A stretch of 64,000 bases of DNA, taken from NCBI GenBank assembly GCA_015059335.1, contig SVAP01000002.1, positions 76,170-140,169 of the forward strand. Direction: 5' to 3'. Below are positions 1 through 64,000 of this stretch, piece after piece; the first letter of the stretch is position 1, and each line of letters starts with the position of its first letter. The stretch comes from Bacillota bacterium. Its GTDB lineage: Bacteria; Bacillota_I; Bacilli_A; RF39; UBA660. The notes below the pieces were generated by a model. That model saw only the letters and a program-made list of their open reading frames with translations. It was not told the DNA's origin and did no database searches. Position numbers and translations under genes: made by a program.

Positions 1-1
1 T

Positions 2-718
2 GATTTTAGACATACCGTAGTTGATGAAGCTCAAGACTTTGGAGAATTTAATTTCTATTGTTTGAAAAAACTAATGCCTAATTCAACTTTTAGTATATTT
101 GGTGATTTAGCTCAATCAATTTACCAATATAGAGGAATTGAAAACTGGGAAAAAGTTATTAATACAACATTTGGTGGAAAATGTGAAATGAAATATTTAT
201 TAAAAAGTTACAGAACTACTACTGAAATAATGGATGCAGCTAATAACATTACATCACATATTGGATTAAATACATCAGAACCCGTAATTAGACATGGTGT
301 CGATGTTGAATATAATGATTATATGGACGAACAAACACTTTGTATAGCAGATTATATTAAAGACTATATTACAAAGGGTTACAATTCAATAGCGGTAATA
401 TGTAAAGATGAAATTGAGTCAAATCAAATTAACGAAGAACTAAGAAAGTATAATATAAATGCCACTAATATTACTAATTCTGATACAGAATATAAAGGTG
501 GAATATGTACTATAACTAGTTATTTAGCAAAAGGACTAGAATTTGATGGAGTAATAATTTCAGATGCCTCAGAAAATAGGTATGATTCATCAAAAGTCAT
601 AGATATGAAGTTGTTATATGTTTCAATGACAAGACCATTACATGAACTAAAGGTTTTATATAATGGTGAATTATCTAAGCCATTGCAAAAAGAGATTACA
701 AAGAAAATTAAAATGTAA
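2..718 (+). CDS. Superfamily-1 UvrD/HelD-like helicase, C-terminal part (5' end outside window)
   Basis: The reading frame is open from base 2, so the gene starts upstream of the window. Visible SF1 motifs, in order, are the Walker B box DEAQD (about 23-37), motif III GDLAQSIYQYRG, motif IV SYRTTTEI, motif V AKGLEFDGV and motif VI LLYVSMTRP near the C-terminus. The Walker A part is missing because the sequence is cut. The spacing and the YRGIENW stretch after motif III resemble HelD-type RNA polymerase recycling helicases more than UvrD/PcrA, but this is a judgement from the last third of the protein. ATP-dependent 3'-5' translocation is known for the family. A hairpin terminator follows directly. 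Confidence 0.8.
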   Translation, partial: DFRHTVVDEAQDFGEFNFYCLKKLMPNSTFSIFGDLAQSIYQYRGIENWEKVINTTFGGKCEMKYLLKSYRTTTEIMDAANNITSHIGLNTSEPVIRHGVDVEYNDYMDEQTLCIADYIKDYITKGYNSIAVICKDEIESNQINEELRKYNINATNITNSDTEYKGGICTITSYLAKGLEFDGVIISDASENRYDSSKVIDMKLLYVSMTRPLHELKVLYNGELSKPLQKEITKKIKM

Positions 719-723
719 ATAAA

Positions 724-749
724 GGCATAGATTCTATTCTATGCTTTTA
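724..749 (+). terminator. Rho-independent terminator of the helicase gene
   Basis: Stem GCATAGA (725-731) pairs with TCTATGC (738-744) and is followed by a short T run, six bases after the helicase stop codon. Confidence 0.7.
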
Positions 750-916
750 AATTACTAAAATGTTAACTTTTTAATCAAATATATCAAAAACACTTGAAAA
801 AAGAAAAAAAAGACATATAATAGGTGATGAAAAAGCAATTAAAGACAAATTCTTAATAAAAGCAGTACTATCAACTAATAATTGCATTTCACATTATATA
901 AGAGAGGGTAATGGAA

Positions 917-2413
917 ATGAATTTAAAAACAAAGAAGATAATATCTTCATTATTGATTGCTGCAAATCTAGCAATGCCTGCTAATATAACTTTAGCAAAA
1001 GAAGAATCAAAAACTCATCAAGAAGTAAAAGTATTTTTTAATGATGAACAAATTGAGTTTGACCAACAACCAGTAATAGTTGATGGAAGAACAAAAGTGC
1101 CTTTTAGATCAATATTTGAAACAATGGGTACTATTGTATACTATAGAGAAAGTGATAATAGTATACTTGGGCTAACAAGAGATGGTGATATGATATATCA
1201 TGTAGTTGGTACAAATAAAGCAACTATAAATGGTGTTGAAAAAACCTATGATAGTGTATCAGAAATAGTTAATGGTAGAACATTAATACCAATAAGAATG
1301 GTATCTGATTTACTAAATGCACAAGTTGTATGGAATGATAAAACAAAAACAATTGAAATTGATAAGGCTATAATATCTAATGTATACAGTGAAAAAGTTA
1401 GAGGAATAATGGGATGCGCTCTTGATCAAAACTTCAATCCAGAAGATTTTGATAGATATGTTAATTACCAATATAAAAATTGGGGTATGGATCCTAAACA
1501 AGTTATAATTGATGTTAATATGGACATGGATAGAGAATTAGTGTTATTAAATGATGGTGATAAATATCCAAGTTTTGATTACGAATATTATGGTCCAAGA
1601 CCAGAGGATATCGAAATAGTTAAAAATCCACATGATCCACTAGTGTATTTAAATAAGTTTAATAGACTTCCAGATGGATTTGAACCAACTAATATTACTA
1701 ATTTTTATGATATTGATTATATTCTTTCTAAAGAAGAATCACGCGGGTCAGAATCGTGGTATAAAATTAAATATTCATTTCTAAAAATGAAAGAAGAACT
1801 TGTTCCAATAATAAAACAAATGTTAAATGAAAATAAGGATAATTTGGAAAAAAATTATTGTGAGGAGTTATCAGTTATTAGGCATGGATACTTAGAAGTT
1901 AAAGATATTGAATTTGATTATGACTTAAATTTTAACCCTAGAGATGACGATCCTTATCATAGATTACAATTTGATACGTTTGCTTTACCATATCATTCAG
2001 AATATCAAACTGGTTATGCATTTTCTTATTTATTTGGTTATAGTCCACATAGTTCTCCAGACACTACTTATTTTAATTGTATGACTTTAGGGTTAGAACC
2101 AGACATGTATACTCTTAGAGGTATGTATTATACTAATCCTAATAATACTTTTCTTAGAACATATGAACAATTTGAATGGTTAGAAAATAATGCATACAAA
2201 TATGGTATTATACAAAGATATCCGAAAGGAAAAGAACATATAACAAGATATTTATATCAACCTCATGTATATAGATATGTTGGTAAAGAAGTTGCTAAAA
2301 TAATGCATGATAATAATTGGTGTTTTGATGAATATTATGCAAGATATCTTGTTACTTCAGAATATAAAACTGATTTAGAATCAACTAAAAAGAAAGTTTT
2401 AGATAGATATTAA
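917..2413 (+). CDS. Secreted stalk-domain protein with a VanY-like domain lacking the usual metal-site residues
   Basis: A signal peptide (residues 1-27, ending near LAKE) precedes a tandem copper-amine-oxidase-N 'stalk' domain with the typical VDGRTKVPFR and VNGRTLIPIR repeats (about 35-145). The C-terminal third keeps the scaffold of D-Ala-D-Ala carboxypeptidases of the VanY/M15B type: SEYQTGYAFS, then EWLENNAYKYG..RYPKGKE, then QPHVYRYVG. The residues expected for zinc binding and catalysis are changed. The His and Asp of SxHxxGxAxD are Tyr363 and Ser370. In EPWHYR the Glu is Gln448 and the ligand His position is Val451. It is therefore probably a non-catalytic wall-binding protein. ATG 917 is preferred over ATG 911 because AGAGGG at 903-908 lies 8 bases before 917 but only 2 before 911. 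Confidence 0.7.
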   Translation: MNLKTKKIISSLLIAANLAMPANITLAKEESKTHQEVKVFFNDEQIEFDQQPVIVDGRTKVPFRSIFETMGTIVYYRESDNSILGLTRDGDMIYHVVGTNKATINGVEKTYDSVSEIVNGRTLIPIRMVSDLLNAQVVWNDKTKTIEIDKAIISNVYSEKVRGIMGCALDQNFNPEDFDRYVNYQYKNWGMDPKQVIIDVNMDMDRELVLLNDGDKYPSFDYEYYGPRPEDIEIVKNPHDPLVYLNKFNRLPDGFEPTNITNFYDIDYILSKEESRGSESWYKIKYSFLKMKEELVPIIKQMLNENKDNLEKNYCEELSVIRHGYLEVKDIEFDYDLNFNPRDDDPYHRLQFDTFALPYHSEYQTGYAFSYLFGYSPHSSPDTTYFNCMTLGLEPDMYTLRGMYYTNPNNTFLRTYEQFEWLENNAYKYGIIQRYPKGKEHITRYLYQPHVYRYVGKEVAKIMHDNNWCFDEYYARYLVTSEYKTDLESTKKKVLDRY

Positions 2414-2440
2414 TACGAATAGAAATATTCGTATTTTTAT
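2413..2440 (+). terminator. Rho-independent terminator overlapping a stop codon
   Basis: A perfect 9-bp stem ATACGAATA (2413-2421) / TATTCGTAT (2426-2434) with a GAAA loop is followed by a T-rich run. Its first base is the last base of the upstream TAA. Confidence 0.85.
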
Positions 2441-2497
2441 TTTATATTATATTTTTTTATGTTATAATCATTTTAGAATATGTAAGAGGGTGTCTTT

Positions 2498-3103
2498 ATG
2501 AGAAAAAGTATTGTATTAGTAACATTATTATTGATTATGGTTTTGCCTCTAAAAGTTAATGCTGAATGTAGTATTAATGATCAAAATGAATTGTTAAAAC
2601 TTTCAAATCAAATCAAATACAAGTATAAATATGTTTCTGACAATCAATTTAAAATTGTTTTTAATAATGTTAGTGATAAATTATATATAATAGATGATAT
2701 AGGTCTTCAATATAGTAATAACGAAGAAAAAGATCTAACATATAAAGGTGGATTCACTAGAATTTTTCATATAGCCGCTAATGGAAATACAAATTGTTCT
2801 AACGAGATAATAAAAGATTTAACTATTAGACTACCTATATATAATAAATTTTCAGAAAATGAAAAATGTTCTAAAGAAGAATATAAAGATTTTAAATATT
2901 GTAATAAATTTTTATACGAGGAAATTAGTGAAGAAAAGTGGAAAAAAGAATTATCAAAATATGAAAGTAAATTAGAAAAAAATATAATAACTAATGATAA
3001 TAACATTGTTAAAATAGTAATTGGAATTGGACTTATAGTATTTACAATTCTAACAATAGGTATAATTATGATAATAAGAAAAAGAAAAAGGAGGAAGTTT
3101 TAG
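2498..3103 (+). CDS. Membrane-anchored extracytoplasmic protein of unknown function (first gene of surface cassette)
   Basis: A 201-residue protein with an N-terminal signal peptide (VLVTLLLIMVLPLKVNA), an extracellular domain of about 145 residues with four cysteines after the signal, and one C-terminal membrane helix (about 168-190) ending in a basic tail RKRKRRKF. This is the layout of a type I membrane protein facing outward. The segment RLPIYNKFS followed by a Cys and a YC pair looks like a conserved motif, but I do not recognise the family. A TATAAT box lies at 2463-2468 and AAGAGGGTG is the SD. The next gene starts directly after its stop codon, so the two are surely co-transcribed. 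Confidence 0.75.
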   Translation: MRKSIVLVTLLLIMVLPLKVNAECSINDQNELLKLSNQIKYKYKYVSDNQFKIVFNNVSDKLYIIDDIGLQYSNNEEKDLTYKGGFTRIFHIAANGNTNCSNEIIKDLTIRLPIYNKFSENEKCSKEEYKDFKYCNKFLYEEISEEKWKKELSKYESKLEKNIITNDNNIVKIVIGIGLIVFTILTIGIIMIIRKRKRRKF

Positions 3104-5716
3104 ATGAAAAATACAAAGATTAAAAAAATCTTCTTTCTTTTTAGTGTAATACTAATTATGTGTTTTATATTTCCATTAGATATTAATGCTCAAAATATAT
3201 GTGGTGTAGATAGATCATGTGATGCTGTTGGAAGTGCTTGTGGTGGAACTGGTAGTTTTGGAACACATACTAATGAATTTGGTAAACATTATAGTGGTAT
3301 AGTAGCTGAATGTATGAAAATGTCCGCATCTGATGCTAATGGTGGAGGGGGATATTACACTTGTATTAATGATGAATATGTAAATGGTGCAAATGGTGGT
3401 TTTCGTAAAGTAGATAATGGAAATAGCAAAAAAGAACAACTTGCACAATTTGATTTAGGAATTTTTAATACATGGAGTTTAAGTGGTAGTGGAAACGGAT
3501 GGCAAAAAGATGCCGGATTAGGCATTCAAACTTGTCCAGGAATGAATATCACTTATACAAGAACACAAAGTATTCCTGGAGCAGTAAAAGATAAAAAGAA
3601 TTTAAAAATTATAAGTATCAAATTATTATTAAGTGATGGAGATATTAATAAATATTGGTCTGGAAATGAGGCTGAAGGAATTTGGAATTGGTCATTACAA
3701 GAAGGTAGTGCATCTATTGAACTTTTAGATAATGGTAATTATGATGATGGTCACTATAGTTTTAAAATTTCTATTAATAATCTTGGATCCAAATCAGGAA
3801 TTGGTGGTTCAGGTTTAGGAATGAACGGTAGAGTTAGTGGACATGCAAATTATGTTAGGGCGTATCACTACTATATTCCAATGGAAATTATATGGGAATA
3901 TGATAATGAAAACTATGATCCTTGTGAAGATGCTAATTATGCATATGATAATCCTGGTAAATGTTGTGATGATTATCCTGAAACATGTTGTGATAAACCT
4001 GACTATTTAAAAGAAAAAGGATATACTGATGCTTATAACTTTTGTTGTAGAGAAGGGGAATATAACTATTATGGTAATTCTACTAAAGCATTGCCAACAT
4101 TTAGAAAATATTTTATATATGCTGGTGAAATAGATAGATTATGTCCAAGTGAAGTTTGTACTAAAGCAGAAGATTATGATTATGATGAGAGTACAAATAC
4201 TCCATCATATTGTTGTGAACAAGGTAAAAATGGTATGCTTAATGGTAATGCACTAAATATATATAACTCTTATAAAGGTAACTGTAATAAAGAAGTTACT
4301 GAATGTAATGTTAGTAAGTGTAGTAATACACAATATTTTGAAGATAATACAAGGTGTTGTTGTAATGATTCTAGATATTCATCAAGTAGTAAGTGTAAAT
4401 ATATTCCTGATAGTGTATGGTCAAATTCTACATCATGTAAAAATACAACTTCTTCAAATGTAGCAACTGGTTCTAATAGGGATAATACAATAACTGAATC
4501 AATTGATTTTCTTGAATATACAACATTATCTGATATGAAGAAAAATGTTTTAAAGGCTGGTACAGGTTTTGAATATAAAGTTAAAGTAAGACATACAATA
4601 ACTAGGAGTTATAAAGGTACTACAAGTTTTGATTATACTAATTATGTAGATCCTGATTCAAGTGATATCCGTGATATTAAAAACGAAATTACGGATACAA
4701 TTGAAGGATATACTGATGCAAATACGAGCGATGATGAAAATAAAATTAAACAGTTTTTAACTGATAATTCTAGTAATACTTCAACATTTATGCTTAATGG
4801 TACTACGTCTGATTTATCAAGTAGGTACATTTTAAACGATATGAATAATGATGGAAATATTGATAATAATGATATAACAGTAATTTCAAATGGAGTAGGT
4901 AGAAATAGTAGAGTAAGTTATACATATAAAGAATGGAGATATGGAAGACATATGGATCCATATCTTGATGAAGAAACGGATTATATGAATATACCTTTAT
5001 CAAAAACTTATGTATATGAATATGAAATTATACTCTCACAAAAACAAATCGCCAAATTAACTGGTAATGTTATAGAAAGTAATACAAAAACAACAGAATA
5101 CATGGATGGTGGAAATAAATTTTATAGCGAAACAACTTCTTATTCTGGTGTTTACGATTTTAATATTTCTATTGAAGATAGTGGGATAACTGGAAATTTA
5201 TCTACTCCATCATCAGGATTTAAATGTCAATATGGTGTGGTTAATGAAATAACAAAAAATGGTAAAGTAGATACTTCCATTCCTGGCGAACCTACATTTA
5301 ATGAAGAAGATGATAAAGGTAGAGGATTTTATTTCAGACAAATATCATTATCTAATCCTTTCCCTAAAGGTAGAAATCCAGGACTAAATTGGGATAAGTA
5401 TTATGATAAAAACTCTGGTGTTGCACAGTATATAACACATTCAGGGAAACGTGATAGCTATGGTAGTGAAGGCGATAAAAAACTTGATAGTGTATACACT
5501 AAAGAACCAATATATGAAATCACTATTGATTCATATTTAATCAATCAAATTAAAAATTATAATAGAGATAATGGATATGATTATAGTTGGGATGGAATGG
5601 TAAGTAAAGCTTATAATGCTCTTGATTCTACAAGTTCTTTTATTGAAGATGATTTTAAGGACTATATAAAAATTAGAACTGGATTTGATACATCAGTTAA
5701 AGTAGGTGATTTTTAA
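3104..5716 (+). CDS. Large secreted cysteine-rich protein with one EF-hand-like loop (unknown function)
   Basis: An 870-residue protein with a clear signal peptide (KKIFFLFSVILIMCFIFPLDINAQ). I count 26 cysteines, most of them between residues about 275 and 450, in CC and CCC clusters such as KCCDDY, TCCDKP, FCC, YCC and RCCCND. This predicts a disulfide-knotted module. A 12-residue loop DMNNDGNIDNND (579-590) has the spacing of a calcium-binding EF-hand/dockerin loop. The protein has no C-terminal anchor, LPXTG motif or second membrane helix, so it is either released or held by its partners. It lies between a one-pass membrane protein and a small N-terminally anchored protein whose start overlaps its stop. 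Function unknown; a structural surface component is the simplest reading. Confidence 0.75.
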   Translation: MKNTKIKKIFFLFSVILIMCFIFPLDINAQNICGVDRSCDAVGSACGGTGSFGTHTNEFGKHYSGIVAECMKMSASDANGGGGYYTCINDEYVNGANGGFRKVDNGNSKKEQLAQFDLGIFNTWSLSGSGNGWQKDAGLGIQTCPGMNITYTRTQSIPGAVKDKKNLKIISIKLLLSDGDINKYWSGNEAEGIWNWSLQEGSASIELLDNGNYDDGHYSFKISINNLGSKSGIGGSGLGMNGRVSGHANYVRAYHYYIPMEIIWEYDNENYDPCEDANYAYDNPGKCCDDYPETCCDKPDYLKEKGYTDAYNFCCREGEYNYYGNSTKALPTFRKYFIYAGEIDRLCPSEVCTKAEDYDYDESTNTPSYCCEQGKNGMLNGNALNIYNSYKGNCNKEVTECNVSKCSNTQYFEDNTRCCCNDSRYSSSSKCKYIPDSVWSNSTSCKNTTSSNVATGSNRDNTITESIDFLEYTTLSDMKKNVLKAGTGFEYKVKVRHTITRSYKGTTSFDYTNYVDPDSSDIRDIKNEITDTIEGYTDANTSDDENKIKQFLTDNSSNTSTFMLNGTTSDLSSRYILNDMNNDGNIDNNDITVISNGVGRNSRVSYTYKEWRYGRHMDPYLDEETDYMNIPLSKTYVYEYEIILSQKQIAKLTGNVIESNTKTTEYMDGGNKFYSETTSYSGVYDFNISIEDSGITGNLSTPSSGFKCQYGVVNEITKNGKVDTSIPGEPTFNEEDDKGRGFYFRQISLSNPFPKGRNPGLNWDKYYDKNSGVAQYITHSGKRDSYGSEGDKKLDSVYTKEPIYEITIDSYLINQIKNYNRDNGYDYSWDGMVSKAYNALDSTSSFIEDDFKDYIKIRTGFDTSVKVGDF

Positions 5717-6132
5717 TGAAAGAATCGTTTTGGGGATATTTAATAATTATACTTGGAGTACTTACTCTTTCTGTAATATTACTATTTAATGATGTAACAA
5801 ATACTAATGATCAAAATTATTATTTAGTAAAAGAAGTTACAGAAGCTGCAATGATTGATGCGATAGATATTGCATATTATCGTCAAACTGGTATTTTAGC
5901 TATTAACAAAGATAAGTTTGCAGAAAATTTTATTAGAAGATACGCTGAAAGTGCTTCAGCTGGTAAAACATATAATATAAAAATATATGATGTTGTTGAA
6001 CAGCCACCTAAAGTAAGTTTAAGTGTTAGTTCTAAATCAAATGTTTTTAACTTTACTGGTACTGCTGAAACGTTTGATATAATAAATAAAATAGATGCAA
6101 TTCTAGAAAGCAGAGAACAAGCAGAGGATTAG
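5716..6132 (+). CDS. Small membrane-anchored pilin/TadE-like protein (third gene of surface cassette)
   Basis: A 138-residue protein with one N-terminal membrane helix (WGYLIIILGVLTLSVILLF) and an outward domain. The region just after the helix (VKEVTEAAMIDAIDIAYYR) resembles the start of TadE/pseudopilin-like minor subunits, but no canonical prepilin cleavage motif is present. The ATG overlaps the last base of the preceding stop (TAATG), so translation is probably coupled to the cysteine-rich protein. A terminator overlaps its own stop codon, closing the cassette. Family assignment is tentative. Confidence 0.65.
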   Translation: MKESFWGYLIIILGVLTLSVILLFNDVTNTNDQNYYLVKEVTEAAMIDAIDIAYYRQTGILAINKDKFAENFIRRYAESASAGKTYNIKIYDVVEQPPKVSLSVSSKSNVFNFTGTAETFDIINKIDAILESREQAED

Positions 6133-6156
6133 TATTTAATACTAGTCCTTTTTCTT
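6126..6156 (+). terminator. Rho-independent terminator of the surface cassette
   Basis: GGATTAGTA (6126-6134) pairs with TACTAGTCC (6140-6148) with one G-T pair, followed by a T run. It overlaps the TAG stop of the 138-residue protein. Confidence 0.75.
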
Positions 6157-6202
6157 TTGTGATTTTAATGTTATAATAATATAAAAAAAGCTGGTGATAA
6201 TT

Positions 6203-6892
6203 ATGAATAAAATAGGTATAATATTTGCGATGCAAGAAGAATTAGTTGAATTATTAAAATATTTAGAAATTAAAAATGAGTATAATATTTTTGATTTAAA
6301 ATTTTATGAAGGAATAATAAATAATAACTATTGTATATTAGTTGAATCTGGAGTAGGAAAGGTAAATTCAGCTAGATGTACTCAAATATTGATTGATAAT
6401 ATGAAGGTTGATTACATTTTTAATGTTGGTGTTGCTGGTGGACTTGATAATGATTTGAATGTCTGTGATATTGTTATTGGAGAAAAACTAGTTCAACACG
6501 ATTTTGACATTACTGCATTTAATCATGATAAAGGATATATTCCTAATGTAGGTATTTATACAAAAAGTGATGAATATTTAGTTAAACTTGCTAGTAGTTG
6601 TAATGATGATTTAAAATTTAATTTGAGAATTGGTACAATCGCGTCAGGTGATATATTTTGTACTGAAAAATGGATGAGTGAAAAAATAAAAAACAAATTT
6701 AATGCATTATGTGTCGAAATGGAAGGCGCAAGTATTGCGCAAGTTTGCTATTTAAGTCATATTCCATTTATAATTATAAGAAGTATATCAGATGTACCAA
6801 ATAATGATAATGTAATAACTTATGAAGAGTTTTTAAAGTTAAGCAGTAAAAACGTTGCTGATTTCGTAAATAGAATATTAGAAAAAATATAA
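6203..6892 (+). CDS. mtnN: 5'-methylthioadenosine/S-adenosylhomocysteine nucleosidase
   Basis: Cleaves methylthioadenosine and S-adenosylhomocysteine to adenine plus the thioribose or ribosylhomocysteine in methionine salvage. The 229-residue protein has the family start IGIIFAMQEE (catalytic Glu region), the GVGKVNSA strand turn, FNVGVAGG, the MEGASIAQVC signature that binds the ribose, and RSISDVP holding the purine-contacting Asp. Length matches the family. The start is ATG 6203, not the in-frame GTG 6194, because GGTGAT (6193-6198) sits at proper SD spacing. It stands alone, with a TATAAT box at 6172 and terminators on both sides. Confidence 0.92.
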   Translation: MNKIGIIFAMQEELVELLKYLEIKNEYNIFDLKFYEGIINNNYCILVESGVGKVNSARCTQILIDNMKVDYIFNVGVAGGLDNDLNVCDIVIGEKLVQHDFDITAFNHDKGYIPNVGIYTKSDEYLVKLASSCNDDLKFNLRIGTIASGDIFCTEKWMSEKIKNKFNALCVEMEGASIAQVCYLSHIPFIIIRSISDVPNNDNVITYEEFLKLSSKNVADFVNRILEKI

Positions 6893-6926
6893 GATAGAAT
6901 ATATTAAATATTTCTGTCTTTTTTTA
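6891..6926 (+). terminator. Terminator of mtnN
   Basis: AGATAGAA (6892-6899) pairs with TTTCTGTCT (6911-6919) with one G-T pair, followed by seven T. The hairpin overlaps the stop codon. Confidence 0.7.
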
Positions 6927-6979
6927 CACTATTCTGTCTATCTTTATTATTAATAATTGTAAAAATATATAAAAAAAGT

Positions 6980-6996
6980 TATAATAAATATGGTGA
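6980..6996 (+). promoter_or_regulatory. Fused -10 box and SD of the alpha/beta hydrolase
   Basis: TATAAT (6980-6985), six bases, then GGTGA (6992-6996), five bases, then ATG 7002. Transcription should begin at or inside the SD. The same geometry recurs through the window. Confidence 0.6.
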
Positions 6997-7001
6997 ATGA
7001 A

Positions 7002-7730
7002 ATGATAGAATGTATTAAAGATTGTAATATTAATTATATTCAATATGGAAATAAAAAAGGAAAAGAAATAGTTTTACTTCATGGTTGGGGTCAAAATATA
7101 GAAATGATGAAACCAATTGGTGATGGTCTATGTGATAAATATCATATAACTATTATCGATTTACCTGGTTTTGGTAAAAGTGATGAACCGAAAGAATCAT
7201 TTAGTCTATATGATTATTATGAATGTGTAAAAGAGTTATTGACTAGATTAAATGTTAAGAATCCTACAATGGTTGGTCACTCATTTGGTGGAAGAATATC
7301 AATAATATATTCAGCATTAGAACAAACAGAAAAATTGGTTTTGCTTAGTAGTCCATTTATAAAAAGAATTAAAAAACAATCAATTAAAACAAAAATGTTA
7401 AAAATATTGAAAAAAATCCCTGGTCTTAATGCTTTAGAAGAATTTGCTAAAAGCCATATAGGATCAATTGACTATAGAAATGCAACTCCAATAATGAGAG
7501 ATACATTAGTTAAAACTGTAAATCAAGATTTAACAGATTATGTAAAAAAAATTAATGCTTCAACAATATTAATTGCTGGAGAATTTGATACTGCAGTACC
7601 TCTTGATGAAATGAAACAATATGAAAATTATATTGAAGATAGTGCATTAATTATATATCCAGGATGCACTCACTATGCATATTTAGAAGACGCTAATAGA
7701 ACAATTGCGATTATTAGAAATTTTATATAG
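7002..7730 (+). CDS. Alpha/beta-fold hydrolase next to a membrane MurF-like ligase
   Basis: A 242-residue cytoplasmic hydrolase with the oxyanion strand LLHGWGQN, the nucleophile elbow GHSFGGR, an acidic residue in GEFDTAVP and the catalytic His in GCTHYAYLE, so a complete Ser-Asp-His triad is present. The core is closest to small esterase/peptidase-type enzymes such as MhpC/prolyl aminopeptidase relatives. The substrate cannot be read from sequence. Only nine bases separate it from the MurF-like gene, whose SD begins at its stop codon, so they form one operon. That context suggests a peptide, ester or lipid-linked wall precursor as substrate, which is inference. ATG 7002 was chosen over ATG 6990 because of the GGTGA SD. 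Confidence 0.8.
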   Translation: MIECIKDCNINYIQYGNKKGKEIVLLHGWGQNIEMMKPIGDGLCDKYHITIIDLPGFGKSDEPKESFSLYDYYECVKELLTRLNVKNPTMVGHSFGGRISIIYSALEQTEKLVLLSSPFIKRIKKQSIKTKMLKILKKIPGLNALEEFAKSHIGSIDYRNATPIMRDTLVKTVNQDLTDYVKKINASTILIAGEFDTAVPLDEMKQYENYIEDSALIIYPGCTHYAYLEDANRTIAIIRNFI

Positions 7731-7739
7731 GAGGTAAAT

Positions 7740-9332
7740 ATGTTTGGATTTATACTAACACTATTTTTATGGTTTATATTAGTTATTATAAAATTAAAAA
7801 AGAGTTTGCACATGTTACAACAAAATCTATATAATAAAGGAAACAGATATCTAAAATGGATAATTAATAATTTTAAAAAAGTATTTTTATCTATAGATAT
7901 AATATTGGTTATATTTTTGTTGTTTTTACAAATATCTAAAAATTATGTTATTAATACAATATTAATATGCCTATTGTTGCTTGTTTCTATAATTAAATAT
8001 ATAAACGATAATCTTGAAGATAAAAAGAAAAGTAAAAAACCATTAGTATATACTAATAGAATAAAAAGATTAATTGTAACGATTTGTATTTTACTTATAA
8101 TACCAGTAATATTAATGGTTAAGAATTTTAATTATGAAATTTCAAGTAATTATTATACTAGATTGATTATTTTAGTATATTTAATATATTTTGTTAGTTT
8201 ATTGGCAACTATAATTAATATACCAATAGAAAAATATGTATATTATTCATTTAAAAATAAAGCAATGAAAAAATTAAAAAATTTAAACAGCCTTAAGGTT
8301 ATTGGTATAACTGGTAGTTATGGTAAAACAAGTAGTAAGAATATATTAAGTGATATATTAAATATTAAATATAATGCTTTACCATCACCTAAAAACTTTA
8401 ATACACCATATGGTCTTATTATGACAATAAATAATACATTGGATAAATTTGATGATATATTTATTGCAGAAATGGGTGCTTATAAAAAGGGTGAAATTAA
8501 GGAATTATGTGATTTAGTAAATCCTAAATATGGAATATTGACTACTATTGGAACTGCACATTTAGAAAGTTTTGGTAGTGAAGAAAATATCATTAAAACT
8601 AAGTTTGAACTTATTGAATCGTTACCAAGTGATGGTGTTGCGGTACTTAATATGGATGATGATAAACAGGTATCATATAACATTAAAAGTAAGTGTAAAA
8701 AAATATGGGTTGGAATAAATAATGATAAAGCAGATTTTGTAGCAACTAATATTAAAATGAATAATAAGGGAATGAGTTTTGAAGTAGTTATTAATGGTGA
8801 AAAGGTAAAATTTAATACTAAATTATTAGGTGTTCCAAACATTTATAATATTCTAGCAGGAATTGCTTTAGGTAACTATTTTGGAATAAGTAATGAACAA
8901 CTAAAAAGTGCGGTATTAAATGTTAAGAATACAGAACACAGATTAGAACTTAAAAATGCAGGGGATATTACTTATATTGATGATTCATATAATTCAAATC
9001 CTGTTGGTTCTAAAATGGCGCTTGATGTATTAAATTTAATGCCAGGTAAAAAAATAATAATGACTCCTGGTATGATTGAACTTGGATCTAAACAATATGA
9101 ACTTAATAAAGAACTTGGTGAATATATTGCTTCTGTATGTGATGAGGTAATATTAGTTGGTGAAAAGCAAACTATACCTATACAAGATGGGTTAAAAGCT
9201 AAAAATTATAATGAAAAGAAAATACATATTACAAATGATGTGAAAGAGGGATTTAAAATAGTCGAAAGGCTTAAGACTAAAAACACATATGTATTAATAG
9301 AAAATGATTTGCCAGATTTATTTAATGAATAG
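7740..9332 (+). CDS. Membrane-anchored MurF-like Mur ligase lacking the usual N-terminal substrate domain
   Basis: A 530-residue protein with two halves. Residues 1 to about 165 hold about five hydrophobic helices (near 2-18, 48-66, 68-87, 108-127, 140-160). From 185 on it has a Mur ligase central domain with the P-loop GITGSYGKTSSKN (189-201), EMGAYKKGEI, TTIGTAHLESFGS and KFELI, then the C-terminal domain with NTEHRLE and DDSYNSNPVGS. The roughly 80-residue N-terminal UDP-binding domain of ordinary MurF is absent and replaced by the membrane part. Known family chemistry is ATP-dependent peptide bond formation. Acting on a membrane-bound acceptor is inference. A Ddl follows 12 bases later, supplying a possible dipeptide substrate. 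A canonical MurF is encoded separately at 57129-58469. Confidence 0.82.
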   Translation: MFGFILTLFLWFILVIIKLKKSLHMLQQNLYNKGNRYLKWIINNFKKVFLSIDIILVIFLLFLQISKNYVINTILICLLLLVSIIKYINDNLEDKKKSKKPLVYTNRIKRLIVTICILLIIPVILMVKNFNYEISSNYYTRLIILVYLIYFVSLLATIINIPIEKYVYYSFKNKAMKKLKNLNSLKVIGITGSYGKTSSKNILSDILNIKYNALPSPKNFNTPYGLIMTINNTLDKFDDIFIAEMGAYKKGEIKELCDLVNPKYGILTTIGTAHLESFGSEENIIKTKFELIESLPSDGVAVLNMDDDKQVSYNIKSKCKKIWVGINNDKADFVATNIKMNNKGMSFEVVINGEKVKFNTKLLGVPNIYNILAGIALGNYFGISNEQLKSAVLNVKNTEHRLELKNAGDITYIDDSYNSNPVGSKMALDVLNLMPGKKIIMTPGMIELGSKQYELNKELGEYIASVCDEVILVGEKQTIPIQDGLKAKNYNEKKIHITNDVKEGFKIVERLKTKNTYVLIENDLPDLFNE

Positions 9333-9344
9333 GAGATGTAATTT

Positions 9345-10544
9345 ATGATAAAAGTTGGTGTAATATTTGGTGGAGAAAGCGTTGAACACGAAGTTAGTAT
9401 TATTTCTGCTGTTCAAGCTATGCAAAATTTAGATAAAGAAAAATATATTGCTGTTCCAATATATGTAACTAAAGATAGAGAAATGTATACTGCTCACTTT
9501 TTAAAAGATATAGAAATATATCAAGATATGGATAATTTAAAAAGATATGCTAAAAATGTAGTACTATATGTTAGAAACAATAGAATTGTTTTACAAAATA
9601 AAAAAGGATTTAGAAGAACGGTAGATGAAATTGATATTGTATTACCAATTGTTCATGGCACAAATGTAGAAGATGGAACATTACAAGGATATTTAGATTT
9701 ATTAGGTATTCCATACGTTGGAAGTAACCATTACTCTGCAGCAGTTGGACAAGATAAAGTATTTATGAAACAAATATTTGAATCTGGTAATTTGTCTGTT
9801 GCGCCATATGTATGGTTTTTTGAAAATGAGTATTATAATGATAAAGATAATGTTATTAAGAAAATAGAAAAGATTAAATATCCAATGATTGTTAAACCAT
9901 CAAAATTAGGTAGTAGTGTTGGAATATCAAAAGTAAACAATAGAGATGAACTTACTGAAGCTATTGAAGACGCTATCAAATATGACGATAAAATTGTTAT
10001 TGAAGAATGTATTGAAAACTTAATAGAAGTTAATGCAAGTGTTTTAGGTGATCATTCGTACTACGAGGTTAGTGAATTAGAACAAGTGATGGGAAAAGAC
10101 GCTATACTTAGTTATAATGATAAATATATGGGTAATGGTAAAGGTAAATTAAAAGGTGGAAATTCTTCGAGAAGTAAAGGAATGGTATCAACTGATAGAA
10201 TCATACCTGCCAATATTGATAAAAAATTAAGAGACGAAATTATTAATATTTCTAAAGATGCAGCTAGACTATTAAATACTAGTGGTGTAGTCAGAATAGA
10301 TTATTTAATTGATAAGAAAAAGAAAAAAGTATATATAAATGAGGTTAATACTATTCCAGGTTCGTTATCATTTTATTTATGGGAGCCTAAAGGAGTTAGT
10401 TATAAAAAATTACTAGATAATATTATTACTCTTGCGATTAAAAATTATAAGAAGAAAATTAAAAAAACTTTCTCTTTTGATACAAATATATTAAAAAATG
10501 CTAAACTTGGTAATGGTACTAAGGGTGTTAAAAATAGATTTTAA
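9345..10544 (+). CDS. ddl: D-alanine--D-alanine ligase (first of two)
   Basis: ATP-grasp ligase that joins two D-Ala for the peptidoglycan stem. At 399 residues it is longer than the second copy (333). It shows GGESVEHEVSI near the start, the KPSKLGSSVGIS phosphate loop, an active-site Lys-Tyr in YNDKYMG and the metal-binding RIDYLI and NEVNTIPGSLSF. The Tyr argues against a VanA-type D-Ala-D-Lac enzyme. The omega-loop is long and glycine/lysine rich, and a basic tail of about 30 residues ends the protein. AGGAGATG provides the SD. It forms an operon with the membrane MurF-like ligase and the hydrolase upstream and ends at a strong terminator. Confidence 0.9.
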   Translation: MIKVGVIFGGESVEHEVSIISAVQAMQNLDKEKYIAVPIYVTKDREMYTAHFLKDIEIYQDMDNLKRYAKNVVLYVRNNRIVLQNKKGFRRTVDEIDIVLPIVHGTNVEDGTLQGYLDLLGIPYVGSNHYSAAVGQDKVFMKQIFESGNLSVAPYVWFFENEYYNDKDNVIKKIEKIKYPMIVKPSKLGSSVGISKVNNRDELTEAIEDAIKYDDKIVIEECIENLIEVNASVLGDHSYYEVSELEQVMGKDAILSYNDKYMGNGKGKLKGGNSSRSKGMVSTDRIIPANIDKKLRDEIINISKDAARLLNTSGVVRIDYLIDKKKKKVYINEVNTIPGSLSFYLWEPKGVSYKKLLDNIITLAIKNYKKKIKKTFSFDTNILKNAKLGNGTKGVKNRF

Positions 10545-10551
10545 TATGATT

Positions 10552-10586
10552 AAAGATACAGAAAAATAGTCTGTATCTTTTTTGTG
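10552..10586 (+). terminator. Terminator after the hydrolase/Mur ligase/Ddl operon
   Basis: A perfect 10-bp stem AAAGATACAG (10552-10561) / CTGTATCTTT (10571-10580) is followed by a T run. Confidence 0.88.
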
Positions 10587-10650
10587 AATTATTTTCTTTA
10601 TTTAAAGTTTAATATTTGGTATAATGTATCTAGCAAAGGAGGGTTCTACT

Positions 10651-11958
10651 ATGAAAAAACCAACAGTTGCATTAGTAGGAAGACCTAATGTAGGAAAATC
10701 AACTTTATTCAATAAAATAGCAGGAAAGAAAATTTCTATAATTGAAGATATACCAGGTATTACTAGGGATAGAATTTATGCGGATGCAGAATATAAAAAT
10801 TATAAGTTCCATTTAATTGATACTGGTGGGATAGATATCGCAAAAGAAAGTTTTAATAATGAAATTAAAAGTCAAGCAGAAATTGCGATTGATGAAGCTG
10901 ACGTAGTTATATTTATCGTAGACGGTAAAGAAGGTATTACTTCAAATGATTTAGTTGTAAGAGATATGCTTAGAAAATCTAATAAAAAGGTAATAGTTGC
11001 AATTAATAAAATTGATAATAAACAAAGAGAAGAAAATATATATGATTTTTATGAATTAGGATTTGATATTTATATTCCAATAAGTGCGGAACATAGTAAA
11101 AATATTAGTGAACTTCTAGATGAAGTTGTATCTGATTTTTATGAGATAACTGAAGAATACGAAGATAAACTAAAATTCTGTGTTATTGGTAGACCTAATG
11201 TAGGGAAAAGTAGTTTGGTTAATGCTCTACTTAATGAAGATAGGGTAATAGTATCAGATGTTGCTGGTACAACTAGAGATGCAGTAGATACATTATTTAC
11301 ATACGATAAAAATGAATATGTACTAATTGATACAGCCGGTATGAGAAAAAAAGGTAAAGTATATGAAAGTACTGAAAAATATAGTCTTATTAGAAGTATG
11401 AAAGCAATTGATAGAAGTGATGTATGTCTTATTGTTATAAATGCTGAAGAAGGTATTATAGAACATGATAAACATATTGCTGGATATGCAATAGAAATGG
11501 GTAAGGCTGTTGTGTTAGTAGTAAATAAGTGGGATACAGTTGATGATCAAAATGATATTAATTCATTTAAAAAAGAAATTAGAAATAATTTCCAATTTAT
11601 TCCATATGCTCAAATAGTATTTTTATCCGCACTTACTAAAAAAAGAATTCATACTTTAATGCCAGAAGTTTTAAAAGCATATGAAAATACTACAAAACAA
11701 ATAAAAACAAACTTATTAAATAATGTAATAATGGATGCAGTATCACTTAATCCACCACCATCATATAAAGGTAAAAGATTAAAAATATATTTTGTTAGTC
11801 AAACAGGAAATAAACCACCTAAGTTTACATTCAATGTAAATAATAAAGGTTTAGTACATTTCTCTTATGAAAGATATCTAGAAAATAAAATTAGAGAAAA
11901 TTTTGATTTGACTGGTACTCCAATAATATTACAATTCAAAAATAAAGGGGAAGAGTAA
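10651..11958 (+). CDS. der: Ribosome biogenesis GTPase Der (EngA), double G domain
   Basis: Essential GTPase needed for 50S subunit assembly. Two tandem G domains are complete: GRPNVGKST (10-18), DTGG, NKID in the first; [22 protein letters not shown] in the second. A C-terminal KH-like domain with [13 protein letters not shown] follows. The 435-residue length is typical. The start is ATG 10651, seven bases after the strong SD AAAGGAGGG (10635-10643), rather than ATG 10624. A TATAAT box is at 10620-10625. Its stop overlaps the ATG of gpsA (TAATG), the usual der-gpsA pairing in Firmicutes. Confidence 0.95.
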
Positions 11959-12944
11959 TGAGAATAAGTGTTTTAGGCACAGGGAGTTTTGGTACAGCTA
12001 TTTCTCAAATTTTAACAGATAATAATCATGAAGTATTAATGTGGACAGTAGATATTGAAAATGTTGAAGAAATTAATAATAGAAGAACAAATAAATTTTA
12101 TTATGAAAATTTTAAATTTAATAATAAAGTTAAAGCAACAACTAATTTAAACGAAATAGTTGACTATTCTGATTATATTGTAATTGCGCTTCCATCAAAA
12201 TTTATTAAAGATACATTAAAAAAATTAAATAAGATATTAAAAAAGAAAAATGCAAAAAAGATTTTTATTAATATGTCTAAAGGAATGGACTATAAAAATT
12301 TAATAACTATATCTGATATTATTGAACAAGGTATAGATGAAGATTATGTAAAAAAAATATGTTCAATGACTGGACCAAGTTTCGCTAAAGAAATTGTAGA
12401 AAGAAAAATAACAAAATTTACTTTAGCTAGTCATTCTAAAGATAGTTTGGATGATGTAAGGGATATATTTCAAAATGATTATATACTTATAAATTATTCA
12501 AAGGACATGAAAGGAATTGAAATACTTTCTTCAGTAAAAAATATTATCGCACTAGCATCAGGTATTATACATGGTTTAGGATATGAGGATAATACTCACG
12601 CAATAATAATTACAGAAGGTATAAAAGAAATGTTAAAACTTTGTCCTTTCTATGATATTGATACTAGCACAATATTATCAGTATCAGGTGTAGGAGATTT
12701 AGTATTAACAGCTTCTAGTAAAACTAGTAGAAATTATATTACTGGTGAAAAAGTTGGAAAAGGGATGTCAATAGATAAAGCAATTGAATCAACTAAAACT
12801 GTTGTCGAAGGTGTAGAATGTGCGAAAGTAATGTATAAATTTTCTAAAGAACATAAAATAGATTTACCAATTACAAAAGCAATATATAATATTTTTTACA
12901 AAGGAAAAAATCCTAAAAAAGAAATAATAAAAATTTTAAGATAA
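11958..12944 (+). CDS. gpsA: Glycerol-3-phosphate dehydrogenase [NAD(P)+]
   Basis: Makes sn-glycerol-3-phosphate from dihydroxyacetone phosphate for phospholipids. It has the Rossmann motif GTGSFGTA (7-14), MSKGMD, the TGPSFAKEI signature, the catalytic Lys in LSSVKNIIALASGI and the SGVGDLVLTASSKTSRN motif. At 328 residues it is full length. It is translationally coupled to der by a one-base overlap. The following hairpin is its terminator and also carries the SD of spoVIF. Confidence 0.95.
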   Translation: MRISVLGTGSFGTAISQILTDNNHEVLMWTVDIENVEEINNRRTNKFYYENFKFNNKVKATTNLNEIVDYSDYIVIALPSKFIKDTLKKLNKILKKKNAKKIFINMSKGMDYKNLITISDIIEQGIDEDYVKKICSMTGPSFAKEIVERKITKFTLASHSKDSLDDVRDIFQNDYILINYSKDMKGIEILSSVKNIIALASGIIHGLGYEDNTHAIIITEGIKEMLKLCPFYDIDTSTILSVSGVGDLVLTASSKTSRNYITGEKVGKGMSIDKAIESTKTVVEGVECAKVMYKFSKEHKIDLPITKAIYNIFYKGKNPKKEIIKILR

Positions 12945-12970
12945 CAAAAAATTACTTCCTACATATATTA
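12944..12970 (+). promoter_or_regulatory. Sigma-K-like promoter of spoVIF inside a hairpin
   Basis: AC at 12944-12945, exactly 16 bases, then CATATATTA at 12962-12970 fit the mother-cell sigma-K pattern AC-N16-CATANNNTA. In Bacillus subtilis spoVIF is a sigma-K gene. The predicted start of transcription (about 12976-12978) lies in the SD. The match is to a short, degenerate consensus, so it is suggestive only. Confidence 0.5.
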
Positions 12971-12990
12971 TTATAGGAGGTAATTTTTTT
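12946..12990 (+). terminator. gpsA terminator hairpin that also contains the spoVIF SD
   Basis: AAAAAATTACTTCCTA (12946-12961) pairs with TAGGAGGTAATTTTTT (12974-12989) over 16 bp with one G-T pair. The descending arm ends in seven T, and the AGGAGGT inside it is the only SD for the TTG start at 12989. Confidence 0.8.
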
Positions 12991-13234
12991 GAAATTTAGT
13001 GATGAATTTTTCAATAAAGTTGAAAAGAAAACCAATGTCAATAAAGAAACCATTTTAGGACTTGCTAAAAAAGTACAAAAATCTAATATGAAAGATGAAA
13101 ATACCCTTAGGGATTTAATAAAGGAAATAAGTAATATTGCTGGTAAACCCGTTTCTAAAGAAAAAGAAGATAAAATTATTAGCGCGATAGTTAATGATAA
13201 AATTCCTAATAATATTGATAAATTTGTAAATTAA
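12989..13234 (+). CDS. spoVIF: Stage VI sporulation protein F
   Basis: A small (81 residues) spore-coat assembly protein. The sequence reads FFNKVEKKTNVNKETILGLAKKV near the start and GKPVSKEKEDKIISAIV towards the end, both hallmarks of SpoVIF, where it helps GerE-dependent coat gene expression late in the mother cell. The start is a TTG eight bases after AGGAGGT. That SD is buried in the gpsA terminator stem, while a sigma-K-like promoter sits just upstream, so expression is likely restricted to late sporulation. A long terminator follows. Confidence 0.85.
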   Translation: MKFSDEFFNKVEKKTNVNKETILGLAKKVQKSNMKDENTLRDLIKEISNIAGKPVSKEKEDKIISAIVNDKIPNNIDKFVN

Positions 13235-13238
13235 TATA

Positions 13239-13282
13239 AAGACTTTTATTCAAATTATTGAGTAAAAGTCTTATTTTTTTGT
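13239..13282 (+). terminator. Terminator of spoVIF
   Basis: Stem AAGACTTTTATTCAA (13239-13253) / TTGAGTAAAAGTCTT (13258-13272) with one G-T pair, then a run of seven T. Confidence 0.9.
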
Positions 13283-13309
13283 TATAATGATATAGTAGGA
13301 GTTGAAAAG

Positions 13310-13849
13310 ATGTATAAATATGTAAAAAGAATTTTAGATATTATTTTATCTTTGATATTTATTTTATTATTATTACCAATATTACTATTGATATCAATAA
13401 TACTATTATTTACTTTAAAAAAACAAATAATATATACACAAATAAGAGAAGGAGAAAACAAGAAGCCATTTAAAATGTATAAATTTAGAACAATGATAAT
13501 AGATAATAATATTCCTGATAAGGATAGAATTACTAAATTTGGAAAGATATTAAGAAACTTAAGTATCGATGAATTACCTCAATTATTTAATGTTTTAAAA
13601 GGAGATATGTCATTAGTTGGACCAAGACCATTTATAGTAGGTGAGCCATTACCAAGTGATTATATTGACCCTATAAGATACAGTGTAAAACCTGGTATGA
13701 CAGGATATGCTCAAATACATGGTAAGAGAAAGTTATCACATAAAGATAAAATAAAATATGATGTAGAATATGCAAAAAAATATTCGTTATTATTGGATAT
13801 AAAAATCATATTTTTAACACTATTTAATATGATTCAAAAAAACAATTAA
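13310..13849 (+). CDS. Membrane sugar-phosphate transferase (undecaprenyl-phosphate glycosylphosphotransferase type)
   Basis: A 179-residue enzyme of the bacterial sugar transferase family (PglC/WcaJ-like core), which transfers a sugar-1-phosphate from a nucleotide sugar to undecaprenyl phosphate and begins assembly of a surface glycan. A hydrophobic N-terminal hairpin (about 8-35) is followed by QIREGENKKPFKMYKFRTM, the acidic pair-bearing segment SIDELPQLFNVLKGDMSLVGPRP and KPGMTGYAQIHGK, all family signatures. It is the short catalytic form without the CoA-binding-like N-terminal domain. It is monocistronic, with a TATAAT box (13283-13288) close to the SD and a bidirectional terminator shared with spoIVA. 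The sugar substrate is not evident. Confidence 0.88.
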   Translation: MYKYVKRILDIILSLIFILLLLPILLLISIILLFTLKKQIIYTQIREGENKKPFKMYKFRTMIIDNNIPDKDRITKFGKILRNLSIDELPQLFNVLKGDMSLVGPRPFIVGEPLPSDYIDPIRYSVKPGMTGYAQIHGKRKLSHKDKIKYDVEYAKKYSLLLDIKIIFLTLFNMIQKNN

Positions 13850-13872
13850 AAAGACCAAATATTGGTCTTTTT
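13848..13872. terminator. Bidirectional terminator between the sugar transferase and spoIVA
   Basis: A perfect 11-bp stem AAAAAGACCAA (13848-13858) / TTGGTCTTTTT (13862-13872) serves both converging genes. Confidence 0.88.
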
Positions 13873-15346
13873 ATAATACAATCGCAATCATGTTACTTGA
13901 ACCTTTATTAATAATTTTTGTAAGTGTACCTTGTAATTTATATCTAATATTATCTGGCATCATAGAAAGTTTTGCTTGGATTCCTTCTTGTACAATAACA
14001 TCTAAACTTCTTCCGAATATTTCACTTTTCCAAATGTTTTCTGGTTCATTTTCCATATCACGGGTTAAATAATTGATTAGTTCTTTACTTTGTAATTCAC
14101 TACCTATAATAGGTTCAAAAGTACTTTCAACATCAACTCTAATCATATGTATAGATGGCGCAACTGCTTTTAATTTAACACCATATCTACTACCTTGTTT
14201 TATAATTTCTGGTGTATCTAGTTTCATATCTTTTAGAGAAGGGGAAGCAATGCCATATCCACTTTGTTTAACTTGTTTTAATGCACTTTTTATTTGATCA
14301 TATTCAATTTTAGCTTCATTATAATCTTGGAATAATTTTAATAATTCTGCTTTTGAATTAACATTTATACCAATACTATCTTTTAGTATTTCATCAAATA
14401 ATTCATTTGGTGCATTTAAATTAATTGTTACTTCACCGGTAGAAGTATTAACCTCTGATAAGTATGCTTTTGAAATATATTCACAATTTCCAAAGTGTGT
14501 TGTAATGGTGTCTACATCTCTAAGTTTATCAATGTCAACAACACTTTCTTTGATTTTATCGATATATATTTTCTTTAACCAATTATCAGGATTTAAAATT
14601 GAAATCCATTCTGGAATATTAACACTAACTTCTAATACTGGAAATTCATATAAAGCTTCTCTAAGTATTTCAGTTACATCTTTTTCGCTCATAGTATCAA
14701 CGTTCATTGGTATAACTGGAACATTATATTCATTTCTTAATTTTTCTGCAATTTTAATTGTATCAGGCATCATTGGATGAATAGAATTAAGTACAACTAT
14801 AAATGGTTTATTTAATTCTTTTAATTCTTCCATAACTTCTTTTTCAGCATCTAGGTAATCACTTCTTGATAATTCACCAAATGAACCATCAGATGTAACA
14901 ACTATTCCGATAGATGAATGGTCTTTAATAACTTTTTCAGTGCCGATTTCTGCGGCTTCTACAAACGGTATTTCTTCATCATACCATGGTGTTTTTACCA
15001 TTCTAGGTCCATTTTCATCTTCGTATCCTTTAGCATTTTTAACAATATAACCAACACAGTCAATAAGTCTTACATTAACATCGATCTCATCAATAGAAAT
15101 ATTAACAGCATTACTAGGCACAAATTTAGGTTCAGTAGTCATAATTTGTTTGCCAGCACCACTTTGTGGTAATTCATCAATAACTCTTTTTTTCTCAAAT
15201 TCATCTGAAATATTAGGAATAACTATATTTTCCATGAATTTTTTTATAAAAGTAGATTTACCGGTTCTAACAGCTCCAACAACACCTAAATAAATATCTC
15301 CATTTGTTCTTTCAGCAATACTCTTAATAATTTCATTCTTATTCAT
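13871..15346 (-). CDS. spoIVA: Stage IV sporulation protein A
   Basis: The ATPase that forms the basement layer of the spore coat on the forespore surface. At 491 residues it is the usual family length. It starts with DIYLGVVGAVRTGKST, whose Walker A spans 24-32 with Lys30, and has the DCVGY-type Walker B and the conserved SDGSFGELSR segment. The C-terminal domain that inserts into the membrane through SpoVM is complete, including the hydrophobic end NMIAIVL. It is read in the opposite direction to nifJ, with its own sigma-E-like promoter, and shares a terminator with the converging sugar transferase gene. Confidence 0.96.
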   Translation of the reverse strand: MNKNEIIKSIAERTNGDIYLGVVGAVRTGKSTFIKKFMENIVIPNISDEFEKKRVIDELPQSGAGKQIMTTEPKFVPSNAVNISIDEIDVNVRLIDCVGYIVKNAKGYEDENGPRMVKTPWYDEEIPFVEAAEIGTEKVIKDHSSIGIVVTSDGSFGELSRSDYLDAEKEVMEELKELNKPFIVVLNSIHPMMPDTIKIAEKLRNEYNVPVIPMNVDTMSEKDVTEILREALYEFPVLEVSVNIPEWISILNPDNWLKKIYIDKIKESVVDIDKLRDVDTITTHFGNCEYISKAYLSEVNTSTGEVTINLNAPNELFDEILKDSIGINVNSKAELLKLFQDYNEAKIEYDQIKSALKQVKQSGYGIASPSLKDMKLDTPEIIKQGSRYGVKLKAVAPSIHMIRVDVESTFEPIIGSELQSKELINYLTRDMENEPENIWKSEIFGRSLDVIVQEGIQAKLSMMPDNIRYKLQGTLTKIINKGSSNMIAIVL

Positions 15347-15380
15347 ATTTTCCCTACTTTCTTAATTTATATTTCATTTA

Positions 15381-15408
15381 AACATATGTTAATGTTTGAA
15401 TTATATTC
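15381..15408 (-). promoter_or_regulatory. Sigma-E-like promoter of spoIVA
   Basis: On the reverse strand GAATATA (15408-15402) and CATATGTT (15388-15381) are 13 bases apart and resemble the sigma-E pattern KMATATT / CATACAHT, where spacing is normally 14-15. spoIVA is a known sigma-E gene in Bacillus, which supports the call. Confidence 0.45.
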
Positions 15409-15461
15409 TTTATTTATTAGTTTTTAATTATGTAAAGGTAAAATTTGTATTTTTAAAAATA

Positions 15462-15490
15462 TTGTTTTTATGTGTTTAATATTATATAAT
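15462..15490 (+). promoter_or_regulatory. Vegetative promoter of nifJ
   Basis: TTGTTT (15462-15467), 17 bases, TATAAT (15485-15490). The SD AAAGGTGTGAT follows and the ATG is at 15516. Confidence 0.7.
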
Positions 15491-15515
15491 TAAATAGTAT
15501 TAAAGGTGTGATTAT

Positions 15516-18500
15516 ATGAAAAAATATAAAACTATAGATGGAAATGAAGCTTGTGCGTTAAATTCATATTTATTTACAGAAGTAGCATCAATTTATCCTA
15601 TAACTCCTTCAAGTCCAATGGCAGAGCACATTGATGATTGGAGTAGCGAAGGAAAGAAAAATATATTTGGTGACACTGTAAAAGTCGTGGAAATGCAGTC
15701 AGAAGCAGGTGCGGCTGGTATGATGCACGGTTCTTTATCTAGTGGTGCATTATCTACAACATATACAGCAAGTCAAGGACTTCTTTTAATGATCCCTAAT
15801 ATGTATAAAATGGCAGGTGAATTATTACCTGGTGTTATTCATGTGGCATCACGTAGTCTTGCTACTCACGCATTAAGTATATTAGGTGATCATCAGGATG
15901 TATATGCAACACGAATGACAGGGTTTGCAATTCTTTCTGCATCAAATGTACAAGAAGCACATGATATGAGTTTAGTTGCGCATTTAGCGGCTCTTGAAAG
16001 TTCTATTCCTTTTATGCACTTCTTCGATGGATTTAGAACAAGTCATGAGTTACAAAAAATAGAAATTATTGACGAAGAAGATATTAAAAAAATTGTTAAT
16101 TATGAAAAAATTAATGAGTTTAGAAATAGAAGTTTAAATCCTAATAAACCTTATACTAAAGGAACAGCTCAAAATGATGATATATATTTTCAGGCAACTG
16201 AAGTTCGTAATCCATTTTATTATAAAGTACCTAATATTGTAGAAGATATAATGGATAAACTATACACTATTACTGGTAGATGTTATAAACCATTTGAATA
16301 TTATGGAAGTAAAACAGCAGAAAAGATAATAATCTCAATGGGTAGTGTATGTGAAACAATTAAAGAAACTATAGATTATTTAAATAAAAATGGTGAAAAT
16401 TTAGGACTTATCAATGTCCATTTATATAGACCATTTAGTATTAAACATTTAATAAGTGTATTACCTGATACTGTTAAAAAAATTGCAGTATTAGATAGAA
16501 CTAAGGAACCAGGTAGTATTGGTGAACCATTATATTTAGATGTGGTTTCAGCTTTAAAGGATAAAGATATCGAAATATTAGGTGGAAGATATGGTTTATC
16601 TAGTAAAAATACTTCTCCAAAAGAGATAAAAGCAGTATTTGACTTTTTAGATAATGTTGAAAGATTTAATGGTTTTACTGTAGGTATTAATGATGATGTT
16701 ACAAATCTTTCAATTAATGTAGATGATAATTTTAAAATCGATACTAATGATGTTAGTTTCCTAATATATGGATATGGTTCAGATGGAATGATTAGTGCAT
16801 CTAAAAATATGTTAAAAATAATAGGAGATAATACTAAAGATTATGTACAGGGTTACTTTCAATATGATTCTAAAAAAAGTGGAGGAATTACTAAAAGTCA
16901 TATAAGATTTTCTAAAGATTTAATTAGAAGTACATATTATGTAGATAATCCTAATATAGTTGTAGTGTCAAAAGAAAGTTATATATATAAATATGATGTA
17001 TTAGATAATATATGTGATGGTGGTATATTCTTGCTTAATACGAAAATAGCAACTGAAAGAATAAATGAATTATTACCAAATAAGATTAAGAAAATTATTA
17101 AAGAAAGACATATAAGATTTTATACTATTGATGCACATGATTTAGCTCGTAAAAATAATCTTAATAATAAGATTAGTACCATTATGGAAAGTGCGATATT
17201 TAATATTACAGGATTATTAGATTATAAAATTATTAAAAACAAAATTAAAGAATGGGTTACAAATACTTATTCTAAAAAAGGTATGGCTATTGTTGAATAT
17301 AATCATTGTGCCATAGATGAAACAGAAAAAAACATTAATTACATAGACAATAATATATTAACTTTTGAAGATGAAGAACAAATAGAAAATGTTAGTGTGT
17401 TTGATGTTATGAATAATCAGATGGGTGATAAACTTCCTACATCAACATTTATTGATAATCCTGATGGAGTATTTGAAAGTGGAACTACACAATTTGAAAA
17501 AAGAAAAGCAACTGATATAGTACCACATTGGGTAAACGAAAACTGTATAGAATGTAATCAATGTAGTTTAGTTTGTCCTCATGGTGTAATTAGACCATAT
17601 ATTGTATCAAGTGAAGAATATGAAAAATTACCGGCCGTTATCAAAGAACAATGTATTGGTATGGTTGGTAAAGATATGGATGATTATAAATATGTTATTG
17701 CTACATCTATTGAAGATTGTACAGGTTGTATGTTATGTGTTAATGTATGTCCTGGTAAAAAGGGTGAAAAAGCATTAACTATTTCTACATTAGATGAAGA
17801 AACTAATTTAAAACAAGATAGAATTAGTAAATATTTAAGAGATAATATAACAGAAAAAGATTTATTTAATCCATATACAATTAGAGGTAGTCAATTTAAA
17901 ACACCAAAATTTGAATTCCATGGTGCATGTGCAGGATGTGGTGAAACTGCGTATATTAAATTACTTACTCAATTGTTTGGAGAAAAATTAATTATTGCAA
18001 ATGCAACTGGTTGTTCATCAATATATGGTGCTTCTGCGCCATCTACACCTTATTTAGTTCCATGGGCAAATTCATTATTTGAGGATAATGCAGAATTTGG
18101 TTATGGAATATTAATGGGTAATAATATCATTAGAAATCGTATTAGAAAAATAATGGAAGAAAATTTAAATAATGTTGATGAACATACAAACTCATTATTT
18201 ACTAAATGGTTAGATAATCCTAATTCATATATTAATACTAAACATGTATACGAAAAATTAGATTATAATAAGATTCCAAAGGAATTATCTGATTTAAAAG
18301 AATATATTACAAGTCGTACAGTTTGGTCAATTGGTGGAGATGGATGGGCTTATGATATTGGATACAGTGGTTTAGATCATATAATGTCTACTAATGATAG
18401 ATCAAAAATTTTAATACTTGATACTGAAGTATATTCTAATACTGGAGGGCAAGCATCTAAATCTAGTAGAAGTGGTGCGGTAGCTAAATTTGCAGCTTCT

Positions 18501-18953
18501 GGTAAAAAGACTTATAAAAAAGATTTAATTAAAATTGCGCTATCTTATCCAAATGTATATGTTGGTACAATATCTTTAGGTGCGAATATGGCACAAGCTA
18601 TTAAAGTATTTAAAGAAGCTGAAGAATATGACGGACCAGCAATAATAATTGCTTATGCTCCTTGTATATCACACGGTATAAAAGGTGGAATGTGTAATAG
18701 TATTAATGAAGAAGAAAAAGCTGTAGAATGTGGATATTTTCCATTACTTAGATATAATCCAATGGATAAAAAGTTAATACTTGATTACAAGAATCCTGAT
18801 TTTGATTTATTTGAAGAATTTTTAAATAATGAAACAAGATATTCAATGTTGAAAAAAGTTAATAAAAGAGAAGCAATTAAATTAATGGAAAATAATAAAG
18901 AAGAAGCAATTTCAAGATTTAAATATTATAAAGAATTAAGTGAAAAAAATTAG
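15516..18953 (+). CDS. nifJ: Pyruvate:ferredoxin (flavodoxin) oxidoreductase
   Basis: Single-chain enzyme that oxidises pyruvate to acetyl-CoA plus CO2 and reduces ferredoxin. It is the central step of anaerobic fermentation and feeds acetate kinase at 25792. The 1145-residue protein has domains in the standard order: the PFOR N-terminal domain with YPITPSSPMAE (TPP-binding pyrimidine part), domain II, the gamma-type domain, two 4Fe-4S clusters (CIECNQCSLVCP and CTGCMLCVNVCP), then the TPP pyrophosphate domain with CAGCGE, GGDGWAYDIG and EVYSNTGGQ. A third cluster is supported by cysteines around CAGCGE and near YAPC. It is transcribed alone from a good promoter and ended by a strong terminator. 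Confidence 0.96.
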   Translation: MKKYKTIDGNEACALNSYLFTEVASIYPITPSSPMAEHIDDWSSEGKKNIFGDTVKVVEMQSEAGAAGMMHGSLSSGALSTTYTASQGLLLMIPNMYKMAGELLPGVIHVASRSLATHALSILGDHQDVYATRMTGFAILSASNVQEAHDMSLVAHLAALESSIPFMHFFDGFRTSHELQKIEIIDEEDIKKIVNYEKINEFRNRSLNPNKPYTKGTAQNDDIYFQATEVRNPFYYKVPNIVEDIMDKLYTITGRCYKPFEYYGSKTAEKIIISMGSVCETIKETIDYLNKNGENLGLINVHLYRPFSIKHLISVLPDTVKKIAVLDRTKEPGSIGEPLYLDVVSALKDKDIEILGGRYGLSSKNTSPKEIKAVFDFLDNVERFNGFTVGINDDVTNLSINVDDNFKIDTNDVSFLIYGYGSDGMISASKNMLKIIGDNTKDYVQGYFQYDSKKSGGITKSHIRFSKDLIRSTYYVDNPNIVVVSKESYIYKYDVLDNICDGGIFLLNTKIATERINELLPNKIKKIIKERHIRFYTIDAHDLARKNNLNNKISTIMESAIFNITGLLDYKIIKNKIKEWVTNTYSKKGMAIVEYNHCAIDETEKNINYIDNNILTFEDEEQIENVSVFDVMNNQMGDKLPTSTFIDNPDGVFESGTTQFEKRKATDIVPHWVNENCIECNQCSLVCPHGVIRPYIVSSEEYEKLPAVIKEQCIGMVGKDMDDYKYVIATSIEDCTGCMLCVNVCPGKKGEKALTISTLDEETNLKQDRISKYLRDNITEKDLFNPYTIRGSQFKTPKFEFHGACAGCGETAYIKLLTQLFGEKLIIANATGCSSIYGASAPSTPYLVPWANSLFEDNAEFGYGILMGNNIIRNRIRKIMEENLNNVDEHTNSLFTKWLDNPNSYINTKHVYEKLDYNKIPKELSDLKEYITSRTVWSIGGDGWAYDIGYSGLDHIMSTNDRSKILILDTEVYSNTGGQASKSSRSGAVAKFAASGKKTYKKDLIKIALSYPNVYVGTISLGANMAQAIKVFKEAEEYDGPAIIIAYAPCISHGIKGGMCNSINEEEKAVECGYFPLLRYNPMDKKLILDYKNPDFDLFEEFLNNETRYSMLKKVNKREAIKLMENNKEEAISRFKYYKELSEKN

Positions 18954-18974
18954 AGTTTTATCTCTAATTTTTTT
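18943..18974 (+). terminator. Terminator of nifJ
   Basis: AAAAAAATTAGAG (18943-18955) pairs with CTCTAATTTTTTT (18962-18974) and overlaps the stop codon. Confidence 0.88.
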
Positions 18975-19027
18975 AAAATTATATCATATTTATTATAAAT
19001 TTGTTAAAATATATTTAGGTGGTAGTA

Positions 19028-20809
19028 ATGGCAAATATTAAAGTAATGGATGAAATATTATCTAATAAAATAGCAGCAGGGGAAGTAGTAGAAAAATGTG
19101 TTTCTGTTGTTAAAGAGTTAGTAGAAAATAGTATTGACGCAAAATCAAGTGAAATAAAAATCGAATTAATAGATTCTGGAACTATAGAGATCAAAGTTAT
19201 TGATAATGGAATAGGTATGGATAATGATGATGCAAAACTTGCGTTTCAAAGACATGCTACAAGTAAGTTATACGATGAGGATGATTTATATAGAATTGAC
19301 ACATTAGGATTTAGAGGTGAAGCACTTCCTTCTATAGCTTCAGTTAGTGAGATTATATTAAAAACTAGTACTGGTGGAGTAGGAAGTTTAATACATTTTA
19401 AAGGTGGAAAATTAATAAAATGTGAAAAATGTGATGCTAGAAAAGGAACTAGTATAACAGTTAAGAATCTATTTTATAATACACCTGCACGTTTAAAACA
19501 TCTAAGCAGTTTAAATACTGAATTATCTAATATTGTAGATTATATCAATAGAATTGCTTTATCTTATCCTAATATTAAATTTACACTTTCTAATAATAAC
19601 AGAATATTACTAAATACACCAGGTGATGATAATTTATTAAAAGTTATTAATTCAATATATGGAATTGATGTAACTAAAAATATGTTAGATATTAGTAATT
19701 TTAATAATGACTATGAAATTAATGGATATATATCAAAACCAGTTGTAAATAGAGCAAATAGAAGTCATGTAATAACATTAGTTAATGGTAGGGTTGTTAG
19801 GAATAATGAAATAAATAAGACAATAATTGAATCGTATCATACATATATGCCTGAAACTAAATTCCCAATAGTAGTGTTAAAAATTGATGTGGATTCTAGT
19901 TTAATAGATGTCAATATTCATCCTACTAAAATGGATATTAAGTTTTCAAATATTAATGAACTTAAGACTTTAATTAGAAATACAATAATTAATAGATTAA
20001 ATAGTATTAATTTAATTCCAACAATAGAAACACCTAAACCTATTAGTTATGAAGAAGTATCTATTAAAAGTAACTATGTTCAAGAAACAATAGATTTTGC
20101 TCCATCAAAAGGTGAGAGTACTTATTCTTTAATAAAAAGCGAACTAGAAGAAAATATTAGTGATACATCAGTTATAAATGAAGATTTAGCTCTAGAAGAA
20201 AAAATCGAAAAGAAGCAAGATACTATTCCTGAATTATATATTGCCGGATATGCATTTGGAACTTATATAATTTGTCAAAATGATTTAGGATTATATTTAA
20301 TAGATCAACATGCAGCAAAAGAAAGAATAAATTATGAAAAAACTTCATATATGTTATCTAATCCTAATAAACAAAATATATCAATGTTATTTCCACTTAC
20401 TATAGAATTACCACTTAATGAGTTTATAATTATTAAAGAAAATATTGATGTTTTAAATAATATGTATTTTGAAATATCAGAATTTGGAATGAATAGTTTT
20501 GTAGTTAAATCACATCCTATATGGTTACCTAGTGGTCATGAAGAAGAAGCTATAAGAAAAATATTTGATTTAGTAATTACAATGAAAGATAATTTTACAT
20601 TAGAAAAATTTAATGATAGAGTTGCGATGACTATGGCATGTAAAATGAGTATTAAGGCTAATGATAATCTTAGTAATGAAGAAATGGAAGAATTAATTAA
20701 AGATTTAAGAAAATGTAATAATCCTTATACATGTCCTCATGGTAGACCAACTATTATAAATTTTACAAAATATGAATTAGAAAAAATGTTTAAACGTGTT
20801 ATGAATTAG
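19028..20809 (+). CDS. mutL: DNA mismatch repair protein MutL (endonuclease type)
   Basis: GHKL ATPase that links mismatch recognition by MutS to strand removal. N-terminal motifs: NKIAAGEVVE, ELVENSIDA, DNGIGM and GFRGEALPSIASV. The C-terminal domain keeps the nicking-site motifs DQHAAKERINYE, CKMSIKAND and CPHGRP, so this is the latent-endonuclease MutL of organisms without MutH. The protein is 593 residues. The start is ATG 19028 after AGGTGG, not GTG 19019. A TAAAAT box lies six bases before the SD. mutS is not next to it in this window. Confidence 0.95.
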   Translation: MANIKVMDEILSNKIAAGEVVEKCVSVVKELVENSIDAKSSEIKIELIDSGTIEIKVIDNGIGMDNDDAKLAFQRHATSKLYDEDDLYRIDTLGFRGEALPSIASVSEIILKTSTGGVGSLIHFKGGKLIKCEKCDARKGTSITVKNLFYNTPARLKHLSSLNTELSNIVDYINRIALSYPNIKFTLSNNNRILLNTPGDDNLLKVINSIYGIDVTKNMLDISNFNNDYEINGYISKPVVNRANRSHVITLVNGRVVRNNEINKTIIESYHTYMPETKFPIVVLKIDVDSSLIDVNIHPTKMDIKFSNINELKTLIRNTIINRLNSINLIPTIETPKPISYEEVSIKSNYVQETIDFAPSKGESTYSLIKSELEENISDTSVINEDLALEEKIEKKQDTIPELYIAGYAFGTYIICQNDLGLYLIDQHAAKERINYEKTSYMLSNPNKQNISMLFPLTIELPLNEFIIIKENIDVLNNMYFEISEFGMNSFVVKSHPIWLPSGHEEEAIRKIFDLVITMKDNFTLEKFNDRVAMTMACKMSIKANDNLSNEEMEELIKDLRKCNNPYTCPHGRPTIINFTKYELEKMFKRVMN

Positions 20810-20862
20810 TAAATTTGAAAAACAAGTTGGAAATACAAGAGTAAAATATGGTATTAATGTGA

Positions 20863-20881
20863 TATAATGTATAAAGAGGTG
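20863..20881 (+). promoter_or_regulatory. Fused -10 box and SD before the 170-residue protein
   Basis: TATAAT (20863-20868), seven bases, then GAGGTG (20876-20881); ATG follows at 20889. Confidence 0.5.
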
Positions 20882-20888
20882 TAAGATC

Positions 20889-21401
20889 ATGTCTTTAATA
20901 GCGTTTATTAATAAAAATACTTTTGAGATAAAAGACGAATTAGATGAATATATTTATTGTGATTATGAAATAAGAAATATTATCGCTGTGTTAAATAAAA
21001 AAGGATATAAAACAAAATTTTCTTGTGCAGGTCATAATGAGGTTGGTTTGATGTGGCCTTTACATAGAGAAAATATTGATAAATTAGAAGAATATTTGAA
21101 AGATGCTGAAAATGATGAAACTTTACATTTTATAAAAAAAGAAGGTGATTATTTTTATCACAAGGATGAAAAAACTGCAACATATGTATATATCTATTTT
21201 GAAGATGACTATAAATTTGAAGTATTACCTTCTGAATTCACCTATGAAATCGTTGATAATAAATCTTATTTAATTAAAAAAATTAATTATTATTTAGAAG
21301 ACAATCATAAAACAAGAAAAACTGATGAAAAAATATATAGTGAATTAGAACAATCACACCAAGATTTATTAAATTGGTCAAATGACCTTCCAATAATATA
21401 A
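20889..21401 (+). CDS. Hypothetical soluble protein with a FSCAGH motif
   Basis: I do not recognise this 170-residue protein. It has no signal peptide or membrane helix and is rich in acidic and aromatic residues. A segment KGYKTKFSCAGHNE is followed by a predicted beta strand pair TYVYIYFEDDYKF. A Cys-x-x-His placed after a helix of this kind occurs in small alpha/beta proteins of mobile elements and Firmicutes, but no function can be assigned. It has its own -10 box and a terminator and forms a single-gene unit between mutL and the cysteine desulfurase. Confidence 0.65.
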   Translation: MSLIAFINKNTFEIKDELDEYIYCDYEIRNIIAVLNKKGYKTKFSCAGHNEVGLMWPLHRENIDKLEEYLKDAENDETLHFIKKEGDYFYHKDEKTATYVYIYFEDDYKFEVLPSEFTYEIVDNKSYLIKKINYYLEDNHKTRKTDEKIYSELEQSHQDLLNWSNDLPII

Positions 21402-21432
21402 TAACTTTATTCAAAAGAATTTAAATTAGTGT

Positions 21433-21465
21433 AATAGTTACATTTACAAATGTGACTATTTTTTG
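21433..21465 (+). terminator. Terminator of the 170-residue protein gene
   Basis: AATAGTTACATTT (21433-21445) pairs with AAATGTGACTATT (21448-21460) with one G-T pair, then T residues. Confidence 0.8.
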
Positions 21466-21488
21466 TATAATTTTAGGTGGTGATTTTA

Positions 21489-22619
21489 ATGGTATATTTA
21501 GATTATTCAGCAACAACAAAAATTAATGATGAGGTATTAGATACTTATGTAAAAGTAAGTAAAGAATATATTGGTAATCCTAACTCATTACACAGTTTAG
21601 GTGTTAAGAGTAGAGAAATAATTGATTTGGCTACAAATCAAATTAAAGATATTTTAAATGTATCTAATCATGAAGTAATATATACTTCCGGTGCATCTGA
21701 ATCAAATAATCTTGCATTAAAAGGGATTGCTTTAAAATATAAAAGTAGAGGAAATCATATTATTACAACACCATTGGAACATTCTTCAGTTGTATCCCCT
21801 TTAAATTATTTATCTAAAAATGGATTTGATGTAGATATTGTTGAACTAAATGAAGATGGAACAATAAATTTAGAACATTTAAAAAGTTTATTAAATGATA
21901 ATACCCTAATAGTTAGTATATGTTTAGTAGATAGTGAAATTGGTATTAAACAGGATATAAAATCTATTAGTGAAATTTTAAAAGATTATCCAAAATGTTT
22001 TTTTCATGTAGATGCAACTCAAGCAATTGGTAAAATAAATACTGATATAAATGATATAGATATGATAAGTTTTTCTGCTCATAAATTTTATGGTCCAAAA
22101 GGAATTGGCGTATTATTAAAAAAAGATAATATAGTTATAGAACCATTAATTCATGGTGGTAAAAGTACATCAATTTATAGAAGTGGTACACCAACAACAC
22201 CTTTAATTGTATCTATGGCCAAAGCTTTAAGACTTGCTAATGAGTGTATAAATGAGAAAAATAATCGTATTCAAAAACTAAATGAAATTTTAAGAATAAA
22301 GTTAAATAGTTATTCAAAAATCCATATTAATAGCACTGATAAATCTATACCACATATTTTAAATTTTAGTGTGGTAGGTATTAAACCTGAAACAATGCTT
22401 CATGCTCTTGAAAGTTATGATATATTTATTTCAACAAAAAGTGCTTGTTCATCAAATAATAGCCTATCATCATCTGTTATGGCGCTTACCAAAAACGAAG
22501 AATATGCGAATTATAGTCTAAGAATTAGTTTGTCTGATAAGACAACTATTGATGAAATAAATTATTTTGTTGAAAAGTTTGATGAATGTTATAACAAATT
22601 ATTATTAAGAGGTGAATAG
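21489..22619 (+). CDS. nifS: Cysteine desulfurase (NifS/IscS family), likely partner of ThiI
   Basis: PLP enzyme that takes sulfur from cysteine and holds it as a persulfide. The 376-residue protein starts MVYLDYSATTK, has HSSVVSPL, HVDATQAIGK, the PLP-binding Lys in SFSAHKFYGPKG, and the active-site Cys in STKSACSSNN. The start is ATG 21489 behind GGTGGTGAT. The thiI gene lies three genes downstream with close spacing, as in the nifZ-thiI pair of Bacillus, so its main job is probably 4-thiouridine synthesis, possibly also MnmA and Fe-S clusters. Two thioredoxin-like genes lie between. Confidence 0.93.
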   Translation: MVYLDYSATTKINDEVLDTYVKVSKEYIGNPNSLHSLGVKSREIIDLATNQIKDILNVSNHEVIYTSGASESNNLALKGIALKYKSRGNHIITTPLEHSSVVSPLNYLSKNGFDVDIVELNEDGTINLEHLKSLLNDNTLIVSICLVDSEIGIKQDIKSISEILKDYPKCFFHVDATQAIGKINTDINDIDMISFSAHKFYGPKGIGVLLKKDNIVIEPLIHGGKSTSIYRSGTPTTPLIVSMAKALRLANECINEKNNRIQKLNEILRIKLNSYSKIHINSTDKSIPHILNFSVVGIKPETMLHALESYDIFISTKSACSSNNSLSSSVMALTKNEEYANYSLRISLSDKTTIDEINYFVEKFDECYNKLLLRGE

Positions 22620-22621
22620 TT

Positions 22622-22888
22622 ATGAAAATATTAAAATTTGGAGCAATTTGGTGTCCTGGATGTTTATCTATGTCTAAAATTTGGAATGATATAGTTTCTA
22701 ATAATGATATAGAAATAGAAGATTATGATATAGATTTTGATGAAGATATTTGTGAAAATTATGAAATTGGTGATATTTTACCAGTATATATCTTTATGGA
22801 TAAAGATAATAATGAATTAGAAAGATTAATTGGAGAACAAAAGAAAGAGTTTTTATTATCAAAAATAGATCAGTATAGAAATGAGTAG
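22622..22888 (+). CDS. Small thioredoxin-like protein
   Basis: An 88-residue cytoplasmic thioredoxin-fold protein with the redox motif WCPGC close to the N-terminus (residues 10-14), a strongly acidic middle (DFDEDI) and the cis-Pro region LPVYIFMDK. It lacks the last elements of full thioredoxin. It starts three bases after the desulfurase stop and ends seven bases before the next start, so it is part of the same operon. A plausible role is to reduce disulfides or persulfides formed during sulfur transfer, or to pass electrons to the CcdA-like membrane protein that follows. The role is inferred from position. Confidence 0.78.
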   Translation: MKILKFGAIWCPGCLSMSKIWNDIVSNNDIEIEDYDIDFDEDICENYEIGDILPVYIFMDKDNNELERLIGEQKKEFLLSKIDQYRNE

Positions 22889-22894
22889 ATGTAG

Positions 22895-24106
22895 ATGAAA
22901 AAGTTTTTAAAATCATTACTAACGCTTTTATTATTTGTAATATTATTTATTCCTAATAAAATTAATGCTTTAGAAAATGTTAATATATATTTATTTTATG
23001 GTGACGGATGTCCACATTGTAGAGCGCTCGAAGAAAAGTTAGACGAAATAAAACTTGATTATCCCAATATAAATATCCATTATTATGAAACTTGGTACAA
23101 TAAAAAAAACTCAAAAAAACTTGATGAAATAGAAAACTTGCTAGATATTAATATTCGTGGTGTTCCATTTACTGTGATTGGTGGAAAAACATTATCTGGA
23201 TATATGGAAGGTATAACTGATGAGGAAATAATTGATTCTATAGAGTATTATTCTATAAGTGAAAATAAATGTAATGATGTAGTTGGTAATTATTTAGGTG
23301 TTACAGAAGAAAATAAAAAATTAAAAAATTGTATTGAAATTAAAGAAAATAAAAATTTTAAAATAAATATACCGTTTATTGGTTATGTCAATACTAAAGA
23401 TTTATCGTTGCCAATAGTCTCAATATTAATTGGTGCATTAGATGGTTTTAATCCTTGTGCGATGTGGATACTATTATTCTTAATAACAATGCTTTTAAAT
23501 TTAAAAGATAAAAAGAGAATGTGGCTACTTGGTTTAACATTTTTAACAACTTCTGCGCTAGTATATCTATTATTTATGATCTCTTGGTTAAATATTGCTA
23601 AATATGTTGGGAGTATATTTTATATAAGATTATTAATTTCCTTAGTAGCTATTGTTGGCGGTGGAATTAATTTAAAAAATTATTTTAAAACTAAAAATGA
23701 TGGATGTCATGTTGTAAAAAAAGAAAAGCGTAAAAAAATACTAACAAAAATCAAAAAATTTACTAGTGAAAAGAGTTTAATTTTATCATTATTGGGAATA
23801 ATAACTTTAGCAGTTTCTGTTAATTTTATAGAGCTAGTTTGTTCTGCAGGACTTCCTGTAATATTCACACAAGTACTATCTATGAATGATTTATCTGGTA
23901 TGGAATATTCTGCTTATATATTTTTATATATTTTATTTTTCCTTATTGATGATATAATAGTTTTCGTTATTGCGATGAAAACATTAACTGTAACTGGTAT
24001 TTCTACTAAATATGGTAAATTTTCACATTTAATTGGTGGTATTATAATGATATTGATTGGTATTTTATTAATATTTAAACCAGAATGGTTAATGTTTAAT
24101 TTTTAG
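22895..24106 (+). CDS. Thioredoxin-CcdA fusion: membrane thiol-disulfide electron carrier
   Basis: A 403-residue protein. A signal/anchor segment (8-25) leads to an extracytoplasmic thioredoxin-like domain with YGDGCPHCR (CxxC) and the cis-Pro loop RGVPFT. From about residue 165 it has six hydrophobic helices of the CcdA/DsbD type, with paired cysteines in GFNPCAMW and ELVCSAGLP that carry electrons across the membrane. The domain order differs from classical DsbD because the thioredoxin part is N-terminal. It lies between a cytoplasmic thioredoxin-like gene and thiI. Reducing surface disulfides, for example in the Cys-rich secreted protein at 3104, is possible but unproven. Confidence 0.82.
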   Translation: MKKFLKSLLTLLLFVILFIPNKINALENVNIYLFYGDGCPHCRALEEKLDEIKLDYPNINIHYYETWYNKKNSKKLDEIENLLDINIRGVPFTVIGGKTLSGYMEGITDEEIIDSIEYYSISENKCNDVVGNYLGVTEENKKLKNCIEIKENKNFKINIPFIGYVNTKDLSLPIVSILIGALDGFNPCAMWILLFLITMLLNLKDKKRMWLLGLTFLTTSALVYLLFMISWLNIAKYVGSIFYIRLLISLVAIVGGGINLKNYFKTKNDGCHVVKKEKRKKILTKIKKFTSEKSLILSLLGIITLAVSVNFIELVCSAGLPVIFTQVLSMNDLSGMEYSAYIFLYILFFLIDDIIVFVIAMKTLTVTGISTKYGKFSHLIGGIIMILIGILLIFKPEWLMFNF

Positions 24107-24116
24107 GTGGTGTAGT

Positions 24117-25307
24117 ATGGAAAAATTAATAATGATTAAATATGGTGAATTAACTACTAAAAAAGGTAATAGAGAACATTTTATAAATACTCTATATCAA
24201 AATATAATTTATAAACTTAAAAATTTTGATTATAAGATTAAAAAAGATCGAGTAAGAATGTATATTGAAAGTAATGAAATAGATAGTATTATTAATGTTT
24301 TAACTAAAGTATTCGGGATACATGGTATAGTTATTGCATATAAGACTACTGATAAAAATATAGATACAATTAAAAATGAGTCATTGTCTATACTAAAAAC
24401 GCTAAATTTTTCTACTTTTAAAGTTGTTACAAATAGGGCTGATAAGAGTTATCCAATAAATAGTATGGAAATATCAAGACAAGTAGGTGGATATTTACTT
24501 GATAATTTTGAATATAAAAAAGTTGATGTGCATAATCCAGAGTTAACTTTAGAAATAGATCTAAGACCTGAAGGATGTTTCATATATACTGACAAAAATG
24601 AAATTAAAGGTATTGGTGGATATCCAGTTGGAATTCAAGGTAAAGGATTACTTATGTTAAGTGGTGGAATTGATTCACCAGTTAGTGGATATTTAGCTAT
24701 GAAACGTGGTATAAATATTGAATGTGTGTATTTTGAATCACCACCACATACTTCTTTAGAAGCAAAAAATAAAGTTATTTCACTTGCAAAACATTTATGT
24801 GATTATGTAGATAAAATTAAAATACATGTTGTTCCTTTTACAAAAATTCAAGAAGCAATATATAAAAATGATGCTTCTAGTTATATGATAACCATTATGA
24901 GAAGAATGATGTATCGTATTTCTACTGAAGTAGCAAATAATAATAATTGTAAAGTTTTAATTAATGGGGAAAGTATTGGACAAGTTGCTTCGCAAACTTT
25001 AGATAGTATGAAAGTTATAAATGAGGTTACTAATATTCCAGTAATTAGACCAGTAGCATGTTTTGATAAGTTAGAAATTATAGATATTGCAAAAAAAATT
25101 AATACATATGAAACAAGCATTTTACCATATGAGGATTGTTGTACAATATTCTTGCCTAAACATCCGGTTATCAATCCTAAATTAGATGCTTGTTTAGAAA
25201 TTGAAAAAAGATTTGATTATGAATCTTTAATAAGTGAAACAATTGGTAATATTGAAACAATTGTAGTAACAAAAGATATTGATAATAACTTAAAAGAATT
25301 GTTATAA
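24117..25307 (+). CDS. thiI: tRNA 4-thiouridine synthetase ThiI
   Basis: Adenylates U8 of tRNA and inserts sulfur delivered by the cysteine desulfurase. The 396-residue protein has an N-terminal ferredoxin-like and THUMP domain (about 1-165) and then the PP-loop MLSGGIDSPVSGYLAMKRG. It ends without a rhodanese domain, as in Bacillus, where the desulfurase transfers sulfur directly. The conserved Cys of the family is present in PVACFDK and near YEDCCTIF. The SD TAGGTGGTG precedes ATG 24117. It is the last gene of the desulfurase operon. Confidence 0.94.
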   Translation: MEKLIMIKYGELTTKKGNREHFINTLYQNIIYKLKNFDYKIKKDRVRMYIESNEIDSIINVLTKVFGIHGIVIAYKTTDKNIDTIKNESLSILKTLNFSTFKVVTNRADKSYPINSMEISRQVGGYLLDNFEYKKVDVHNPELTLEIDLRPEGCFIYTDKNEIKGIGGYPVGIQGKGLLMLSGGIDSPVSGYLAMKRGINIECVYFESPPHTSLEAKNKVISLAKHLCDYVDKIKIHVVPFTKIQEAIYKNDASSYMITIMRRMMYRISTEVANNNNCKVLINGESIGQVASQTLDSMKVINEVTNIPVIRPVACFDKLEIIDIAKKINTYETSILPYEDCCTIFLPKHPVINPKLDACLEIEKRFDYESLISETIGNIETIVVTKDIDNNLKELL

Positions 25308-25325
25308 ATTACCAAGGTAAAAAAC

Positions 25326-25354
25326 GTATCATTTGACAAAATTTTCACATTCTA
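25326..25354 (+). promoter_or_regulatory. Sigma-G-like promoter of the SASP gene
   Basis: GTATC (25326-25330), 17 bases, CATTCTA (25348-25354) approximate the forespore sigma-G pattern GYATR-N18-CATNHTA. The downstream gene is of the class controlled by sigma-G. Confidence 0.45.
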
Positions 25355-25375
25355 TTAGTGTAGGAGGTGAAAACA

Positions 25376-25600
25376 ATGAATAACAATTCAAGTAAAAGTA
25401 ATACTAACAGATTAGTTGTACCTGGTGCTAAACAAGCTATCGATAGAATGAAATATGAAATAGCTAACGAATTTGGTGTTAATTTAGGACCTGACACAAC
25501 TTCAAGAGCTAACGGTTCAGTTGGTGGTGAAATCACTAAACGTTTAGTTCAAATGGGACAAAACCAAATAGCTGGACAAAATAATTTCCAAAATAAATAG
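25376..25600 (+). CDS. Alpha/beta-type small acid-soluble spore protein (SASP)
   Basis: A DNA-coating protein of the dormant spore, 74 residues. It has both family signatures: [18 protein letters not shown] (with the GPR protease cleavage region EIANEFGV) and [22 protein letters not shown]. It starts at ATG 25376, six bases after AGGAGGTG (25362-25369). It is flanked by its own sigma-G-like promoter and a long terminator, so it is a stand-alone late sporulation unit. Its presence is strong evidence that this genome makes true endospores. Confidence 0.95.
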
Positions 25601-25626
25601 TTAGAAACCTAATATAAAATAAGGTT

Positions 25627-25662
25627 AAAAGGTACAACAGTTAATGTTGTACCTTTTGTTTG
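25627..25662 (+). terminator. Terminator of the SASP gene
   Basis: A 13-bp perfect stem AAAAGGTACAACA (25627-25639) / TGTTGTACCTTTT (25645-25657). Confidence 0.9.
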
Positions 25663-25791
25663 TATTAAATAATTGACATAAAAATAGTAAAAATTGTAAC
25701 TAAATAATAAGTGTTTCTCAATTTTTTACAAACTTCATAGAAAAAATTACCAATATATAGTATAATATTTGTATTAGAAAGAAGGAATACA

Positions 25792-26973
25792 ATGAAAATT
25801 ATATCAATTAATGCAGGAAGTTCTTCTTTAAAATTTAGTTTATTTAATATGGAGAACAAGGAATTACTTATTTCTGGATATTTTGAAAGAATAGGTATGG
25901 AAGGAAGTTTTGTAAACTTTAAACTTAATGGAGAAAAAATTAAAAAAGATGTAGAACTTAAAAATCATGAAGATGCTGTTAAAGTTTTACTTGATGAATT
26001 AATTAATTTAGGTGTGATTAATTCATTAGATGAAATCGATGCAGTAGGACATAGATTGGTTCATGGTGGAGATGTATATAATAAATCAGTTGTTATTGAT
26101 GAAGATGTTATTAAAACAGTTGATGAATTATCAGATTTAGCGCCTTTACATAATCCAGCTAATCTTGTTGGTGTTAAAAGTTTTAAAGCAGTATTACCAA
26201 ATGTACCAATGGTTGGTGTTTTTGATACTGCATTCCATCAAACAATGGATGAAGAAGCATATTTATATGGAGTTCCATATGAATGGTATACAAAATATGG
26301 TGTAAGAAAATATGGGTTCCATGGAACTAGTCATAATTATGTTACAAAGAAAATTGCTGAATATTTAAATCGTGATGATTTAAAAATCATTTGTTGTCAT
26401 TTGGGAAATGGTTCATCAATTTCAGCTGTAAAAGATGGAAAATGTATTGATACTTCAATGGGATTTACACCAAACGCAGGATTAATAATGGGTACACGTT
26501 GTGGAGATATTGATGCTACATTAATTCCATATGTAATGAATAAATCTGGTAAATCTTTAGATGAAGTTATTAATGATTTAAATAAAAATAGTGGTTTATT
26601 AGGTATTAGTGGATTAAGTAGTGATAATAGAGATATAGAAGATGGTATGAAAGAAGGAAACGAAAAATGTATTTTAGCTCAAAATATGTTGATTCGTAAA
26701 ATAGTTGGATATGTTTCTATGTATAATACATTCCTTGGTGGAGCAGATATTATTTGTTTTACAGGTGGTATTGGTGAAAATGGTATTGATGTAAGAAAGT
26801 CAATTATGGATGAATTAAAAGTTATTGGTGTTAATCCATCAAATGAAAGAAATAATGTTAGAGGGGAATTAACATTAATTACTGAAGACGATTCAAAAAT
26901 TGCATGTTATGTTGTACCAACAAACGAAGAATTAATGATTGCAGAAGATACATATAGATTAATTAATAAATAA
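25792..26973 (+). CDS. ackA: Acetate kinase
   Basis: Converts acetyl phosphate plus ADP to acetate plus ATP, the substrate-level ATP step after pyruvate:ferredoxin oxidoreductase. The 393-residue protein has the ASKHA signature INAGSSSLKFSLF at the start, VGHRLVHGG, VFDTAFHQTM, GFHGTSHNYV, CHLGNGSSISA, GLIMGTRCGDIDA and FTGGIGENG. A TATAAT box lies at 25761-25766 and GAAGGAATACA is the SD. It begins a run of + strand genes (DHH phosphoesterase, ysxC). No phosphotransacetylase gene is adjacent. Confidence 0.97.
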   Translation: MKIISINAGSSSLKFSLFNMENKELLISGYFERIGMEGSFVNFKLNGEKIKKDVELKNHEDAVKVLLDELINLGVINSLDEIDAVGHRLVHGGDVYNKSVVIDEDVIKTVDELSDLAPLHNPANLVGVKSFKAVLPNVPMVGVFDTAFHQTMDEEAYLYGVPYEWYTKYGVRKYGFHGTSHNYVTKKIAEYLNRDDLKIICCHLGNGSSISAVKDGKCIDTSMGFTPNAGLIMGTRCGDIDATLIPYVMNKSGKSLDEVINDLNKNSGLLGISGLSSDNRDIEDGMKEGNEKCILAQNMLIRKIVGYVSMYNTFLGGADIICFTGGIGENGIDVRKSIMDELKVIGVNPSNERNNVRGELTLITEDDSKIACYVVPTNEELMIAEDTYRLINK

Positions 26974-26991
26974 TAGTAAGCGAGTGAGTTT

Positions 26992-27960
26992 ATGATAAAA
27001 TTCAAATCAATTTATAAAAAGATTAAAAAGTATGACAGCATTGTTATTGCTAGACATATGAGGGTTGATCCTGACGCTTTAGCAAGTGAATTAGCGCTTA
27101 AGGAAATTATACTTAATACTTTCCCAAATAAAAAGGTTTACGCAGTTGGAATATCAGCTTCTAAATTTAAATATATGGGAGAATTAGATAAGATAACTGA
27201 AGATATAGCGCGTGATTCGTTATTAATAGTATTAGATACTCCTGATAAAAAAAGAGTTGATGTTGATTATTTAGAATTATATAGAGATAGTATAAAAATA
27301 GATCATCATCCATATACCGAAAATTTTTGTAATATGGAATATATTGATGAAAATGCATCATCTACTTGTGAAATTATTCTTGATTTAACATATAATACTA
27401 AATTAAAACTTGATAGACATCAAGCAGAATTATTGTTCTTAGGTATTGTATCTGATACAAATAGATTTACAACTGTAAATACATCATTTAAAACATTTGA
27501 TTTAATTCATAAACTAATAAAAGATACAAATATTAAATTTATAGATATATTTGAAAAATTATATCTAAGACCATTGTCAGAAGTAAAATTACAAGGATAT
27601 ATAGCACAAAATCTTACTGTTACTGAAAATGGCCTTGCTTATATCAAAATAAATGAAGAAATTATAAAGGAATTTGGTGTTGATTCAGCAAGTCCTGGTA
27701 ATATGATAAACAATTTTAATTACATTAATGAGATAATTGCTTGGGCATTTGTTTCAGAAGATAAAAAAAATGACATTATTAGAATTACCATCCGCTCAAG
27801 AGGTCCAGTTATAAATGATATAGCAGCTATGTTTAATGGTGGAGGACATGAAAGAGCTAGTGGTGCGAGAGTTAAAACAATGGAAGAAGCTAATAATTTA
27901 ATCAAAGAACTAGATAATAGATGTAGAGATTATCGAGGTGATAATAATGAAAATAAGTAA
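26992..27960 (+). CDS. DHH-family phosphoesterase (NrnA-like oligoribonuclease/pAp phosphatase)
   Basis: A 322-residue DHH/DHHA1 enzyme. The N-terminal domain has ARHMRVDPDALAS, LDTPDKKRVD and the DHH motif in IDHHPYTEN; the C-terminal DHHA1 domain has GGGHERASGARV. This order and length match NrnA, which degrades 2-5 nt RNA and 3'-phosphoadenosine 5'-phosphate, but a cyclic-dinucleotide linear product hydrolase is also possible. It lies 18 bases after ackA and its 3' end overlaps the start of ysxC by 14 bases. Confidence 0.88.
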   Translation: MIKFKSIYKKIKKYDSIVIARHMRVDPDALASELALKEIILNTFPNKKVYAVGISASKFKYMGELDKITEDIARDSLLIVLDTPDKKRVDVDYLELYRDSIKIDHHPYTENFCNMEYIDENASSTCEIILDLTYNTKLKLDRHQAELLFLGIVSDTNRFTTVNTSFKTFDLIHKLIKDTNIKFIDIFEKLYLRPLSEVKLQGYIAQNLTVTENGLAYIKINEEIIKEFGVDSASPGNMINNFNYINEIIAWAFVSEDKKNDIIRITIRSRGPVINDIAAMFNGGGHERASGARVKTMEEANNLIKELDNRCRDYRGDNNENK

Positions 27961-28543
27961 TGTAGAATTAAAAATTAGTGCGGTTAGAACTAGTCAGTAT
28001 CCAGAAGATAATAAGCCTGAATTTCTATTAGTAGGAAGAAGTAATGTAGGTAAAAGTAGTTTTATAAATACATTAATTAATAGAAAGAATTTTGCTAGAA
28101 CATCTAGTAGACCAGGTAAAACACAAACATTAAATTTTTACTATGTTAATGATAGCTTTTATTTAGTGGATGTACCTGGATATGGATATGCAATGACAAG
28201 TAAAAAAACACAAGCTAAATTTGGTAAAATGATAGAAGAATATTTAGCAAATAGAGAAAATTTAAAACATATATTTATGTTGGTTGACTTTAGACATAAA
28301 CCAACTAAAGATGATTTATTAATGTATAACTATTTAAAATATTTTAATTTACCTGTTACAATTATAGCAACTAAAGTTGATAAGGTTACAAAAGGACAAT
28401 GGGATAAATATAAGAATATTATACTAAAAGAAATAGATTTGGTTCATGGTGATGAATTAATATTATTCTCAAGTCTATTAAAGGAAGGTAAAGAACAAAT
28501 TCATAAATTAATTGAAAGTAAAATAGAAGAAACAATTGAATAA
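27947..28543 (+). CDS. ysxC: Ribosome biogenesis GTPase YsxC/EngB
   Basis: Small essential GTPase for late 50S assembly. At 198 residues it has P-loop GRSNVGKSS, the G2 region RTSSRPGKTQTLNFY, DVPGYGYA, TKVD and FSSL. All elements are in the YihA/YsxC order. ATG 27947 is used, inside the 3' end of the DHH gene, with GAGGTGAT as SD; GTG 27938 is less likely. Its own terminator overlaps the stop codon. Confidence 0.95.
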   Translation: MKISNVELKISAVRTSQYPEDNKPEFLLVGRSNVGKSSFINTLINRKNFARTSSRPGKTQTLNFYYVNDSFYLVDVPGYGYAMTSKKTQAKFGKMIEEYLANRENLKHIFMLVDFRHKPTKDDLLMYNYLKYFNLPVTIIATKVDKVTKGQWDKYKNIILKEIDLVHGDELILFSSLLKEGKEQIHKLIESKIEETIE

Positions 28544-28560
28544 TTCAGTTGTTTTTTTTA
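28530..28560 (+). terminator. Terminator of ysxC
   Basis: AAACAATTGAA (28530-28540) pairs with TTCAGTTGTTT (28544-28554) with one G-T pair, then T residues; the stop codon lies in the loop region. Confidence 0.75.
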
Positions 28561-28599
28561 ATATAATAATTTATAATAATACATAGAATAGGTGATTAT

Positions 28600-28980
28600 A
28601 TGTGCAATAAACGTGGATTTACATTGATAGAACTAATTGTAAGTATTTCCTTGATACTAATACTTTTTATTGTAGTTGTTCCACTTGGAACAAATCTAAT
28701 TCAAAATGCTAATAAAAAACAATGCAATACATTGGTTGAAGATATTTTAACTGATGCAGATTTATATGTTTTAGATAGACCTGATTTTAATGATACATCA
28801 ATACCATTACTTACTTTATATGATGAAGGATATTTAGAGGAAGAATATGATTTTAAAAATGGATATGTATTGGAATCTGGCGAATTAAAATATGAGGGTG
28901 TAGTTAAAAATGCACAAATTAATATTGATAATAGCGATGGATATAATAATTATGAATTAAGTGTTGATGTGTGTAATTAA
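28600..28980 (+). CDS. Type IV prepilin-like protein (pseudopilin)
   Basis: A 126-residue protein with a textbook class III leader: CNKRG followed by FTLIELIVSISLILILFIVVVPLG, with cleavage expected between Gly6 and Phe7 and Glu at +5. After the helix it has a short soluble domain with two cysteines (KKQC and the C-terminal VCN) that may pair. It resembles competence pseudopilins, but no assembly ATPase, platform protein or prepilin peptidase is in the window. Two TATAAT boxes (28562, 28572) and the SD AGGTGAT precede it. Confidence 0.85.
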   Translation: MCNKRGFTLIELIVSISLILILFIVVVPLGTNLIQNANKKQCNTLVEDILTDADLYVLDRPDFNDTSIPLLTLYDEGYLEEEYDFKNGYVLESGELKYEGVVKNAQINIDNSDGYNNYELSVDVCN

Positions 28981-28992
28981 CACTTATTTTTT
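28957..28992 (+). terminator. Possible terminator of the pseudopilin gene
   Basis: TTAAGTGTT (28957-28965) can pair with AACACTT (28979-28985), followed by a T-rich run. The loop is long and contains the stop codon. Confidence 0.5.
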
Positions 28993-29020
28993 TATTTCAT
29001 AAAATATCCTAGGTGATTAT

Positions 29021-29509
29021 ATGAAATTAGAATATTTTAATTTAAATAATATAGTAGTATATCTTAACAATAATTATTTAGAAAGTATAAAATTTGATAT
29101 AACTAATAATATTGAACAACAATTTAAAAAATTATTTATTAATATCAAAAACATATACAATATAGATATGAATGGATATTATGAAGTTGTAGTACATATT
29201 AATGATATATACGGAATGATAATTGAAATAGATAAAGATGATGATGAATATGTAAAACTATTCGGAGATACTGTTGATATGAAAATTACCTTTAAATTTG
29301 ATTCTCCAATTTATTATAAATTAGATGAATATAAAAAATTTAATATTGATAATTATAGTATATATTATTATGATGAAACATATTATTTAAAATTGGATAA
29401 TAATTTAGAATTAAACTATTCTGAATATTTAAAATTAATTGAAAATAGTGTTATTGTATATGGTGATGAATTAAAAAGAATAAAAAATCAATTAATTAAA
29501 GTAAATTAA
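29021..29509 (+). CDS. Hypothetical acidic protein after the pseudopilin
   Basis: I do not recognise this 162-residue protein. It is soluble, without a signal peptide, and extremely rich in Asn, Asp, Tyr, Ile and Lys. The alternation in segments such as YYEVVVHINDIYGMIIEID and YYLKLDNNLELNYSEY predicts a mostly beta fold. An SD AGGTGATT is well placed before ATG 29021. It lies 40 bases after the pseudopilin gene with a weak hairpin between them, so partial co-transcription is possible. A role with the pilin is only a guess. Confidence 0.6.
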   Translation: MKLEYFNLNNIVVYLNNNYLESIKFDITNNIEQQFKKLFINIKNIYNIDMNGYYEVVVHINDIYGMIIEIDKDDDEYVKLFGDTVDMKITFKFDSPIYYKLDEYKKFNIDNYSIYYYDETYYLKLDNNLELNYSEYLKLIENSVIVYGDELKRIKNQLIKVN

Positions 29510-29541
29510 TATAATAATTAGGCTTTTTCATTTTTTTTTGA

Positions 29542-29559
29542 TATAATTAGAATGGTGAT
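29542..29559 (+). promoter_or_regulatory. Fused -10 box and SD of glyA
   Basis: TATAAT (29542-29547), six bases, GGTGAT (29554-29559), four bases, ATG 29564. Confidence 0.6.
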
Positions 29560-29563
29560 TGGC

Positions 29564-30778
29564 ATGGATAATATTTTTAATTTTATTGAATTAGAAAAAC
29601 AAAGACAAAATGAACATATTGAACTTATTGCTTCAGAAAATTTTGTTAGTACTGATGTTTTAAAAGCACAAGGATCTATATTAACTAATAAGTATGCAGA
29701 AGGATACTCAAATAATAGATACTATGGTGGATGTAAATATATTGACATGATTGAAGATGAAACAATAAAAAATGTTAGTGAATTATTTAATGTAAAATAT
29801 GCTAATGTTCAACCACATTCTGGTAGCAGTGCGAATATGGCAGTTTATAAAGCACTACTAGAATATGGTGATACTGTAATGGGAATGAGTCTTAATGATG
29901 GGGGACATTTAACTCATGGACTTCCAATAAATTTTTCAGGTAAAGAATATAACATTGTAAGTTATGGTGTAAACAAAGATGGATATATTGATTATGATGA
30001 AGTACTTAGAATCGCTATGGAATGTAAACCAAAAATGATTATAGCGGGTGCAACTGCATATTCTCGTATAATAGATTTTACTAAATTTAGAGAAATAGCA
30101 GATAAAGTTGGAGCATATCTTATGGTAGATATGGCGCATATCGCTGGTCTTGTTGCTGCAGGTCTTCATCCAAATCCATGTGAAATAGCTGATGTAGTAA
30201 CATCTACTACTCATAAAACATTAAGAGGACCAAGAGGTGGAATAATTCTTACTAATAATGAAGATATTATTAAGAAAATAAATAAAACTGTATTTCCTGG
30301 ATTACAAGGAGGACCATTAATGCATGTTGTTGCAGCAAAAGGCGTATGTTTCAAAGAAGCTCTTCAAGATGATTTCAAAAAATATGCATATAATGTTATT
30401 AAAAACGCTAAAGCTATGTCAGATAGATTTATTGAAAAGGGTAGAACTGTAATTACAGGTGGAACAGATAATCATTTATTACTTTTAGATGTAAAAACAT
30501 CATATAATTTAACAGGATTACAAGCTCAAGAAATATTAGAAAGTGTAAATATTACTTGTAATAAAAATACTATACCTAATGAAACTGAAAAACCTAAAGT
30601 TACTTCTGGATTACGACTAGGAAGTGCGGCAATGACTACTAGGGGGTTAAATGAAGATGATTTTAGATTAATTGCTGATTTAATTGATAGTGTATTAACT
30701 GATTATAGCGATATAAATAAAACAAAGGTAAAAAACAGTGTATTAGAATTGACTAGTAAATATCCATTGCCATATTAA
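29564..30778 (+). CDS. glyA: Serine hydroxymethyltransferase
   Basis: PLP enzyme that moves the serine hydroxymethyl group to tetrahydrofolate, giving glycine and methylene-THF. The 404-residue protein has [49 protein letters not shown] and the PLP Lys in [14 protein letters not shown]. The start is ATG 29564 behind GGTGAT rather than ATG 29552, which would overlap the SD. It is followed 12 bases later by folD, the next enzyme using methylene-THF. Confidence 0.97.
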
Positions 30779-30790
30779 GGAAGTGATATT

Positions 30791-31630
30791 ATGAACAAAA
30801 TAATGAGTGGTAAGGAATGTTCTATTCATATCAGAGAACAAATAAAAGATAGAATTGAATTAATAGATAAAAATTTAAAACTTGTTGTTATTAGAATTGG
30901 TGAAGATGAAGCAAGTAAAGTTTATGTTAATAGTAAAAGAAAAGCTTGTGAAGAAGTAGGTATTGATTTTATTGAAATACATTTTGATGAAAATGTTACT
31001 AATGAAGAAGTAGAAAGTAAAATAATTGAATTAAATAATGATAATAGCGTTACTTCAATACTTATGCAACTTCCTATTCCTAAACATTTAGATAAAGATT
31101 ATCTTATAAATAAAATTGATTATAAAAAAGATGTTGATGGATTAACACTTGATAATATTGGTAGATTAAATGCCAATCTTGATTCAATTATTCCATGTAC
31201 ACCATATGGAATAATTGATATTCTAAAATATTATAATGTTGAATTAGAAGGTAAAAAAGTTGTATTACTAGGAAGAAGTAATCTTGTTGGAAAACCATTA
31301 ATTCCATTATTATTAAAAGAAAACGCTACTTTAACAATATGTCATTCTAAAACAAATAATCTAGAAAATTATACTAAGGATGCTGATATATTAATTAGCG
31401 CTGTTGGAAAAAAAAGATTAATAACTGGAGAAATGATAAAAGAAAATTCAGTTATAATTGATGTAGGTATTACAAGAGATACTATAACTAAAAAAATCTA
31501 TGGTGATGTAGATTTTGATAGTGTATATGATAAAGTAAGCAAAATAACTCCAGTACCTGGTGGAGTAGGAGTTATGACTGTGACTAGTTTATTAAATAAT
31601 GTATTAAAATGTTATGAATTACAAAAATAA
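30791..31630 (+). CDS. folD: Methylenetetrahydrofolate dehydrogenase/cyclohydrolase
   Basis: Bifunctional enzyme that oxidises 5,10-methylene-THF to 10-formyl-THF, supplying purine and formyl-Met synthesis. At 279 residues it has SKVYVNSKRKACEEVGI with the catalytic Lys, LMQLPIPKHL, KDVDGLT, the NADP-binding LGRSNLVGKPL and PVPGGVGVMTVT. The SD AGGAAGTGAT precedes ATG 30791. It is co-transcribed with glyA, giving a two-gene one-carbon unit that ends at a long terminator. Confidence 0.96.
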   Translation: MNKIMSGKECSIHIREQIKDRIELIDKNLKLVVIRIGEDEASKVYVNSKRKACEEVGIDFIEIHFDENVTNEEVESKIIELNNDNSVTSILMQLPIPKHLDKDYLINKIDYKKDVDGLTLDNIGRLNANLDSIIPCTPYGIIDILKYYNVELEGKKVVLLGRSNLVGKPLIPLLLKENATLTICHSKTNNLENYTKDADILISAVGKKRLITGEMIKENSVIIDVGITRDTITKKIYGDVDFDSVYDKVSKITPVPGGVGVMTVTSLLNNVLKCYELQK

Positions 31631-31662
31631 TCCAAACTTGATTAAGTTTGGATTATTTTCTT
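31624..31662 (+). terminator. Terminator of glyA-folD
   Basis: A perfect 16-bp stem AAAATAATCCAAACTT (31624-31639) / AAGTTTGGATTATTTT (31644-31659) with loop GATT. Confidence 0.9.
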
Positions 31663-31692
31663 AATAACTTCATTTTACCAACTGTTTTTATT

Positions 31693-31719
31693 AAAAAAAC
31701 TAGATATTTCTATCTAGTT
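31693..31719 (-). terminator. Terminator of the tRNA-Met gene
   Basis: Read on the reverse strand, AACTAGATA and TATCTAGTT (31719-31711 and 31707-31699) form a 9-bp stem followed by a T run, just downstream of the tRNA. Confidence 0.85.
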
Positions 31720-31730
31720 AATAATCATTA

Positions 31731-31807
31731 TGGTAGCGAGAGAGGGGGTCGAACCCACGACCTTCCGGGTATGAACCGGACGCTCTAGCCAACTGAGCTA
31801 TCTCGCC
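31731..31807 (-). tRNA. tRNA-Met (CAT), elongator type
   Basis: The reverse strand folds into a complete cloverleaf: acceptor GGCGAGA with TCTCGCT, D arm GCTC..GAGC, anticodon stem TCCGG/CCGGA around loop TTCATAC (anticodon at 31773-31771), T arm with GTTCGA and an encoded CCA end. The G1-U72 pair and absence of the three G-C pairs in the anticodon stem separate it from initiator tRNA. It resembles the Bacillus elongator tRNA-Met. A CAU isoleucine tRNA is a less likely alternative. Confidence 0.95.
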
Positions 31808-31862
31808 ATAAATAGTAAGAAATATTTTATAAAAAATGTCCCTTACCAAAATAGGCATTCTT

Positions 31863-31891
31863 ATTATAACAAACTAATTTTATTTTGACAA
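31863..31891 (-). promoter_or_regulatory. Promoter of tRNA-Met
   Basis: On the reverse strand TTGTCA (31891-31886), 17 bases, TATAAT (31868-31863), about 55 bases before the mature tRNA end. Confidence 0.75.
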
Positions 31892-31908
31892 CACTTTTTT
31901 TTAATATT

Positions 31909-31936
31909 TTGAATAAAATGTTATATATGATATAAT
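31909..31936 (+). promoter_or_regulatory. Promoter of the PAP2 phosphatase gene
   Basis: TTGAAT (31909-31914), 16 bases, TATAAT (31931-31936); a second TATAAT lies at 31942-31947. It is divergent from the tRNA promoter. Confidence 0.55.
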
Positions 31937-31965
31937 ACAGTTATAATTATAAAGTTGGTGATAAT

Positions 31966-32607
31966 ATGATTAAAAAGTGGATATTAAAAAATAGGAAGTG
32001 GATATTTTTATCTTTGTTTATACTATTATTCTTATTGTTAATAGAAACTATTTTTGTTAAAGAAATATTCGTTATTGATGACTATATATATCATCATATT
32101 TCAAAACTGATCTCAAACAATTTTACAAAGTTTTTTAAATTAGTAACACATTTCGGGGATGCACCAATATTAATTGGAATATCTATTGGGTCAATATTAT
32201 TTTTAAAAAATAAAAAAATTGGTATGTTTATGTCCTTAAATTTAGTGATTAATTTTATTTTTAACCAATATATGAAAATATTTTTTGAAAGACCTAGACC
32301 AATTGATTTAATGATAGTTGAAGAACGTGGGTATAGTTTTCCAAGTGGTCATTCAATGATTTCAATGGCATTTTATGGTTTTATAATTTTTTTAATTTGG
32401 AAATACATGAAAAATAAAAATCTAAAATGGTTATATACTATACTATTAGGAACACTAATTATTTTTATTGGAACGAGTAGAATATATTTAGGGGTACACT
32501 ATGCAAGTGATGTATTAGCAGGATTTTATTTTTCAATTGCTTACCTAATAATATATACAACTATAATATCACCTAAATTAAATAACGCTAAAAGCACTAA
32601 AAACTAG
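31966..32607 (+). CDS. PAP2-family membrane phosphatase
   Basis: A 213-residue integral membrane phosphatase with about six hydrophobic segments. All three PAP2 motifs are present: KIFFERPRP, SFPSGHSM and SRIYLGVHYASDVLAG, with the catalytic His residues in motifs 2 and 3. Members hydrolyse lipid phosphates such as phosphatidylglycerol phosphate or undecaprenyl pyrophosphate. Recycling of undecaprenyl carrier or completing phosphatidylglycerol after PgsA (39286) are both plausible and cannot be distinguished here. SD TTGGTGAT. Monocistronic with its own terminator. Confidence 0.9.
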   Translation: MIKKWILKNRKWIFLSLFILLFLLLIETIFVKEIFVIDDYIYHHISKLISNNFTKFFKLVTHFGDAPILIGISIGSILFLKNKKIGMFMSLNLVINFIFNQYMKIFFERPRPIDLMIVEERGYSFPSGHSMISMAFYGFIIFLIWKYMKNKNLKWLYTILLGTLIIFIGTSRIYLGVHYASDVLAGFYFSIAYLIIYTTIISPKLNNAKSTKN

Positions 32608-32619
32608 TGCTTTTTATTT
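32590..32619 (+). terminator. Terminator of the PAP2 gene
   Basis: AAAAGCACTA (32590-32599) pairs with TAGTGCTTTT (32605-32614) and the stop codon lies in the hairpin. Confidence 0.85.
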
Positions 32620-32666
32620 ATGTCATAATAATCTTTTTTCATAAAATACAACAAAGAGGGATAGTT

Positions 32667-33302
32667 ATGAATATAATTAAATATATTAAAGCTGAAATTA
32701 AAAACATAAGAGAAAAAGATCCAGCTATAAAGAGTAATATGGAAGTATTTATATATCCAAGTTTTAATGCAATAATAAGTTATAGAATTGCTCATTATTT
32801 TTATTTAAAAAAACATTATTTTATCGCAAGATATATATCAGAAAGAAGTAAAAGAAAAACAGGTATTGAAATACATCCAGGAGCACAAATTGGTAAAAAC
32901 TTATTTATTGATCATGGTATGGGTGTTGTAATAGGTGAAACAACTATAATTAAAGACAATGTTACAATATATCAAGGCGCGACTTTGGGTGGAACTGGTA
33001 AAGAACATGGAAAAAGGCACCCAACTATTGAAAATAATGTAATGATAAGCGCTGGAGCAAAAGTTTTAGGATCATTTACTGTAGGTGAAAATTCAAAAAT
33101 TGGTGCAGGTTCAGTTGTTTTAAAAGAAGTACCACCTAATTCTACAGTAGTAGGAATTCCAGGTAGAGTAGTTAAAAATAATAATATTAAAGTCCCATGT
33201 GAAGATTTAGACCAATCTTTACCGGATGTAGTTAGCGAAGAAATTAATAAATTAAAGAATAAAATTAAGTCATTAGAACAAGAAATTATGAAAAATGATT
33301 GA
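32667..33302 (+). CDS. cysE: Serine O-acetyltransferase
   Basis: Makes O-acetylserine for cysteine synthesis. The 211-residue protein has an N-terminal helical segment (REKDPAIKSNMEVFIYPSFNAIISYRIAHY) and a left-handed beta helix of hexapeptide repeats with IHPGAQIG, IDHGMGVVIGE, YQGATLGGTGKEHGKRHP and IGAGSVVLKEVPPNSTVVGIPG. It ends in a coiled-coil-like tail. The start is ATG 32667 with AGAGGG (32655-32660); the longer frame from 32607 lies in the terminator. Its stop is TGA, direct evidence for the standard code. Cysteine made here would feed the desulfurase at 21489. Confidence 0.93.
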   Translation: MNIIKYIKAEIKNIREKDPAIKSNMEVFIYPSFNAIISYRIAHYFYLKKHYFIARYISERSKRKTGIEIHPGAQIGKNLFIDHGMGVVIGETTIIKDNVTIYQGATLGGTGKEHGKRHPTIENNVMISAGAKVLGSFTVGENSKIGAGSVVLKEVPPNSTVVGIPGRVVKNNNIKVPCEDLDQSLPDVVSEEINKLKNKIKSLEQEIMKND

Positions 33303-33309
33303 TGTGTGT

Positions 33310-33327
33310 TATAATATCTGCAGGTGA
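33310..33327 (+). promoter_or_regulatory. Fused -10 box and SD of queH
   Basis: TATAAT (33310-33315), six bases, AGGTGA (33322-33327), five bases, ATG 33333. The -10 box begins seven bases after the cysE stop codon. Confidence 0.6.
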
Positions 33328-33332
33328 AAGAA

Positions 33333-33935
33333 ATGAAAGAAAATTATCAAAAAATAATGGAAGAAATGTTAAAAAATATTGATGGTCAAACACTTTTACT
33401 ACATAGTTGTTGTGCACCATGTAGTAGTTATGTAATAGGTCTATTATCAAATTATTTTAAAATAACTATATTTTATTATAATCCAAATATTTCACCATAC
33501 GAAGAATATCAAAAACGTGTAGAAGAACAAATTAGATTTATTAATGAATTAGATACCAAATATAAAGTTGATTTTATAGAAGTTGACTATGAACATGAAG
33601 AATTTTTAAATATTGTAGAAGGATTAGAAAATGAAAAAGAAGGTGGTAAACGTTGCTTTAAATGTTATCACCAAAGACTAGAAAAAACTGCTGAATTTGC
33701 TAAAGCTAATAAATATGATTACTTTTGTACTACATTATCAGTTAGTCCATACAAAAATGCACAAAAATTAAATGAAATTGGGAAGTTACTTGAAGAACAA
33801 TATAATATAAAATATTTATATTCAGATTTTAAAAAGAATGATGGATATAAAAAATCAATAGAATTATCTAAAGAGTATAATTTATATAGACAAGATTATT
33901 GTGGATGTAAATATTCTAAAAACACTGTTAAATAA
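33333..33935 (+). CDS. queH: Epoxyqueuosine reductase QueH
   Basis: Reduces epoxyqueuosine in tRNA to queuosine, the last step of Q synthesis, in organisms without QueG. The 200-residue protein has the diagnostic cysteines: HSCCAPCSS near residue 25, RCFKCYHQRL and DYCGCKYS at the C-terminus, which bind an Fe-S cluster and a second metal. The conserved TTLSVSPYKN is present. ATG 33333 is preferred to GTG 33324, which overlaps the SD. The gene for Tgt, an earlier enzyme of the same pathway, is at 44414. A terminator overlaps the stop. Confidence 0.93.
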   Translation: MKENYQKIMEEMLKNIDGQTLLLHSCCAPCSSYVIGLLSNYFKITIFYYNPNISPYEEYQKRVEEQIRFINELDTKYKVDFIEVDYEHEEFLNIVEGLENEKEGGKRCFKCYHQRLEKTAEFAKANKYDYFCTTLSVSPYKNAQKLNEIGKLLEEQYNIKYLYSDFKKNDGYKKSIELSKEYNLYRQDYCGCKYSKNTVK

Positions 33936-33949
33936 GCAGTGTTTTTTGT
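33918..33949 (+). terminator. Terminator of queH
   Basis: AAAAACACTG (33918-33927) pairs with CAGTGTTTTT (33937-33946); the stop codon is in the loop. Confidence 0.85.
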
Positions 33950-33973
33950 TATAATAATTATATGGTGGTTAGT

Positions 33974-34609
33974 ATGTGCTTTGAATATAATAACAATAAA
34001 TATGAAATAATAATTGAAAAGAAGAAAATTAAAAATATGTATTTAAAAGTTAAGGAAGATTTAAAAATATATATCAGTTGTAATAGATTTGTAACAAGTA
34101 GACAAATTGAAAAACTGATTAATGACAATTATGATGCTATATGTAAAATGATTGATAGGCAAGCTAAAAATAAGATTAAATCTAGTGAATTTTATTATTT
34201 AGGCAAAAGATACGATATAGTATTTAGTGATATATTCAATAGTATTGATGTTAGTGATAATAAAATATATGTAAAAGATAAAAATACATTAGAAAAATGG
34301 TTAAATAATCAAATGAAATTGATATTTAAAGAAGAATTAGATAAATGTATTAATAATTTCCAAGAGAAAATTCCTAAAGTTAATTTAAAAATAAGAAATA
34401 TGAAAACTAGATGGGGAGTTTGTAATAGAAGTAATAATAATGTAACCCTAAATTCAAATTTAATAAGATATGAAATAAATATAATTGATTATGTTATTTA
34501 TCATGAATTATCACACTTTATTCATCCTAATCATTCAACTTCTTTTTGGAAACATGTAGAAAAATATGTTCCAAATTATAAAATTTTAAGAAATAGATTA
34601 AAAAATTAG
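33974..34609 (+). CDS. YgjP-like zinc metallopeptidase (DUF45 type)
   Basis: A 211-residue cytoplasmic protein with the YgjP/DUF45 signature: KTRWGVCNRSNNNVTLNSNLIRY, then YHELSHFIHPNHSTSFW. HELSH is the HExxH zinc site and the third ligand is the His of HPNHS. The N-terminal half is a beta-rich domain of the same family. Substrates are unknown; members sometimes accompany restriction systems, but none is near here. ATG 33974 follows GGTGG (33964-33968); a TATAAT box at 33950 sits just before it. Confidence 0.85.
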   Translation: MCFEYNNNKYEIIIEKKKIKNMYLKVKEDLKIYISCNRFVTSRQIEKLINDNYDAICKMIDRQAKNKIKSSEFYYLGKRYDIVFSDIFNSIDVSDNKIYVKDKNTLEKWLNNQMKLIFKEELDKCINNFQEKIPKVNLKIRNMKTRWGVCNRSNNNVTLNSNLIRYEINIIDYVIYHELSHFIHPNHSTSFWKHVEKYVPNYKILRNRLKN

Positions 34610-34642
34610 ATAAATTAATGTATAATGAAATTGGTGATATAT

Positions 34643-35368
34643 ATGGATTTAGAATCTTTAGAAAATAAGAAAGTTAAAGAATGGACTAAATTACTTAATA
34701 AAAAGTATAGAGATGAGCAAAACAGATTTATAGTAGAAGGTATGAATCTAGTTAATGAGGCATATCAAAATGGATATCTAGAAGAATTAATTATAGAAAA
34801 AGGTAAGGTATTACCTCTTGATGTAACTACTTATTATGTAACACATGAAATAATGAAAAAAATCACATCACTTGATAATCCTCCGACTGTAATTGGAATT
34901 TGTAAAAAAATAGAAGAAAAAGAATTAGGAAATAAAATTTTAGTTTTAGATAATATACAAGATCCAGGTAATCTTGGGACAATAATTAGAAGTGCGTGTG
35001 CATTCAATGTTGATACAATTATATTAAGTGAAAACTCAGTAGATTTATATAATCCTAAAGTAATACGTGCGACACAAGGTATGATATTTAATTTAAATAT
35101 TGTTGAAAAAGATTTATCAAGTTTTATACCCCTTTTAAAGGCGCAAGAATATAAAATATATGGGACAGATGTTAACGGTGGTGTTAATGTTAAAAGTGTT
35201 AAAGAATACGGAAAACACTGTATAATAATGGGTAATGAAGGTAATGGAATAAGTGATAATATTAAAAGATTATGTGATAAATTTATATATATTACAATGA
35301 ACGAAAAATGTGAAAGTCTAAATGTTGGTGTGGCAGCATCTATAATTTTGTATGAAATGGTAAATTAA
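34643..35368 (+). CDS. TrmH/SpoU-family RNA 2'-O-methyltransferase
   Basis: A 241-residue SPOUT methyltransferase that uses S-adenosylmethionine to methylate ribose in rRNA or tRNA. The N-terminal L30e-like substrate-binding domain reads KEWTKLLNKKYRDEQNRFIVEG. The catalytic trefoil-knot domain has DNIQDPGNLGTIIRSACAFNVD, IIMGNEGNGIS and the C-terminal SLNVGVAASIILYE. The target base is not evident from sequence. Start ATG 34643 with GGTGAT; TATAAT (34621-34626) lies six bases before that SD. It abuts rimM by one base, starting a ribosome-related operon. Confidence 0.9.
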   Translation: MDLESLENKKVKEWTKLLNKKYRDEQNRFIVEGMNLVNEAYQNGYLEELIIEKGKVLPLDVTTYYVTHEIMKKITSLDNPPTVIGICKKIEEKELGNKILVLDNIQDPGNLGTIIRSACAFNVDTIILSENSVDLYNPKVIRATQGMIFNLNIVEKDLSSFIPLLKAQEYKIYGTDVNGGVNVKSVKEYGKHCIIMGNEGNGISDNIKRLCDKFIYITMNEKCESLNVGVAASIILYEMVN

Positions 35369-35369
35369 T

Positions 35370-35855
35370 ATGGAATATATTAATATTGGTAAAATAGTTA
35401 CAACACATGGTATAAAAGGTGAATTAAAAATTATTTCTAATTTTGATTATAAAAAGGAAGCTTTTAAAGTTGGAAATAAAGTATATCTTGGAAAAGAAAA
35501 AATAGAAGAAGAAATACAAAGTTATAGAGTACATAAAAATTATGATATGGTTACATTTAAAGGTTATGATAATATTAATCAAGTTTTAAAATATAAAAAT
35601 AATCCAGTTTTTATAAATAAAGAAGATTTAAAAATAGATGGATATTTAGATACTGACTATATAGGTCTAATAGTGTATATGAATGATAAAATGATAGGTA
35701 GAATTAAAAATGTAATTAAAATACCTAATAATTCATTGTTTGAAATAGAAGATAATAAAAAAATATTCTATATTCCAAACAATAAAGATTTAGTTGAAAA
35801 AGTTGATATTGAAAATAAAATAATTGTAATTAAGTATATAGAAGGTTTGATATAA
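35370..35855 (+). CDS. rimM: 16S rRNA processing protein RimM
   Basis: Assembly factor for the head of the 30S subunit. The 161-residue protein has the N-terminal RimM barrel (NIGKIVTTHGIKGELKI) and a PRC-barrel C-terminal domain with DYIGLIVYMNDKMIGRIKNVI and FYIPNNKDLVEKVD. It starts one base after the methyltransferase stop and its own stop overlaps the trmD ATG (TAATG). The order rimM-trmD-rplS is the classical Firmicutes block. rpsP and ffh are not directly upstream, unlike in Bacillus. Confidence 0.93.
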   Translation: MEYINIGKIVTTHGIKGELKIISNFDYKKEAFKVGNKVYLGKEKIEEEIQSYRVHKNYDMVTFKGYDNINQVLKYKNNPVFINKEDLKIDGYLDTDYIGLIVYMNDKMIGRIKNVIKIPNNSLFEIEDNKKIFYIPNNKDLVEKVDIENKIIVIKYIEGLI

Positions 35856-36529
35856 TGAAAATAGATATTCTTACATTGTTTCCAAATATGTTTAATGGTT
35901 TTCTTAGTGAATCTATAATAAAGAGAGCTATAGAAAACGGTAATGTTATAATAAATGTTCATAATATAAGGGATTATACTGTATATAAAAATAACCAAGT
36001 AGACGATACCCCATATGGTGGTGGGGCTGGTATGGTATTAATGTGTGATCCGATTTTTAGAGCAGTTGAGGCATTAAAATCTGATGACTCAAAAGTAATA
36101 ATTATGAGTCCTCAAGGAAAAGTATTTAATCAAAAAACTGCATATAATTTATCTAGAGAAAAACATTTAATTATAATATGTGGACATTATGAAGGATTTG
36201 ATGAAAGAATATTATCAATAGTTGATATGGAAATAAGTATAGGTGATTATATACTTACTGGTGGTGAGATACCAAGTATGGCAATTACTGATGCTGTTGT
36301 AAGGTTAATAGATGGTGTAATTACAAGTGATAGTCACATGAATGATTCATTTAATAATAATTTATTAGATTATCCAACATATACTAAACCAAGAATATAT
36401 AATGATATGGAAGTTCCAGATGTATTACTTAGTGGTCATCATGGTAATATAGAAAAGTGGAGAAAAGAAAAGCAAATAGAAAAAACAAAGAAGAATAGAC
36501 CAGATTTGATGGAGGATTATTATGAATAA
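35855..36529 (+). CDS. trmD: tRNA (guanine-37-N1)-methyltransferase
   Basis: Methylates G37 next to the anticodon to prevent frameshifting. It is a SPOUT enzyme of 224 residues with DILTLFPNMF at the start, DDTPYGGGAGMV, CGHYEGFDERI, SIGDYILTGGEI and the DYPTYTKP segment of the C-terminal domain. It overlaps rimM by one base and the following unknown gene by eight bases, so translation of the three is likely coupled. Confidence 0.96.
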   Translation: MKIDILTLFPNMFNGFLSESIIKRAIENGNVIINVHNIRDYTVYKNNQVDDTPYGGGAGMVLMCDPIFRAVEALKSDDSKVIIMSPQGKVFNQKTAYNLSREKHLIIICGHYEGFDERILSIVDMEISIGDYILTGGEIPSMAITDAVVRLIDGVITSDSHMNDSFNNNLLDYPTYTKPRIYNDMEVPDVLLSGHHGNIEKWRKEKQIEKTKKNRPDLMEDYYE

Positions 36530-36974
36530 AGGATATGTTATTAGCAAAAATACTAAAAATAAAGAAATCGAAATAATTGAATATGAACAACATACTGGAT
36601 TTGATATTAGTCCTAGAAATAAAGTTAAAAAAGGTAATTCTATAGATGTTAGTAAAGTAATATTTATGTCTCCAACATTGATTGAAAAGCTTTTAAAAAA
36701 GAAAATAGATAGGGAATATAAACGTATATTAATATTACTTACAGAAGTAGCTGCAGATGATAGTGATGATACATCAAAGCTTTCTATTGCGCTTAATGAG
36801 GTTGAATTATTTAAAAGTATTATAAGAAAAAAATATTCAAAATTTATGGAAGATAAAAAAACTGCACAATTGCTTAAGCGTTTAGAATTAATGAGTAAAG
36901 AATTGAAACGAAGAATATTTGAAATAGAAGAAGAAAAACAATATAATAATAGTCGTGGTGGAAAAAGTAGATAA
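36522..36974 (+). CDS. Hypothetical basic protein between trmD and rplS
   Basis: I do not recognise this 150-residue protein. It has an N-terminal beta-like part (YVISKNTKNKEIEIIEYEQHTGFDISPRN) and a long basic helical C-terminal part from about residue 45 to 145, with SPTLIEKLLKKKIDREYKRIL and repeated KRLELMSKELKRR stretches that could form a coiled coil or bind RNA. It overlaps trmD by eight bases, so it belongs to the ribosome-maturation operon, and rplS follows from its own promoter. The position suggests a translation-related role, which is inference. Confidence 0.7.
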   Translation: MNKGYVISKNTKNKEIEIIEYEQHTGFDISPRNKVKKGNSIDVSKVIFMSPTLIEKLLKKKIDREYKRILILLTEVAADDSDDTSKLSIALNEVELFKSIIRKKYSKFMEDKKTAQLLKRLELMSKELKRRIFEIEEEKQYNNSRGGKSR

Positions 36975-36980
36975 TTTTTC

Positions 36981-37009
36981 TTGTATTTATTAATTTTATA
37001 TGATATAAT
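36981..37009 (+). promoter_or_regulatory. Promoter of rplS
   Basis: TTGTAT (36981-36986), 17 bases, TATAAT (37004-37009). Confidence 0.65.
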
Positions 37010-37013
37010 TATT

Positions 37014-37084
37014 AGCGTTTATTGGTGTGATCCGCTATTTCCATTAAAATATGATCATTACATATAGAAAAGGAGTGACTAGAA
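37014..37084 (+). promoter_or_regulatory. Possible structured leader of rplS
   Basis: The leader of about 70 bases is unusually long for this genome. AGCG (37014-37017) can pair with CGCT (37032-37035) around a GGTGTGATCC loop, and a second pairing ATATGATC.. with ..ACATAT lies further down. L19 autoregulatory leaders are known in Firmicutes, but I cannot confirm a match to that family. Confidence 0.35.
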
Positions 37085-37423
37085 ATGAATTTAGTAGACA
37101 AAATTACTAAAAAACAAATGAACCCTAATATTCCAGAATTTAGAGTTGGGGACACTGTAAAAGTTGATGTTAAAATTATTGAAGGAAAACGTGAAAGAAT
37201 TCAAGCATTTGAAGGTGTAGTTGTATCACGTAAAGGTGCTGGAATAAGTGAAACATTTACTGTTAGAAAAAAATCAGCTGGTGTTGGTGTTGAAAGAATT
37301 TTCCCAGTACATTCACCAAAGATTGATAAAATTACAGTGGTAAGAAAAGGTAAAGTTAGACGTGCAAAACTTAACTTTATTAAAAACATTGTAGGTACTT
37401 ACAGAATTAAAGAAAGAAGTTAG
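37085..37423 (+). CDS. rplS: 50S ribosomal protein L19
   Basis: The 112-residue L19, located at the 30S-50S interface, has the family motifs [53 protein letters not shown] and [19 protein letters not shown] is the SD. It is separated from the trmD operon by its own promoter and a leader and ends at a perfect terminator before lepB. Confidence 0.98.
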
Positions 37424-37426
37424 TTT

Positions 37427-37454
37427 AAATAAGGCAATATATTGCCTTATTTTG
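37427..37454 (+). terminator. Terminator of rplS
   Basis: A perfect 12-bp stem AAATAAGGCAAT (37427-37438) / ATTGCCTTATTT (37441-37452). Confidence 0.88.
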
Positions 37455-37469
37455 CTTTGGAGGGAAAAT

Positions 37470-37976
37470 ATGAAAAAGTTCAAAGAAGTATTACCATATA
37501 TAATTGTTGTATTAGTAGTTATTTTACTTAGACAATTTATAATAACACCTATTCAAGTTGTAGGAACAAGTATGAATCCTAATCTTGTTGATGGTGAACT
37601 AATGTTATTAAATAAGATTACATACAAGTTTAATGATATAGAAAGATTTGATATAGTTGTAGTCGATTATATGGATGAACCTTTAATTAAAAGAGTAATT
37701 GGTTTACCTGGTGAGAAAGTTGAATATAAGGATAATAAACTATATATCAATGATGAATTAGTTGAAGAAAAGTTTGATAAAAATGGTATTACTGATGACT
37801 ATAATATAATTGAATCAGGTCATACAACAATCCCAAATAATATGTATTTTGTTGTTGGCGATAATAGAATAAATTCTGCTGATAGTAGGGTGTTAGGTCT
37901 AATCGATAAGAAAATTATATTAGGTAAAGCAAACTTTGTTATTTTTCCAATTAATAAATTTGGTTTAATAAAATAG
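37470..37976 (+). CDS. lepB: Signal peptidase I
   Basis: Membrane protease that removes signal peptides of secreted proteins, here including the surface proteins at 917, 3104 and 47928. The 168-residue enzyme has one N-terminal helix, the catalytic Ser34 in VVGTSMNP and the catalytic Lys74 in PLIKRVIGLPGE, plus GDNRINSADSR. Start ATG 37470 with GGAGGG (37459-37464). It follows rplS, as in many Firmicutes. Confidence 0.94.
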   Translation: MKKFKEVLPYIIVVLVVILLRQFIITPIQVVGTSMNPNLVDGELMLLNKITYKFNDIERFDIVVVDYMDEPLIKRVIGLPGEKVEYKDNKLYINDELVEEKFDKNGITDDYNIIESGHTTIPNNMYFVVGDNRINSADSRVLGLIDKKIILGKANFVIFPINKFGLIK

Positions 37977-38032
37977 GATATGGAAGTATTCTATTTTATT
38001 TTTTGACAAATATATACATATATGAAAATCAA

Positions 38033-38061
38033 TTGACAAAATATATGTTTTTAAGTATAAT
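38033..38061 (+). promoter_or_regulatory. Consensus promoter of gpsB-rnpB
   Basis: TTGACA (38033-38038), exactly 17 bases, TATAAT (38056-38061), both perfect matches to the vegetative consensus. Another TTGACA lies at 38003-38008. Confidence 0.85.
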
Positions 38062-38086
38062 TATAAATGCAAGGGCTGGTGAGATA

Positions 38087-38419
38087 ATGTATAAGGATAA
38101 GATAATTTTAACTCCTAAAGAAATATTAGAAAAAGAATTTAAAATTGATGCAAGAGGGTATAGAATGCAAGAAGTTGATAAATTTTTAGATCTAATTATT
38201 GGGGATTATAATGAATTTATAAGTACAATTGATCGGCTTGAGGAAGAAAAAGAACAACTTTTGAATGATATTATGCGTCTAAAACAAGAAATTAGAAATG
38301 TAAAAACTAATTTAGAGGTTGTTAAAGGCAAAGGTGAGAGAGAAGTTACTAATGTTGATATTATGCGTAGAATTTCTCAACTTGAAAAATATGTTTATGG
38401 AATCAAAAATGATGAATAA
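38087..38419 (+). CDS. gpsB: Cell-division/wall-synthesis regulator GpsB (DivIVA family)
   Basis: A 110-residue DivIVA-domain protein. The membrane-binding N-terminus reads IILTPKEILEKEFK and is followed by RGYRMQEVDKFLDLII and a coiled coil from about 35 to 75. The C-terminal trimerisation helix DIMRRISQLEKYVYG is present. GpsB coordinates penicillin-binding proteins between side-wall and septum. ATG 38087 with GGTGAG is chosen; the longer frame covers the promoter. The gene lies directly before rnpB as in Bacillus. Confidence 0.92.
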   Translation: MYKDKIILTPKEILEKEFKIDARGYRMQEVDKFLDLIIGDYNEFISTIDRLEEEKEQLLNDIMRLKQEIRNVKTNLEVVKGKGEREVTNVDIMRRISQLEKYVYGIKNDE

Positions 38420-38775
38420 TAATTTTTAGACAAACGCTGCATAAAATATTATGTAGAGGAAAGTCCATGCTCGCACTGACCTGAGATGGCAGTAGTGTTC
38501 GTGTATAGGGAAAAAATAACCTATAGTAGTATATACTAACGGCTTTTCAAAACCTAAGTCCCATGGATATGGTAGAGAAATATAAAAGTGCCATAGTGAC
38601 GATGCTTGATTGAAAAATCGAGAGTGGAACGCGGTAAACCCCACGAGCGAGAAACCCAAATTTTGGTAGGGGAACTCTTTTGAAGGAATTGAACTGATAA
38701 AGGGATTGAGTAATCAATAGATAAATGTTTGTCACCATTTATGGTACAGAACATGGCTTATTAAGATTATTATTC
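38414..38775 (+). ncRNA. rnpB: RNase P RNA, Bacillus type B
   Basis: The catalytic RNA that trims tRNA 5' ends. Conserved blocks are seen in order: GAGGAAAGTCCATGCTCGCAC (38457-38477), TAGTGTTCGTG, AAGTGCC.CAGTGACG, GAGTGGAACGCGGTAAACCCC, CGAGCGAGAAACCCAAATTTTGGTAGGGG and, near the end, ACAGAACATGGCTTA. Most of these match Bacillus subtilis rnpB. The P1 helix is formed by GAATAATAATTTTTA (38414-38428) and TTAAGATTATTATTC (38761-38775), so the 5' end overlaps the last codon and stop of gpsB. A T-rich run follows. The ends are set by P1 pairing and may be off by a few bases. Confidence 0.95.
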
Positions 38776-38803
38776 TTTTTATTTTTTAGATTGAGGTGTC
38801 ATT

Positions 38804-39277
38804 TTGAACGAGATTGGTGAAAAATTAAGAGAGGCTAGAGAAAGTCATGGAGTAAGCATCGAAGAAGCTGCAGAAGACTTGAATATTAGACCAACACAAT
38901 TAAAAAACTTGGAAGATGGAAATATTAAAGAGTTTAAAGATATTTTCTATGTTAAATTCTTTATTAGAGATTATGCGAAATATTTGGGACTTGATGGTGA
39001 GAAAATTCTTGATGATTTTAACGAATTTTTATTTGATTATACATCTAGAATACCTCTTGATAAAATCAAAGAAGCTAGTGAACCTGTTGTTGAAGAACCA
39101 AAGAAAGTTGCATCTCCATATACAAAACCACAAAAAGAAAATTTCTTTATGTCATATAAATTAGTATATATAATTATTGTTATTGTAATAATTATTATTG
39201 GATATTTAGTTGTTTCGAGTATTAAAAATGAAAAAATTGTAGACGGTAATATTGCTTACCAATACATTACTGAGTAG
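38804..39277 (+). CDS. rodZ: RodZ/YmfM-like protein: HTH domain plus membrane helix
   Basis: A 157-residue cell-shape protein. Residues 1-75 are the HTH_25 domain (GEKLREARESHGVSIEEAAEDLNIR..YVKFFIRDYAKYLGLD), which in RodZ contacts MreB. A linker is followed by one membrane helix (about 117-140) and a very short extracellular tail, much shorter than in E. coli. The start is TTG 38804 after GAGGTGTC. The order ymfM-pgsA-recA of Bacillus is kept, but cinA is missing between pgsA and recA. Confidence 0.85.
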   Translation: MNEIGEKLREARESHGVSIEEAAEDLNIRPTQLKNLEDGNIKEFKDIFYVKFFIRDYAKYLGLDGEKILDDFNEFLFDYTSRIPLDKIKEASEPVVEEPKKVASPYTKPQKENFFMSYKLVYIIIVIVIIIIGYLVVSSIKNEKIVDGNIAYQYITE

Positions 39278-39285
39278 GTGTTTAT

Positions 39286-39888
39286 ATGAAAATGAGTTTA
39301 CCAAATAAGTTAACTATTTTTAGAATTATATTGACTTTTGTAATAATAATTATATTGTTATTTCCGTTTTATAATTTAAATATTTATTTTCCTGAGTACA
39401 ATGTTAATGATACTATGAAAATCAACGGTAAATATATAATTTCTGGTATATTATTCATAATTGCATCATTAACTGATTTCTTGGATGGGTACATTGCTAG
39501 AAAATATAATTTAATAACCGATGAAGGTAAATTAATGGATGCCATTGCTGATAAAATTTTAGTTAATTCAGTAATTATAATATTAAGCTCACATGGTTTT
39601 ATTAACCCTATAATACCAGTAGTAGTTATTGTACGTGATGTTATTGTAGATTCTATTAAAATGTTAGCCGCAACAAAAGGAAAAGTAGTTGCAGCAATTA
39701 AAAGTGGTAAATGGAAAACTGCGTGTTTAATGGTTGGTACAGTATTAACATTATTTTATAATTTACCATTCGAACTATGGAATATTCATGTTTCAGATGT
39801 ATTATTAATAATTGCAACTGTACTATCAATAATTTCAGCGATACAATATTTTACATTAAATAAAAACATTATTTTTTCGGATAATTAA
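39286..39888 (+). CDS. pgsA: CDP-diacylglycerol--glycerol-3-phosphate 3-phosphatidyltransferase
   Basis: Makes phosphatidylglycerol phosphate. The 200-residue membrane protein has SLPNKLTIFRI at the start and the CDP-alcohol phosphotransferase motif DFLDGYIARKYNLITDEGKLMDAIADK with all Asp residues in place. About five membrane helices are visible. It starts eight bases after the rodZ stop. A phosphatase of the PAP2 type (31966) could complete the pathway. Confidence 0.93.
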   Translation: MKMSLPNKLTIFRIILTFVIIIILLFPFYNLNIYFPEYNVNDTMKINGKYIISGILFIIASLTDFLDGYIARKYNLITDEGKLMDAIADKILVNSVIIILSSHGFINPIIPVVVIVRDVIVDSIKMLAATKGKVVAAIKSGKWKTACLMVGTVLTLFYNLPFELWNIHVSDVLLIIATVLSIISAIQYFTLNKNIIFSDN

Positions 39889-39910
39889 TATTTGTTTTGA
39901 TAAATATATA

Positions 39911-39946
39911 AATCCCTCTATTTCTGATAGAGAGATTTTTATTTTT
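39911..39946 (+). terminator. Terminator of rodZ-pgsA
   Basis: AATCCCTCTAT (39911-39921) pairs with ATAGAGAGATT (39927-39937) with one mismatch, then a T-rich run. Confidence 0.75.
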
Positions 39947-39972
39947 GGTAAAATTTGTTAGTCTAATTTTCA

Positions 39973-39986
39973 CGAACAAACGTTTG
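39973..39986 (+). promoter_or_regulatory. LexA (SOS) operator of recA
   Basis: CGAACAAACGTTTG matches the Gram-positive SOS box CGAAC-N4-GTTYG. It lies eight bases upstream of the -35 box of recA, the expected place for LexA repression. Confidence 0.85.
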
Positions 39987-39994
39987 AAAAAGTA

Positions 39995-40024
39995 TTGACA
40001 TTTTATTTTGATATGTTTTATAAT
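39995..40024 (+). promoter_or_regulatory. Promoter of recA
   Basis: TTGACA (39995-40000), 18 bases, TATAAT (40019-40024). Confidence 0.8.
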
Positions 40025-40056
40025 GTTATTGTAAGAGAAAGTTAGGAGAAGATGTT

Positions 40057-41091
40057 ATGATAAAACAACAATCAAAAGATAAAACTTTAGATCAAGTTTT
40101 ACAAGATATAGAAAAACAATTTGGTAAAGGTTCTGTAATGAAATTAGGAGAAAATGAACATAGAGAAATAGATGTTTGTTCATCTGGGTCATTATCACTT
40201 GATATAGCACTTGGAGTTGGTGGTTATCCTAAAGGAAGAATTATAGAAATATATGGTCCAGAATCAAGTGGTAAAACAACATTTGCGCTTCATGCAATTG
40301 CAGAAATTCAAAAACAAGGTGGTAGGGCAGCATTTATTGATGCAGAACACGCACTAGACCCTGTATATGCTAAAAATTTAGGAGTTAATATTAATGAATT
40401 ATTATTATCCCAACCAGATACTGGTGAACAAGCATTGGAAATATGTGAAGCATTAGTACGTAGTGAAGCTATAGGTATAATTGTAATAGATTCGGTAGCA
40501 GCATTAGTTCCTCAAGCTGAAATTGAAGGAGAAATGGGTGATTCTCATGTTGGGCTTCAAGCACGCTTAATGAGTCAAGCGTTAAGAAAATTGTCTGGTA
40601 CTATTAATAAAACAAATACAATTGCTATATTTATTAATCAATTAAGAGAAAAAGTTGGTGTTTTATTTGGAAATCCAGAAACTACACCTGGTGGTAGAGC
40701 ACTTAAATTTTATTCTACTATAAGATTAGATGTTAGACGTGCAGAACAAATTAAACAAGGAACAGATGTAATAGGTAATAGAACAAATGTAAAAGTTGTT
40801 AAAAATAAAGTTGCTCCACCATTTAAAATTGCTGAAGTAGAAATTATGTATGGGCAAGGTGTATCAAAAGAAGGAGAATTGGTAGACTTAGCATCAAATA
40901 TAAATGTATTGGAAAAATCAGGTGCATGGTATGCATATAATGGTGAAAAAATAGGTCAAGGTAAGGAAAATGCTAAAGCGTTTTTAAAACAACATCCTGA
41001 TATTATGAAGGAAGTTGAAGATAAAGTTAGAAAACATTACGAAATAGAAATTAAAACAAATAAAAAAGAGAAAAAATCAAAAGAAGATTAA
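40057..41091 (+). CDS. recA: Recombinase RecA
   Basis: Strand-exchange ATPase and LexA co-protease. The 344-residue protein has Walker [10 protein letters not shown] (67-75), DAEHALDP, the Walker B-like [12 protein letters not shown], the L1/L2 DNA loops ([16 protein letters not shown] and [26 protein letters not shown]) and a Lys-rich C-terminus. TTAGGAGAAG is the SD. It is regulated by the SOS box upstream and ends at a terminator that contains its stop codon. Confidence 0.98.
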
Positions 41092-41118
41092 GTGTTATTG
41101 ACACTTTTTTCTTTTTGT
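41090..41118 (+). terminator. Terminator of recA
   Basis: AAGTGT (41090-41095) pairs with ACACTT (41101-41106), followed by a long T run. Confidence 0.75.
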
Positions 41119-41184
41119 TCAACTGTGTAATATTGAATAGTTTTTGTAAATGTAATATAATAAGTAGTGACTGGAGGAAACAGG

Positions 41185-42321
41185 ATGAATGAATTAGTAA
41201 TTGATCCCAAAGAGGAATTAGTGATGAAACTTCTTCATTACTTTATTACAGAACAAGGATATAATCCAATAGTTTTGCATGGCGCAAAAGACGAAATTTG
41301 GTTAGAAAATTTAGATAATGATTATAAAATAGTTCGTATTGTATCGAATTATATACATAATATGGAACAATTTGATTATGATACATTCAAAACAAAACAA
41401 ATTTTAAAGCAAATAAAAAAGAAAACTTTTACATTTAATGTTAATACATTAAGTATTTATACTGATATTGGTGATAATGTAAAACTTTCTCCTATAGATA
41501 ACATAGATTGTATTTATATTAAAGATATAGAGGATATAGACAAATATGATATATTAAAAAATAATTTTCCTGACTTAAAAAATGATTTAAATATGAAAGA
41601 AAAAGGAATTGAATTATTTACAAAATTGACTGGCGATATTAACAATACAAATGAGAAAAAAGCAGAAAAGGTAAAAAATATTTTTGAAATAAAGAAACCA
41701 ATAGTTACATATATCCTGTTAGGGATAAATATATTAATATATATTTTAATGACAATATTTGGTCATGATAATTTTATTTTATTATTTGGGTTACACAGGG
41801 AAGCAGTATTGGCCGGTCAATATTATAGATTATTTACTTGCATGTTTTTACACGCTAACTTAATTCACTTAATTTTTAATATGTATGCATTAAATATAAT
41901 TGGTAGTCAAATAGAAAATTTCTTTGGTAAAACTAAATATTTATTTACTTATATTTTTAGTGGTTTAATTGCTGGATTAATGTCTATGATTTTTACAAGA
42001 TCGTGGAGTGTAGGAGCTTCTGGAGCGATATTTGGTTTATTAGGTGCTTTACTATATTTCGGATATCATTATAGAATGTATTTAGGTACTGTTATTAAGT
42101 CGCAAATATTACCAATAATTATCGCGAATCTAGCATTTGGATTTTTAACTACTGGTATTGATAATGCTGCACATATTGGTGGATTAATTGGTGGAATTAT
42201 TGGAGCTATGATGTGTGGTGTAAAGGAAAAATCAGATACCAGCGATAAAATAAATGGAATTGTAATAGGACTTATATTCACTTTGTTTTTAATTTATATT
42301 GCATTTATATACATTAAATAA
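41185..42321 (+). CDS. Rhomboid intramembrane serine protease (GluP-like)
   Basis: A 378-residue protein with a soluble N-terminal domain of about 165 residues like that of Bacillus GluP/YqgP, then six to seven membrane helices. The rhomboid core is complete: HANLIHLIFNMYAL, the catalytic Ser in VGASGAIFGLLGAL and the catalytic His in AAHIGGLIGG. Rhomboids cut substrates within the membrane. The start is ATG 41185, seven bases after GGAGG, rather than GTG 41167. It is monocistronic. Confidence 0.92.
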   Translation: MNELVIDPKEELVMKLLHYFITEQGYNPIVLHGAKDEIWLENLDNDYKIVRIVSNYIHNMEQFDYDTFKTKQILKQIKKKTFTFNVNTLSIYTDIGDNVKLSPIDNIDCIYIKDIEDIDKYDILKNNFPDLKNDLNMKEKGIELFTKLTGDINNTNEKKAEKVKNIFEIKKPIVTYILLGINILIYILMTIFGHDNFILLFGLHREAVLAGQYYRLFTCMFLHANLIHLIFNMYALNIIGSQIENFFGKTKYLFTYIFSGLIAGLMSMIFTRSWSVGASGAIFGLLGALLYFGYHYRMYLGTVIKSQILPIIIANLAFGFLTTGIDNAAHIGGLIGGIIGAMMCGVKEKSDTSDKINGIVIGLIFTLFLIYIAFIYIK

Positions 42322-42356
42322 AACATAAATAATACTTTATTTATGTTTTTTTATTT
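42320..42356 (+). terminator. Terminator of the rhomboid gene
   Basis: AAAACATAAATAA (42320-42332) pairs with TTATTTATGTTTT (42337-42349), then T residues. Confidence 0.8.
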
Positions 42357-42358
42357 GA

Positions 42359-42376
42359 TATAATTAGAATAGGTGA
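42359..42376 (+). promoter_or_regulatory. Fused -10 box and SD of lspA
   Basis: TATAAT (42359-42364), six bases, AGGTGA (42371-42376), six bases, ATG 42383. Confidence 0.6.
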
Positions 42377-42382
42377 GTGTTT

Positions 42383-42901
42383 ATGAAGAAAAAGAAATTT
42401 ATATTAATGATTTTTATTTTTTCAATTATAGTTATTGTATTAGATCAATTATCAAAATATATTGTTGATTCTACAATAAAATTTGGTTATACTAAAGAAA
42501 TAATTCCAAATTTTTTCTCTATAACAAACGCTAGAAACTTTGGAGCTGCATGGAGTATATTATGGGACAAAAGGATTTTTCTAATATTAATTTCATGTGT
42601 TGCATTTTTATTTGTATCATTTTTAATATATAGAGAAAAAGAATGTAATAGTTATAAGAGTATATATTATGGTTTATTAATTGGCGGGATTATTGGAAAT
42701 CTTATTGATAGAGTATTTCTTGGTTATGTTATTGATTTTTTTGATTTTACTTTTTTTGGGTTTCATTATCCTATATTTAATATAAGTGACATAATGATTG
42801 TAATAAGTATTTTATTAATATGCGCAGAATGTTTTCTACCAAATAATATTTTTGTTAAAAAATCTAATGAAGAAGTGGAAGTGATTGATTTTGATGAATA
42901 G
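42383..42901 (+). CDS. lspA: Lipoprotein signal peptidase (signal peptidase II)
   Basis: Aspartic membrane protease that cleaves prolipoproteins. The 172-residue protein has four membrane helices, VLDQLSKYIV, ITNARNFGAAWS and the two catalytic Asp residues in GGIIGNLIDRV and FNISDIMI (usually FNxAD; Ser here is a mild change). It overlaps the rluD start by eight bases, the standard lspA-rluD arrangement of Firmicutes. Confidence 0.94.
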   Translation: MKKKKFILMIFIFSIIVIVLDQLSKYIVDSTIKFGYTKEIIPNFFSITNARNFGAAWSILWDKRIFLILISCVAFLFVSFLIYREKECNSYKSIYYGLLIGGIIGNLIDRVFLGYVIDFFDFTFFGFHYPIFNISDIMIVISILLICAECFLPNNIFVKKSNEEVEVIDFDE

Positions 42902-43787
42902 TTATGTAGTTGATGAAGAATTTAACAATTACAGAATTGATCAATTTTTATCGTTGAAATCTGATTATTCACGTAGTAAAATTTCGAAATTAATCAAACA
43001 AAATTTAGTTTTAGTTAATGATGATGCTGTAAAACCAAGTTATAATGTTAAAACTGGTGAAATTGTTCAAATAATTGGTGAATTAAATGAAAGTACTGAT
43101 ATTAATCCAGAAAATATTCCTTTAGATATACGATATGAAGATGATGATATTATTATTGTAAATAAACAATCTGGTATGGTAGTTCATCCTGCTAATGGGA
43201 ATTATACTGGAACACTGGTTAATGCACTAATATATCATACTAAATCATTGAGTAATAATGATACAAGACCTGGTATAGTACATAGAATTGACAAAGATAC
43301 TAGTGGATTATTAATGATTGCTAAAAATGATGAAACACATTGTTATTTATCTTCATTATTAAGTAAACACGATATTACAAGAAAGTATATAGCATTAGTG
43401 TGGGGAGTAATACCACATGACACTGGCACTATTGATGCCCCAATTGGTCGTGATAAAAATGATAGACAAAAAATGAGTGTTACTGATGAAAACAGTAAAG
43501 ATGCTATAACTCATTTTAAAGTGCTAGAACGATATAATAATGCAACTTTAATTGAATTGAAATTAGAAACTGGAAGAACACATCAAATTCGTGTACATAT
43601 GAATTATATTGGGTATCCTGTAGTAAATGATCCGGTATATGGTAGAAGAAAAATTATTAATGATTATGGTCAAATGTTACATGCTGCTAAATTAGGATTT
43701 GTTCATCCTAAAACTAAAGAATATATTGAATTTGATGCTGAATTACCTGAAGAATTTATGAAAATTTTAGAACAGTTTAAAAAATAA
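42894..43787 (+). CDS. rluD: Large-subunit rRNA pseudouridine synthase (RluD family)
   Basis: A 297-residue enzyme with an N-terminal S4 RNA-binding domain (NYRIDQFLSLKSDYSRSKISKLIKQ) and the RluA-family catalytic domain, with motif II HRIDKDTSGLLMIAKN carrying the catalytic Asp, PIGRDKNDRQKM, LETGRTHQIRVH and LHAAKLGFVHP. ATG 42894 lies inside the end of lspA behind GGAAGTGAT. A bidirectional terminator follows. Confidence 0.93.
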   Translation: MNSYVVDEEFNNYRIDQFLSLKSDYSRSKISKLIKQNLVLVNDDAVKPSYNVKTGEIVQIIGELNESTDINPENIPLDIRYEDDDIIIVNKQSGMVVHPANGNYTGTLVNALIYHTKSLSNNDTRPGIVHRIDKDTSGLLMIAKNDETHCYLSSLLSKHDITRKYIALVWGVIPHDTGTIDAPIGRDKNDRQKMSVTDENSKDAITHFKVLERYNNATLIELKLETGRTHQIRVHMNYIGYPVVNDPVYGRRKIINDYGQMLHAAKLGFVHPKTKEYIEFDAELPEEFMKILEQFKK

Positions 43788-43812
43788 AAAACCTTGAATT
43801 TCAAGGTTTTTT
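43786..43812. terminator. Bidirectional terminator between rluD and the 152-residue protein gene
   Basis: AAAAAACCTTGA (43786-43797) and TCAAGGTTTTTT (43801-43812) pair perfectly with loop ATT and serve both converging genes. Confidence 0.85.
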
Positions 43813-43817
43813 ATTAA

Positions 43818-44276
43818 TTACTTTTTAATTTGTTGTTTTGATGCTTCTAGTATATTGTTTCTATAGTCATTGTATAAAATATAAGATTTTACATTGTCTG
43901 TAGAAGTATTATAAATACTTGCAATTTTACTATAGTCTAAAGTTTCAGCGCCATTTTCATAATCATTTTTAGTAAATATTTCACATATTTCATCAAAATA
44001 TCCTGGATTAAGTTCATTATCGAATATGATACTTAGCGATACCATTTTAGTTGTTAAAACAGATTCATTATTTTGAACACAAGATACTAAGAAACTATTA
44101 TCTACTAATTTTTTAACTCCTGTTCTTTTGTCATATGGTCTTTGATTGTTTGCTGAAACCATTAATTTGCTTGCTCTTTTAAATGATTTTAATGCAGCCT
44201 TTCTATCTGATAGTAATTCAGTAAACATTTCGTATGGCATAGTTGAAATATAACTAGCTTTTTGAATTGAATTCAT
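43818..44276 (-). CDS. Hypothetical soluble protein (152 residues)
   Basis: Not recognised. It has no signal peptide or membrane helix and is largely helical in appearance (EMFTELLSDRKAALKSFKRASKLMV), with a C-terminal part containing IASIYNTSTDNVKSYILYNDYRNN. The start is ATG 44276: the SD AGAGGGGG (44290-44283) is six bases from it but adjoins the alternative ATG 44282. It has a perfect vegetative promoter and terminator of its own, so it is a real and probably well expressed gene on the strand opposite to its neighbours. Confidence 0.7.
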   Translation of the reverse strand: MNSIQKASYISTMPYEMFTELLSDRKAALKSFKRASKLMVSANNQRPYDKRTGVKKLVDNSFLVSCVQNNESVLTTKMVSLSIIFDNELNPGYFDEICEIFTKNDYENGAETLDYSKIASIYNTSTDNVKSYILYNDYRNNILEASKQQIKK

Positions 44277-44300
44277 ATACATCCCCCTCTATGGCCATAT

Positions 44301-44329
44301 ATAATACAATAAATTTAAAAAAATGTCAA
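44301..44329 (-). promoter_or_regulatory. Promoter of the 152-residue protein gene
   Basis: On the reverse strand TTGACA (44329-44324), 17 bases, TATTAT (44306-44301). Confidence 0.75.
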
Positions 44330-44401
44330 GTTTTCAATAGAATTTGTGATTTAGTCCTTTAAAAACTAGTAATTTTATTATATAATTATCAATAGATTTG
44401 A

Positions 44402-45538
<1,137 letters not shown>

Positions 45539-45580
45539 ATATGTGTTAAAATATATTGGTACTGAAAAGAAGGTGGAATT

Positions 45581-45979
45581 TTGAAACAAACAAGAAGTGA
45601 ATTAAGAGAAAAAATCATGACAATCTTATATCAAGTGTTTATGTATCAATCAAACAATATTGAATATGAATTGGGTGATTTAATAAAAGAACAATTGGAA
45701 ATAGAAAATGAATTTGTAACTAATACTTTAAATGGTATATTAGAACATAAAAAAAATATTTTTGATACAGCAAATAATCATCTTTCTGATTGGACTATGG
45801 ATAGATTAAGTAAAATAGATCAATCAATTATTTCAATTGGTATATACGAATTACTATATACTGATACTCCAGAAATAGTATGTATTAATGAGGCAATTGA
45901 ACTTGCAAAAAAATACTCTGATGAAAAAGTTAGAAAAATGATAAATGGTGTATTAGATAAAGTTTATCAAGATAAATAA
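45581..45979 (+). CDS. nusB: Transcription antitermination factor NusB
   Basis: A helical protein of 132 residues that binds boxA RNA with S10 during rRNA transcription. The family segments SELREKIMTILYQVFMY, LSKIDQSIISIGIYELLYTDTPEIVCINEAIELAKKYSDEKVRKMINGVLDKV are clear. The start is TTG 45581 behind AAGGTGG. A bidirectional terminator separates it from the converging regulator. Confidence 0.92.
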   Translation: MKQTRSELREKIMTILYQVFMYQSNNIEYELGDLIKEQLEIENEFVTNTLNGILEHKKNIFDTANNHLSDWTMDRLSKIDQSIISIGIYELLYTDTPEIVCINEAIELAKKYSDEKVRKMINGVLDKVYQDK

Positions 45980-46011
45980 AAGAAACTGATCCTATATGGA
46001 CAGTTTCTTTT
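45978..46011. terminator. Bidirectional terminator between nusB and the double-HTH regulator
   Basis: AAAAGAAACTG (45978-45988) pairs with CAGTTTCTTTT (46001-46011), with A/T runs on both sides. Confidence 0.85.
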
Positions 46012-46462
46012 ATTTTAAAATACTCTTATCATCTGTTTTACCACAAAACCAATCTAGAGATATATTAGAAATCTTAGCAAATTCGACAATGAAAAGGGTA
46101 GGTATAAGGGTTACTCCATTTTCATATGCGCTAATTGCTGAATGCGTTGTATTAAATTTACTTGCCAATTTTTCCTGTGTTAATTTTAATTCTTTTCTAG
46201 CCTGTCTTATTCTTTTTCCGATTTCTTTTATATCTAATTCATTATAATTTAAATTTCGTTTTTTTATATCCGATAAATTAGCCATATAATCTAGACTCAA
46301 CGAGAATGTATTACAAAATTGATTAAGTTTATATAGTGGAATAACATTTTTATTAATTTCCCATAAGGAATATGCAGAACGTTTTATATTTAATATATCT
46401 GCCATTTGAGATTGGGTTAATTCCATTTCTTCTCTAATACGCTTAATTCTTTCAAAATTCAT
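46010..46462 (-). CDS. Transcriptional regulator with two tandem Cro/CI-type HTH domains
   Basis: A 150-residue protein made almost only of two HTH_3 domains: residues about 2-60 (RIKRIREEMELTQSQMADILNIKRSAYSLWE) and 78-138 (IGKRIRQARKELKLTQEKLASKFNTTHSAISAYENG). Carrying two XRE domains in one chain is uncommon and suggests that one monomer could read two half-sites. The start is ATG 46462 after GGTGAT. Three TGCTAC words lie in the upstream region. The divergent neighbour is the InlB-repeat membrane protein, a possible target. No phage genes are near. Confidence 0.85.
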   Translation of the reverse strand: MNFERIKRIREEMELTQSQMADILNIKRSAYSLWEINKNVIPLYKLNQFCNTFSLSLDYMANLSDIKKRNLNYNELDIKEIGKRIRQARKELKLTQEKLASKFNTTHSAISAYENGVTLIPTLFIVEFAKISNISLDWFCGKTDDKSILK

Positions 46463-46491
46463 TCTTATCACCAAAATAATTTTCTCATTCG

Positions 46492-46517
46492 TGCTACAAA
46501 TAACGACAAAATGCTAC
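46492..46517. promoter_or_regulatory. Candidate operator: direct TGCTAC repeats 20 bp apart
   Basis: TGCTAC at 46492-46497 and 46512-46517 are spaced two helical turns apart, upstream of the double-HTH gene and around a possible -35 box. A third copy, sharing TGCTACAAA with the first, is at 46588-46596. Confidence 0.35.
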
Positions 46518-46652
46518 TCATTATGCATTTTTATGATATAATCTTTGTGTAGTATAAAAACACGTTGTATTTATTAGTGATATTATTGCTACAAAGTTTA
46601 TATTATATGTTGGGAGTGTGATTGATGGTTTGTGTTAAATTGTAAGGGGGAT

Positions 46653-46685
46653 ATGTATATAGTTATGGAGGTAAACAATGAATAA
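46653..46685 (+). CDS. Possible 10-codon upstream ORF overlapping the InlB-repeat gene
   Basis: ATG 46653 is preceded by AAGGGGG and reads ten codons to a TAA at 46683-46685, eight bases into the next gene. A further six-codon ORF (46625-46645) lies before it. These could couple or attenuate translation; they may also be chance. Confidence 0.3.
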   Translation: MYIVMEVNNE

Positions 46686-47916
46686 AAAGACAAAAATAGG
46701 AATCGCTATTGGTATCATTTTATTACTTGCTATAATAGTAGTTATATGCTGTTTATTAAAATTTAAAACATATACTGTAACATTTGATTCAAATGGTGGA
46801 ACTAAAATAAGTAGTCAAGAAATAAAAAATGGTGATTCTGCAGTTAAACCAATAGATCCTGAAAAAGCAGGTTATAAATTTGAAGGATGGTATCTAGAAG
46901 GTAATAAATATTATTTTGATACTAAAATAAAAAATGATATTAAATTAGAAGCAAAATGGACTAAAAAGACAAATGTTCAAACAGTAACTGTAACATTTGA
47001 TACAGATGGTGGTTCAAAAATTTCACCTATTCAGGTTGAAGTGGGCGAAAAAGTTAAACAACCTAGTAATCCAACAAAAGATGGATATGTATTTGTAGAA
47101 TGGTTATTAAATAATAATTCATTCAATTTTGATACTGAAATCGTATCAAATATAACACTTAAGGCAAGCTTTAAAAAATTAGATGAAGATAGCGTAACTA
47201 TTACTTTTGCTAGTAACGGTGGAAGTAGTGTTGCAACACAAACAGTAAAAAAAGGTGAAAAAGCAAAACAACCTAGTAATCCAACTAGAAATGGATATAC
47301 ATTTAGAGGATGGTACTTGAATAACAAAAAATATGATTTTAATAAAGAAGTTAATGAAAATATAACATTAACAGCAGAATGGACTAAAAATGAAGCATCA
47401 AATAATAGTGGTAGTTCAAATCAAAATCAACAACCAAGCACACCAAGCACACCAGAAGTCAAAAAATATACTGTATCATTCAACAGCAATGGTGGAAGTT
47501 CAGTACCAAGTCAAACAATAATTGCTGGTGGGAAAGCCACAAAACCTCAAGATCCAACTAGAAATGGATATACATTTATTGGATGGATGCATAATGGTGG
47601 AGCTTATAACTTTAATTCTTCAATAAATGGAAATGTTATCTTAATAGCTGAATGGGAAGCAATACCTGTTCCAGATGTATACACTGTTAGTCTTGAATTA
47701 ATTAAAGGTGATGATACTTCTACCGAAAGAAAAGCAGTAATTTATAAAAATGGTAGTGTTATAACAGCAAAAGCATTATTAAATGGTAATAGTACAATTG
47801 GTAGATATGTAGAAGCAATTGGGGGAATAAGAGTAAATAAGGCAACATATAATGCTGCAACAGATTTAAAAGTAAAATTAAATGATGGAAACGTAGTAAG
47901 CGCTACAAAAAAGTAA
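46678..47916 (+). CDS. Membrane-anchored surface protein with InlB-type B-repeats
   Basis: A 412-residue protein. An N-terminal signal anchor (7-28) is followed by four InlB B-repeat (Listeria-Bacteroides repeat) units of about 70 residues, each with the pattern VTFDSNGG ... P..GY.F.GW. The first is at about 32-95, the last at about 260-325. A Ser/Asn/Gln/Pro linker (SGSSNQNQQPSTPSTP) precedes the fourth. The last 80 residues form a separate domain. B-repeats serve as stalks or protein-binding modules outside the cell. GGAGGT is the SD. It is 11 bases from the dockerin-bearing gene that follows, so the two products probably work together. Confidence 0.87.
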   Translation: MNKKTKIGIAIGIILLLAIIVVICCLLKFKTYTVTFDSNGGTKISSQEIKNGDSAVKPIDPEKAGYKFEGWYLEGNKYYFDTKIKNDIKLEAKWTKKTNVQTVTVTFDTDGGSKISPIQVEVGEKVKQPSNPTKDGYVFVEWLLNNNSFNFDTEIVSNITLKASFKKLDEDSVTITFASNGGSSVATQTVKKGEKAKQPSNPTRNGYTFRGWYLNNKKYDFNKEVNENITLTAEWTKNEASNNSGSSNQNQQPSTPSTPEVKKYTVSFNSNGGSSVPSQTIIAGGKATKPQDPTRNGYTFIGWMHNGGAYNFNSSINGNVILIAEWEAIPVPDVYTVSLELIKGDDTSTERKAVIYKNGSVITAKALLNGNSTIGRYVEAIGGIRVNKATYNAATDLKVKLNDGNVVSATKK

Positions 47917-47927
47917 AGGAGTAAAGT

Positions 47928-49958
47928 ATGAAGAAGTTTATAAATATAACAATATTTCTATTTTCTATATTTTTTATAGGAAATCTAAATGTTTTTGCTG
48001 CATATAATCCTTATACAGTATCTGCACACGATGTTCCTTCTGATACATATATAATTGGAACACATGTATTTGATACAAATAGAGAATATTTATCAACTGA
48101 AGATATAATGTGGGCAGCAAGAACAATAGAAGACGTTGAAAGTAAAGATGATATGATTATCTATTATAAAAACTATGATGGATTATGGATTAATGGTAGA
48201 ACTGGTGAAAATATTACAGTACCATCTACATTTAAAATAGAAGAAGTAAATGGAGAAGAAGCAAAAGGTATTTCAATTAACACAGTTCTTGAAGAATATG
48301 AACATGAATATGGTACCGGTTATACTTCAATTCATGAAGATGACTATAATGAAAGTGGTATATGGTTGAAAAAACAAGATGGTATTACTGAATATAAATA
48401 CGAAGTTGTATTTGATGCATTTAATATTGAAGATGGAGAATATAATTTTGATTTACAATGCCATGATTATAAAATTACAGAAGATGATTATATACCAACA
48501 CCATTTAATATTGGAACAATGCCACAAACTGTTACTATTTCAAAAGGAGCATTTAGATTACCAATTGAATTTGATGCAAGTAATATAAATGATTATGTAT
48601 CATGTGCGATGGAATTAGAAAAAGATGAAGAAATTATTGAATCAGGATTTGGAATTGGTTATGAAGATGCTGAACCAGTATTAAATGCTTTTGCTATTTC
48701 ACTGACAGCGCATGAGGTAAATGGTGAAGGAATTGGATTTCCTATAATATTTACAGATTATCCAAATAATTTTTATGACATATATAGTTCTGATATCGAA
48801 ATAAATGAACTTGAACTTGTTTTCAATTCCAGATTTATTGAAGAAGGAGACTATAACGTTGAAATTGTTGCAACAAAAGACAGTGAAGAAATAAACATAG
48901 ATTATGAGAAAGTATTTTTAATTGGTGAAGGAGATGATCCTGTATATGGCCCATCAAATGTTAAACACTATTTAAATTTTGATAATCCACTTACACCAGG
49001 TGAATATGAATTTGAAATTACACTTACAGATGCTAATGATGAATTTATAATAACTGAATATGTATATTTGACAATTACTGATGAAGCAAAAATGGAAATT
49101 TCTGACGAAGTATGGGAAGAACCAGAATTATACTATTCATTAGACCAATTAGTATTTGATAATGGTAAAAAAAGAAAATTTAACATGAGTATTTTTACTG
49201 AAAATATACCTGAAGGAACATACGCTATTAAAGCAAAATTGGACTATGCAAACTATGTACCAACGCCAGTAAATTTCGAATTAAAATATAATCAAAATAT
49301 TGAAGTAACTAAAATAGATGATATAGAATATTTTGACTTTTCGTTTGAAATTCCTAAAACTACAAAAGTAGGAAATGAAATTGTAGATGTAGGACATGGT
49401 AAATATTATGTAGAATTAACACTACATGAATTAGTTGAAGATTATAATGGTGAAATGGTTGTAAGCGATGTTCCGGTTGCAAGAACAGGATTCTATTTTA
49501 CAATTAATAAACATATAAATGGTGTATGGGGAGATATTAGTGGAGACGGTGATGTATTAGCTGATGACACAGTACTTTTAAAACAAGCAATATCAGGAAC
49601 ACTAGAGTTAACCCCAGATCAATTAGCCGCTGCAGATGTAAATCAAGATAATTCTATAGATAGTCTTGATGTGCAAATAATTAGAAGACATTTAGTAGAT
49701 AATATAACGCTTCCTTATGATTCGGGTGATAAATATCCTATATATTATAATTTAGATGGTGGAACATTTGAAGAATTTCATGATACAGTATATGCTGATA
49801 TAGCATTACCATTAACATTAATTAATCCAGTTAAGGAAGGTTATAAATTTATTGGATGGACAGGAAATAACGGTGAAGTTCCACAAATTAATGTAGTTAT
49901 TCCTGAAGGAACAATTGGTCCTTTATCTTACACTGCAAATTGGGAATTATCTGAATAA
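47928..49958 (+). CDS. Secreted acidic protein with a dockerin-like domain and a C-terminal B-repeat
   Basis: A 676-residue protein with a signal peptide (residues 1-24, ending FAA). About 500 acidic residues of beta-sandwich character follow. Then comes a type I dockerin-like domain (about 533-592) with two calcium loops, DISGDGDVLADD from Asp536 and DVNQDNSIDSLD from Asp570. It ends with an InlB-type repeat (YNLDGGTF .. EGYKFIGWTG). There is no LPXTG or membrane anchor. In cellulosomes a dockerin docks to a cohesin; here no cohesin is visible, so it may be used for calcium-stabilised self-assembly. It is co-transcribed with the preceding B-repeat membrane protein. Confidence 0.85.
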   Translation: MKKFINITIFLFSIFFIGNLNVFAAYNPYTVSAHDVPSDTYIIGTHVFDTNREYLSTEDIMWAARTIEDVESKDDMIIYYKNYDGLWINGRTGENITVPSTFKIEEVNGEEAKGISINTVLEEYEHEYGTGYTSIHEDDYNESGIWLKKQDGITEYKYEVVFDAFNIEDGEYNFDLQCHDYKITEDDYIPTPFNIGTMPQTVTISKGAFRLPIEFDASNINDYVSCAMELEKDEEIIESGFGIGYEDAEPVLNAFAISLTAHEVNGEGIGFPIIFTDYPNNFYDIYSSDIEINELELVFNSRFIEEGDYNVEIVATKDSEEINIDYEKVFLIGEGDDPVYGPSNVKHYLNFDNPLTPGEYEFEITLTDANDEFIITEYVYLTITDEAKMEISDEVWEEPELYYSLDQLVFDNGKKRKFNMSIFTENIPEGTYAIKAKLDYANYVPTPVNFELKYNQNIEVTKIDDIEYFDFSFEIPKTTKVGNEIVDVGHGKYYVELTLHELVEDYNGEMVVSDVPVARTGFYFTINKHINGVWGDISGDGDVLADDTVLLKQAISGTLELTPDQLAAADVNQDNSIDSLDVQIIRRHLVDNITLPYDSGDKYPIYYNLDGGTFEEFHDTVYADIALPLTLINPVKEGYKFIGWTGNNGEVPQINVVIPEGTIGPLSYTANWELSE

Positions 49959-49971
49959 TATAATTAATAAT

Positions 49972-49995
49972 AAGAGCCTTTTGGCTCTTTTATTA
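49972..49995 (+). terminator. Terminator of the B-repeat protein operon
   Basis: AAGAGCC (49972-49978), loop TTTT, GGCTCTT (49983-49989), then T-rich. Confidence 0.85.
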
Positions 49996-50024
49996 TTGTA
50001 TAAGAACGAAAAATATTATATAAT
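49996..50024 (+). promoter_or_regulatory. Promoter of xseAB
   Basis: TTGTAT (49996-50001), 17 bases, TATAAT (50019-50024). Confidence 0.65.
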
Positions 50025-50047
50025 TTTATATATAGAAGAGTGATATT

Positions 50048-51463
50048 ATGAATACAGAAAATTATATTACAGTAACTGATTTAAATAAGTATATAAAGTC
50101 TATTGTAGATAATAATAGTCATTTGCAAAATGTTTATCTAAGGGGAGAAATATCCAATTTTAAAGCACATACTAGAGGTCATTGGTATTTTACCTTGAAA
50201 GATGAAAATAGTCGTATAAATGCTATTATGTTTGCTTCTGCTACTACTAAAGTTAAGTTTACACCTATTGATGGGATGAAAGTTTTGATAACTGGTAAAG
50301 TTAGTGTTTATGAAGCAAGTGGTGCATATCAAATATACGCTAACGAAATGATTGAAGATGGAATAGGAAATTTACACATAGCTTTTGAACAATTAAAATT
50401 GAAATTAGAAAAAGAAGGATTATTTGATAAAAAGTATAAAAAGCGTATTCCTAAAATACCAAATAAAATTGGTATTATTACTGCTCCAACTGGTGCAGCT
50501 ATAAAAGATATTATTTCAACTATAAAAAGAAGATTTCCTATATGTGAAACTATTTTATTCCCAGCATTAGTACAAGGAGTAGATGCTGCACCATCTATTG
50601 TTAAACAAATTAAAAAAGCTGGGGAGTATGATTTAGACGTTTTAATAGTGGGGCGTGGTGGTGGAAGTATAGAGGATTTATGGGCTTTTAACGAAGAAAT
50701 TGTAGCGCGTGCTATATTTGAATCTAAAGTTCCTATAATAAGCGCTGTAGGACATGAAATTGACTTTACAATTAGTGATTTTGTTGCGGATCTTAGAGCT
50801 CCAACTCCAACAGGAGCTGCAGAAATGGCTGTACCTAATTTGATTGATATTTTAAATTATATTTCCCAAGTAAATATTAGGTTAAATGAAGCTTTGAAGA
50901 AAAAAATTGATTATTTAAATTTATTAATAAACAAATATAAAAATTCATATATATTAAAAAATCCTATATCTATGTATGAGATAAAGGACCAAAAGTTAGA
51001 TGGAATAATTGATAAATTAAATAATTATATCAAACAAAAAATATATGTAGAAAATACTAGATTAAGACAAATACTTAGTAATTATACTTTAAATAATCCT
51101 GAAAATTTTTATAATAATAAAAGAAATAATTTAATGGATTTGATAAATAAGGTATATCATAATACAAATAAAATAATACAAAATAATAAGGTAATAGTTG
51201 CTAAATTTGATATTAAACATATTACTAATGTTACTAAACATTATGTAGAAATTAGTGATATTAAGATTAATAATATAATTGAAAAGTTGGAAGTATTGTA
51301 TCCGTTAAATTCATTAAAAAGAGGATATGCAGTAATTAAGAAAGATAATAAAATAATTAGTGATGTTTCAAAATTAAAAAGTAATGATGTAATTACTACT
51401 GAACTTAATAATGGATTTATTGAATCTAAAATAATTAATGTAGAAATGAAAGAAGGTATATAA
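50048..51463 (+). CDS. xseA: Exodeoxyribonuclease VII large subunit
   Basis: Catalytic subunit of the single-strand DNA exonuclease. The 471-residue protein has an N-terminal OB fold (VYLRGEISNFKAHTRGHWYFTLKDE), the active region IGIITAPTGAAIKDI and VGRGGGSIEDLWAFNEE, SAVGHEIDFTISDFVADLRAPTPTGAAE, long coiled-coil helices and the C-terminal L..GYA.I segment. The stop overlaps the xseB ATG (TAATGG), giving the expected coupled pair. Confidence 0.95.
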   Translation: MNTENYITVTDLNKYIKSIVDNNSHLQNVYLRGEISNFKAHTRGHWYFTLKDENSRINAIMFASATTKVKFTPIDGMKVLITGKVSVYEASGAYQIYANEMIEDGIGNLHIAFEQLKLKLEKEGLFDKKYKKRIPKIPNKIGIITAPTGAAIKDIISTIKRRFPICETILFPALVQGVDAAPSIVKQIKKAGEYDLDVLIVGRGGGSIEDLWAFNEEIVARAIFESKVPIISAVGHEIDFTISDFVADLRAPTPTGAAEMAVPNLIDILNYISQVNIRLNEALKKKIDYLNLLINKYKNSYILKNPISMYEIKDQKLDGIIDKLNNYIKQKIYVENTRLRQILSNYTLNNPENFYNNKRNNLMDLINKVYHNTNKIIQNNKVIVAKFDIKHITNVTKHYVEISDIKINNIIEKLEVLYPLNSLKRGYAVIKKDNKIISDVSKLKSNDVITTELNNGFIESKIINVEMKEGI

Positions 51464-51681
51464 TGGAAGAAAAGACATTTGAACAAAAAATTAAAGAATT
51501 AGAAAAAATAGTTAGTGAACTTGAAAGTGGGAACGTTGATTTAGATGACGCTATTAAGAAATATACTGATGCAATGAAACTTGCTAAAGAATGTAGTGAT
51601 AAGTTAAAAAATGCTGAAGAGCAAATTAATAAAGTTTTAACTGAAAACGGTAATTTAGAAAATTTTAGTATTGAAGAATAA
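51463..51681 (+). CDS. xseB: Exodeoxyribonuclease VII small subunit
   Basis: A 72-residue helical partner of XseA. The family pattern FEQKIKELEKIVSELESGNVDLDDAIKKYTDAMKLAKECSDKL is complete. It overlaps xseA by one base. A bidirectional terminator follows. Confidence 0.93.
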   Translation: MEEKTFEQKIKELEKIVSELESGNVDLDDAIKKYTDAMKLAKECSDKLKNAEEQINKVLTENGNLENFSIEE

Positions 51682-51683
51682 AC

Positions 51684-51712
51684 AAACTAGGAGTGAAGTT
51701 CACTCCTAGTTT
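51684..51712. terminator. Bidirectional terminator between xseB and spoIVB
   Basis: AAACTAGGAGTGAA (51684-51697) pairs with TTCACTCCTAGTTT (51699-51712); the innermost pairs open as the loop. Confidence 0.85.
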
Positions 51713-52704
51713 TCTGCTTCTTCTAACATAGTAGTAATAAAAATACCATATCCCTTTGTTGTATCATCAATAATAACATGTGTTACCGCACCAATTAACA
51801 TATTATCTTGGATAATTGGAGAACCACTCATACCTTGAACTACACCGCCAGTTTTATCAAGTAATTTAGAATCAATTATTTCAAATAAAATGTTTTTAGA
51901 ATTTGTTATATCATAATCTATTTTAGTTATAGATATATCAAACTCTTCAACTTTTTCATCTTCTAAAACTGTTCTAATTTTAGCATTACCTAATTTTATC
52001 TCTTTAGCTTTAGCAACTTTAATTGCTTCTTTAGATGGTAGTTTATCAGTATATGTACCAAATATTCCAGACATTGTATTTTCATTTATATTACCGAAAA
52101 TTGTTTCTGGATAATATTTAGCATTTTTTTCACCTGGATTACCATTGCTACTTTTATCTATACTAGTAATTTCTGATCTATATATTTTTCCATCTTTAAT
52201 TTCTAACTTTTTACCAGTATTTGATTCTATTATTTCATGTCCTAATGCACCGAAATTATTCGTAGCAGGGTCAATAAATGTTAATGTACCAATACCATTG
52301 ATTGAATCTTTAACATATAATCCTGTACGGTAAATACCATCATTTTGTTTAACTAATTTTAAATTGGTGTTAAAAGTTTCTTTGTTTCTTAAATAGGTTA
52401 TTTTGATTTTATTTTTATTATTTGATTCTTCTATTTTAGAAATCATCTCTGAGATATTGTTGATTGAATTATCATTGATTTTTGTAATAATATCTCCAAC
52501 TTTTAAATTGGCTTCTTTTCCAGGATAGGAATTATTAACTTTATAAAGTCCCACAATGATTACGCCTTTTGTATTTATTTGAATTCCAATATTTTCACCA
52601 CCAGGAATTACTTTTTCTGAATAAGCAAATACATAATTTGGCATAATAAGTAATGTAGACATTATAATTTTTAGAGAGGCATTTTTAAATTTTTTTAAAA
52701 ACAT
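51706..52704 (-). CDS. spoIVB: SpoIVB serine peptidase (stage IV sporulation protein B)
   Basis: Forespore-secreted protease that triggers sigma-K activation by cutting SpoIVFA. The 332-residue protein has an N-terminal membrane/signal segment, a PDZ domain (about 42-115: KEANLKVGDIITKINDNSI) and the S55 peptidase domain with GALGHEI (catalytic His) and GVVQGMSGSPI (catalytic Ser295). Length is somewhat shorter than in Bacillus (about 425). AAAGGAGAT is the SD. It is not next to spo0A or recN here, unlike Bacillus. Confidence 0.93.
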   Translation of the reverse strand: MFLKKFKNASLKIIMSTLLIMPNYVFAYSEKVIPGGENIGIQINTKGVIIVGLYKVNNSYPGKEANLKVGDIITKINDNSINNISEMISKIEESNNKNKIKITYLRNKETFNTNLKLVKQNDGIYRTGLYVKDSINGIGTLTFIDPATNNFGALGHEIIESNTGKKLEIKDGKIYRSEITSIDKSSNGNPGEKNAKYYPETIFGNINENTMSGIFGTYTDKLPSKEAIKVAKAKEIKLGNAKIRTVLEDEKVEEFDISITKIDYDITNSKNILFEIIDSKLLDKTGGVVQGMSGSPIIQDNMLIGAVTHVIIDDTTKGYGIFITTMLEEAEN

Positions 52705-52816
52705 AAAAATCTCCTTTTCTTATAATCACAGACTACATTATTATTATGTTCTAATATAACTAAAATTATTTTTTATAAAATATACCAAATAAACTATTTG
52801 TTTACAATTATAAAAT

Positions 52817-52842
52817 AAAAAAAATCTAGCAACCTAGATTTT
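52817..52842 (-). terminator. Terminator of the 28-residue ORF
   Basis: On the reverse strand AAATCTAG, loop GTTG, CTAGATTT is followed by a T run. Confidence 0.8.
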
Positions 52843-52927
52843 AAATAAAAATTAGTCCCACAATAAATGATAATACCATTACTAAAACTAATACTATAGC
52901 AACACTTTTTCTTGCTTTCTTTCCCAT
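52841..52927 (-). CDS. 28-residue single-pass membrane protein
   Basis: ATG 52927 is preceded six bases upstream by the SD GAGGTG and followed by a basic start (MGKKARKS), one hydrophobic helix (about 9-28) and a stop. A clean rho-independent terminator lies right after the stop, so this is a complete small transcription unit. It resembles other tiny lysine-start membrane peptides of Firmicutes, but I cannot name a family. It lies between spoIVB and spoIIM, which may or may not be meaningful. The remaining bases of the 52705-53019 gap are AT-rich and show nothing else. Confidence 0.6.
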   Translation of the reverse strand: MGKKARKSVAIVLVLVMVLSFIVGLIFI

Positions 52928-53019
52928 TTAAAACACCTCATTTAAATTATATAAAAAAAATATAATAAAATCAAGGAATATATAATTTATATATTAATAT
53001 AATTAATTGGGTGAACTTT

Positions 53020-53649
53020 ATGAAGAAGATATTCAAATTAATTAATGCAGAATTTAAAAAAAACAAAAAATTATATGTTTTTATTTCAATACTTTTAGTA
53101 ATAGGATTTTTAGCAGGTACACTTTTCATAACTATATTAAGTAGTCAAGATAAAAAATTAATTGAAGAGACTATTTCTAATTTTTTCTTACAAATAAAAA
53201 ATAATAATATAGACTTAATTTATACTTTTAGGACAAGTTTAACAACTAATCTAGTTTATGTATTATTAATGTTTTTTTTAGGAATATCTATAATCGGAAT
53301 TCCAATTATTGTATTTTTAATTTTTATTAAAAGTTTTGTTTTAGGATTTTCAATTGTTTCAATAATATTTAAATATAAATTGGGTGGAACATTACTTTCA
53401 TTAGGATACATATTTCCACATCAAATTTTAAATTTAATTATTATAAGTTTTATCGGTTTATATGCTTTGAAAGTATCTATCACACTAATTAAGTTAATAT
53501 TTAGTAAGAAACAAGTTAATTTCAAATTGATTATTAAAAAATATTTTGTAGTATTAATATTATGTGTAATTCTTTCTTTAATATCCTCAACATTAGAAAC
53601 ATTTTTATGTACTAATATAATTAAGCTATTTTCTTTTTTGATAAAATAG
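53020..53649 (+). CDS. spoIIM: Stage II sporulation protein M
   Basis: Membrane subunit of the SpoIIDMP machine that dissolves septal peptidoglycan during engulfment. The 209-residue protein has about five membrane helices and the SpoIIM features FISILLVIGFLAGTLF, FRTSLTTNLVYVLLMFFLGISIIGIPI and the central FIKSFVLGFS with YIFPHQILNL. Start ATG 53020 with TGGGTGA; GTG 53011 is less likely. The terminator overlaps its stop. Confidence 0.88.
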   Translation: MKKIFKLINAEFKKNKKLYVFISILLVIGFLAGTLFITILSSQDKKLIEETISNFFLQIKNNNIDLIYTFRTSLTTNLVYVLLMFFLGISIIGIPIIVFLIFIKSFVLGFSIVSIIFKYKLGGTLLSLGYIFPHQILNLIIISFIGLYALKVSITLIKLIFSKKQVNFKLIIKKYFVVLILCVILSLISSTLETFLCTNIIKLFSFLIK

Positions 53650-53662
53650 CTTGATTTTTATT
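53623..53662 (+). terminator. Terminator of spoIIM
   Basis: AAGCTATTTT (53623-53632) pairs with AAAATAGCTT (53643-53652), then T-rich; the stop codon is in the second arm. Confidence 0.8.
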
Positions 53663-53695
53663 AAATATACATTATAATACTATTCGGTGACTTGT

Positions 53696-54751
53696 ATGTT
53701 AGAAACAAATTCTGATCAACTCAAAAGAGAATTATTAAAAGACTTTTATCGTCTTACAAAAATGATTGAAAAAGAAACATATGAAACAAAACTTTTAGAT
53801 ATTGTAACAAGTATTCAATTTATTGATGAAATGTTAAACAATTATTGTATGGTTTATAGTGATCAATATGATTTTAATAAAATTTATATAAAATATAATA
53901 AATATTTTAAAAGGGAAATACATAACGAATTACTAGAAGTTAAACACCGAATTAATCAGTTAAAAAATAATATAGATATTTATAAAACAATACATAATAC
54001 AAGTAGAGAAGTTATTAAAAATTTTAAAATATTTAAAGATTCTGTTAATATTACTCCTACAAATCTTACAAAAGAAGAATTTTATTCGATTTTATTTAGT
54101 TTACCGTATGATCAGTTTACTGATCATATAAAGAAGCAATTTACTTCAAAAAAAGTATATATTGATGTTGCTGATGATTATGATGAAATTTTTTCAAATG
54201 GAATGGAGTATTCATTAAAACCATTAAAAAAGCATTACCATGTTGTTGAAAGTAAAAATAAATATTCATATCTATCTATTTTTTCAGCGATACATGAATT
54301 ATCGCATTCATATGTAAAAAACACTTATAACACTGATACTACTTTTAATATTTTTGGTGAAGTTGTTCCATATTTAAATGAATTTAAAACAATAGATTAC
54401 CTTATTAATAATGACAAAGGAATAAATGACTCAATTATTAATTTTCAAGGAATTATTATTAATTTAAAAAAATGTTATAATCATAAATTTAAATTAAGTA
54501 ATTATAAAACATATAATTTACAACAATATAATATTGGGGAATTAGTTGCATTTAATTTTTATGAAATGTATAAAAGTGATGAGAACGCATACAAATACTA
54601 TTTAGATTACTTTTGTAAAAATATTGATATAATAGAGCCGATTGAATTATTAAAAAAATCTAATATTTCATTAGACAGTTTAACAAGTGGAGATACATCA
54701 AAACGTTTAATAAAAAAATATATTGAAGATTATACAAAAATTAAGAGTTAA
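53696..54751 (+). CDS. Putative gluzincin metallopeptidase with an HExxH site
   Basis: A 351-residue soluble protein. Residues 1-110 are helical and charged. The segment SIFSAIHELSHSYVKNTYN holds HELSH, and a Glu about 25 residues later in FGEVVPYLNEFKTIDYL could be the third ligand as in gluzincins such as M3. Overall similarity to named peptidases is low, and I do not recognise the rest. No signal peptide is seen, so it acts in the cytoplasm. ATG 53696 after GGTGA is chosen over GTG 53687. It sits between spoIIM and mnmA, with no clear operon. Confidence 0.65.
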   Translation: MLETNSDQLKRELLKDFYRLTKMIEKETYETKLLDIVTSIQFIDEMLNNYCMVYSDQYDFNKIYIKYNKYFKREIHNELLEVKHRINQLKNNIDIYKTIHNTSREVIKNFKIFKDSVNITPTNLTKEEFYSILFSLPYDQFTDHIKKQFTSKKVYIDVADDYDEIFSNGMEYSLKPLKKHYHVVESKNKYSYLSIFSAIHELSHSYVKNTYNTDTTFNIFGEVVPYLNEFKTIDYLINNDKGINDSIINFQGIIINLKKCYNHKFKLSNYKTYNLQQYNIGELVAFNFYEMYKSDENAYKYYLDYFCKNIDIIEPIELLKKSNISLDSLTSGDTSKRLIKKYIEDYTKIKS

Positions 54752-54812
54752 TTTTAACTCTTTTATTTTAAATAAATGAAAAATAATATATAATAGTTAT
54801 GTGGTGATTAAT

Positions 54813-55922
54813 ATGAGTAAAAAAGTTATAGTTGGTATGAGTGGGGGAGTAGATTCTTCAGTTGCAGCTATTTTATTAAAAAAACAAGGATATGAAGTAG
54901 AAGGACTATTCATGAGAAATTGGGATAGCATGGTTAATAACGATATACTTGGTAATCCTGATTTGAATAATAATATATGTCCGCAAGAACAAGATTACAA
55001 CGATGCGTTAAAGGTATGCGAAAAATTAGATATTCCATTACACAGAGTTGATTTTGTAAAAGAATATTGGGATTATGTATTTACCTACTTTTTGGATGAA
55101 TTAAAACGTGGTAGAACACCAAATCCTGATATTATGTGTAATAAATTTATTAAGTTTGATTTATTTATTAAAGAAGCAAAAAGATTAGGCGCAGATTTTA
55201 TAGCTACTGGACACTACGCTAGACTTAAAAATGGACATCTAATGCGAGGAATTGATAATAATAAAGATCAAACATACTTTTTATGTCAATTAAGCAATGA
55301 ACAGCTTAAAAACGTGTTATTTCCAGTTGGTGATTTAGTTAAAAGTGAGGTAAGAGAGTTAGCGACTGAATATGACTTAATTACCGCTGATAAAAAAGAC
55401 TCAACAGGAATATGTTTTATTGGTGAAAGAAATTTCAATAGTTTTTTAAAAAACTATTTGCCAAATCAAAAAGGAAAAATTGTTAATATTGAAACAAATG
55501 AAGAAATAGGTGAGCATGTTGGACTTATGTATTATACATTAGGTCAACGTAAAGGAGTAGGAATATCTGGTAATAAAGAGAAATTATTTGTTGTTGGTAA
55601 AGATTTAGAAAAAAATATATTATATGTGGCTTTTGGTGATGATAGTGAATACTTGTATTCTGATGAATGTATTGTTGAAGATATGAATTTTATTAGTGAT
55701 CAAAGGCCAACATTCTGTACAGCAAAATTTAGATATAGACAAAAAGATATTCCAGTTGTTATTGAATATATTGATGAAACTCATATTAAAGTAAAATACC
55801 CTTCTAAAGTAAGAGCTGTAACACCAGGACAAGCATGTGTATTATATTTCGGTGAAGAATGTCTTGGTGGGGGAATTATAAAGGAAATAAGAAAAGATAA
55901 TCAAAAATTATGGTACATATAG
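54813..55922 (+). CDS. mnmA: tRNA-specific 2-thiouridylase MnmA
   Basis: Forms 2-thiouridine at the wobble position of Lys, Glu and Gln tRNAs using sulfur from a cysteine desulfurase. The 369-residue protein has PP-loop GMSGGVDSSVAA, the catalytic Cys in NPDIMCNKFIKF and the second Cys in STGICFIGERNF, ATGHYAR and the C-terminal beta barrel. Start ATG 54813 with GGTGAT (54803-54808) and a TATAAT box eight bases upstream. The desulfurase of the thiI operon (21489) may be its sulfur source. Confidence 0.95.
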   Translation: MSKKVIVGMSGGVDSSVAAILLKKQGYEVEGLFMRNWDSMVNNDILGNPDLNNNICPQEQDYNDALKVCEKLDIPLHRVDFVKEYWDYVFTYFLDELKRGRTPNPDIMCNKFIKFDLFIKEAKRLGADFIATGHYARLKNGHLMRGIDNNKDQTYFLCQLSNEQLKNVLFPVGDLVKSEVRELATEYDLITADKKDSTGICFIGERNFNSFLKNYLPNQKGKIVNIETNEEIGEHVGLMYYTLGQRKGVGISGNKEKLFVVGKDLEKNILYVAFGDDSEYLYSDECIVEDMNFISDQRPTFCTAKFRYRQKDIPVVIEYIDETHIKVKYPSKVRAVTPGQACVLYFGEECLGGGIIKEIRKDNQKLWYI

Positions 55923-55947
55923 TAAATCAAATGTAAATATATAGTAC

Positions 55948-55975
55948 TTGACAATATTTTATATAGTGGTAAAAT
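55948..55975 (+). promoter_or_regulatory. Promoter of the 256-residue HTH protein gene
   Basis: TTGACA (55948-55953), 16 bases, TAAAAT (55970-55975). Confidence 0.65.
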
Positions 55976-56003
55976 TAATATATAGGATACGGAGGTTTTT
56001 TCC

Positions 56004-56774
56004 ATGGACAAATTAAATGATTTATTACAGGAATTGGAAATATCAAAAGTAAGGCTAGCTAAATTTTTAGGTGTTTCTAGACAAATGGTTTATAATTATT
56101 TAGATAGTGAAAATTTAGAAAAAATGCCTAATGACAAAAAATTGAAATTATTTAATTTATTAGAAATTGAGTCTCTCGAGGACATTAAAAATATTAAAGT
56201 TGATTCTGACTATTCGATGAATGTTGAAATGAGATTAAATCAAGGAGTAAAAAAGAGTTCAAATGAAGAAACTACTGTTGATTTAAAAGGATTATCAAAA
56301 AGCGATGCTGAAACTTTAAATAATATTTTTACATATATTAAAGACAAATTGATAGAAGATAAGACTGATACTTCTTCAAATATTTTTAAATATTTACACC
56401 ATTTTTTACAGTCAATTGATAATGTTAAAGAATTAAAATATATTCTTGGATATGTTTCAAAGTCAACAGGATTTACTGATCCAAATACATTTGTATTTAA
56501 TGAAGATCAACAATTTTTATTTGAAAGTATTATGTATTCAGCGATGACATTATATAATAATGGGGGAGCATCAAGAAGTAAAATTGCTGAATCCCATAGA
56601 AGATGGGAAGCAGAAATTGAACAAAAAAACGAAGAAAAATTAAGTAGAACCCAACAATTAAATACAGCTAAGGTTCAAGCATTAAGAGAACTTGGTTATA
56701 CTGAAATAAATGAAACAAACGCTGCTGAAGTGTTAGAAAAAATTGCTGAAATACAATCACGTTCAGTTGTATAA
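56004..56774 (+). CDS. HTH-domain protein of unknown function
   Basis: A 256-residue soluble protein. The N-terminal 55 residues form an XRE-like helix-turn-helix (LEISKVRLAKFLGVSRQMVYNYLDS). The middle (about 95-180) is helical and not recognised, and the last 70 residues are charged, coiled-coil-like and Glu/Gln rich (HRRWEAEIEQKNEEKLSRTQQ). It has a good vegetative promoter, SD GGAGG and terminator. A regulator is the likely role; targets are unknown. No mobile-element genes adjoin it. Confidence 0.7.
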   Translation: MDKLNDLLQELEISKVRLAKFLGVSRQMVYNYLDSENLEKMPNDKKLKLFNLLEIESLEDIKNIKVDSDYSMNVEMRLNQGVKKSSNEETTVDLKGLSKSDAETLNNIFTYIKDKLIEDKTDTSSNIFKYLHHFLQSIDNVKELKYILGYVSKSTGFTDPNTFVFNEDQQFLFESIMYSAMTLYNNGGASRSKIAESHRRWEAEIEQKNEEKLSRTQQLNTAKVQALRELGYTEINETNAAEVLEKIAEIQSRSVV

Positions 56775-57128
56775 TTAAAAAGACAAATAATATTTGTCTT
56801 TTTTTAATACACTCCCCCTATTCGTTTAAAAACTTAGAAATAGGGGAGATATACATATATATAAATATACAAACTTTATTCTTCATTATATCTATTTATT
56901 AAACATAATTATTTAAATATATTTTTCCTAATTAATTAATAGAGTAACATAACATAATATTTTGATCTTGTAGGTAATATTAATTATAAATATTATATAA
57001 ATATAAAATATATTATTATATATAACTAAAATAGTTATCAAACATAATAACTATTTATTTGAGATTGATAACTATTCATATTATTTAAAGTAATGTATAA
57101 CTTCCTATAATTTGTCTTATGTTAACTT
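56775..57128. other. 354-bp non-coding convergent region with inverted repeats
   Basis: No convincing ORF on either strand. After the terminator there is a C/G-rich hairpin CTCCCCCTATT (56812-56822) / AAATAGGGGAG (56838-56848), striking in such AT-rich DNA, and then about 170 bases of near-pure A/T. An 11-bp perfect inverted repeat AATAGTTATCA (57030-57040) / TGATAACTATT (57066-57076) brackets a related word AATAACTATT (57046-57055). A small RNA or protein-binding site is possible. Confidence 0.5.
56777..56805 (+). terminator. Terminator of the 256-residue HTH protein gene
   Basis: AAAAAGACAAAT (56777-56788) pairs with ATTTGTCTTTTT (56792-56803). Confidence 0.88.
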
Positions 57129-58469
57129 CTATTTATCGTTATCAGAAAGCTTTAGTAATAACTCATCTACAATTTTTTCTAACCCAATTCCCCTTGATGC
57201 TTTAAAATATACTATATTTTTCTTCTTATTATTCATTTGATTAATTATGTCATTAATTATATTGGAATTATTATCTGATAATTTAAATTGTTTTTTTATA
57301 ATATTACTGTTTGATACTTCATCTAAAACATATTTAACATCATTTCCTGATACATATAATACATCAATATTATTTTTATTAATTAATTTTCCTATTTCTT
57401 TATGATAATATGGTGACCACTCCCCTAGTTCCAACATGTCTCCAAGATAGAGTAGTAAGTGATAATTTTTTTTACCATAATTTTTAATTATATTTTCGAT
57501 TCCAGATTTCATTGAATCATAATTAGCATTATAGCAATCATTAATTATAATATTATTTTTAATTTTTATTTTTTCCATTCTCATTTTAGGTGTTTTGTGT
57601 AATTTTAAATATTTTTTAAATTTATTAAGTTTAATATTAAAAACTTTACTGATTTCATATGCTAATGCGATATTAATAGGGTACTCCCCTACTTTATTAA
57701 ATTTCTTAATAGAGTCGGTAAGTCCATATTTAAATGTGGTGTAATTGCTACTTAATCCTACTCCATTTAAATATTCATCATCATTATTAATAAATAATAA
57801 GCCGTTTTCTTTTAATCCTGACGTTATTTCCATCTTTGCTTTTAATATATTATCTTTTGAACCTAGGATACCAATATGTGCAGTACCTATATTTGTTATT
57901 ATCGCAATATCTGGTTCGGCAATATTACTTAACTTTTCAATTTCGCCAAAGTGGTTCATTCCCATTTCTAAAATACATATATCATGTTTATTAAGTTTTA
58001 AGAGTGTTAAGGGTAATCCTATATGATTATTTAAATTTCCTTCGGTTTTTAATACATTGTAATCATATTTTAAAGTGTCATATATTAAATCTTTAGTACT
58101 TGTTTTTCCGTTGCTGCCAGTAATTGCAATAACTTTGGTATCTTTATTTTTAATTCTATTATAATGTGCAAGTTCTTGTAATGCTTGTAATGTATCCCCT
58201 ACTTCTATTGCGCTAATATTATTATCAAAGCAGGTTTTAATTAATTTATCCATTTGAGTATGATTTGAGGCGATTAATACTGCGTTACAATCATTTTTAA
58301 TTGCGTCTAGTATAAATTCATGCCCATCATGTTTTTCGCCTAAAATCGGGATAAAAAGCGCGTTATTTTTAATATCGTTACTGTTTATTGAAATAGTATC
58401 AATATTCTTCTTATTATTATATAAAATAGTACCGTTAATTGCGTTATTTATTTCTTCTATAGAAAACAT
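57129..58469 (-). CDS. murF: UDP-N-acetylmuramoyl-tripeptide--D-alanyl-D-alanine ligase (canonical MurF)
   Basis: Adds D-Ala-D-Ala to UDP-MurNAc-tripeptide in the cytoplasm. The 446-residue protein has all three Mur domains: the N-terminal substrate domain (about 1-95, with ISINSNDIKNNALFIPILGEKHDGHEF), the ATPase domain with AITGSNGKTSTKD, EMGMNHFGEI and TNIGTAHIGILGS, and the C-terminal domain with INDCYNANYDSMK. It is translated two bases after the ddl stop behind AAGGTGAT. Contrast it with the membrane form at 7740, which lacks the first domain. Confidence 0.94.
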   Translation of the reverse strand: MFSIEEINNAINGTILYNNKKNIDTISINSNDIKNNALFIPILGEKHDGHEFILDAIKNDCNAVLIASNHTQMDKLIKTCFDNNISAIEVGDTLQALQELAHYNRIKNKDTKVIAITGSNGKTSTKDLIYDTLKYDYNVLKTEGNLNNHIGLPLTLLKLNKHDICILEMGMNHFGEIEKLSNIAEPDIAIITNIGTAHIGILGSKDNILKAKMEITSGLKENGLLFINNDDEYLNGVGLSSNYTTFKYGLTDSIKKFNKVGEYPINIALAYEISKVFNIKLNKFKKYLKLHKTPKMRMEKIKIKNNIIINDCYNANYDSMKSGIENIIKNYGKKNYHLLLYLGDMLELGEWSPYYHKEIGKLINKNNIDVLYVSGNDVKYVLDEVSNSNIIKKQFKLSDNNSNIINDIINQMNNKKKNIVYFKASRGIGLEKIVDELLLKLSDNDK

Positions 58470-58470
58470 A

Positions 58471-59472
58471 TTAAATCACCTTCTTTTCGTATTTTAATCT
58501 TCCCAAATCTATTAATTTATCTATTAATGTTTCATATTTAATACCCACATTTTCAAATAATAATGGATACATGCTAATGTTTGTGAAACCAGGCATCGTA
58601 TTTATTTCATTAAGATATATTTCATTGCTATCATTTTTTAAAAAGAAATCTATACGTGATAATCCACTACATTCTAATGCTTTATACGCTTGTTTCGCAA
58701 TTTCTTTTATTTTTGTTTTTATTTCGGAATTAATGATAGCAGGAATTTTAACAATTGAATCCTTTGAATTATATTTTGCATCATAACTATAAAAATCATC
58801 AGCAGGTAATATTTCTCCAACGTTACTTACTATTATATCATTATTTCCTAAAATTCCAACTTCTAATTCTCTACCATATATACATTCTTCAATAATTATT
58901 TTTTCATCATAATTAAACGCACCATTTATATTTTCTAATAATTCATGTTCATGGTAAACTTTATTAATACCTACACTACTTCCTGCATTTGCAGGTTTTA
59001 TAAAACAAGGATATTTGATTTCTTCTTTAATTATAGCTTTAATACGGTCTATATTATAATCATTTTTATTAACGATAATATATTTTGCTTGTTTAATTCC
59101 AATGTTATCTAATACTATCTTTGTAAATGCTTTATCCATACATAACGCACTACTAATTAAATTACATCCTACGTACGGAACATTAATCATATCAAAATAT
59201 CCTTGTATTTTCCCATCTTCACCATTGTTACCATGTAGAATAGGAAATACGCAATAACAATCTTTAAATATGCTATTATCAACTATTGATTTTCTATCGT
59301 CAAGCTTATTTATATTCTTGCATAAACTCCATTCCCCGTTTTTAGTTATATATATAAGTGTTATATCATATTTATTTTTATTAATATATTTTAAAATACT
59401 TTTAGCAGATTTAATTGAAATATCATGTTCGTAGCTTTTACCACCAAAAATTAATATAATTTTCTTTTTCAT
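58471..59472 (-). CDS. ddl: D-alanine--D-alanine ligase (second copy)
   Basis: A 333-residue ATP-grasp ligase with GGKSYEHDISIKSAKSI, LHGNNGEDGKIQGYFD, KPANAGSSVGINKV, the Tyr-containing YSYDAKYNSKD loop and RIDFFL..NEINTMPGFTNISMYP. It is closer to housekeeping Ddl of Bacilli than the copy at 9345, which has a long omega loop and basic tail. It is co-transcribed with canonical murF. The start region overlaps a terminator-like hairpin. Confidence 0.93.
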   Translation of the reverse strand: MKKKIILIFGGKSYEHDISIKSAKSILKYINKNKYDITLIYITKNGEWSLCKNINKLDDRKSIVDNSIFKDCYCVFPILHGNNGEDGKIQGYFDMINVPYVGCNLISSALCMDKAFTKIVLDNIGIKQAKYIIVNKNDYNIDRIKAIIKEEIKYPCFIKPANAGSSVGINKVYHEHELLENINGAFNYDEKIIIEECIYGRELEVGILGNNDIIVSNVGEILPADDFYSYDAKYNSKDSIVKIPAIINSEIKTKIKEIAKQAYKALECSGLSRIDFFLKNDSNEIYLNEINTMPGFTNISMYPLLFENVGIKYETLIDKLIDLGRLKYEKKVI

Positions 59473-59522
59473 AAAAAAACCAACCCCTATATTAGTATAT
59501 GTAATATAGCCTAGTTGGTTTA
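59473..59522 (-). terminator. Terminator of the 472-residue surface protein gene, next to the ddl start
   Basis: On the reverse strand AAACCAAC pairs with GTTGGTTT with an inner CTATATTA/TAATATAG stem, followed by a T run that runs into the ddl ATG. The GGGG acting as SD for ddl lies inside the hairpin. Confidence 0.7.
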
Positions 59523-59529
59523 TTATTTA

Positions 59530-60948
59530 TTATTGAATAATGTAAGCAGTTGATTTAGTTAATCCATCTCCATCACTTACATTAACATCTGACTTTAAGT
59601 TAATAACAGCACGTATTTTTCCCATATTATTTGCATTTGCAGTTTGATAATCAATTAAATTACTATCTCCAGAATGAAATCTGAAAATCGATGTATTTGA
59701 TTGTGCGGTCATTGTCCAAAAATCAACTCCATTATTTAAATACGTGGTATTATCTTGGACAGTAGACATATATCCACCTGCATACACTAATTCGTCCGCA
59801 GTAATTAATCCAACTTTTTTATTAACCATTATAGAATTTTCAGAACATACAAATGTAGGTGTTGGTGTATTATTTAATAATCTTTCTCCTATATTAGTGT
59901 CTATATCATTACAAAATGTACTAGTAACTACTTTATTATCTATTTCTGCATTATTTCCAATATTTGAATTATACCATGATTCTACGCCACTTTTAACCTC
60001 ACTATCGGTATTATTGTTATTTACATAGTTTGAGGTGTTCAAAGAATTCCATATTACATAATCAGATATAGGATTTTCAGTTATTAATTTAATTGTTCTA
60101 TCTTCGTTAATTCTAACTACTCTCCATATTATTGGTTCATCAACTGTATTTCCACCATCAACTGTTTTATATGTTCCAAAGCTAACATAATTATTCATGT
60201 TATATGAGTCATTTGAAGTACTTCCTCTAAAATAATAAGTTGGGACACCATTTATACTTTTAGTAATATCTCCTTGTTGTACATATAGTCCTCTATCAGT
60301 TGATGTGCTTGAATAAGTTGGTTTCGTAGTTATTACATTAGCATAATTTGAACCTAATATTTTACATGCTAAAGTGTTTTCGTTTCCAACCTCGCATGGT
60401 TCTATTACTTCTTCGATTGAGCCTAGTTGATTTCTATCACTATTTAATACGATTTCATTTCTTATAAAACCACTTTGTACACCTAGTGTTACTGTTACAT
60501 CGGATGTCGAAGTATTATTTATGCCAATTCTAATTGTCTTTTTTGAATTGTTATTTCCGACAGAATTTAGTGTGGATGATTCTAAGTTAAGTGATGTATT
60601 TGTAACACCAACGGTTACTCCATCATTAGTTTCAGATATTGTATAATACAATTTATATTTTGCATCTATATTCGAAATATTTGAAACTGTCAAATCTATA
60701 AAACTTTTTTCTCCCGCTAAGACTACTATATTTTTTGTTAAACTTTCTGCAGGAGATGTACTAGTAGATAATGTTAAGTTTATATCTGGTACAACTATTG
60801 ATGCAACAGATGATTTTTCATAACTATTTTCAAAAATAGCAAAAGAAGTGTATATTGATATGAACAATAATGAGAGAACAATGAAAAATAACATTAGTAT
60901 TTCTCTGATAAAGTGTTTTTTAAAAAGTATCTCTTTTATTGTTACCAT
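59530..60948 (-). CDS. Membrane-anchored surface protein, Ser/Thr/Asn rich
   Basis: A 472-residue protein. An N-terminal membrane helix (about 15-40, REILMLFFIVLSLLFISIYTSFAIF) precedes an immunoglobulin-like stretch (about 50-170: VPDINLTLSTST .. ITVSNISN). A second domain starts at CEVGNENTLACKILG and includes PIIWRVVRINEDRTIKLIT and GLITADELVYAGGYMS..DFWTMTA, a pattern I associate with surface proteins of uncultured Firmicutes. Function unknown; there is no LPXTG. AGAGGTGT is the SD and a TATAAT box lies within the 3' end of dnaE. It separates dnaE from ddl-murF. Confidence 0.72.
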   Translation of the reverse strand: MVTIKEILFKKHFIREILMLFFIVLSLLFISIYTSFAIFENSYEKSSVASIVVPDINLTLSTSTSPAESLTKNIVVLAGEKSFIDLTVSNISNIDAKYKLYYTISETNDGVTVGVTNTSLNLESSTLNSVGNNNSKKTIRIGINNTSTSDVTVTLGVQSGFIRNEIVLNSDRNQLGSIEEVIEPCEVGNENTLACKILGSNYANVITTKPTYSSTSTDRGLYVQQGDITKSINGVPTYYFRGSTSNDSYNMNNYVSFGTYKTVDGGNTVDEPIIWRVVRINEDRTIKLITENPISDYVIWNSLNTSNYVNNNNTDSEVKSGVESWYNSNIGNNAEIDNKVVTSTFCNDIDTNIGERLLNNTPTPTFVCSENSIMVNKKVGLITADELVYAGGYMSTVQDNTTYLNNGVDFWTMTAQSNTSIFRFHSGDSNLIDYQTANANNMGKIRAVINLKSDVNVSDGDGLTKSTAYIIQ

Positions 60949-60991
60949 CTTAACACCTCTTTTCTACTATGTACATACATTATAAATTATA

Positions 60992-63925
60992 TTACAAAAT
61001 TATAATTTTTTCAACAACTATTTGTATCTTATCATTTCTGTTGTCAACGCGACCCGATACTGAAATTATAGTGTTTTCAGGAATATCTTTATATTCTTCA
61101 TATGTTTTAGGAAATAAAGTTAAATCAATGGTAGAATATTCATCTATACATTTATAGAATGCCATTTTTTCTTTTTTCTTTGTTTCAATTTCTTTTTTAC
61201 TTTCTAAAATTAAATTTATTGTTATATTTTTGTTTATATATTTGTTTAAATTATTAATTTTTAAATTATTTTCTTTATTATATTTTTCTAGTGGATGCAC
61301 TGATAAATAAAATCCAAATGATTTATATTCTTTGTTCATAAGTATTTCGTCACTATATTCTTTAAATATTTCTAGTTCCGGTTTATCAACTAAACTTTCA
61401 TCTAAATCTTTAACTAATTCAGCATAATTAATTACTAAATCTAAATTTTCTATTAGGGTTTTTCTATTGTATTCAAACTTTTTAAAACATCCTACTTCTA
61501 TTAATGATTCTATAACCTTTTTATTTATAGTTTTTGAATACATACGTTTTACAAAATCTATAAAATCTATAAATTCTCCATTTTCTCTTTCTTTAAGTAT
61601 CTCTTTAGTAACAATATTACCAATATTTTTAATAATGGATAATGGACATCTAATTCCATCTTTTTCTGTATTATATTTATCTAGAGATAAATTAATATCC
61701 GGTTCTAGTATATTTATTTTATTTAATTTAGCTTCTAAAAGATAATCTTTTGTTTTAATTTCACTACCAATAACATTATTTAATAAATTTGATATAAAAT
61801 ATTTAGGATAATGCGCCTTTAAATATGCCATTTGATATGCAACTATTGAATATGCAACAGAATGTGATTTGTTAAAACCATAGTTAGCGAATTTTAATAT
61901 CATTTCATATACATATTCAGCAATTTCTTTAGTGTATCCTTTTTTAATAGAATTATTTATAAACTTTTCTTTTTCTTTGTTTAATATTTCTATTTTCTTT
62001 TTAGACATTGCTCTACGTAATATATCAGCTTCACCAAGTGAGTATCCAGCCATAATATTCGCCACTTGCATTATTTGTTCTTGATATATCATTATTCCAT
62101 ATGTAGGTTTTAAAATACTTTCTAAATCTTCATGTATATAATCTATTTTTTCTTTACCAAATTTTCTATTAATATAATGTGGTATGTTGTCCATTGGTCC
62201 TGGTCTAAATAATGCTATAGCTGCAATTATATCGTTAAATGAGGTAACTTTTAATTGTTTTAAAAAACTTTTCATACCTTCTGATTCAAATTGGAAAATC
62301 CCCTCAGTATTTACTGAATAAAACACAAATAATGTTTTTTTATCATTTAAAGCAATATTATTTAAATCGAGTTTAATATTTTCTTTTTTTTCAATTTCTT
62401 TTGTAACATCATTAATAATTGTTAAATTCTTAAGACCTAAAAAGTCCATTTTTAATAATCCTAAATCTTCTAGATGTTCCATAGTATAACCAGTTAAATA
62501 ATATTCATTATTTTTAACTAGAGGTATTATATTATCTAGTAATCTATCTGACATTACTATACCAGCGGCATGGATACTTGAATGTCTTTTTAAACCTTCT
62601 AAATGAATGGAAATATCATATAATTTTTTTAGATCATTATTAGAGTTGATTAAGTTTTTAAATAAATTATTTTTTTCGTATAATTGTTGTAAGTTTTCTT
62701 TTTCTATGTATTTAACTACCCTATCGGTTAATTTGGTTGGTAAATCAATTACTCTTGCTACATCTCTTACTACTTGTTTAGAACCCATTGTCCCAAATGT
62801 AATAATATTTGCGACATTTTTATTCCCATATTTTTTAATACAGTATTCTACTACTTCATCTCTTCTATCATATTGAAAGTCAGTATCAATATCTGGCATT
62901 GTTACACGTTCTGGATTTAGAAAACGTTCAAATAATAAATCATATTTGATTGGATCTATATCGGTAATACCAAGTGTGTAAGATACTAAACTACCAGCCG
63001 CACTTCCTCTTCCAGGTCCCACTAATATTCCATTTTTTTTAGCAAATTTTATAAAGTCAAACACAACTAAAAAATAATTACAAAATCCCATTTTGTTAAT
63101 TATATTTAATTCGTATTGTAATCTATTTAAATAAACATTGATATCACCAGTTTTAATGCGTTTTTTTAACCCTTTAGTACATAAAGTAGATAAATATTCA
63201 AATTCATCGTTTTCGTTTCTATATTTAGGTAATAATGCTTTAGTTTCTTTTTCAAACTTTACATTACACATATCACTTATAGTATTTGTACTAACAAAAT
63301 TTTTAGTAATGTTTTTAATTTCGTTACTATCAAGTAAATGATGGTTTACAAATTTATAAAAAATACCATCTTCCTCTTTTTTACCGTCCCTAATCAAATA
63401 AGAATAATTTAAATATTTTCCATCTTCGTTATTTAAAAACAAAACCTCGTTAATAAAAACTTTATTTTTAACTCCTTCAATACTATTTTCTTCTTTTTTG
63501 TTAGAAAAACCAATATAAATATTTTTATATATTTTTTTTAAACCCTTATATATACTTGAACTTAAATAAGGTACAATACATACTAAATTATCTTTATATT
63601 GCAATAAATCTTTACCTGTTACTATTCTCTCACTTTGAATAGTGGATATTTTAATAAGATTTTTATATCCTTCATTATTTATTGCATAAAGTAATATTCT
63701 TTTATCAATTTCATCTTTACCTTTTAATATTACTTCAAGACCAATTATTGGTTTAATATCATTTTTAATACATTCGTTATAAAATTCCATTACACCAGAC
63801 ATGTTATTATCAGTTATTCCAAGTGATTTTAAACCTAATTCTTTACTTTTATGTATTAATTTTTTAATTGTTACTAGACTTGATAAAAGTGAATAATCAG
63901 TTTTTATCCATAATGGTGTATACAT
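60992..63925 (-). CDS. dnaE: DNA polymerase III alpha subunit DnaE
   Basis: Replicative polymerase subunit, 977 residues, shorter than E. coli DnaE (1160). Order: PHP domain (1 to about 200), catalytic core with GPGRGSAAGSLVSYTLGITDIDP and the metal-binding PDIDTDFQYDRRDEVVEY, FGTMGSKQVVRDVAR, RHSSIHAAGIVMS, LFRPGPMDNIPHYI and FNKSHSVAYSIVAYQMAYLKAHYP, then a helix-hairpin-helix region and a C-terminal OB fold. In the PHP domain the usual HxH at the start is replaced by PLWIKTDYS, so PHP proofreading is probably lost, as in other low-GC Firmicutes DnaE. The C-terminal tau-binding domain is short. Confidence 0.95.
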   Translation of the reverse strand: MYTPLWIKTDYSLLSSLVTIKKLIHKSKELGLKSLGITDNNMSGVMEFYNECIKNDIKPIIGLEVILKGKDEIDKRILLYAINNEGYKNLIKISTIQSERIVTGKDLLQYKDNLVCIVPYLSSSIYKGLKKIYKNIYIGFSNKKEENSIEGVKNKVFINEVLFLNNEDGKYLNYSYLIRDGKKEEDGIFYKFVNHHLLDSNEIKNITKNFVSTNTISDMCNVKFEKETKALLPKYRNENDEFEYLSTLCTKGLKKRIKTGDINVYLNRLQYELNIINKMGFCNYFLVVFDFIKFAKKNGILVGPGRGSAAGSLVSYTLGITDIDPIKYDLLFERFLNPERVTMPDIDTDFQYDRRDEVVEYCIKKYGNKNVANIITFGTMGSKQVVRDVARVIDLPTKLTDRVVKYIEKENLQQLYEKNNLFKNLINSNNDLKKLYDISIHLEGLKRHSSIHAAGIVMSDRLLDNIIPLVKNNEYYLTGYTMEHLEDLGLLKMDFLGLKNLTIINDVTKEIEKKENIKLDLNNIALNDKKTLFVFYSVNTEGIFQFESEGMKSFLKQLKVTSFNDIIAAIALFRPGPMDNIPHYINRKFGKEKIDYIHEDLESILKPTYGIMIYQEQIMQVANIMAGYSLGEADILRRAMSKKKIEILNKEKEKFINNSIKKGYTKEIAEYVYEMILKFANYGFNKSHSVAYSIVAYQMAYLKAHYPKYFISNLLNNVIGSEIKTKDYLLEAKLNKINILEPDINLSLDKYNTEKDGIRCPLSIIKNIGNIVTKEILKERENGEFIDFIDFVKRMYSKTINKKVIESLIEVGCFKKFEYNRKTLIENLDLVINYAELVKDLDESLVDKPELEIFKEYSDEILMNKEYKSFGFYLSVHPLEKYNKENNLKINNLNKYINKNITINLILESKKEIETKKKEKMAFYKCIDEYSTIDLTLFPKTYEEYKDIPENTIISVSGRVDNRNDKIQIVVEKIIIL

Positions 63926-64000
63926 ATTATCACTCCTATCTTCCTAATTAAATTATATAATATTTTTCATTTGTTTAAAAGAAAAAACATATATTTTATT

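Follow-up and report, generated by a model that had tools for sequence, protein, structure and literature searches.

A cysteine-rich three-gene cassette of uncultured gut Bacilli and its possible role as surface head of a Tad/T4SS composite

What do three closely packed genes for exported and membrane-anchored proteins, one of them rich in paired cysteines, contribute to a bacterium with a small, low-GC genome? The cassette lies in a stretch of 64,000 nucleotides (the window) from a 1.3-Mb assembly (G000) that is 89.7% complete. An earlier note, made from the sequence alone, had proposed that the three products form an unrecognized extracellular assembly of their own. The three open reading frames, their tight spacing, and the two flanking terminators on which that proposal was built are all present (Table 1). 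The stop codon of the type I membrane protein gene (TAG) directly abuts the start codon (ATG) of the gene for the cysteine-rich protein, here called CysR, with 0 bp between them, and CysR and the third gene share 1 bp (TAATG). The A+T content of the hairpin upstream of the trio is too high for the G-C rule of the terminator scan.

Table 1. Positions, within the window, of the trio and of the features that surround it
Feature	Position	Strand	Basis
VanY-like gene, Cu_amine_oxidN1 and VanY-like domains	911-2413	+	Pfam 5.2e-25 (Cu_amine_oxidN1), 1.8e-8 (VanY)
Terminator, hairpin and T-run, 5' of trio	2412-2440	+	Sequence; fold -11.7 kcal/mol
Type I membrane protein gene	2498-3103	+	201 aa ORF
CysR, secreted cysteine-rich protein gene	3104-5716	+	870 aa ORF; ~100 homologues in HMM family
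CysR cysteine-cluster region, residues 274-445, CC/CCC clusters	3923-4438	+	Cys positions
CysR C-terminal region common to family, residues about 480-870	4541-5713	+	Iterative HMM matches, alignment
DUF5411 protein gene	5716-6132	+	138 aa ORF; Pfam PF17424 E=1.8e-53
Terminator, hairpin and T-run, 3' of trio	6123-6151	+	Found by scan; fold -14.2 kcal/mol

The type I protein consists of a signal peptide, an ectodomain, and a C-terminal transmembrane segment at about residues 167-196, and four cysteines of its ectodomain (C24, C100, C124, and C135) are conserved without exception in all 21 homologues compared. The CysR precursor contains 27 cysteines, and the mature protein retains the 26 previously counted in CC/CCC clusters after removal of the signal peptide. 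Cysteine makes up 3.1% of mature CysR compared with 1.15% over all open reading frames of the window, and there are six CC dipeptides (one of them CCC) where shuffled sequences lead one to expect 0.8 (p about 1.5e-4). Nearly all CysR homologues keep many cysteines (mostly 25 to 86 among those listed), and the cysteines of the trio presumably form disulfides. Neither protein matched a Pfam family above the cut-off, and an AF2 model of CysR built with 24 homologues was uninformative (pLDDT 37.5) and gave no fold. Both proteins carry ordinary Sec signals, and no dedicated machine is needed to export them.

The cysteines had been taken to imply active disulfide handling, with a thioredoxin-CcdA protein encoded at 22895 as a possible supplier. 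A divergent thioredoxin-like gene does lie nearby, at most four genes from the type I gene, but in only 17 of 89 loci, so that the link to the trio is a weak one. The proposed supplier could not be upheld: the protein encoded at 22895, 17 kb from the trio, has a sub-threshold thioredoxin/DsbA match, no CcdA was recognized in it, and nothing ties it specifically to the trio.

The third protein matches DUF5411 over residues 1-133 (180.5 bits against a cut-off of 30). It begins with MKES and a long hydrophobic helix, followed by a small alpha/beta domain; an AF2 model (pLDDT 77.5) places helices at residues 3-48, 52-58, and 65-79 and contains three strands. Its arrangement, a long helix at the N terminus and then an antiparallel beta domain, is that of TadE/TadF pseudopilins and type IV pilins. 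When the model was compared with the PDB using Foldseek and VIA-align there was no significant match, and pilins were absent from the top-ranked entries. The sequence does not match TadE, and the NCBIfam family of Listeria LMxysn_1693 is matched weakly (E=0.01). The motif M[KR][ED][ASV] precedes the hydrophobic helix in 56% of DUF5411 proteins, 64% of TadE-like proteins, and 84% of small pilin-like proteins encoded in the operon described below, and it is found in 2 of 1226 other proteins. By this N-terminal signature and by the layout of the model, DUF5411 behaves like a pilin-class protein, in line with the pilin-like character first ascribed to it. DUF5411 also occurs as the N-terminal domain of larger proteins, where it is joined to Peptidase_M15, to YkuD and Big_2, or to a region with 44 cysteines that is unrelated to CysR by HMM. 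The Peptidase_M15 and YkuD fusions are D-Ala-D-Ala peptidase-like and L,D-transpeptidase-like, respectively, and catalytic motifs are present in some of the Peptidase_M15 fusions. As DUF5411 is fused to such varied modules, one base displays different surface domains, and the protein has the look of a display module of the pilin class.

A search of 37 genomes of the family to which the window's genome belongs (that genome included) found DUF5411 in 34. There was one marginal match among 23 genomes of other families in the class, and when 392 genomes from across the phylum were sampled, almost every match over the cut-off fell within that single family. The relatives that have names are uncultured Bacilli and Tenericutes MAGs, Candidatus Faecisoma, and Candidatus Ventrenecus; these correspond to the GTDB order RF39. 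One genome (G016) lacks both DUF5411 and VirB4, but this is poor evidence that the two were lost together: VirD4 is present there, and an assembly gap is the probable cause.

The trio recurs, tightly spaced, in most relatives. In 103 of the 115 loci where the upstream gene is visible, that gene is a Cys-rich one directly 5' of DUF5411, and a CpaB-like gene lies directly 3' in 102 of 114 loci; the median gaps are -4 bp from type I to CysR, 13 bp from CysR to DUF5411, and 18 bp from DUF5411 to CpaB. In 12 of the 115 loci no Cys-rich gene directly precedes DUF5411, so the members can part; five Faecisoma-like genomes whose operon has no CysR were tested, and in all five CysR lies at another site. 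The earlier note suggested looking for a secretion ATPase or Tad genes near the trio, and a secretion ATPase and Tad-like genes adjoin it in relatives. The proposal of a free-standing three-gene assembly is not supported: the trio heads an operon of roughly 20 genes with Tad-like and T4SS-like halves, from which it is detached in the window's own genome.

In this operon the trio is followed by genes for a CpaB-like protein, a T2SSE ATPase, TadB-like and TadC-like proteins, one or two small pilin-like proteins (65-90 aa), one or two TadE-like proteins, and a TadZ-like protein; then come one to four VirB2-like proteins, VirB6, a VirB3-like protein, a small conserved protein, and VirB4; and the 3' end consists of a SpoIID/M23 peptidoglycan hydrolase and VirD4, in most cases with a lipoprotein-like protein between them. 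The order CpaB>CpaF>TadB>TadC is kept in 97 of 110 loci, TadZ>VirB2 in 54 and VirB2>VirB6 in 27, many contigs ending before these genes. The window's genome has its copy of the machine on contig C17 (loci L061 and L065), without the trio, whose expected place is occupied by a divergent thioredoxin-like gene.

The assignments within the operon differ in strength. The ATPase of the window's genome matches Pfam T2SSE (7.5e-28, 97.7 bits), and in NCBIfam it is slightly closer by E-value to VirB11 (7.8e-33, 113.8 bits against a cut-off of 250) than to TadA (1.3e-29, 103.5 bits against 373), with both matches below the cut-off. The CpaB-like protein likewise falls below the cut-offs for pilus_cpaB (5.7e-9, 35.6 of 71 bits) and RcpC (8.6e-5, 22.9 of 28.8 bits). 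The TadB-like, TadC-like, and TadZ-like proteins have no Pfam match above the cut-off, T2SSF included. We call the first two TadB/TadC-like on the grounds of gene order, topology, and one intermediate sequence, the TadB of locus L062, which HHalign relates to the family proteins at 95% and to canonical TadB at 92%; the names TadE-like, TadZ-like, and VirB3-like reflect position, size, and topology only. Within the T4SS half, VirD4 is clearly recognized (T4SS-DNA_transf, 6.2e-58; NF045973, 318.8 bits against a cut-off of 250), as is VirB4 (AAA_10, 3.6e-11, 43.2 bits against 27.5; TraG P-loop, 42.2 bits against 25.8). VirB6 is recognized through a homologue (L067; TrbL_4, 2.1e-8, 34.3 bits against 27), the window genome's own copy having no Pfam match, and the VirB2-like pilin is slightly below the cut-off for T4SS_pilin (4.6e-5, 23.8 of 26.6 bits). 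No prepilin peptidase was recognized among the operon genes read on C17 and in relatives. The same genomes also hold a separate canonical Tad locus (L063) and a T4P locus, and inspection of the T4P/Tad locus L063 revealed a peptidase-like gene.

We conclude that the trio is probably the extracellular surface head of a chromosomal composite Tad/T4SS machine, and we put the probability of this reading at about 0.58. It draws on gene order, spacing, conservation, the fusions, and the N-terminal signature; the machine itself is known here from its genes, and its function is predicted from them. On our best reading the head is interchangeable and disulfide-rich, and the composite is family-wide and apparently relaxase-less.

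The cassette of the window, which is not beside the machine, counts against this conclusion. The window's genome contains three cassettes, two of them beyond the window (C7:37195 and C1:30882, both in the order VanY-like, type I, Cys-rich, DUF5411), all away from the machine, and a sister genome also has one that is detached. These detached copies, the terminators with which the window's cassette is equipped, and the normal Sec signals of the secreted members could all be explained if the trio were a self-standing surface adhesin complex, with CysR kept in place by the type I protein and DUF5411, whose use of the machine, if any, is only historical. We regard this explanation as unlikely, because in most relatives only a few bases separate the cassette from the machine genes, the machine's pilin-like proteins share their N-terminal signature with DUF5411, and the machine is still present in G000 and G001, the two genomes of this genus in which a cassette is detached. 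The copies within the window's genome have diverged unequally: the DUF5411 paralogues are 80-83% identical or closer to the window copy, and the CysR paralogues are about 29-35% identical, over the matching part of their length only. This is what a base that stays constant while its heads vary would lead one to expect, and since the three head copies lie apart from the machine, CysR variants could serve a single machine.

The cassette has a further companion in this genus. A VanY-like gene, not mentioned in the earlier note, lies directly 5' of the trio with the terminator in between, and the same neighbor is found at loci L034, L035, L044, and L046. In all five cassette copies the VanY-like protein lacks the zinc/catalytic motifs SxHxxGxAxD and ExWH (ExxH), which are retained at locus L061, and it is therefore probably a non-catalytic cell-wall protein.

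CysR might instead be a substrate of the T4SS half, an effector or a toxin, and not a structural head. It is the fastest-evolving member of the trio, with a fast-evolving N-terminal part and homologues of about 800-1972 aa, and it is tightly linked to VirB4 and VirD4. Substrates of VirD4-dependent systems usually lack a Sec signal peptide. The signal peptide of CysR, its usual position beside two membrane proteins, and the lack of any enzyme or toxin family match in Pfam make this explanation improbable.

We consider it just as improbable that the composite is the mating apparatus of an integrated conjugative element, with the trio as a mating-pair adhesin comparable to p34 of pLS20. A pLS20-type adhesin is needed for efficient conjugation (PMC8092201), a TED-like protein precedes a similar operon (CpaF-TadB-TadC-VirB6-PrgI-VirB4) in another family, and a related set of genes lies on an element-like contig with an SSB-like gene. 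Against this, a search of the window's genome for the PF03432 relaxase family, at the completeness given above, yielded no match, and the VirB4 of the machine is 67-78% identical across genera in most sister genomes of the family and looks vertically inherited, whereas for the other T4SS loci of these genomes the identity is 23-34%. The p34 protein is a large surface adhesin that is exported by Sec and whose gene accompanies a Gram-positive T4SS, a description that would also suit CysR; unlike CysR, which is cysteine-rich, it has thioester and CnaB domains (PMC8092201), and a Pfam search of CysR detected no TED, Cna, or LPXTG feature.

If the trio is the head of the composite machine, DUF5411 would use its N-terminal helix to insert as a pilin-like subunit, and the CpaF-, TadB-, and TadC-like assembly proteins would handle it like the other small subunits of this kind. 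CysR, exported by Sec and serving as an adhesin or as a tip that binds a receptor, would be anchored to the surface by DUF5411; the type I protein would be a membrane-bound partner or an assembly factor, and disulfides formed after export would stabilize both secreted partners. With a surface or a target cell gripped by the head, the VirB4/VirD4 half would move a substrate, and the CysR variants of the window's genome, each on an almost invariant DUF5411 base, may all serve one machine. Because the operon is unusual and conserved in a whole family of uncultured gut Bacilli, the trio offers a handle on how organisms with small genomes may make contact with other cells, and DUF5411 thereby gains a testable role.

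The neighborhood of DUF5411 and the ATPase is not new, because a DUF5411 operon has already been predicted to encode a secretion-related system (Miller, Stern and Burstein 2022, PMC9523054). That operon shares CpaF, PilC/GspF, DUF5411, and an InlB-like surface protein with the one analyzed here, but it comprises 8-9 genes and resembles T4P/T2SS only, whereas the present operon runs on into VirB2-, VirB6-, VirB3-, VirB4-, and VirD4-like genes, and the account given here extends to its Cys-rich and type I proteins. To this extent the assembly had been recognized before. We found no report of the T4SS half in the open-access papers searched, an absence that is no proof, and nothing relevant on RF39 or UBA660 with a T4SS or a pilus. 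The assembly half resembles Tad (type IVc) pilus systems in its VirB11/TadA-class ATPase, its CpaB-like protein, its two TadB/TadC-like proteins, and its small pilin-like proteins that begin with a transmembrane segment. It differs from them in that the TadA and CpaB matches are below curated cut-offs, T2SSF is unrecognized, no prepilin peptidase was seen in the operon, and a canonical Tad locus exists separately in the same genomes.

Gram-positive T4SSs have been described as universally lacking VirB11 in a 2025 review (PMC12857230), and Gram-positive T4SS classes as lacking VirB2 pilins in a paper of the same year (PMC12102498). The operon analyzed here, which is conserved family-wide, contrasts with both descriptions, since its genes for VirB4 and VirD4 are accompanied by those for a VirB11/TadA-class ATPase and for VirB2-like pilins. 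Relaxase-less T4SSs with VirB2-like arrays are known from Patescibacteria (PMC12102498), and to these the composite appears closest in spirit. Both are chromosomal systems of small-genome monoderms, mostly without a relaxase, with VirB2-like pilin arrays, VirB3, VirB4, VirB6, and VirD4 (PMC12102498, PMC12857230); the present system, unlike the Patescibacterial ones, adds a Tad-like half for assembly and a head rich in cysteines, and it occurs in Bacilli. It is possible, if rather doubtful, that the composite is a core chromosomal trait of this family of small-genome gut Bacilli, a single machine in which a Tad-like assembler with a VirB11-class ATPase and a relaxase-less T4SS with VirB2-like pilins use exchangeable disulfide-rich heads for contact and exchange with partner cells. 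If this is true, its role toward partner cells would parallel that proposed for the essential T4SS of Patescibacteria.

The genome that carries the window holds two copies, 95% identical, of a 6-kb segment bearing the cassette of type I membrane protein, cysteine-rich CysR and DUF5411 protein (loci L034 and L035). Because each duplicate is followed by the same genes, encoding a SipW-like signal peptidase, an InlB-repeat protein, a PemK-like protein and a large serine recombinase, mobilisation of the segment at these loci is suggested. In the L035 recombinase, a LysM domain (residues 321-363) is apparently inserted within the Recombinase domain.

The VanY-like proteins linked to the cassette (that of the window and those at L034, L035, L044 and L046) are missing the SxHxxGxAxD and ExWH motifs, and both are retained in a stand-alone VanY that adjoins the Tad/T4SS machine operon. 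From their sequences, the cassette-linked proteins appear to be a pseudo-peptidase family bearing a Cu_amine_oxidN1 domain.

CAAX-protease and metallophosphoesterase genes often lie divergently, immediately upstream of the trio (L037, L038, L039, L041 and many GTDB loci), and CotZ-like cysteine-rich genes lie near it in several relatives (L038, L039, L041). Although the genome measures only 1.3 Mb, one protein encoded in the window resembles, by inspection, SpoIVA, an ATPase of sporulation. The window also encodes a type IV prepilin-like protein with an N_methyl motif, around whose gene no pilus cluster is visible.

Coordinates of the features discussed
Feature	Location	Positions	Strand
VanY-like gene	window	911-2413	
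SpoIVA-like gene	window	13871-15346	-
Prepilin-like gene	window	28600-28980	
Cassette locus L034	G000:C7	31000-45000	
Cassette locus L035	G000:C1	24000-40000	
Serine recombinase	L035	14004-15995	
Stand-alone VanY	L061	14405-15520	

A 9-kb contig of the same genome (L062, G000:C4) encodes an SSB-like protein, a weakly DUF5411-like protein, CpaF-TadB-TadC-like proteins, a VirB6-like protein and a 578-aa surface-like protein; this element-like set is a divergent cousin of the Tad/T4SS composite. Related CpaF-TadB-TadC-VirB6 composites occur in other families of the class (L083, G041:C17; L086, G037:C22), that at L083 with additional PrgI-like and VirB4 proteins. The first member of the L083 set is a large protein that matches thioester domains below threshold and also has a ChW match.

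Follow-up and report, generated by a model that had tools for sequence, protein, structure and literature searches.

A predicted membrane-domain Mur ligase related to MurF lies between a serine hydrolase and a D-alanine--D-alanine ligase in gut Bacilli

The three-gene locus and the membrane domain

We analyzed a stretch of 64,000 nucleotides, referred to as a whole as the window. Genes for an alpha/beta hydrolase, a Mur ligase and a D-alanine--D-alanine ligase (Ddl) follow one another on the forward strand between positions 6990 and 10544 (Table 1). The ORF list shows gaps of 9 and 12 bp between them, the same tight spacing as given in a preliminary description of the locus, which had placed the hydrolase start at position 7002; the ORF starts at 6990 and position 7002 is an in-frame internal ATG. 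The inverted repeat found just downstream of ddl was not among the terminators reported by a terminator scan. The same gene order, for which a synteny search had been proposed, was repeated at nearly all related loci examined, and because of this recurrence the arrangement is not a product of chance. At the exceptional loci, the neighbors of the ligase gene are murE, mraY, murT/gatD and tagO-like genes; at one locus (L091), murT/gatD adjoin the ligase gene in divergent orientation. We also considered that the ligase might be a chance fusion or an assembly error, and this was ruled out by the presence of the same architecture in ~100 genomes.

Table 1. Positions of the genes and features in the window
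Feature	Position	Strand	Remarks
Alpha/beta hydrolase (serine hydrolase)	6990..7730	+	246 aa; alternative start 7002; Pfam Abhydrolase
Membrane MurF-type ligase	7740..9332	+	530 aa; Pfam, TIGR01143, AlphaFold, tree
Predicted membrane domain in place of the UDP-MurNAc-binding domain	7740..8282	+	Residues 1-181; five predicted TM helices; no known domain
Conserved cytosolic motif HMLQQNxYxxxxRYxKW	7809..7859	+	Residues 24-40; Q27 and Y31 invariant
Conserved basic cytosolic loop KKPLVxTxRVKRL	8034..8072	+	Residues 99-111; T105 and R110 invariant, R107 nearly so
Central ATPase domain (Mur_ligase_M)	8307..8870	+	Residues 190-377; GSYGKT, E244, H274, K288, N304 conserved as in MurF
C-terminal domain (Mur_ligase_C)	8937..9299	+	Residues 400-520; R401, N418 conserved
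ENDLPD tail motif	9300..9317	+	Residues 521-526; MurF has a KGSR-type motif there
D-alanine--D-alanine ligase (Ddl)	9345..10544	+	399 aa; both Ddl domains (Pfam); NF002528
AT-rich inverted repeat AAAGATACAGA/TCTGTATCTTT, possible terminator	10552..10580	+	Read from sequence, just 3' of the ddl stop
Ordinary soluble MurF with N-terminal UDP-MurNAc-binding domain	57129..58469	-	Second MurF of the same genome
Second Ddl, paired with ordinary MurF	58471..59472	-	Called from Ddl-type sequence motifs

The N-terminal part of the ligase is predicted to be a membrane domain. Two AlphaFold models, one of the complete protein and one restricted to residues 1-182, contained only helices, and no strand, before residue 186. 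The charge pattern is consistent with five transmembrane helices with the N-terminus outside and the C-terminus inside: the three cytosolic stretches carry on average 4.8, 5.4 and 6.1 lysines and arginines versus 0.3 and 0.6 for the two outer loops. Both results agree with the approximately five membrane helices that had been described in place of the domain binding the UDP-linked substrate. The finding named at that time as one that would overturn this reading, a UDP-binding fold within the first 170 residues, was looked for and not found, the region presenting helices only and no domain match. Pfam returned no domain for residues 1-189, and the membrane domain was matched neither by Pfam nor by PDB profiles or Foldseek. 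The fold search conducted with this domain alone gave no usable match (best E 5.3, best Z 3.6), a result from which the fold can be called neither new nor known. Within the N-terminal part of the ligase, the residues conserved most strongly lie on the cytosolic face of the membrane, and the loop formed by residues 99-111 is a candidate pyrophosphate-binding loop.

Occurrence of the hydrolase family strictly follows that of the membrane ligase: it was present in all 39 surveyed relatives with the ligase versus 1 of the 20 without it (p 1e-14). Its catalytic triad is intact (Ser98 in the motif GHSFGG, Asp200 and His228), and 63 homologues encoded in the same gene neighborhood carry these three residues without exception. 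In one genome (G005), the membrane ligase is absent while the hydrolase and Ddl have been kept, and the hydrolase may therefore have a separate role. The Ddl of the locus scored 293.5 bits with NF002528, over the cut-off of 262, and the KY of its omega loop, as read from the sequence, is retained.

The preliminary description was silent on an ordinary murF-ddl pair encoded elsewhere in the window (57129-59472). Since this genome also has an ordinary MurF, the membrane ligase need not be essential there.

Kinship with MurF and distribution of the two types

The central and C-terminal Mur domains had been described as intact, which was borne out by Pfam and by the presence of GSYGKT, EMGAY and HRLE. 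Eleven residues are conserved in membrane ligases and MurF alike (G192, S193, G195, K196, T197, E244, H274, K288, N304, R401 and N418). The murF profile TIGR01143 matched the ligase with 244 bits, over profile positions 68-403 only and from residue 179, and did not reach the cut-off of 288.6 because the N-terminal part is missing. Matches of this profile to the other membrane-type ligases listed were likewise partial and below the cut-off. The best structural matches of the ligase were MurF. In the Mur ligase tree, the membrane ligases formed a single clade (support 100), which grouped with MurF and MurF-like paralogues (97) in a sister position and not within MurF. At the level of sequence comparison, the membrane ligases are sisters of MurF that have conserved its catalytic core and exchanged its N-terminal domain.

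Our survey covered one class, to which all the rows listed for the phylum set also belonged. The membrane ligase was found in ~115 of 391 near-complete genomes, ~93 of them without a detected ordinary MurF, and its carriers form a large group made up of uncultured gut Bacilli and bacteria related to them. Because the profile of the soluble N-terminal domain (A4) also matches MurE (E about 1e-17), soluble MurF was only counted at E about 4e-20 or better; G251, G269, G309 and G367 were added on the basis of length and position. Within the window's own family, both types of MurF were found in 12 genomes, the membrane type only in 38, the soluble type only in 12 and neither in 5; the two types tend toward mutual exclusion (Fisher p 0.001, kinship ignored). 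In phage and plasmid collections, the matches were mainly to ordinary MurF.

That ordinary MurF was merely lost through genome incompleteness was ruled out for four genomes by listing their Mur ligases. The typed set of G041 (99% complete) consists of MurC, MurD, MurE, MurT and the membrane ligase, with no others. In the single-contig genomes G046, G118 and G377, the MurE-like genes were typed as MurE and the lists contained no ordinary MurF, with two of the six matches of G046 untyped (L145, 464 aa; L154, 434 aa, E 4e-8) and with MurC, MurD and MurT of G118 and G377 assigned from sequence starts and not by profile. In a few genomes (f3, f8 and part of f11), MurF-like genes located beside YheC/YheD-type ATP-grasp genes (L095-L097) could substitute for MurF, and these genomes were therefore not used as proof. 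The genomes with the membrane ligase only have kept MraY, several penicillin-binding proteins (PBPs), MurC-E and Ddl. These gene inventories show that, in many genomes, the soluble MurF has been replaced by the membrane ligase. The proposal that this Mur ligase acts at the membrane in place of a soluble one is well supported by the absence of the UDP-binding domain, the five predicted helices, the MurF sister clade and its position as sole MurF in many genomes.

A possible last peptide step at the membrane

It is very probable that the membrane ligase carries out the MurF step, because it is the sole MurF in the typed genome and MraY and penicillin-binding proteins are present. The best explanation overall, which we judge somewhat better than an even bet, is a membrane-embedded MurF acting on a lipid-linked tripeptide together with a dedicated hydrolase. 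The adjacent Ddl would make D-Ala-D-Ala, which the ligase would add to the muramyl-tripeptide through ATP/acyl-phosphate chemistry. As the predicted five-helix domain has taken the place of the UDP-binding domain, the likeliest substrate would be a lipid-linked tripeptide (lipid I or lipid II) supplied by MraY/MurG, whose pyrophosphate would be held by the basic cytosolic loops where the lipid exits the membrane. The hydrolase would serve this route as a dedicated accessory and might clear wrong or stalled products.

A lipid-linked substrate is a reasonable proposal, which we infer from the loss of the UDP-binding domain, the basic residues conserved at the cytosolic side of the membrane, and the argument published for MurT: an enzyme with such a substrate has no need of a UDP-binding domain, which would collide with the membrane (PMC6113224). 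In complexes of MurE and MurF, the pyrophosphate lies at the boundary of the N-terminal and middle domains (PMC6113224), and the membrane domain of the window ligase is fused exactly at this boundary. Since the membrane ligase is often the only MurF of the cell, wall-precursor synthesis in these bacteria may have its last peptide step on the membrane. We would give an even chance to a changed order of the pathway across a large branch comprising gut Bacilli and related bacteria, in which MraY first loads the tripeptide on the lipid carrier and the membrane MurF then adds D-Ala-D-Ala, with a dedicated serine hydrolase and without UDP-MurNAc-pentapeptide as an intermediate. UDP-linked pentapeptide precursors have reportedly been observed in Clostridium innocuum (Erysipelotrichaceae); if this species has the membrane type only, the idea of a lipid-linked substrate would be hard to maintain.

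Alternatively, the enzyme might still use soluble UDP-MurNAc-tripeptide, its helices serving only as an anchor beside MraY and its cytosolic loops as a new and weaker grip on UDP. The conserved loops could indeed bind the nucleotide in a new way, the catalytic core and the neighbors are those of MurF, and soluble MurF would have been replaced without any change of pathway order. We nevertheless consider this rather unlikely: the entire UDP-binding domain is absent, residues 1-181 are modeled without a strand-containing fold, and conservation in the N-terminal part is highest on the cytosolic membrane face.

In its substrate-facing motifs the ligase departs from MurF, with TPGM for GDMxELG and ENDLPD for KGSR, and the added unit could therefore be other than D-Ala-D-Ala. 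A dipeptide ending, for instance, in D-Ser or D-Lac might be joined to wall precursors, and the end group would then be set or edited by Ddl and the hydrolase, much as in van-type systems. The altered C-terminal motifs, the ligase's own Ddl and hydrolase and the second MurF-Ddl pair of the same genome would fit this scenario, which appears improbable given that the Ddl is above the D-Ala-D-Ala ligase cut-off with its omega-loop KY kept, and that the membrane ligase is the only MurF in many genomes. It is more improbable still that the peptide is joined to a membrane-bound polymer other than peptidoglycan, the wall being made without a MurF step where the ordinary gene is absent. Although the membrane domain is without known relatives and tagO/wecA-like genes adjoin some loci, the genomes with the membrane ligase only retain the peptidoglycan genes listed above, the exceptional loci place the ligase beside murE, mraY and murT, and the ligase is sister to MurF.

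Textbooks present the four soluble Mur ligases as constants of bacterial wall synthesis, and these enzymes are drug targets. A clade with a membrane enzyme for the last Mur step could alter the order of the pathway, and this enzyme would be without the UDP site present in ordinary MurF. If the changed order is true, a testable prediction follows on which precursor is absent, namely UDP-MurNAc-pentapeptide. An uncharacterized serine hydrolase is also now linked to wall synthesis. The membrane ligases are at present masked by the names "MurF" or "Mur ligase family protein". We found no description of a membrane MurF in the searchable literature, where the results of one search were mainly muscle MuRF proteins; the word "transmembrane" is absent from a Bulleidia paper that analyzes MurF of Erysipelotrichia (PMC12786226).

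Comparison with known systems

The van-type sets for D-Ala-D-Lac or D-Ser similarly present a special Ddl and partner enzymes alongside the normal pathway, but the Ddl of this locus scores as a D-Ala-D-Ala ligase and vanH, vanX and vanT were not seen in the three-gene unit. The pseudomurein ligases (pMurC and others) are also Mur-type enzymes outside the standard four and gave only a weak match (76 bits versus 560). PgsB/CapB (poly-gamma-glutamate synthase) is a relative of the Mur ligases with an N-terminal membrane segment, whose product is an amino-acid polymer; we know of no Ddl partner for it, and it did not appear among the NCBIfam families that the window ligase matched up to E = 1.

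MurT/GatD, the lipid II isoglutaminyl synthase, comprises a Mur ligase without a UDP-binding domain that uses a lipid-linked precursor as substrate (PMC6113224, PMC6085368), and this domain is missing in the window ligase as well. In contrast, MurT has a short N-terminus, needs GatD and amidates its substrate. The MurT profile gave the window ligase 27.9 bits (cut-off 800), gatD is absent from the three-gene unit, and MurT is a separate gene that is distant from the membrane ligase in the tree. MurF (TIGR01143) shares with the window ligase the central and C-terminal domains, the P-loop, the catalytic residues and the pairing with Ddl, and it forms the nearest clade. The window ligase differs from MurF by its score below the family cut-off, by the TPGM and ENDLPD motifs and by a predicted five-helix membrane domain where MurF binds UDP-MurNAc.

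Architecture and ancestry of the membrane ligase

The MurF profile match of the window's membrane ligase begins at residue 179, with no match before it. Residues 1-181 matched no Pfam family, no solved protein in a profile search and no solved fold in a fold search, and they are predicted to form five membrane helices. The charge pattern of the protein points to an outer N-terminus, with the linker, the ligase domains and both conserved loops in the cytosol, and the conserved residues of the membrane domain (Q27, Y31, T105, R107, R110, P162 and E164) fall on the predicted cytosolic side. These results bear out the preliminary description, in which about five membrane helices replace the domain that binds the UDP-linked substrate of a Mur ligase.

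A tree built from the cores of 60 Mur ligases grouped the 22 membrane-type ligases in a single clade (support 100), which joined MurF and its paralogues (support 97) away from MurC, MurD, MurE and MurT. A Foldseek search with the model of the whole ligase also ranked MurF structures at the top. The membrane ligase and MurF have in common the P-loop, E244, H274, K288, N304, R401 and N418. Four substrate-side motifs differ from those of MurF across the entire clade: NNxxG is replaced by NTPxG, EMGMN by EMGA, GDMxELG by TPGMxxLG and the KGSR-type tail by ENDLPD. The window ligase belongs neither to MurF as defined by its profile nor to MurT, but to a sister family that probably works as MurF.

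The source genome (1.3 Mb, 18 contigs, 90% complete) has two sets of D-Ala-D-Ala ligase (Ddl) and MurF, both of which are inside the window. Its closest named relatives are uncultured Bacilli, several apparently from rabbit or goat samples according to record titles. The window also encodes a predicted secreted, cysteine-rich protein of 870 amino acids, located between two smaller genes that each present membrane segments.

Coordinates of the membrane ligase unit, other window features and related loci
Feature	Sequence	Positions	Strand	Remark
Alpha/beta hydrolase, Mur ligase and D-Ala-D-Ala ligase, in order	Window	6990-10544	+	Gaps of 9 and 12 bp
Ordinary MurF with normal N-terminal domain and adjoining second Ddl	Window	57129-59472	-	
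Predicted secreted protein	Window	3104-5716		
Flanking smaller genes	Window	2498-3103; 5716-6132		
MurF-like paralogue	L095	4335-5714		Genomes G057, G050 (L095-L097)
MurF-like paralogue	L096	4103-5485		
MurF-like paralogue	L097	4537-5895		
Hydrolase and Ddl	L175	4303-6248		Genome G005
Membrane ligase, then Ddl	L180	5775-7493		Genome G104
Membrane-ligase-like stretch	MT835658	4926-6041		42% identity
Membrane-ligase-like stretch	MT835503	28729-29997		34% identity

Replacement of ordinary MurF

The membrane ligase is present in the window genome and in 39 of the 59 relatives that complete the survey set of 60 genomes. Of 391 genomes in the class that are at least 95% complete, about 115 carry the ligase according to a profile of its N-terminal domain; weak members of this search, such as G336 and G235, were upheld by a full-length ligase profile. 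The same 391 genomes were searched for the N-terminal domain of ordinary MurF with its own profile, excluding MurE cross-hits. Both types were found in ~22 genomes, the membrane type only in ~93 and the ordinary type only in ~45, counts from a single class that are approximate and vary with profile thresholds. Many of the genomes with neither type are small and probably lack a wall. Within the window's own family, 12 genomes have both types, 38 the membrane type only, 12 the ordinary type only and five neither; overlaps and absences are both rarer than independence predicts (Fisher P = 0.001, uncorrected for relatedness). The membrane type has replaced ordinary MurF in many of these genomes.

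G041, a genome of 50 contigs and 99% completeness, yielded five ligases in a Mur_ligase_M search, one of the membrane type and the others typed as MurE, MurD, MurC and MurT. G046, G118 and G377, each a single contig, gave no ordinary MurF, and every MurE-like gene in them types as MurE (TIGR01085 above cut-off), with two smaller ligase hits left untyped in G046 and MurC, MurD and MurT identified by sequence only in G118 and G377. MraY scored above cut-off in all 16 genomes checked, and penicillin-binding transpeptidase domains numbered three to six per genome in the 16 checked (three in G044 and others). Since the presence of Ddl, MraY and penicillin-binding proteins implies that a bacterium needs the MurF step, the membrane ligase very probably supplies that step. 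We consider it highly likely that this ligase is the functional MurF. The argument sets aside the few genomes in which a MurF-like paralogue adjoins ATP-grasp genes. These paralogues, found beside YheC/YheD-like genes, possess a normal N-terminal domain and form a separate clade in the tree.

We found no description of a membrane MurF in the open-access literature. A 2025 study of Bulleidia and its relatives handled the Erysipelotrichia homologues of MurF as the ordinary enzyme and made no mention of transmembrane parts (PMC12786226), and an Erysipelothrix genome paper listed murF and derived D-Ala-D-Ala ends from annotation (PMC9637936).

Partnership with the hydrolase and Ddl

At loci with sufficient flanking sequence, the hydrolase gene almost always immediately precedes the ligase, and Ddl usually follows the ligase, either at once or with a Nudix gene in between. 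The ligase of G007 and G012 is relocated beside murE, mraY or murT, with the hydrolase and Ddl together elsewhere; in G037 and G049 the ligase neighbours Ddl and a tagO-like gene, with the hydrolase elsewhere. The hydrolase (E below 1e-12) was detected in 39 of 39 ligase-bearing relatives versus one of the 20 others (Fisher P = 1e-14). In this one exception, G005, the hydrolase and Ddl adjoin without a ligase between them and an ordinary MurF is present, an arrangement that looks like ligase loss. Ser98, Asp200 and His228 of the hydrolase are invariant in 63 homologues. Together, the co-occurrence, the locus pattern and these invariant residues indicate that the hydrolase is part of the ligase system.

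A tagO/wecA-like transferase gene follows the membrane ligase unit in two families (L080 and L094 in f9, L085 and L087 in f2). At the G104 locus the gene immediately preceding the ligase is not the hydrolase. The two membrane-ligase-like stretches of MT835658 and MT835503 come from unannotated human faecal 'Bacteriophage sp.' records, which may represent contigs of bacterial origin deposited as phage.

Proposed mechanism and comparison with MurT

In ordinary MurF, the UDP part of the substrate is held by the N-terminal domain. We infer that the membrane MurF would take lipid I- or lipid II-tripeptide supplied by MraY/MurG and would add D-Ala-D-Ala at the membrane. This lipid-linked tripeptide route is the simplest reading of our analysis. 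The balance tips slightly toward a lipid-linked substrate, and a membrane MurF acting on lipid-linked tripeptide with a dedicated hydrolase appears reasonably probable as the best explanation.

MurT, which acts on lipid II, is also devoid of a UDP-binding domain, as seen in the structure of GatD/MurT from S. aureus (PMC6113224). In MurE and MurF, the pyrophosphate of the UDP substrates is located where the N-terminal and middle domains meet, a point at which lipid II may also emerge from the membrane; a UDP-binding domain at this boundary would be unnecessary for lipid II and would probably collide with the membrane (PMC6113224). MurT and the membrane ligase share the absence of this domain, but the membrane ligase possesses a membrane domain fused at exactly that boundary.
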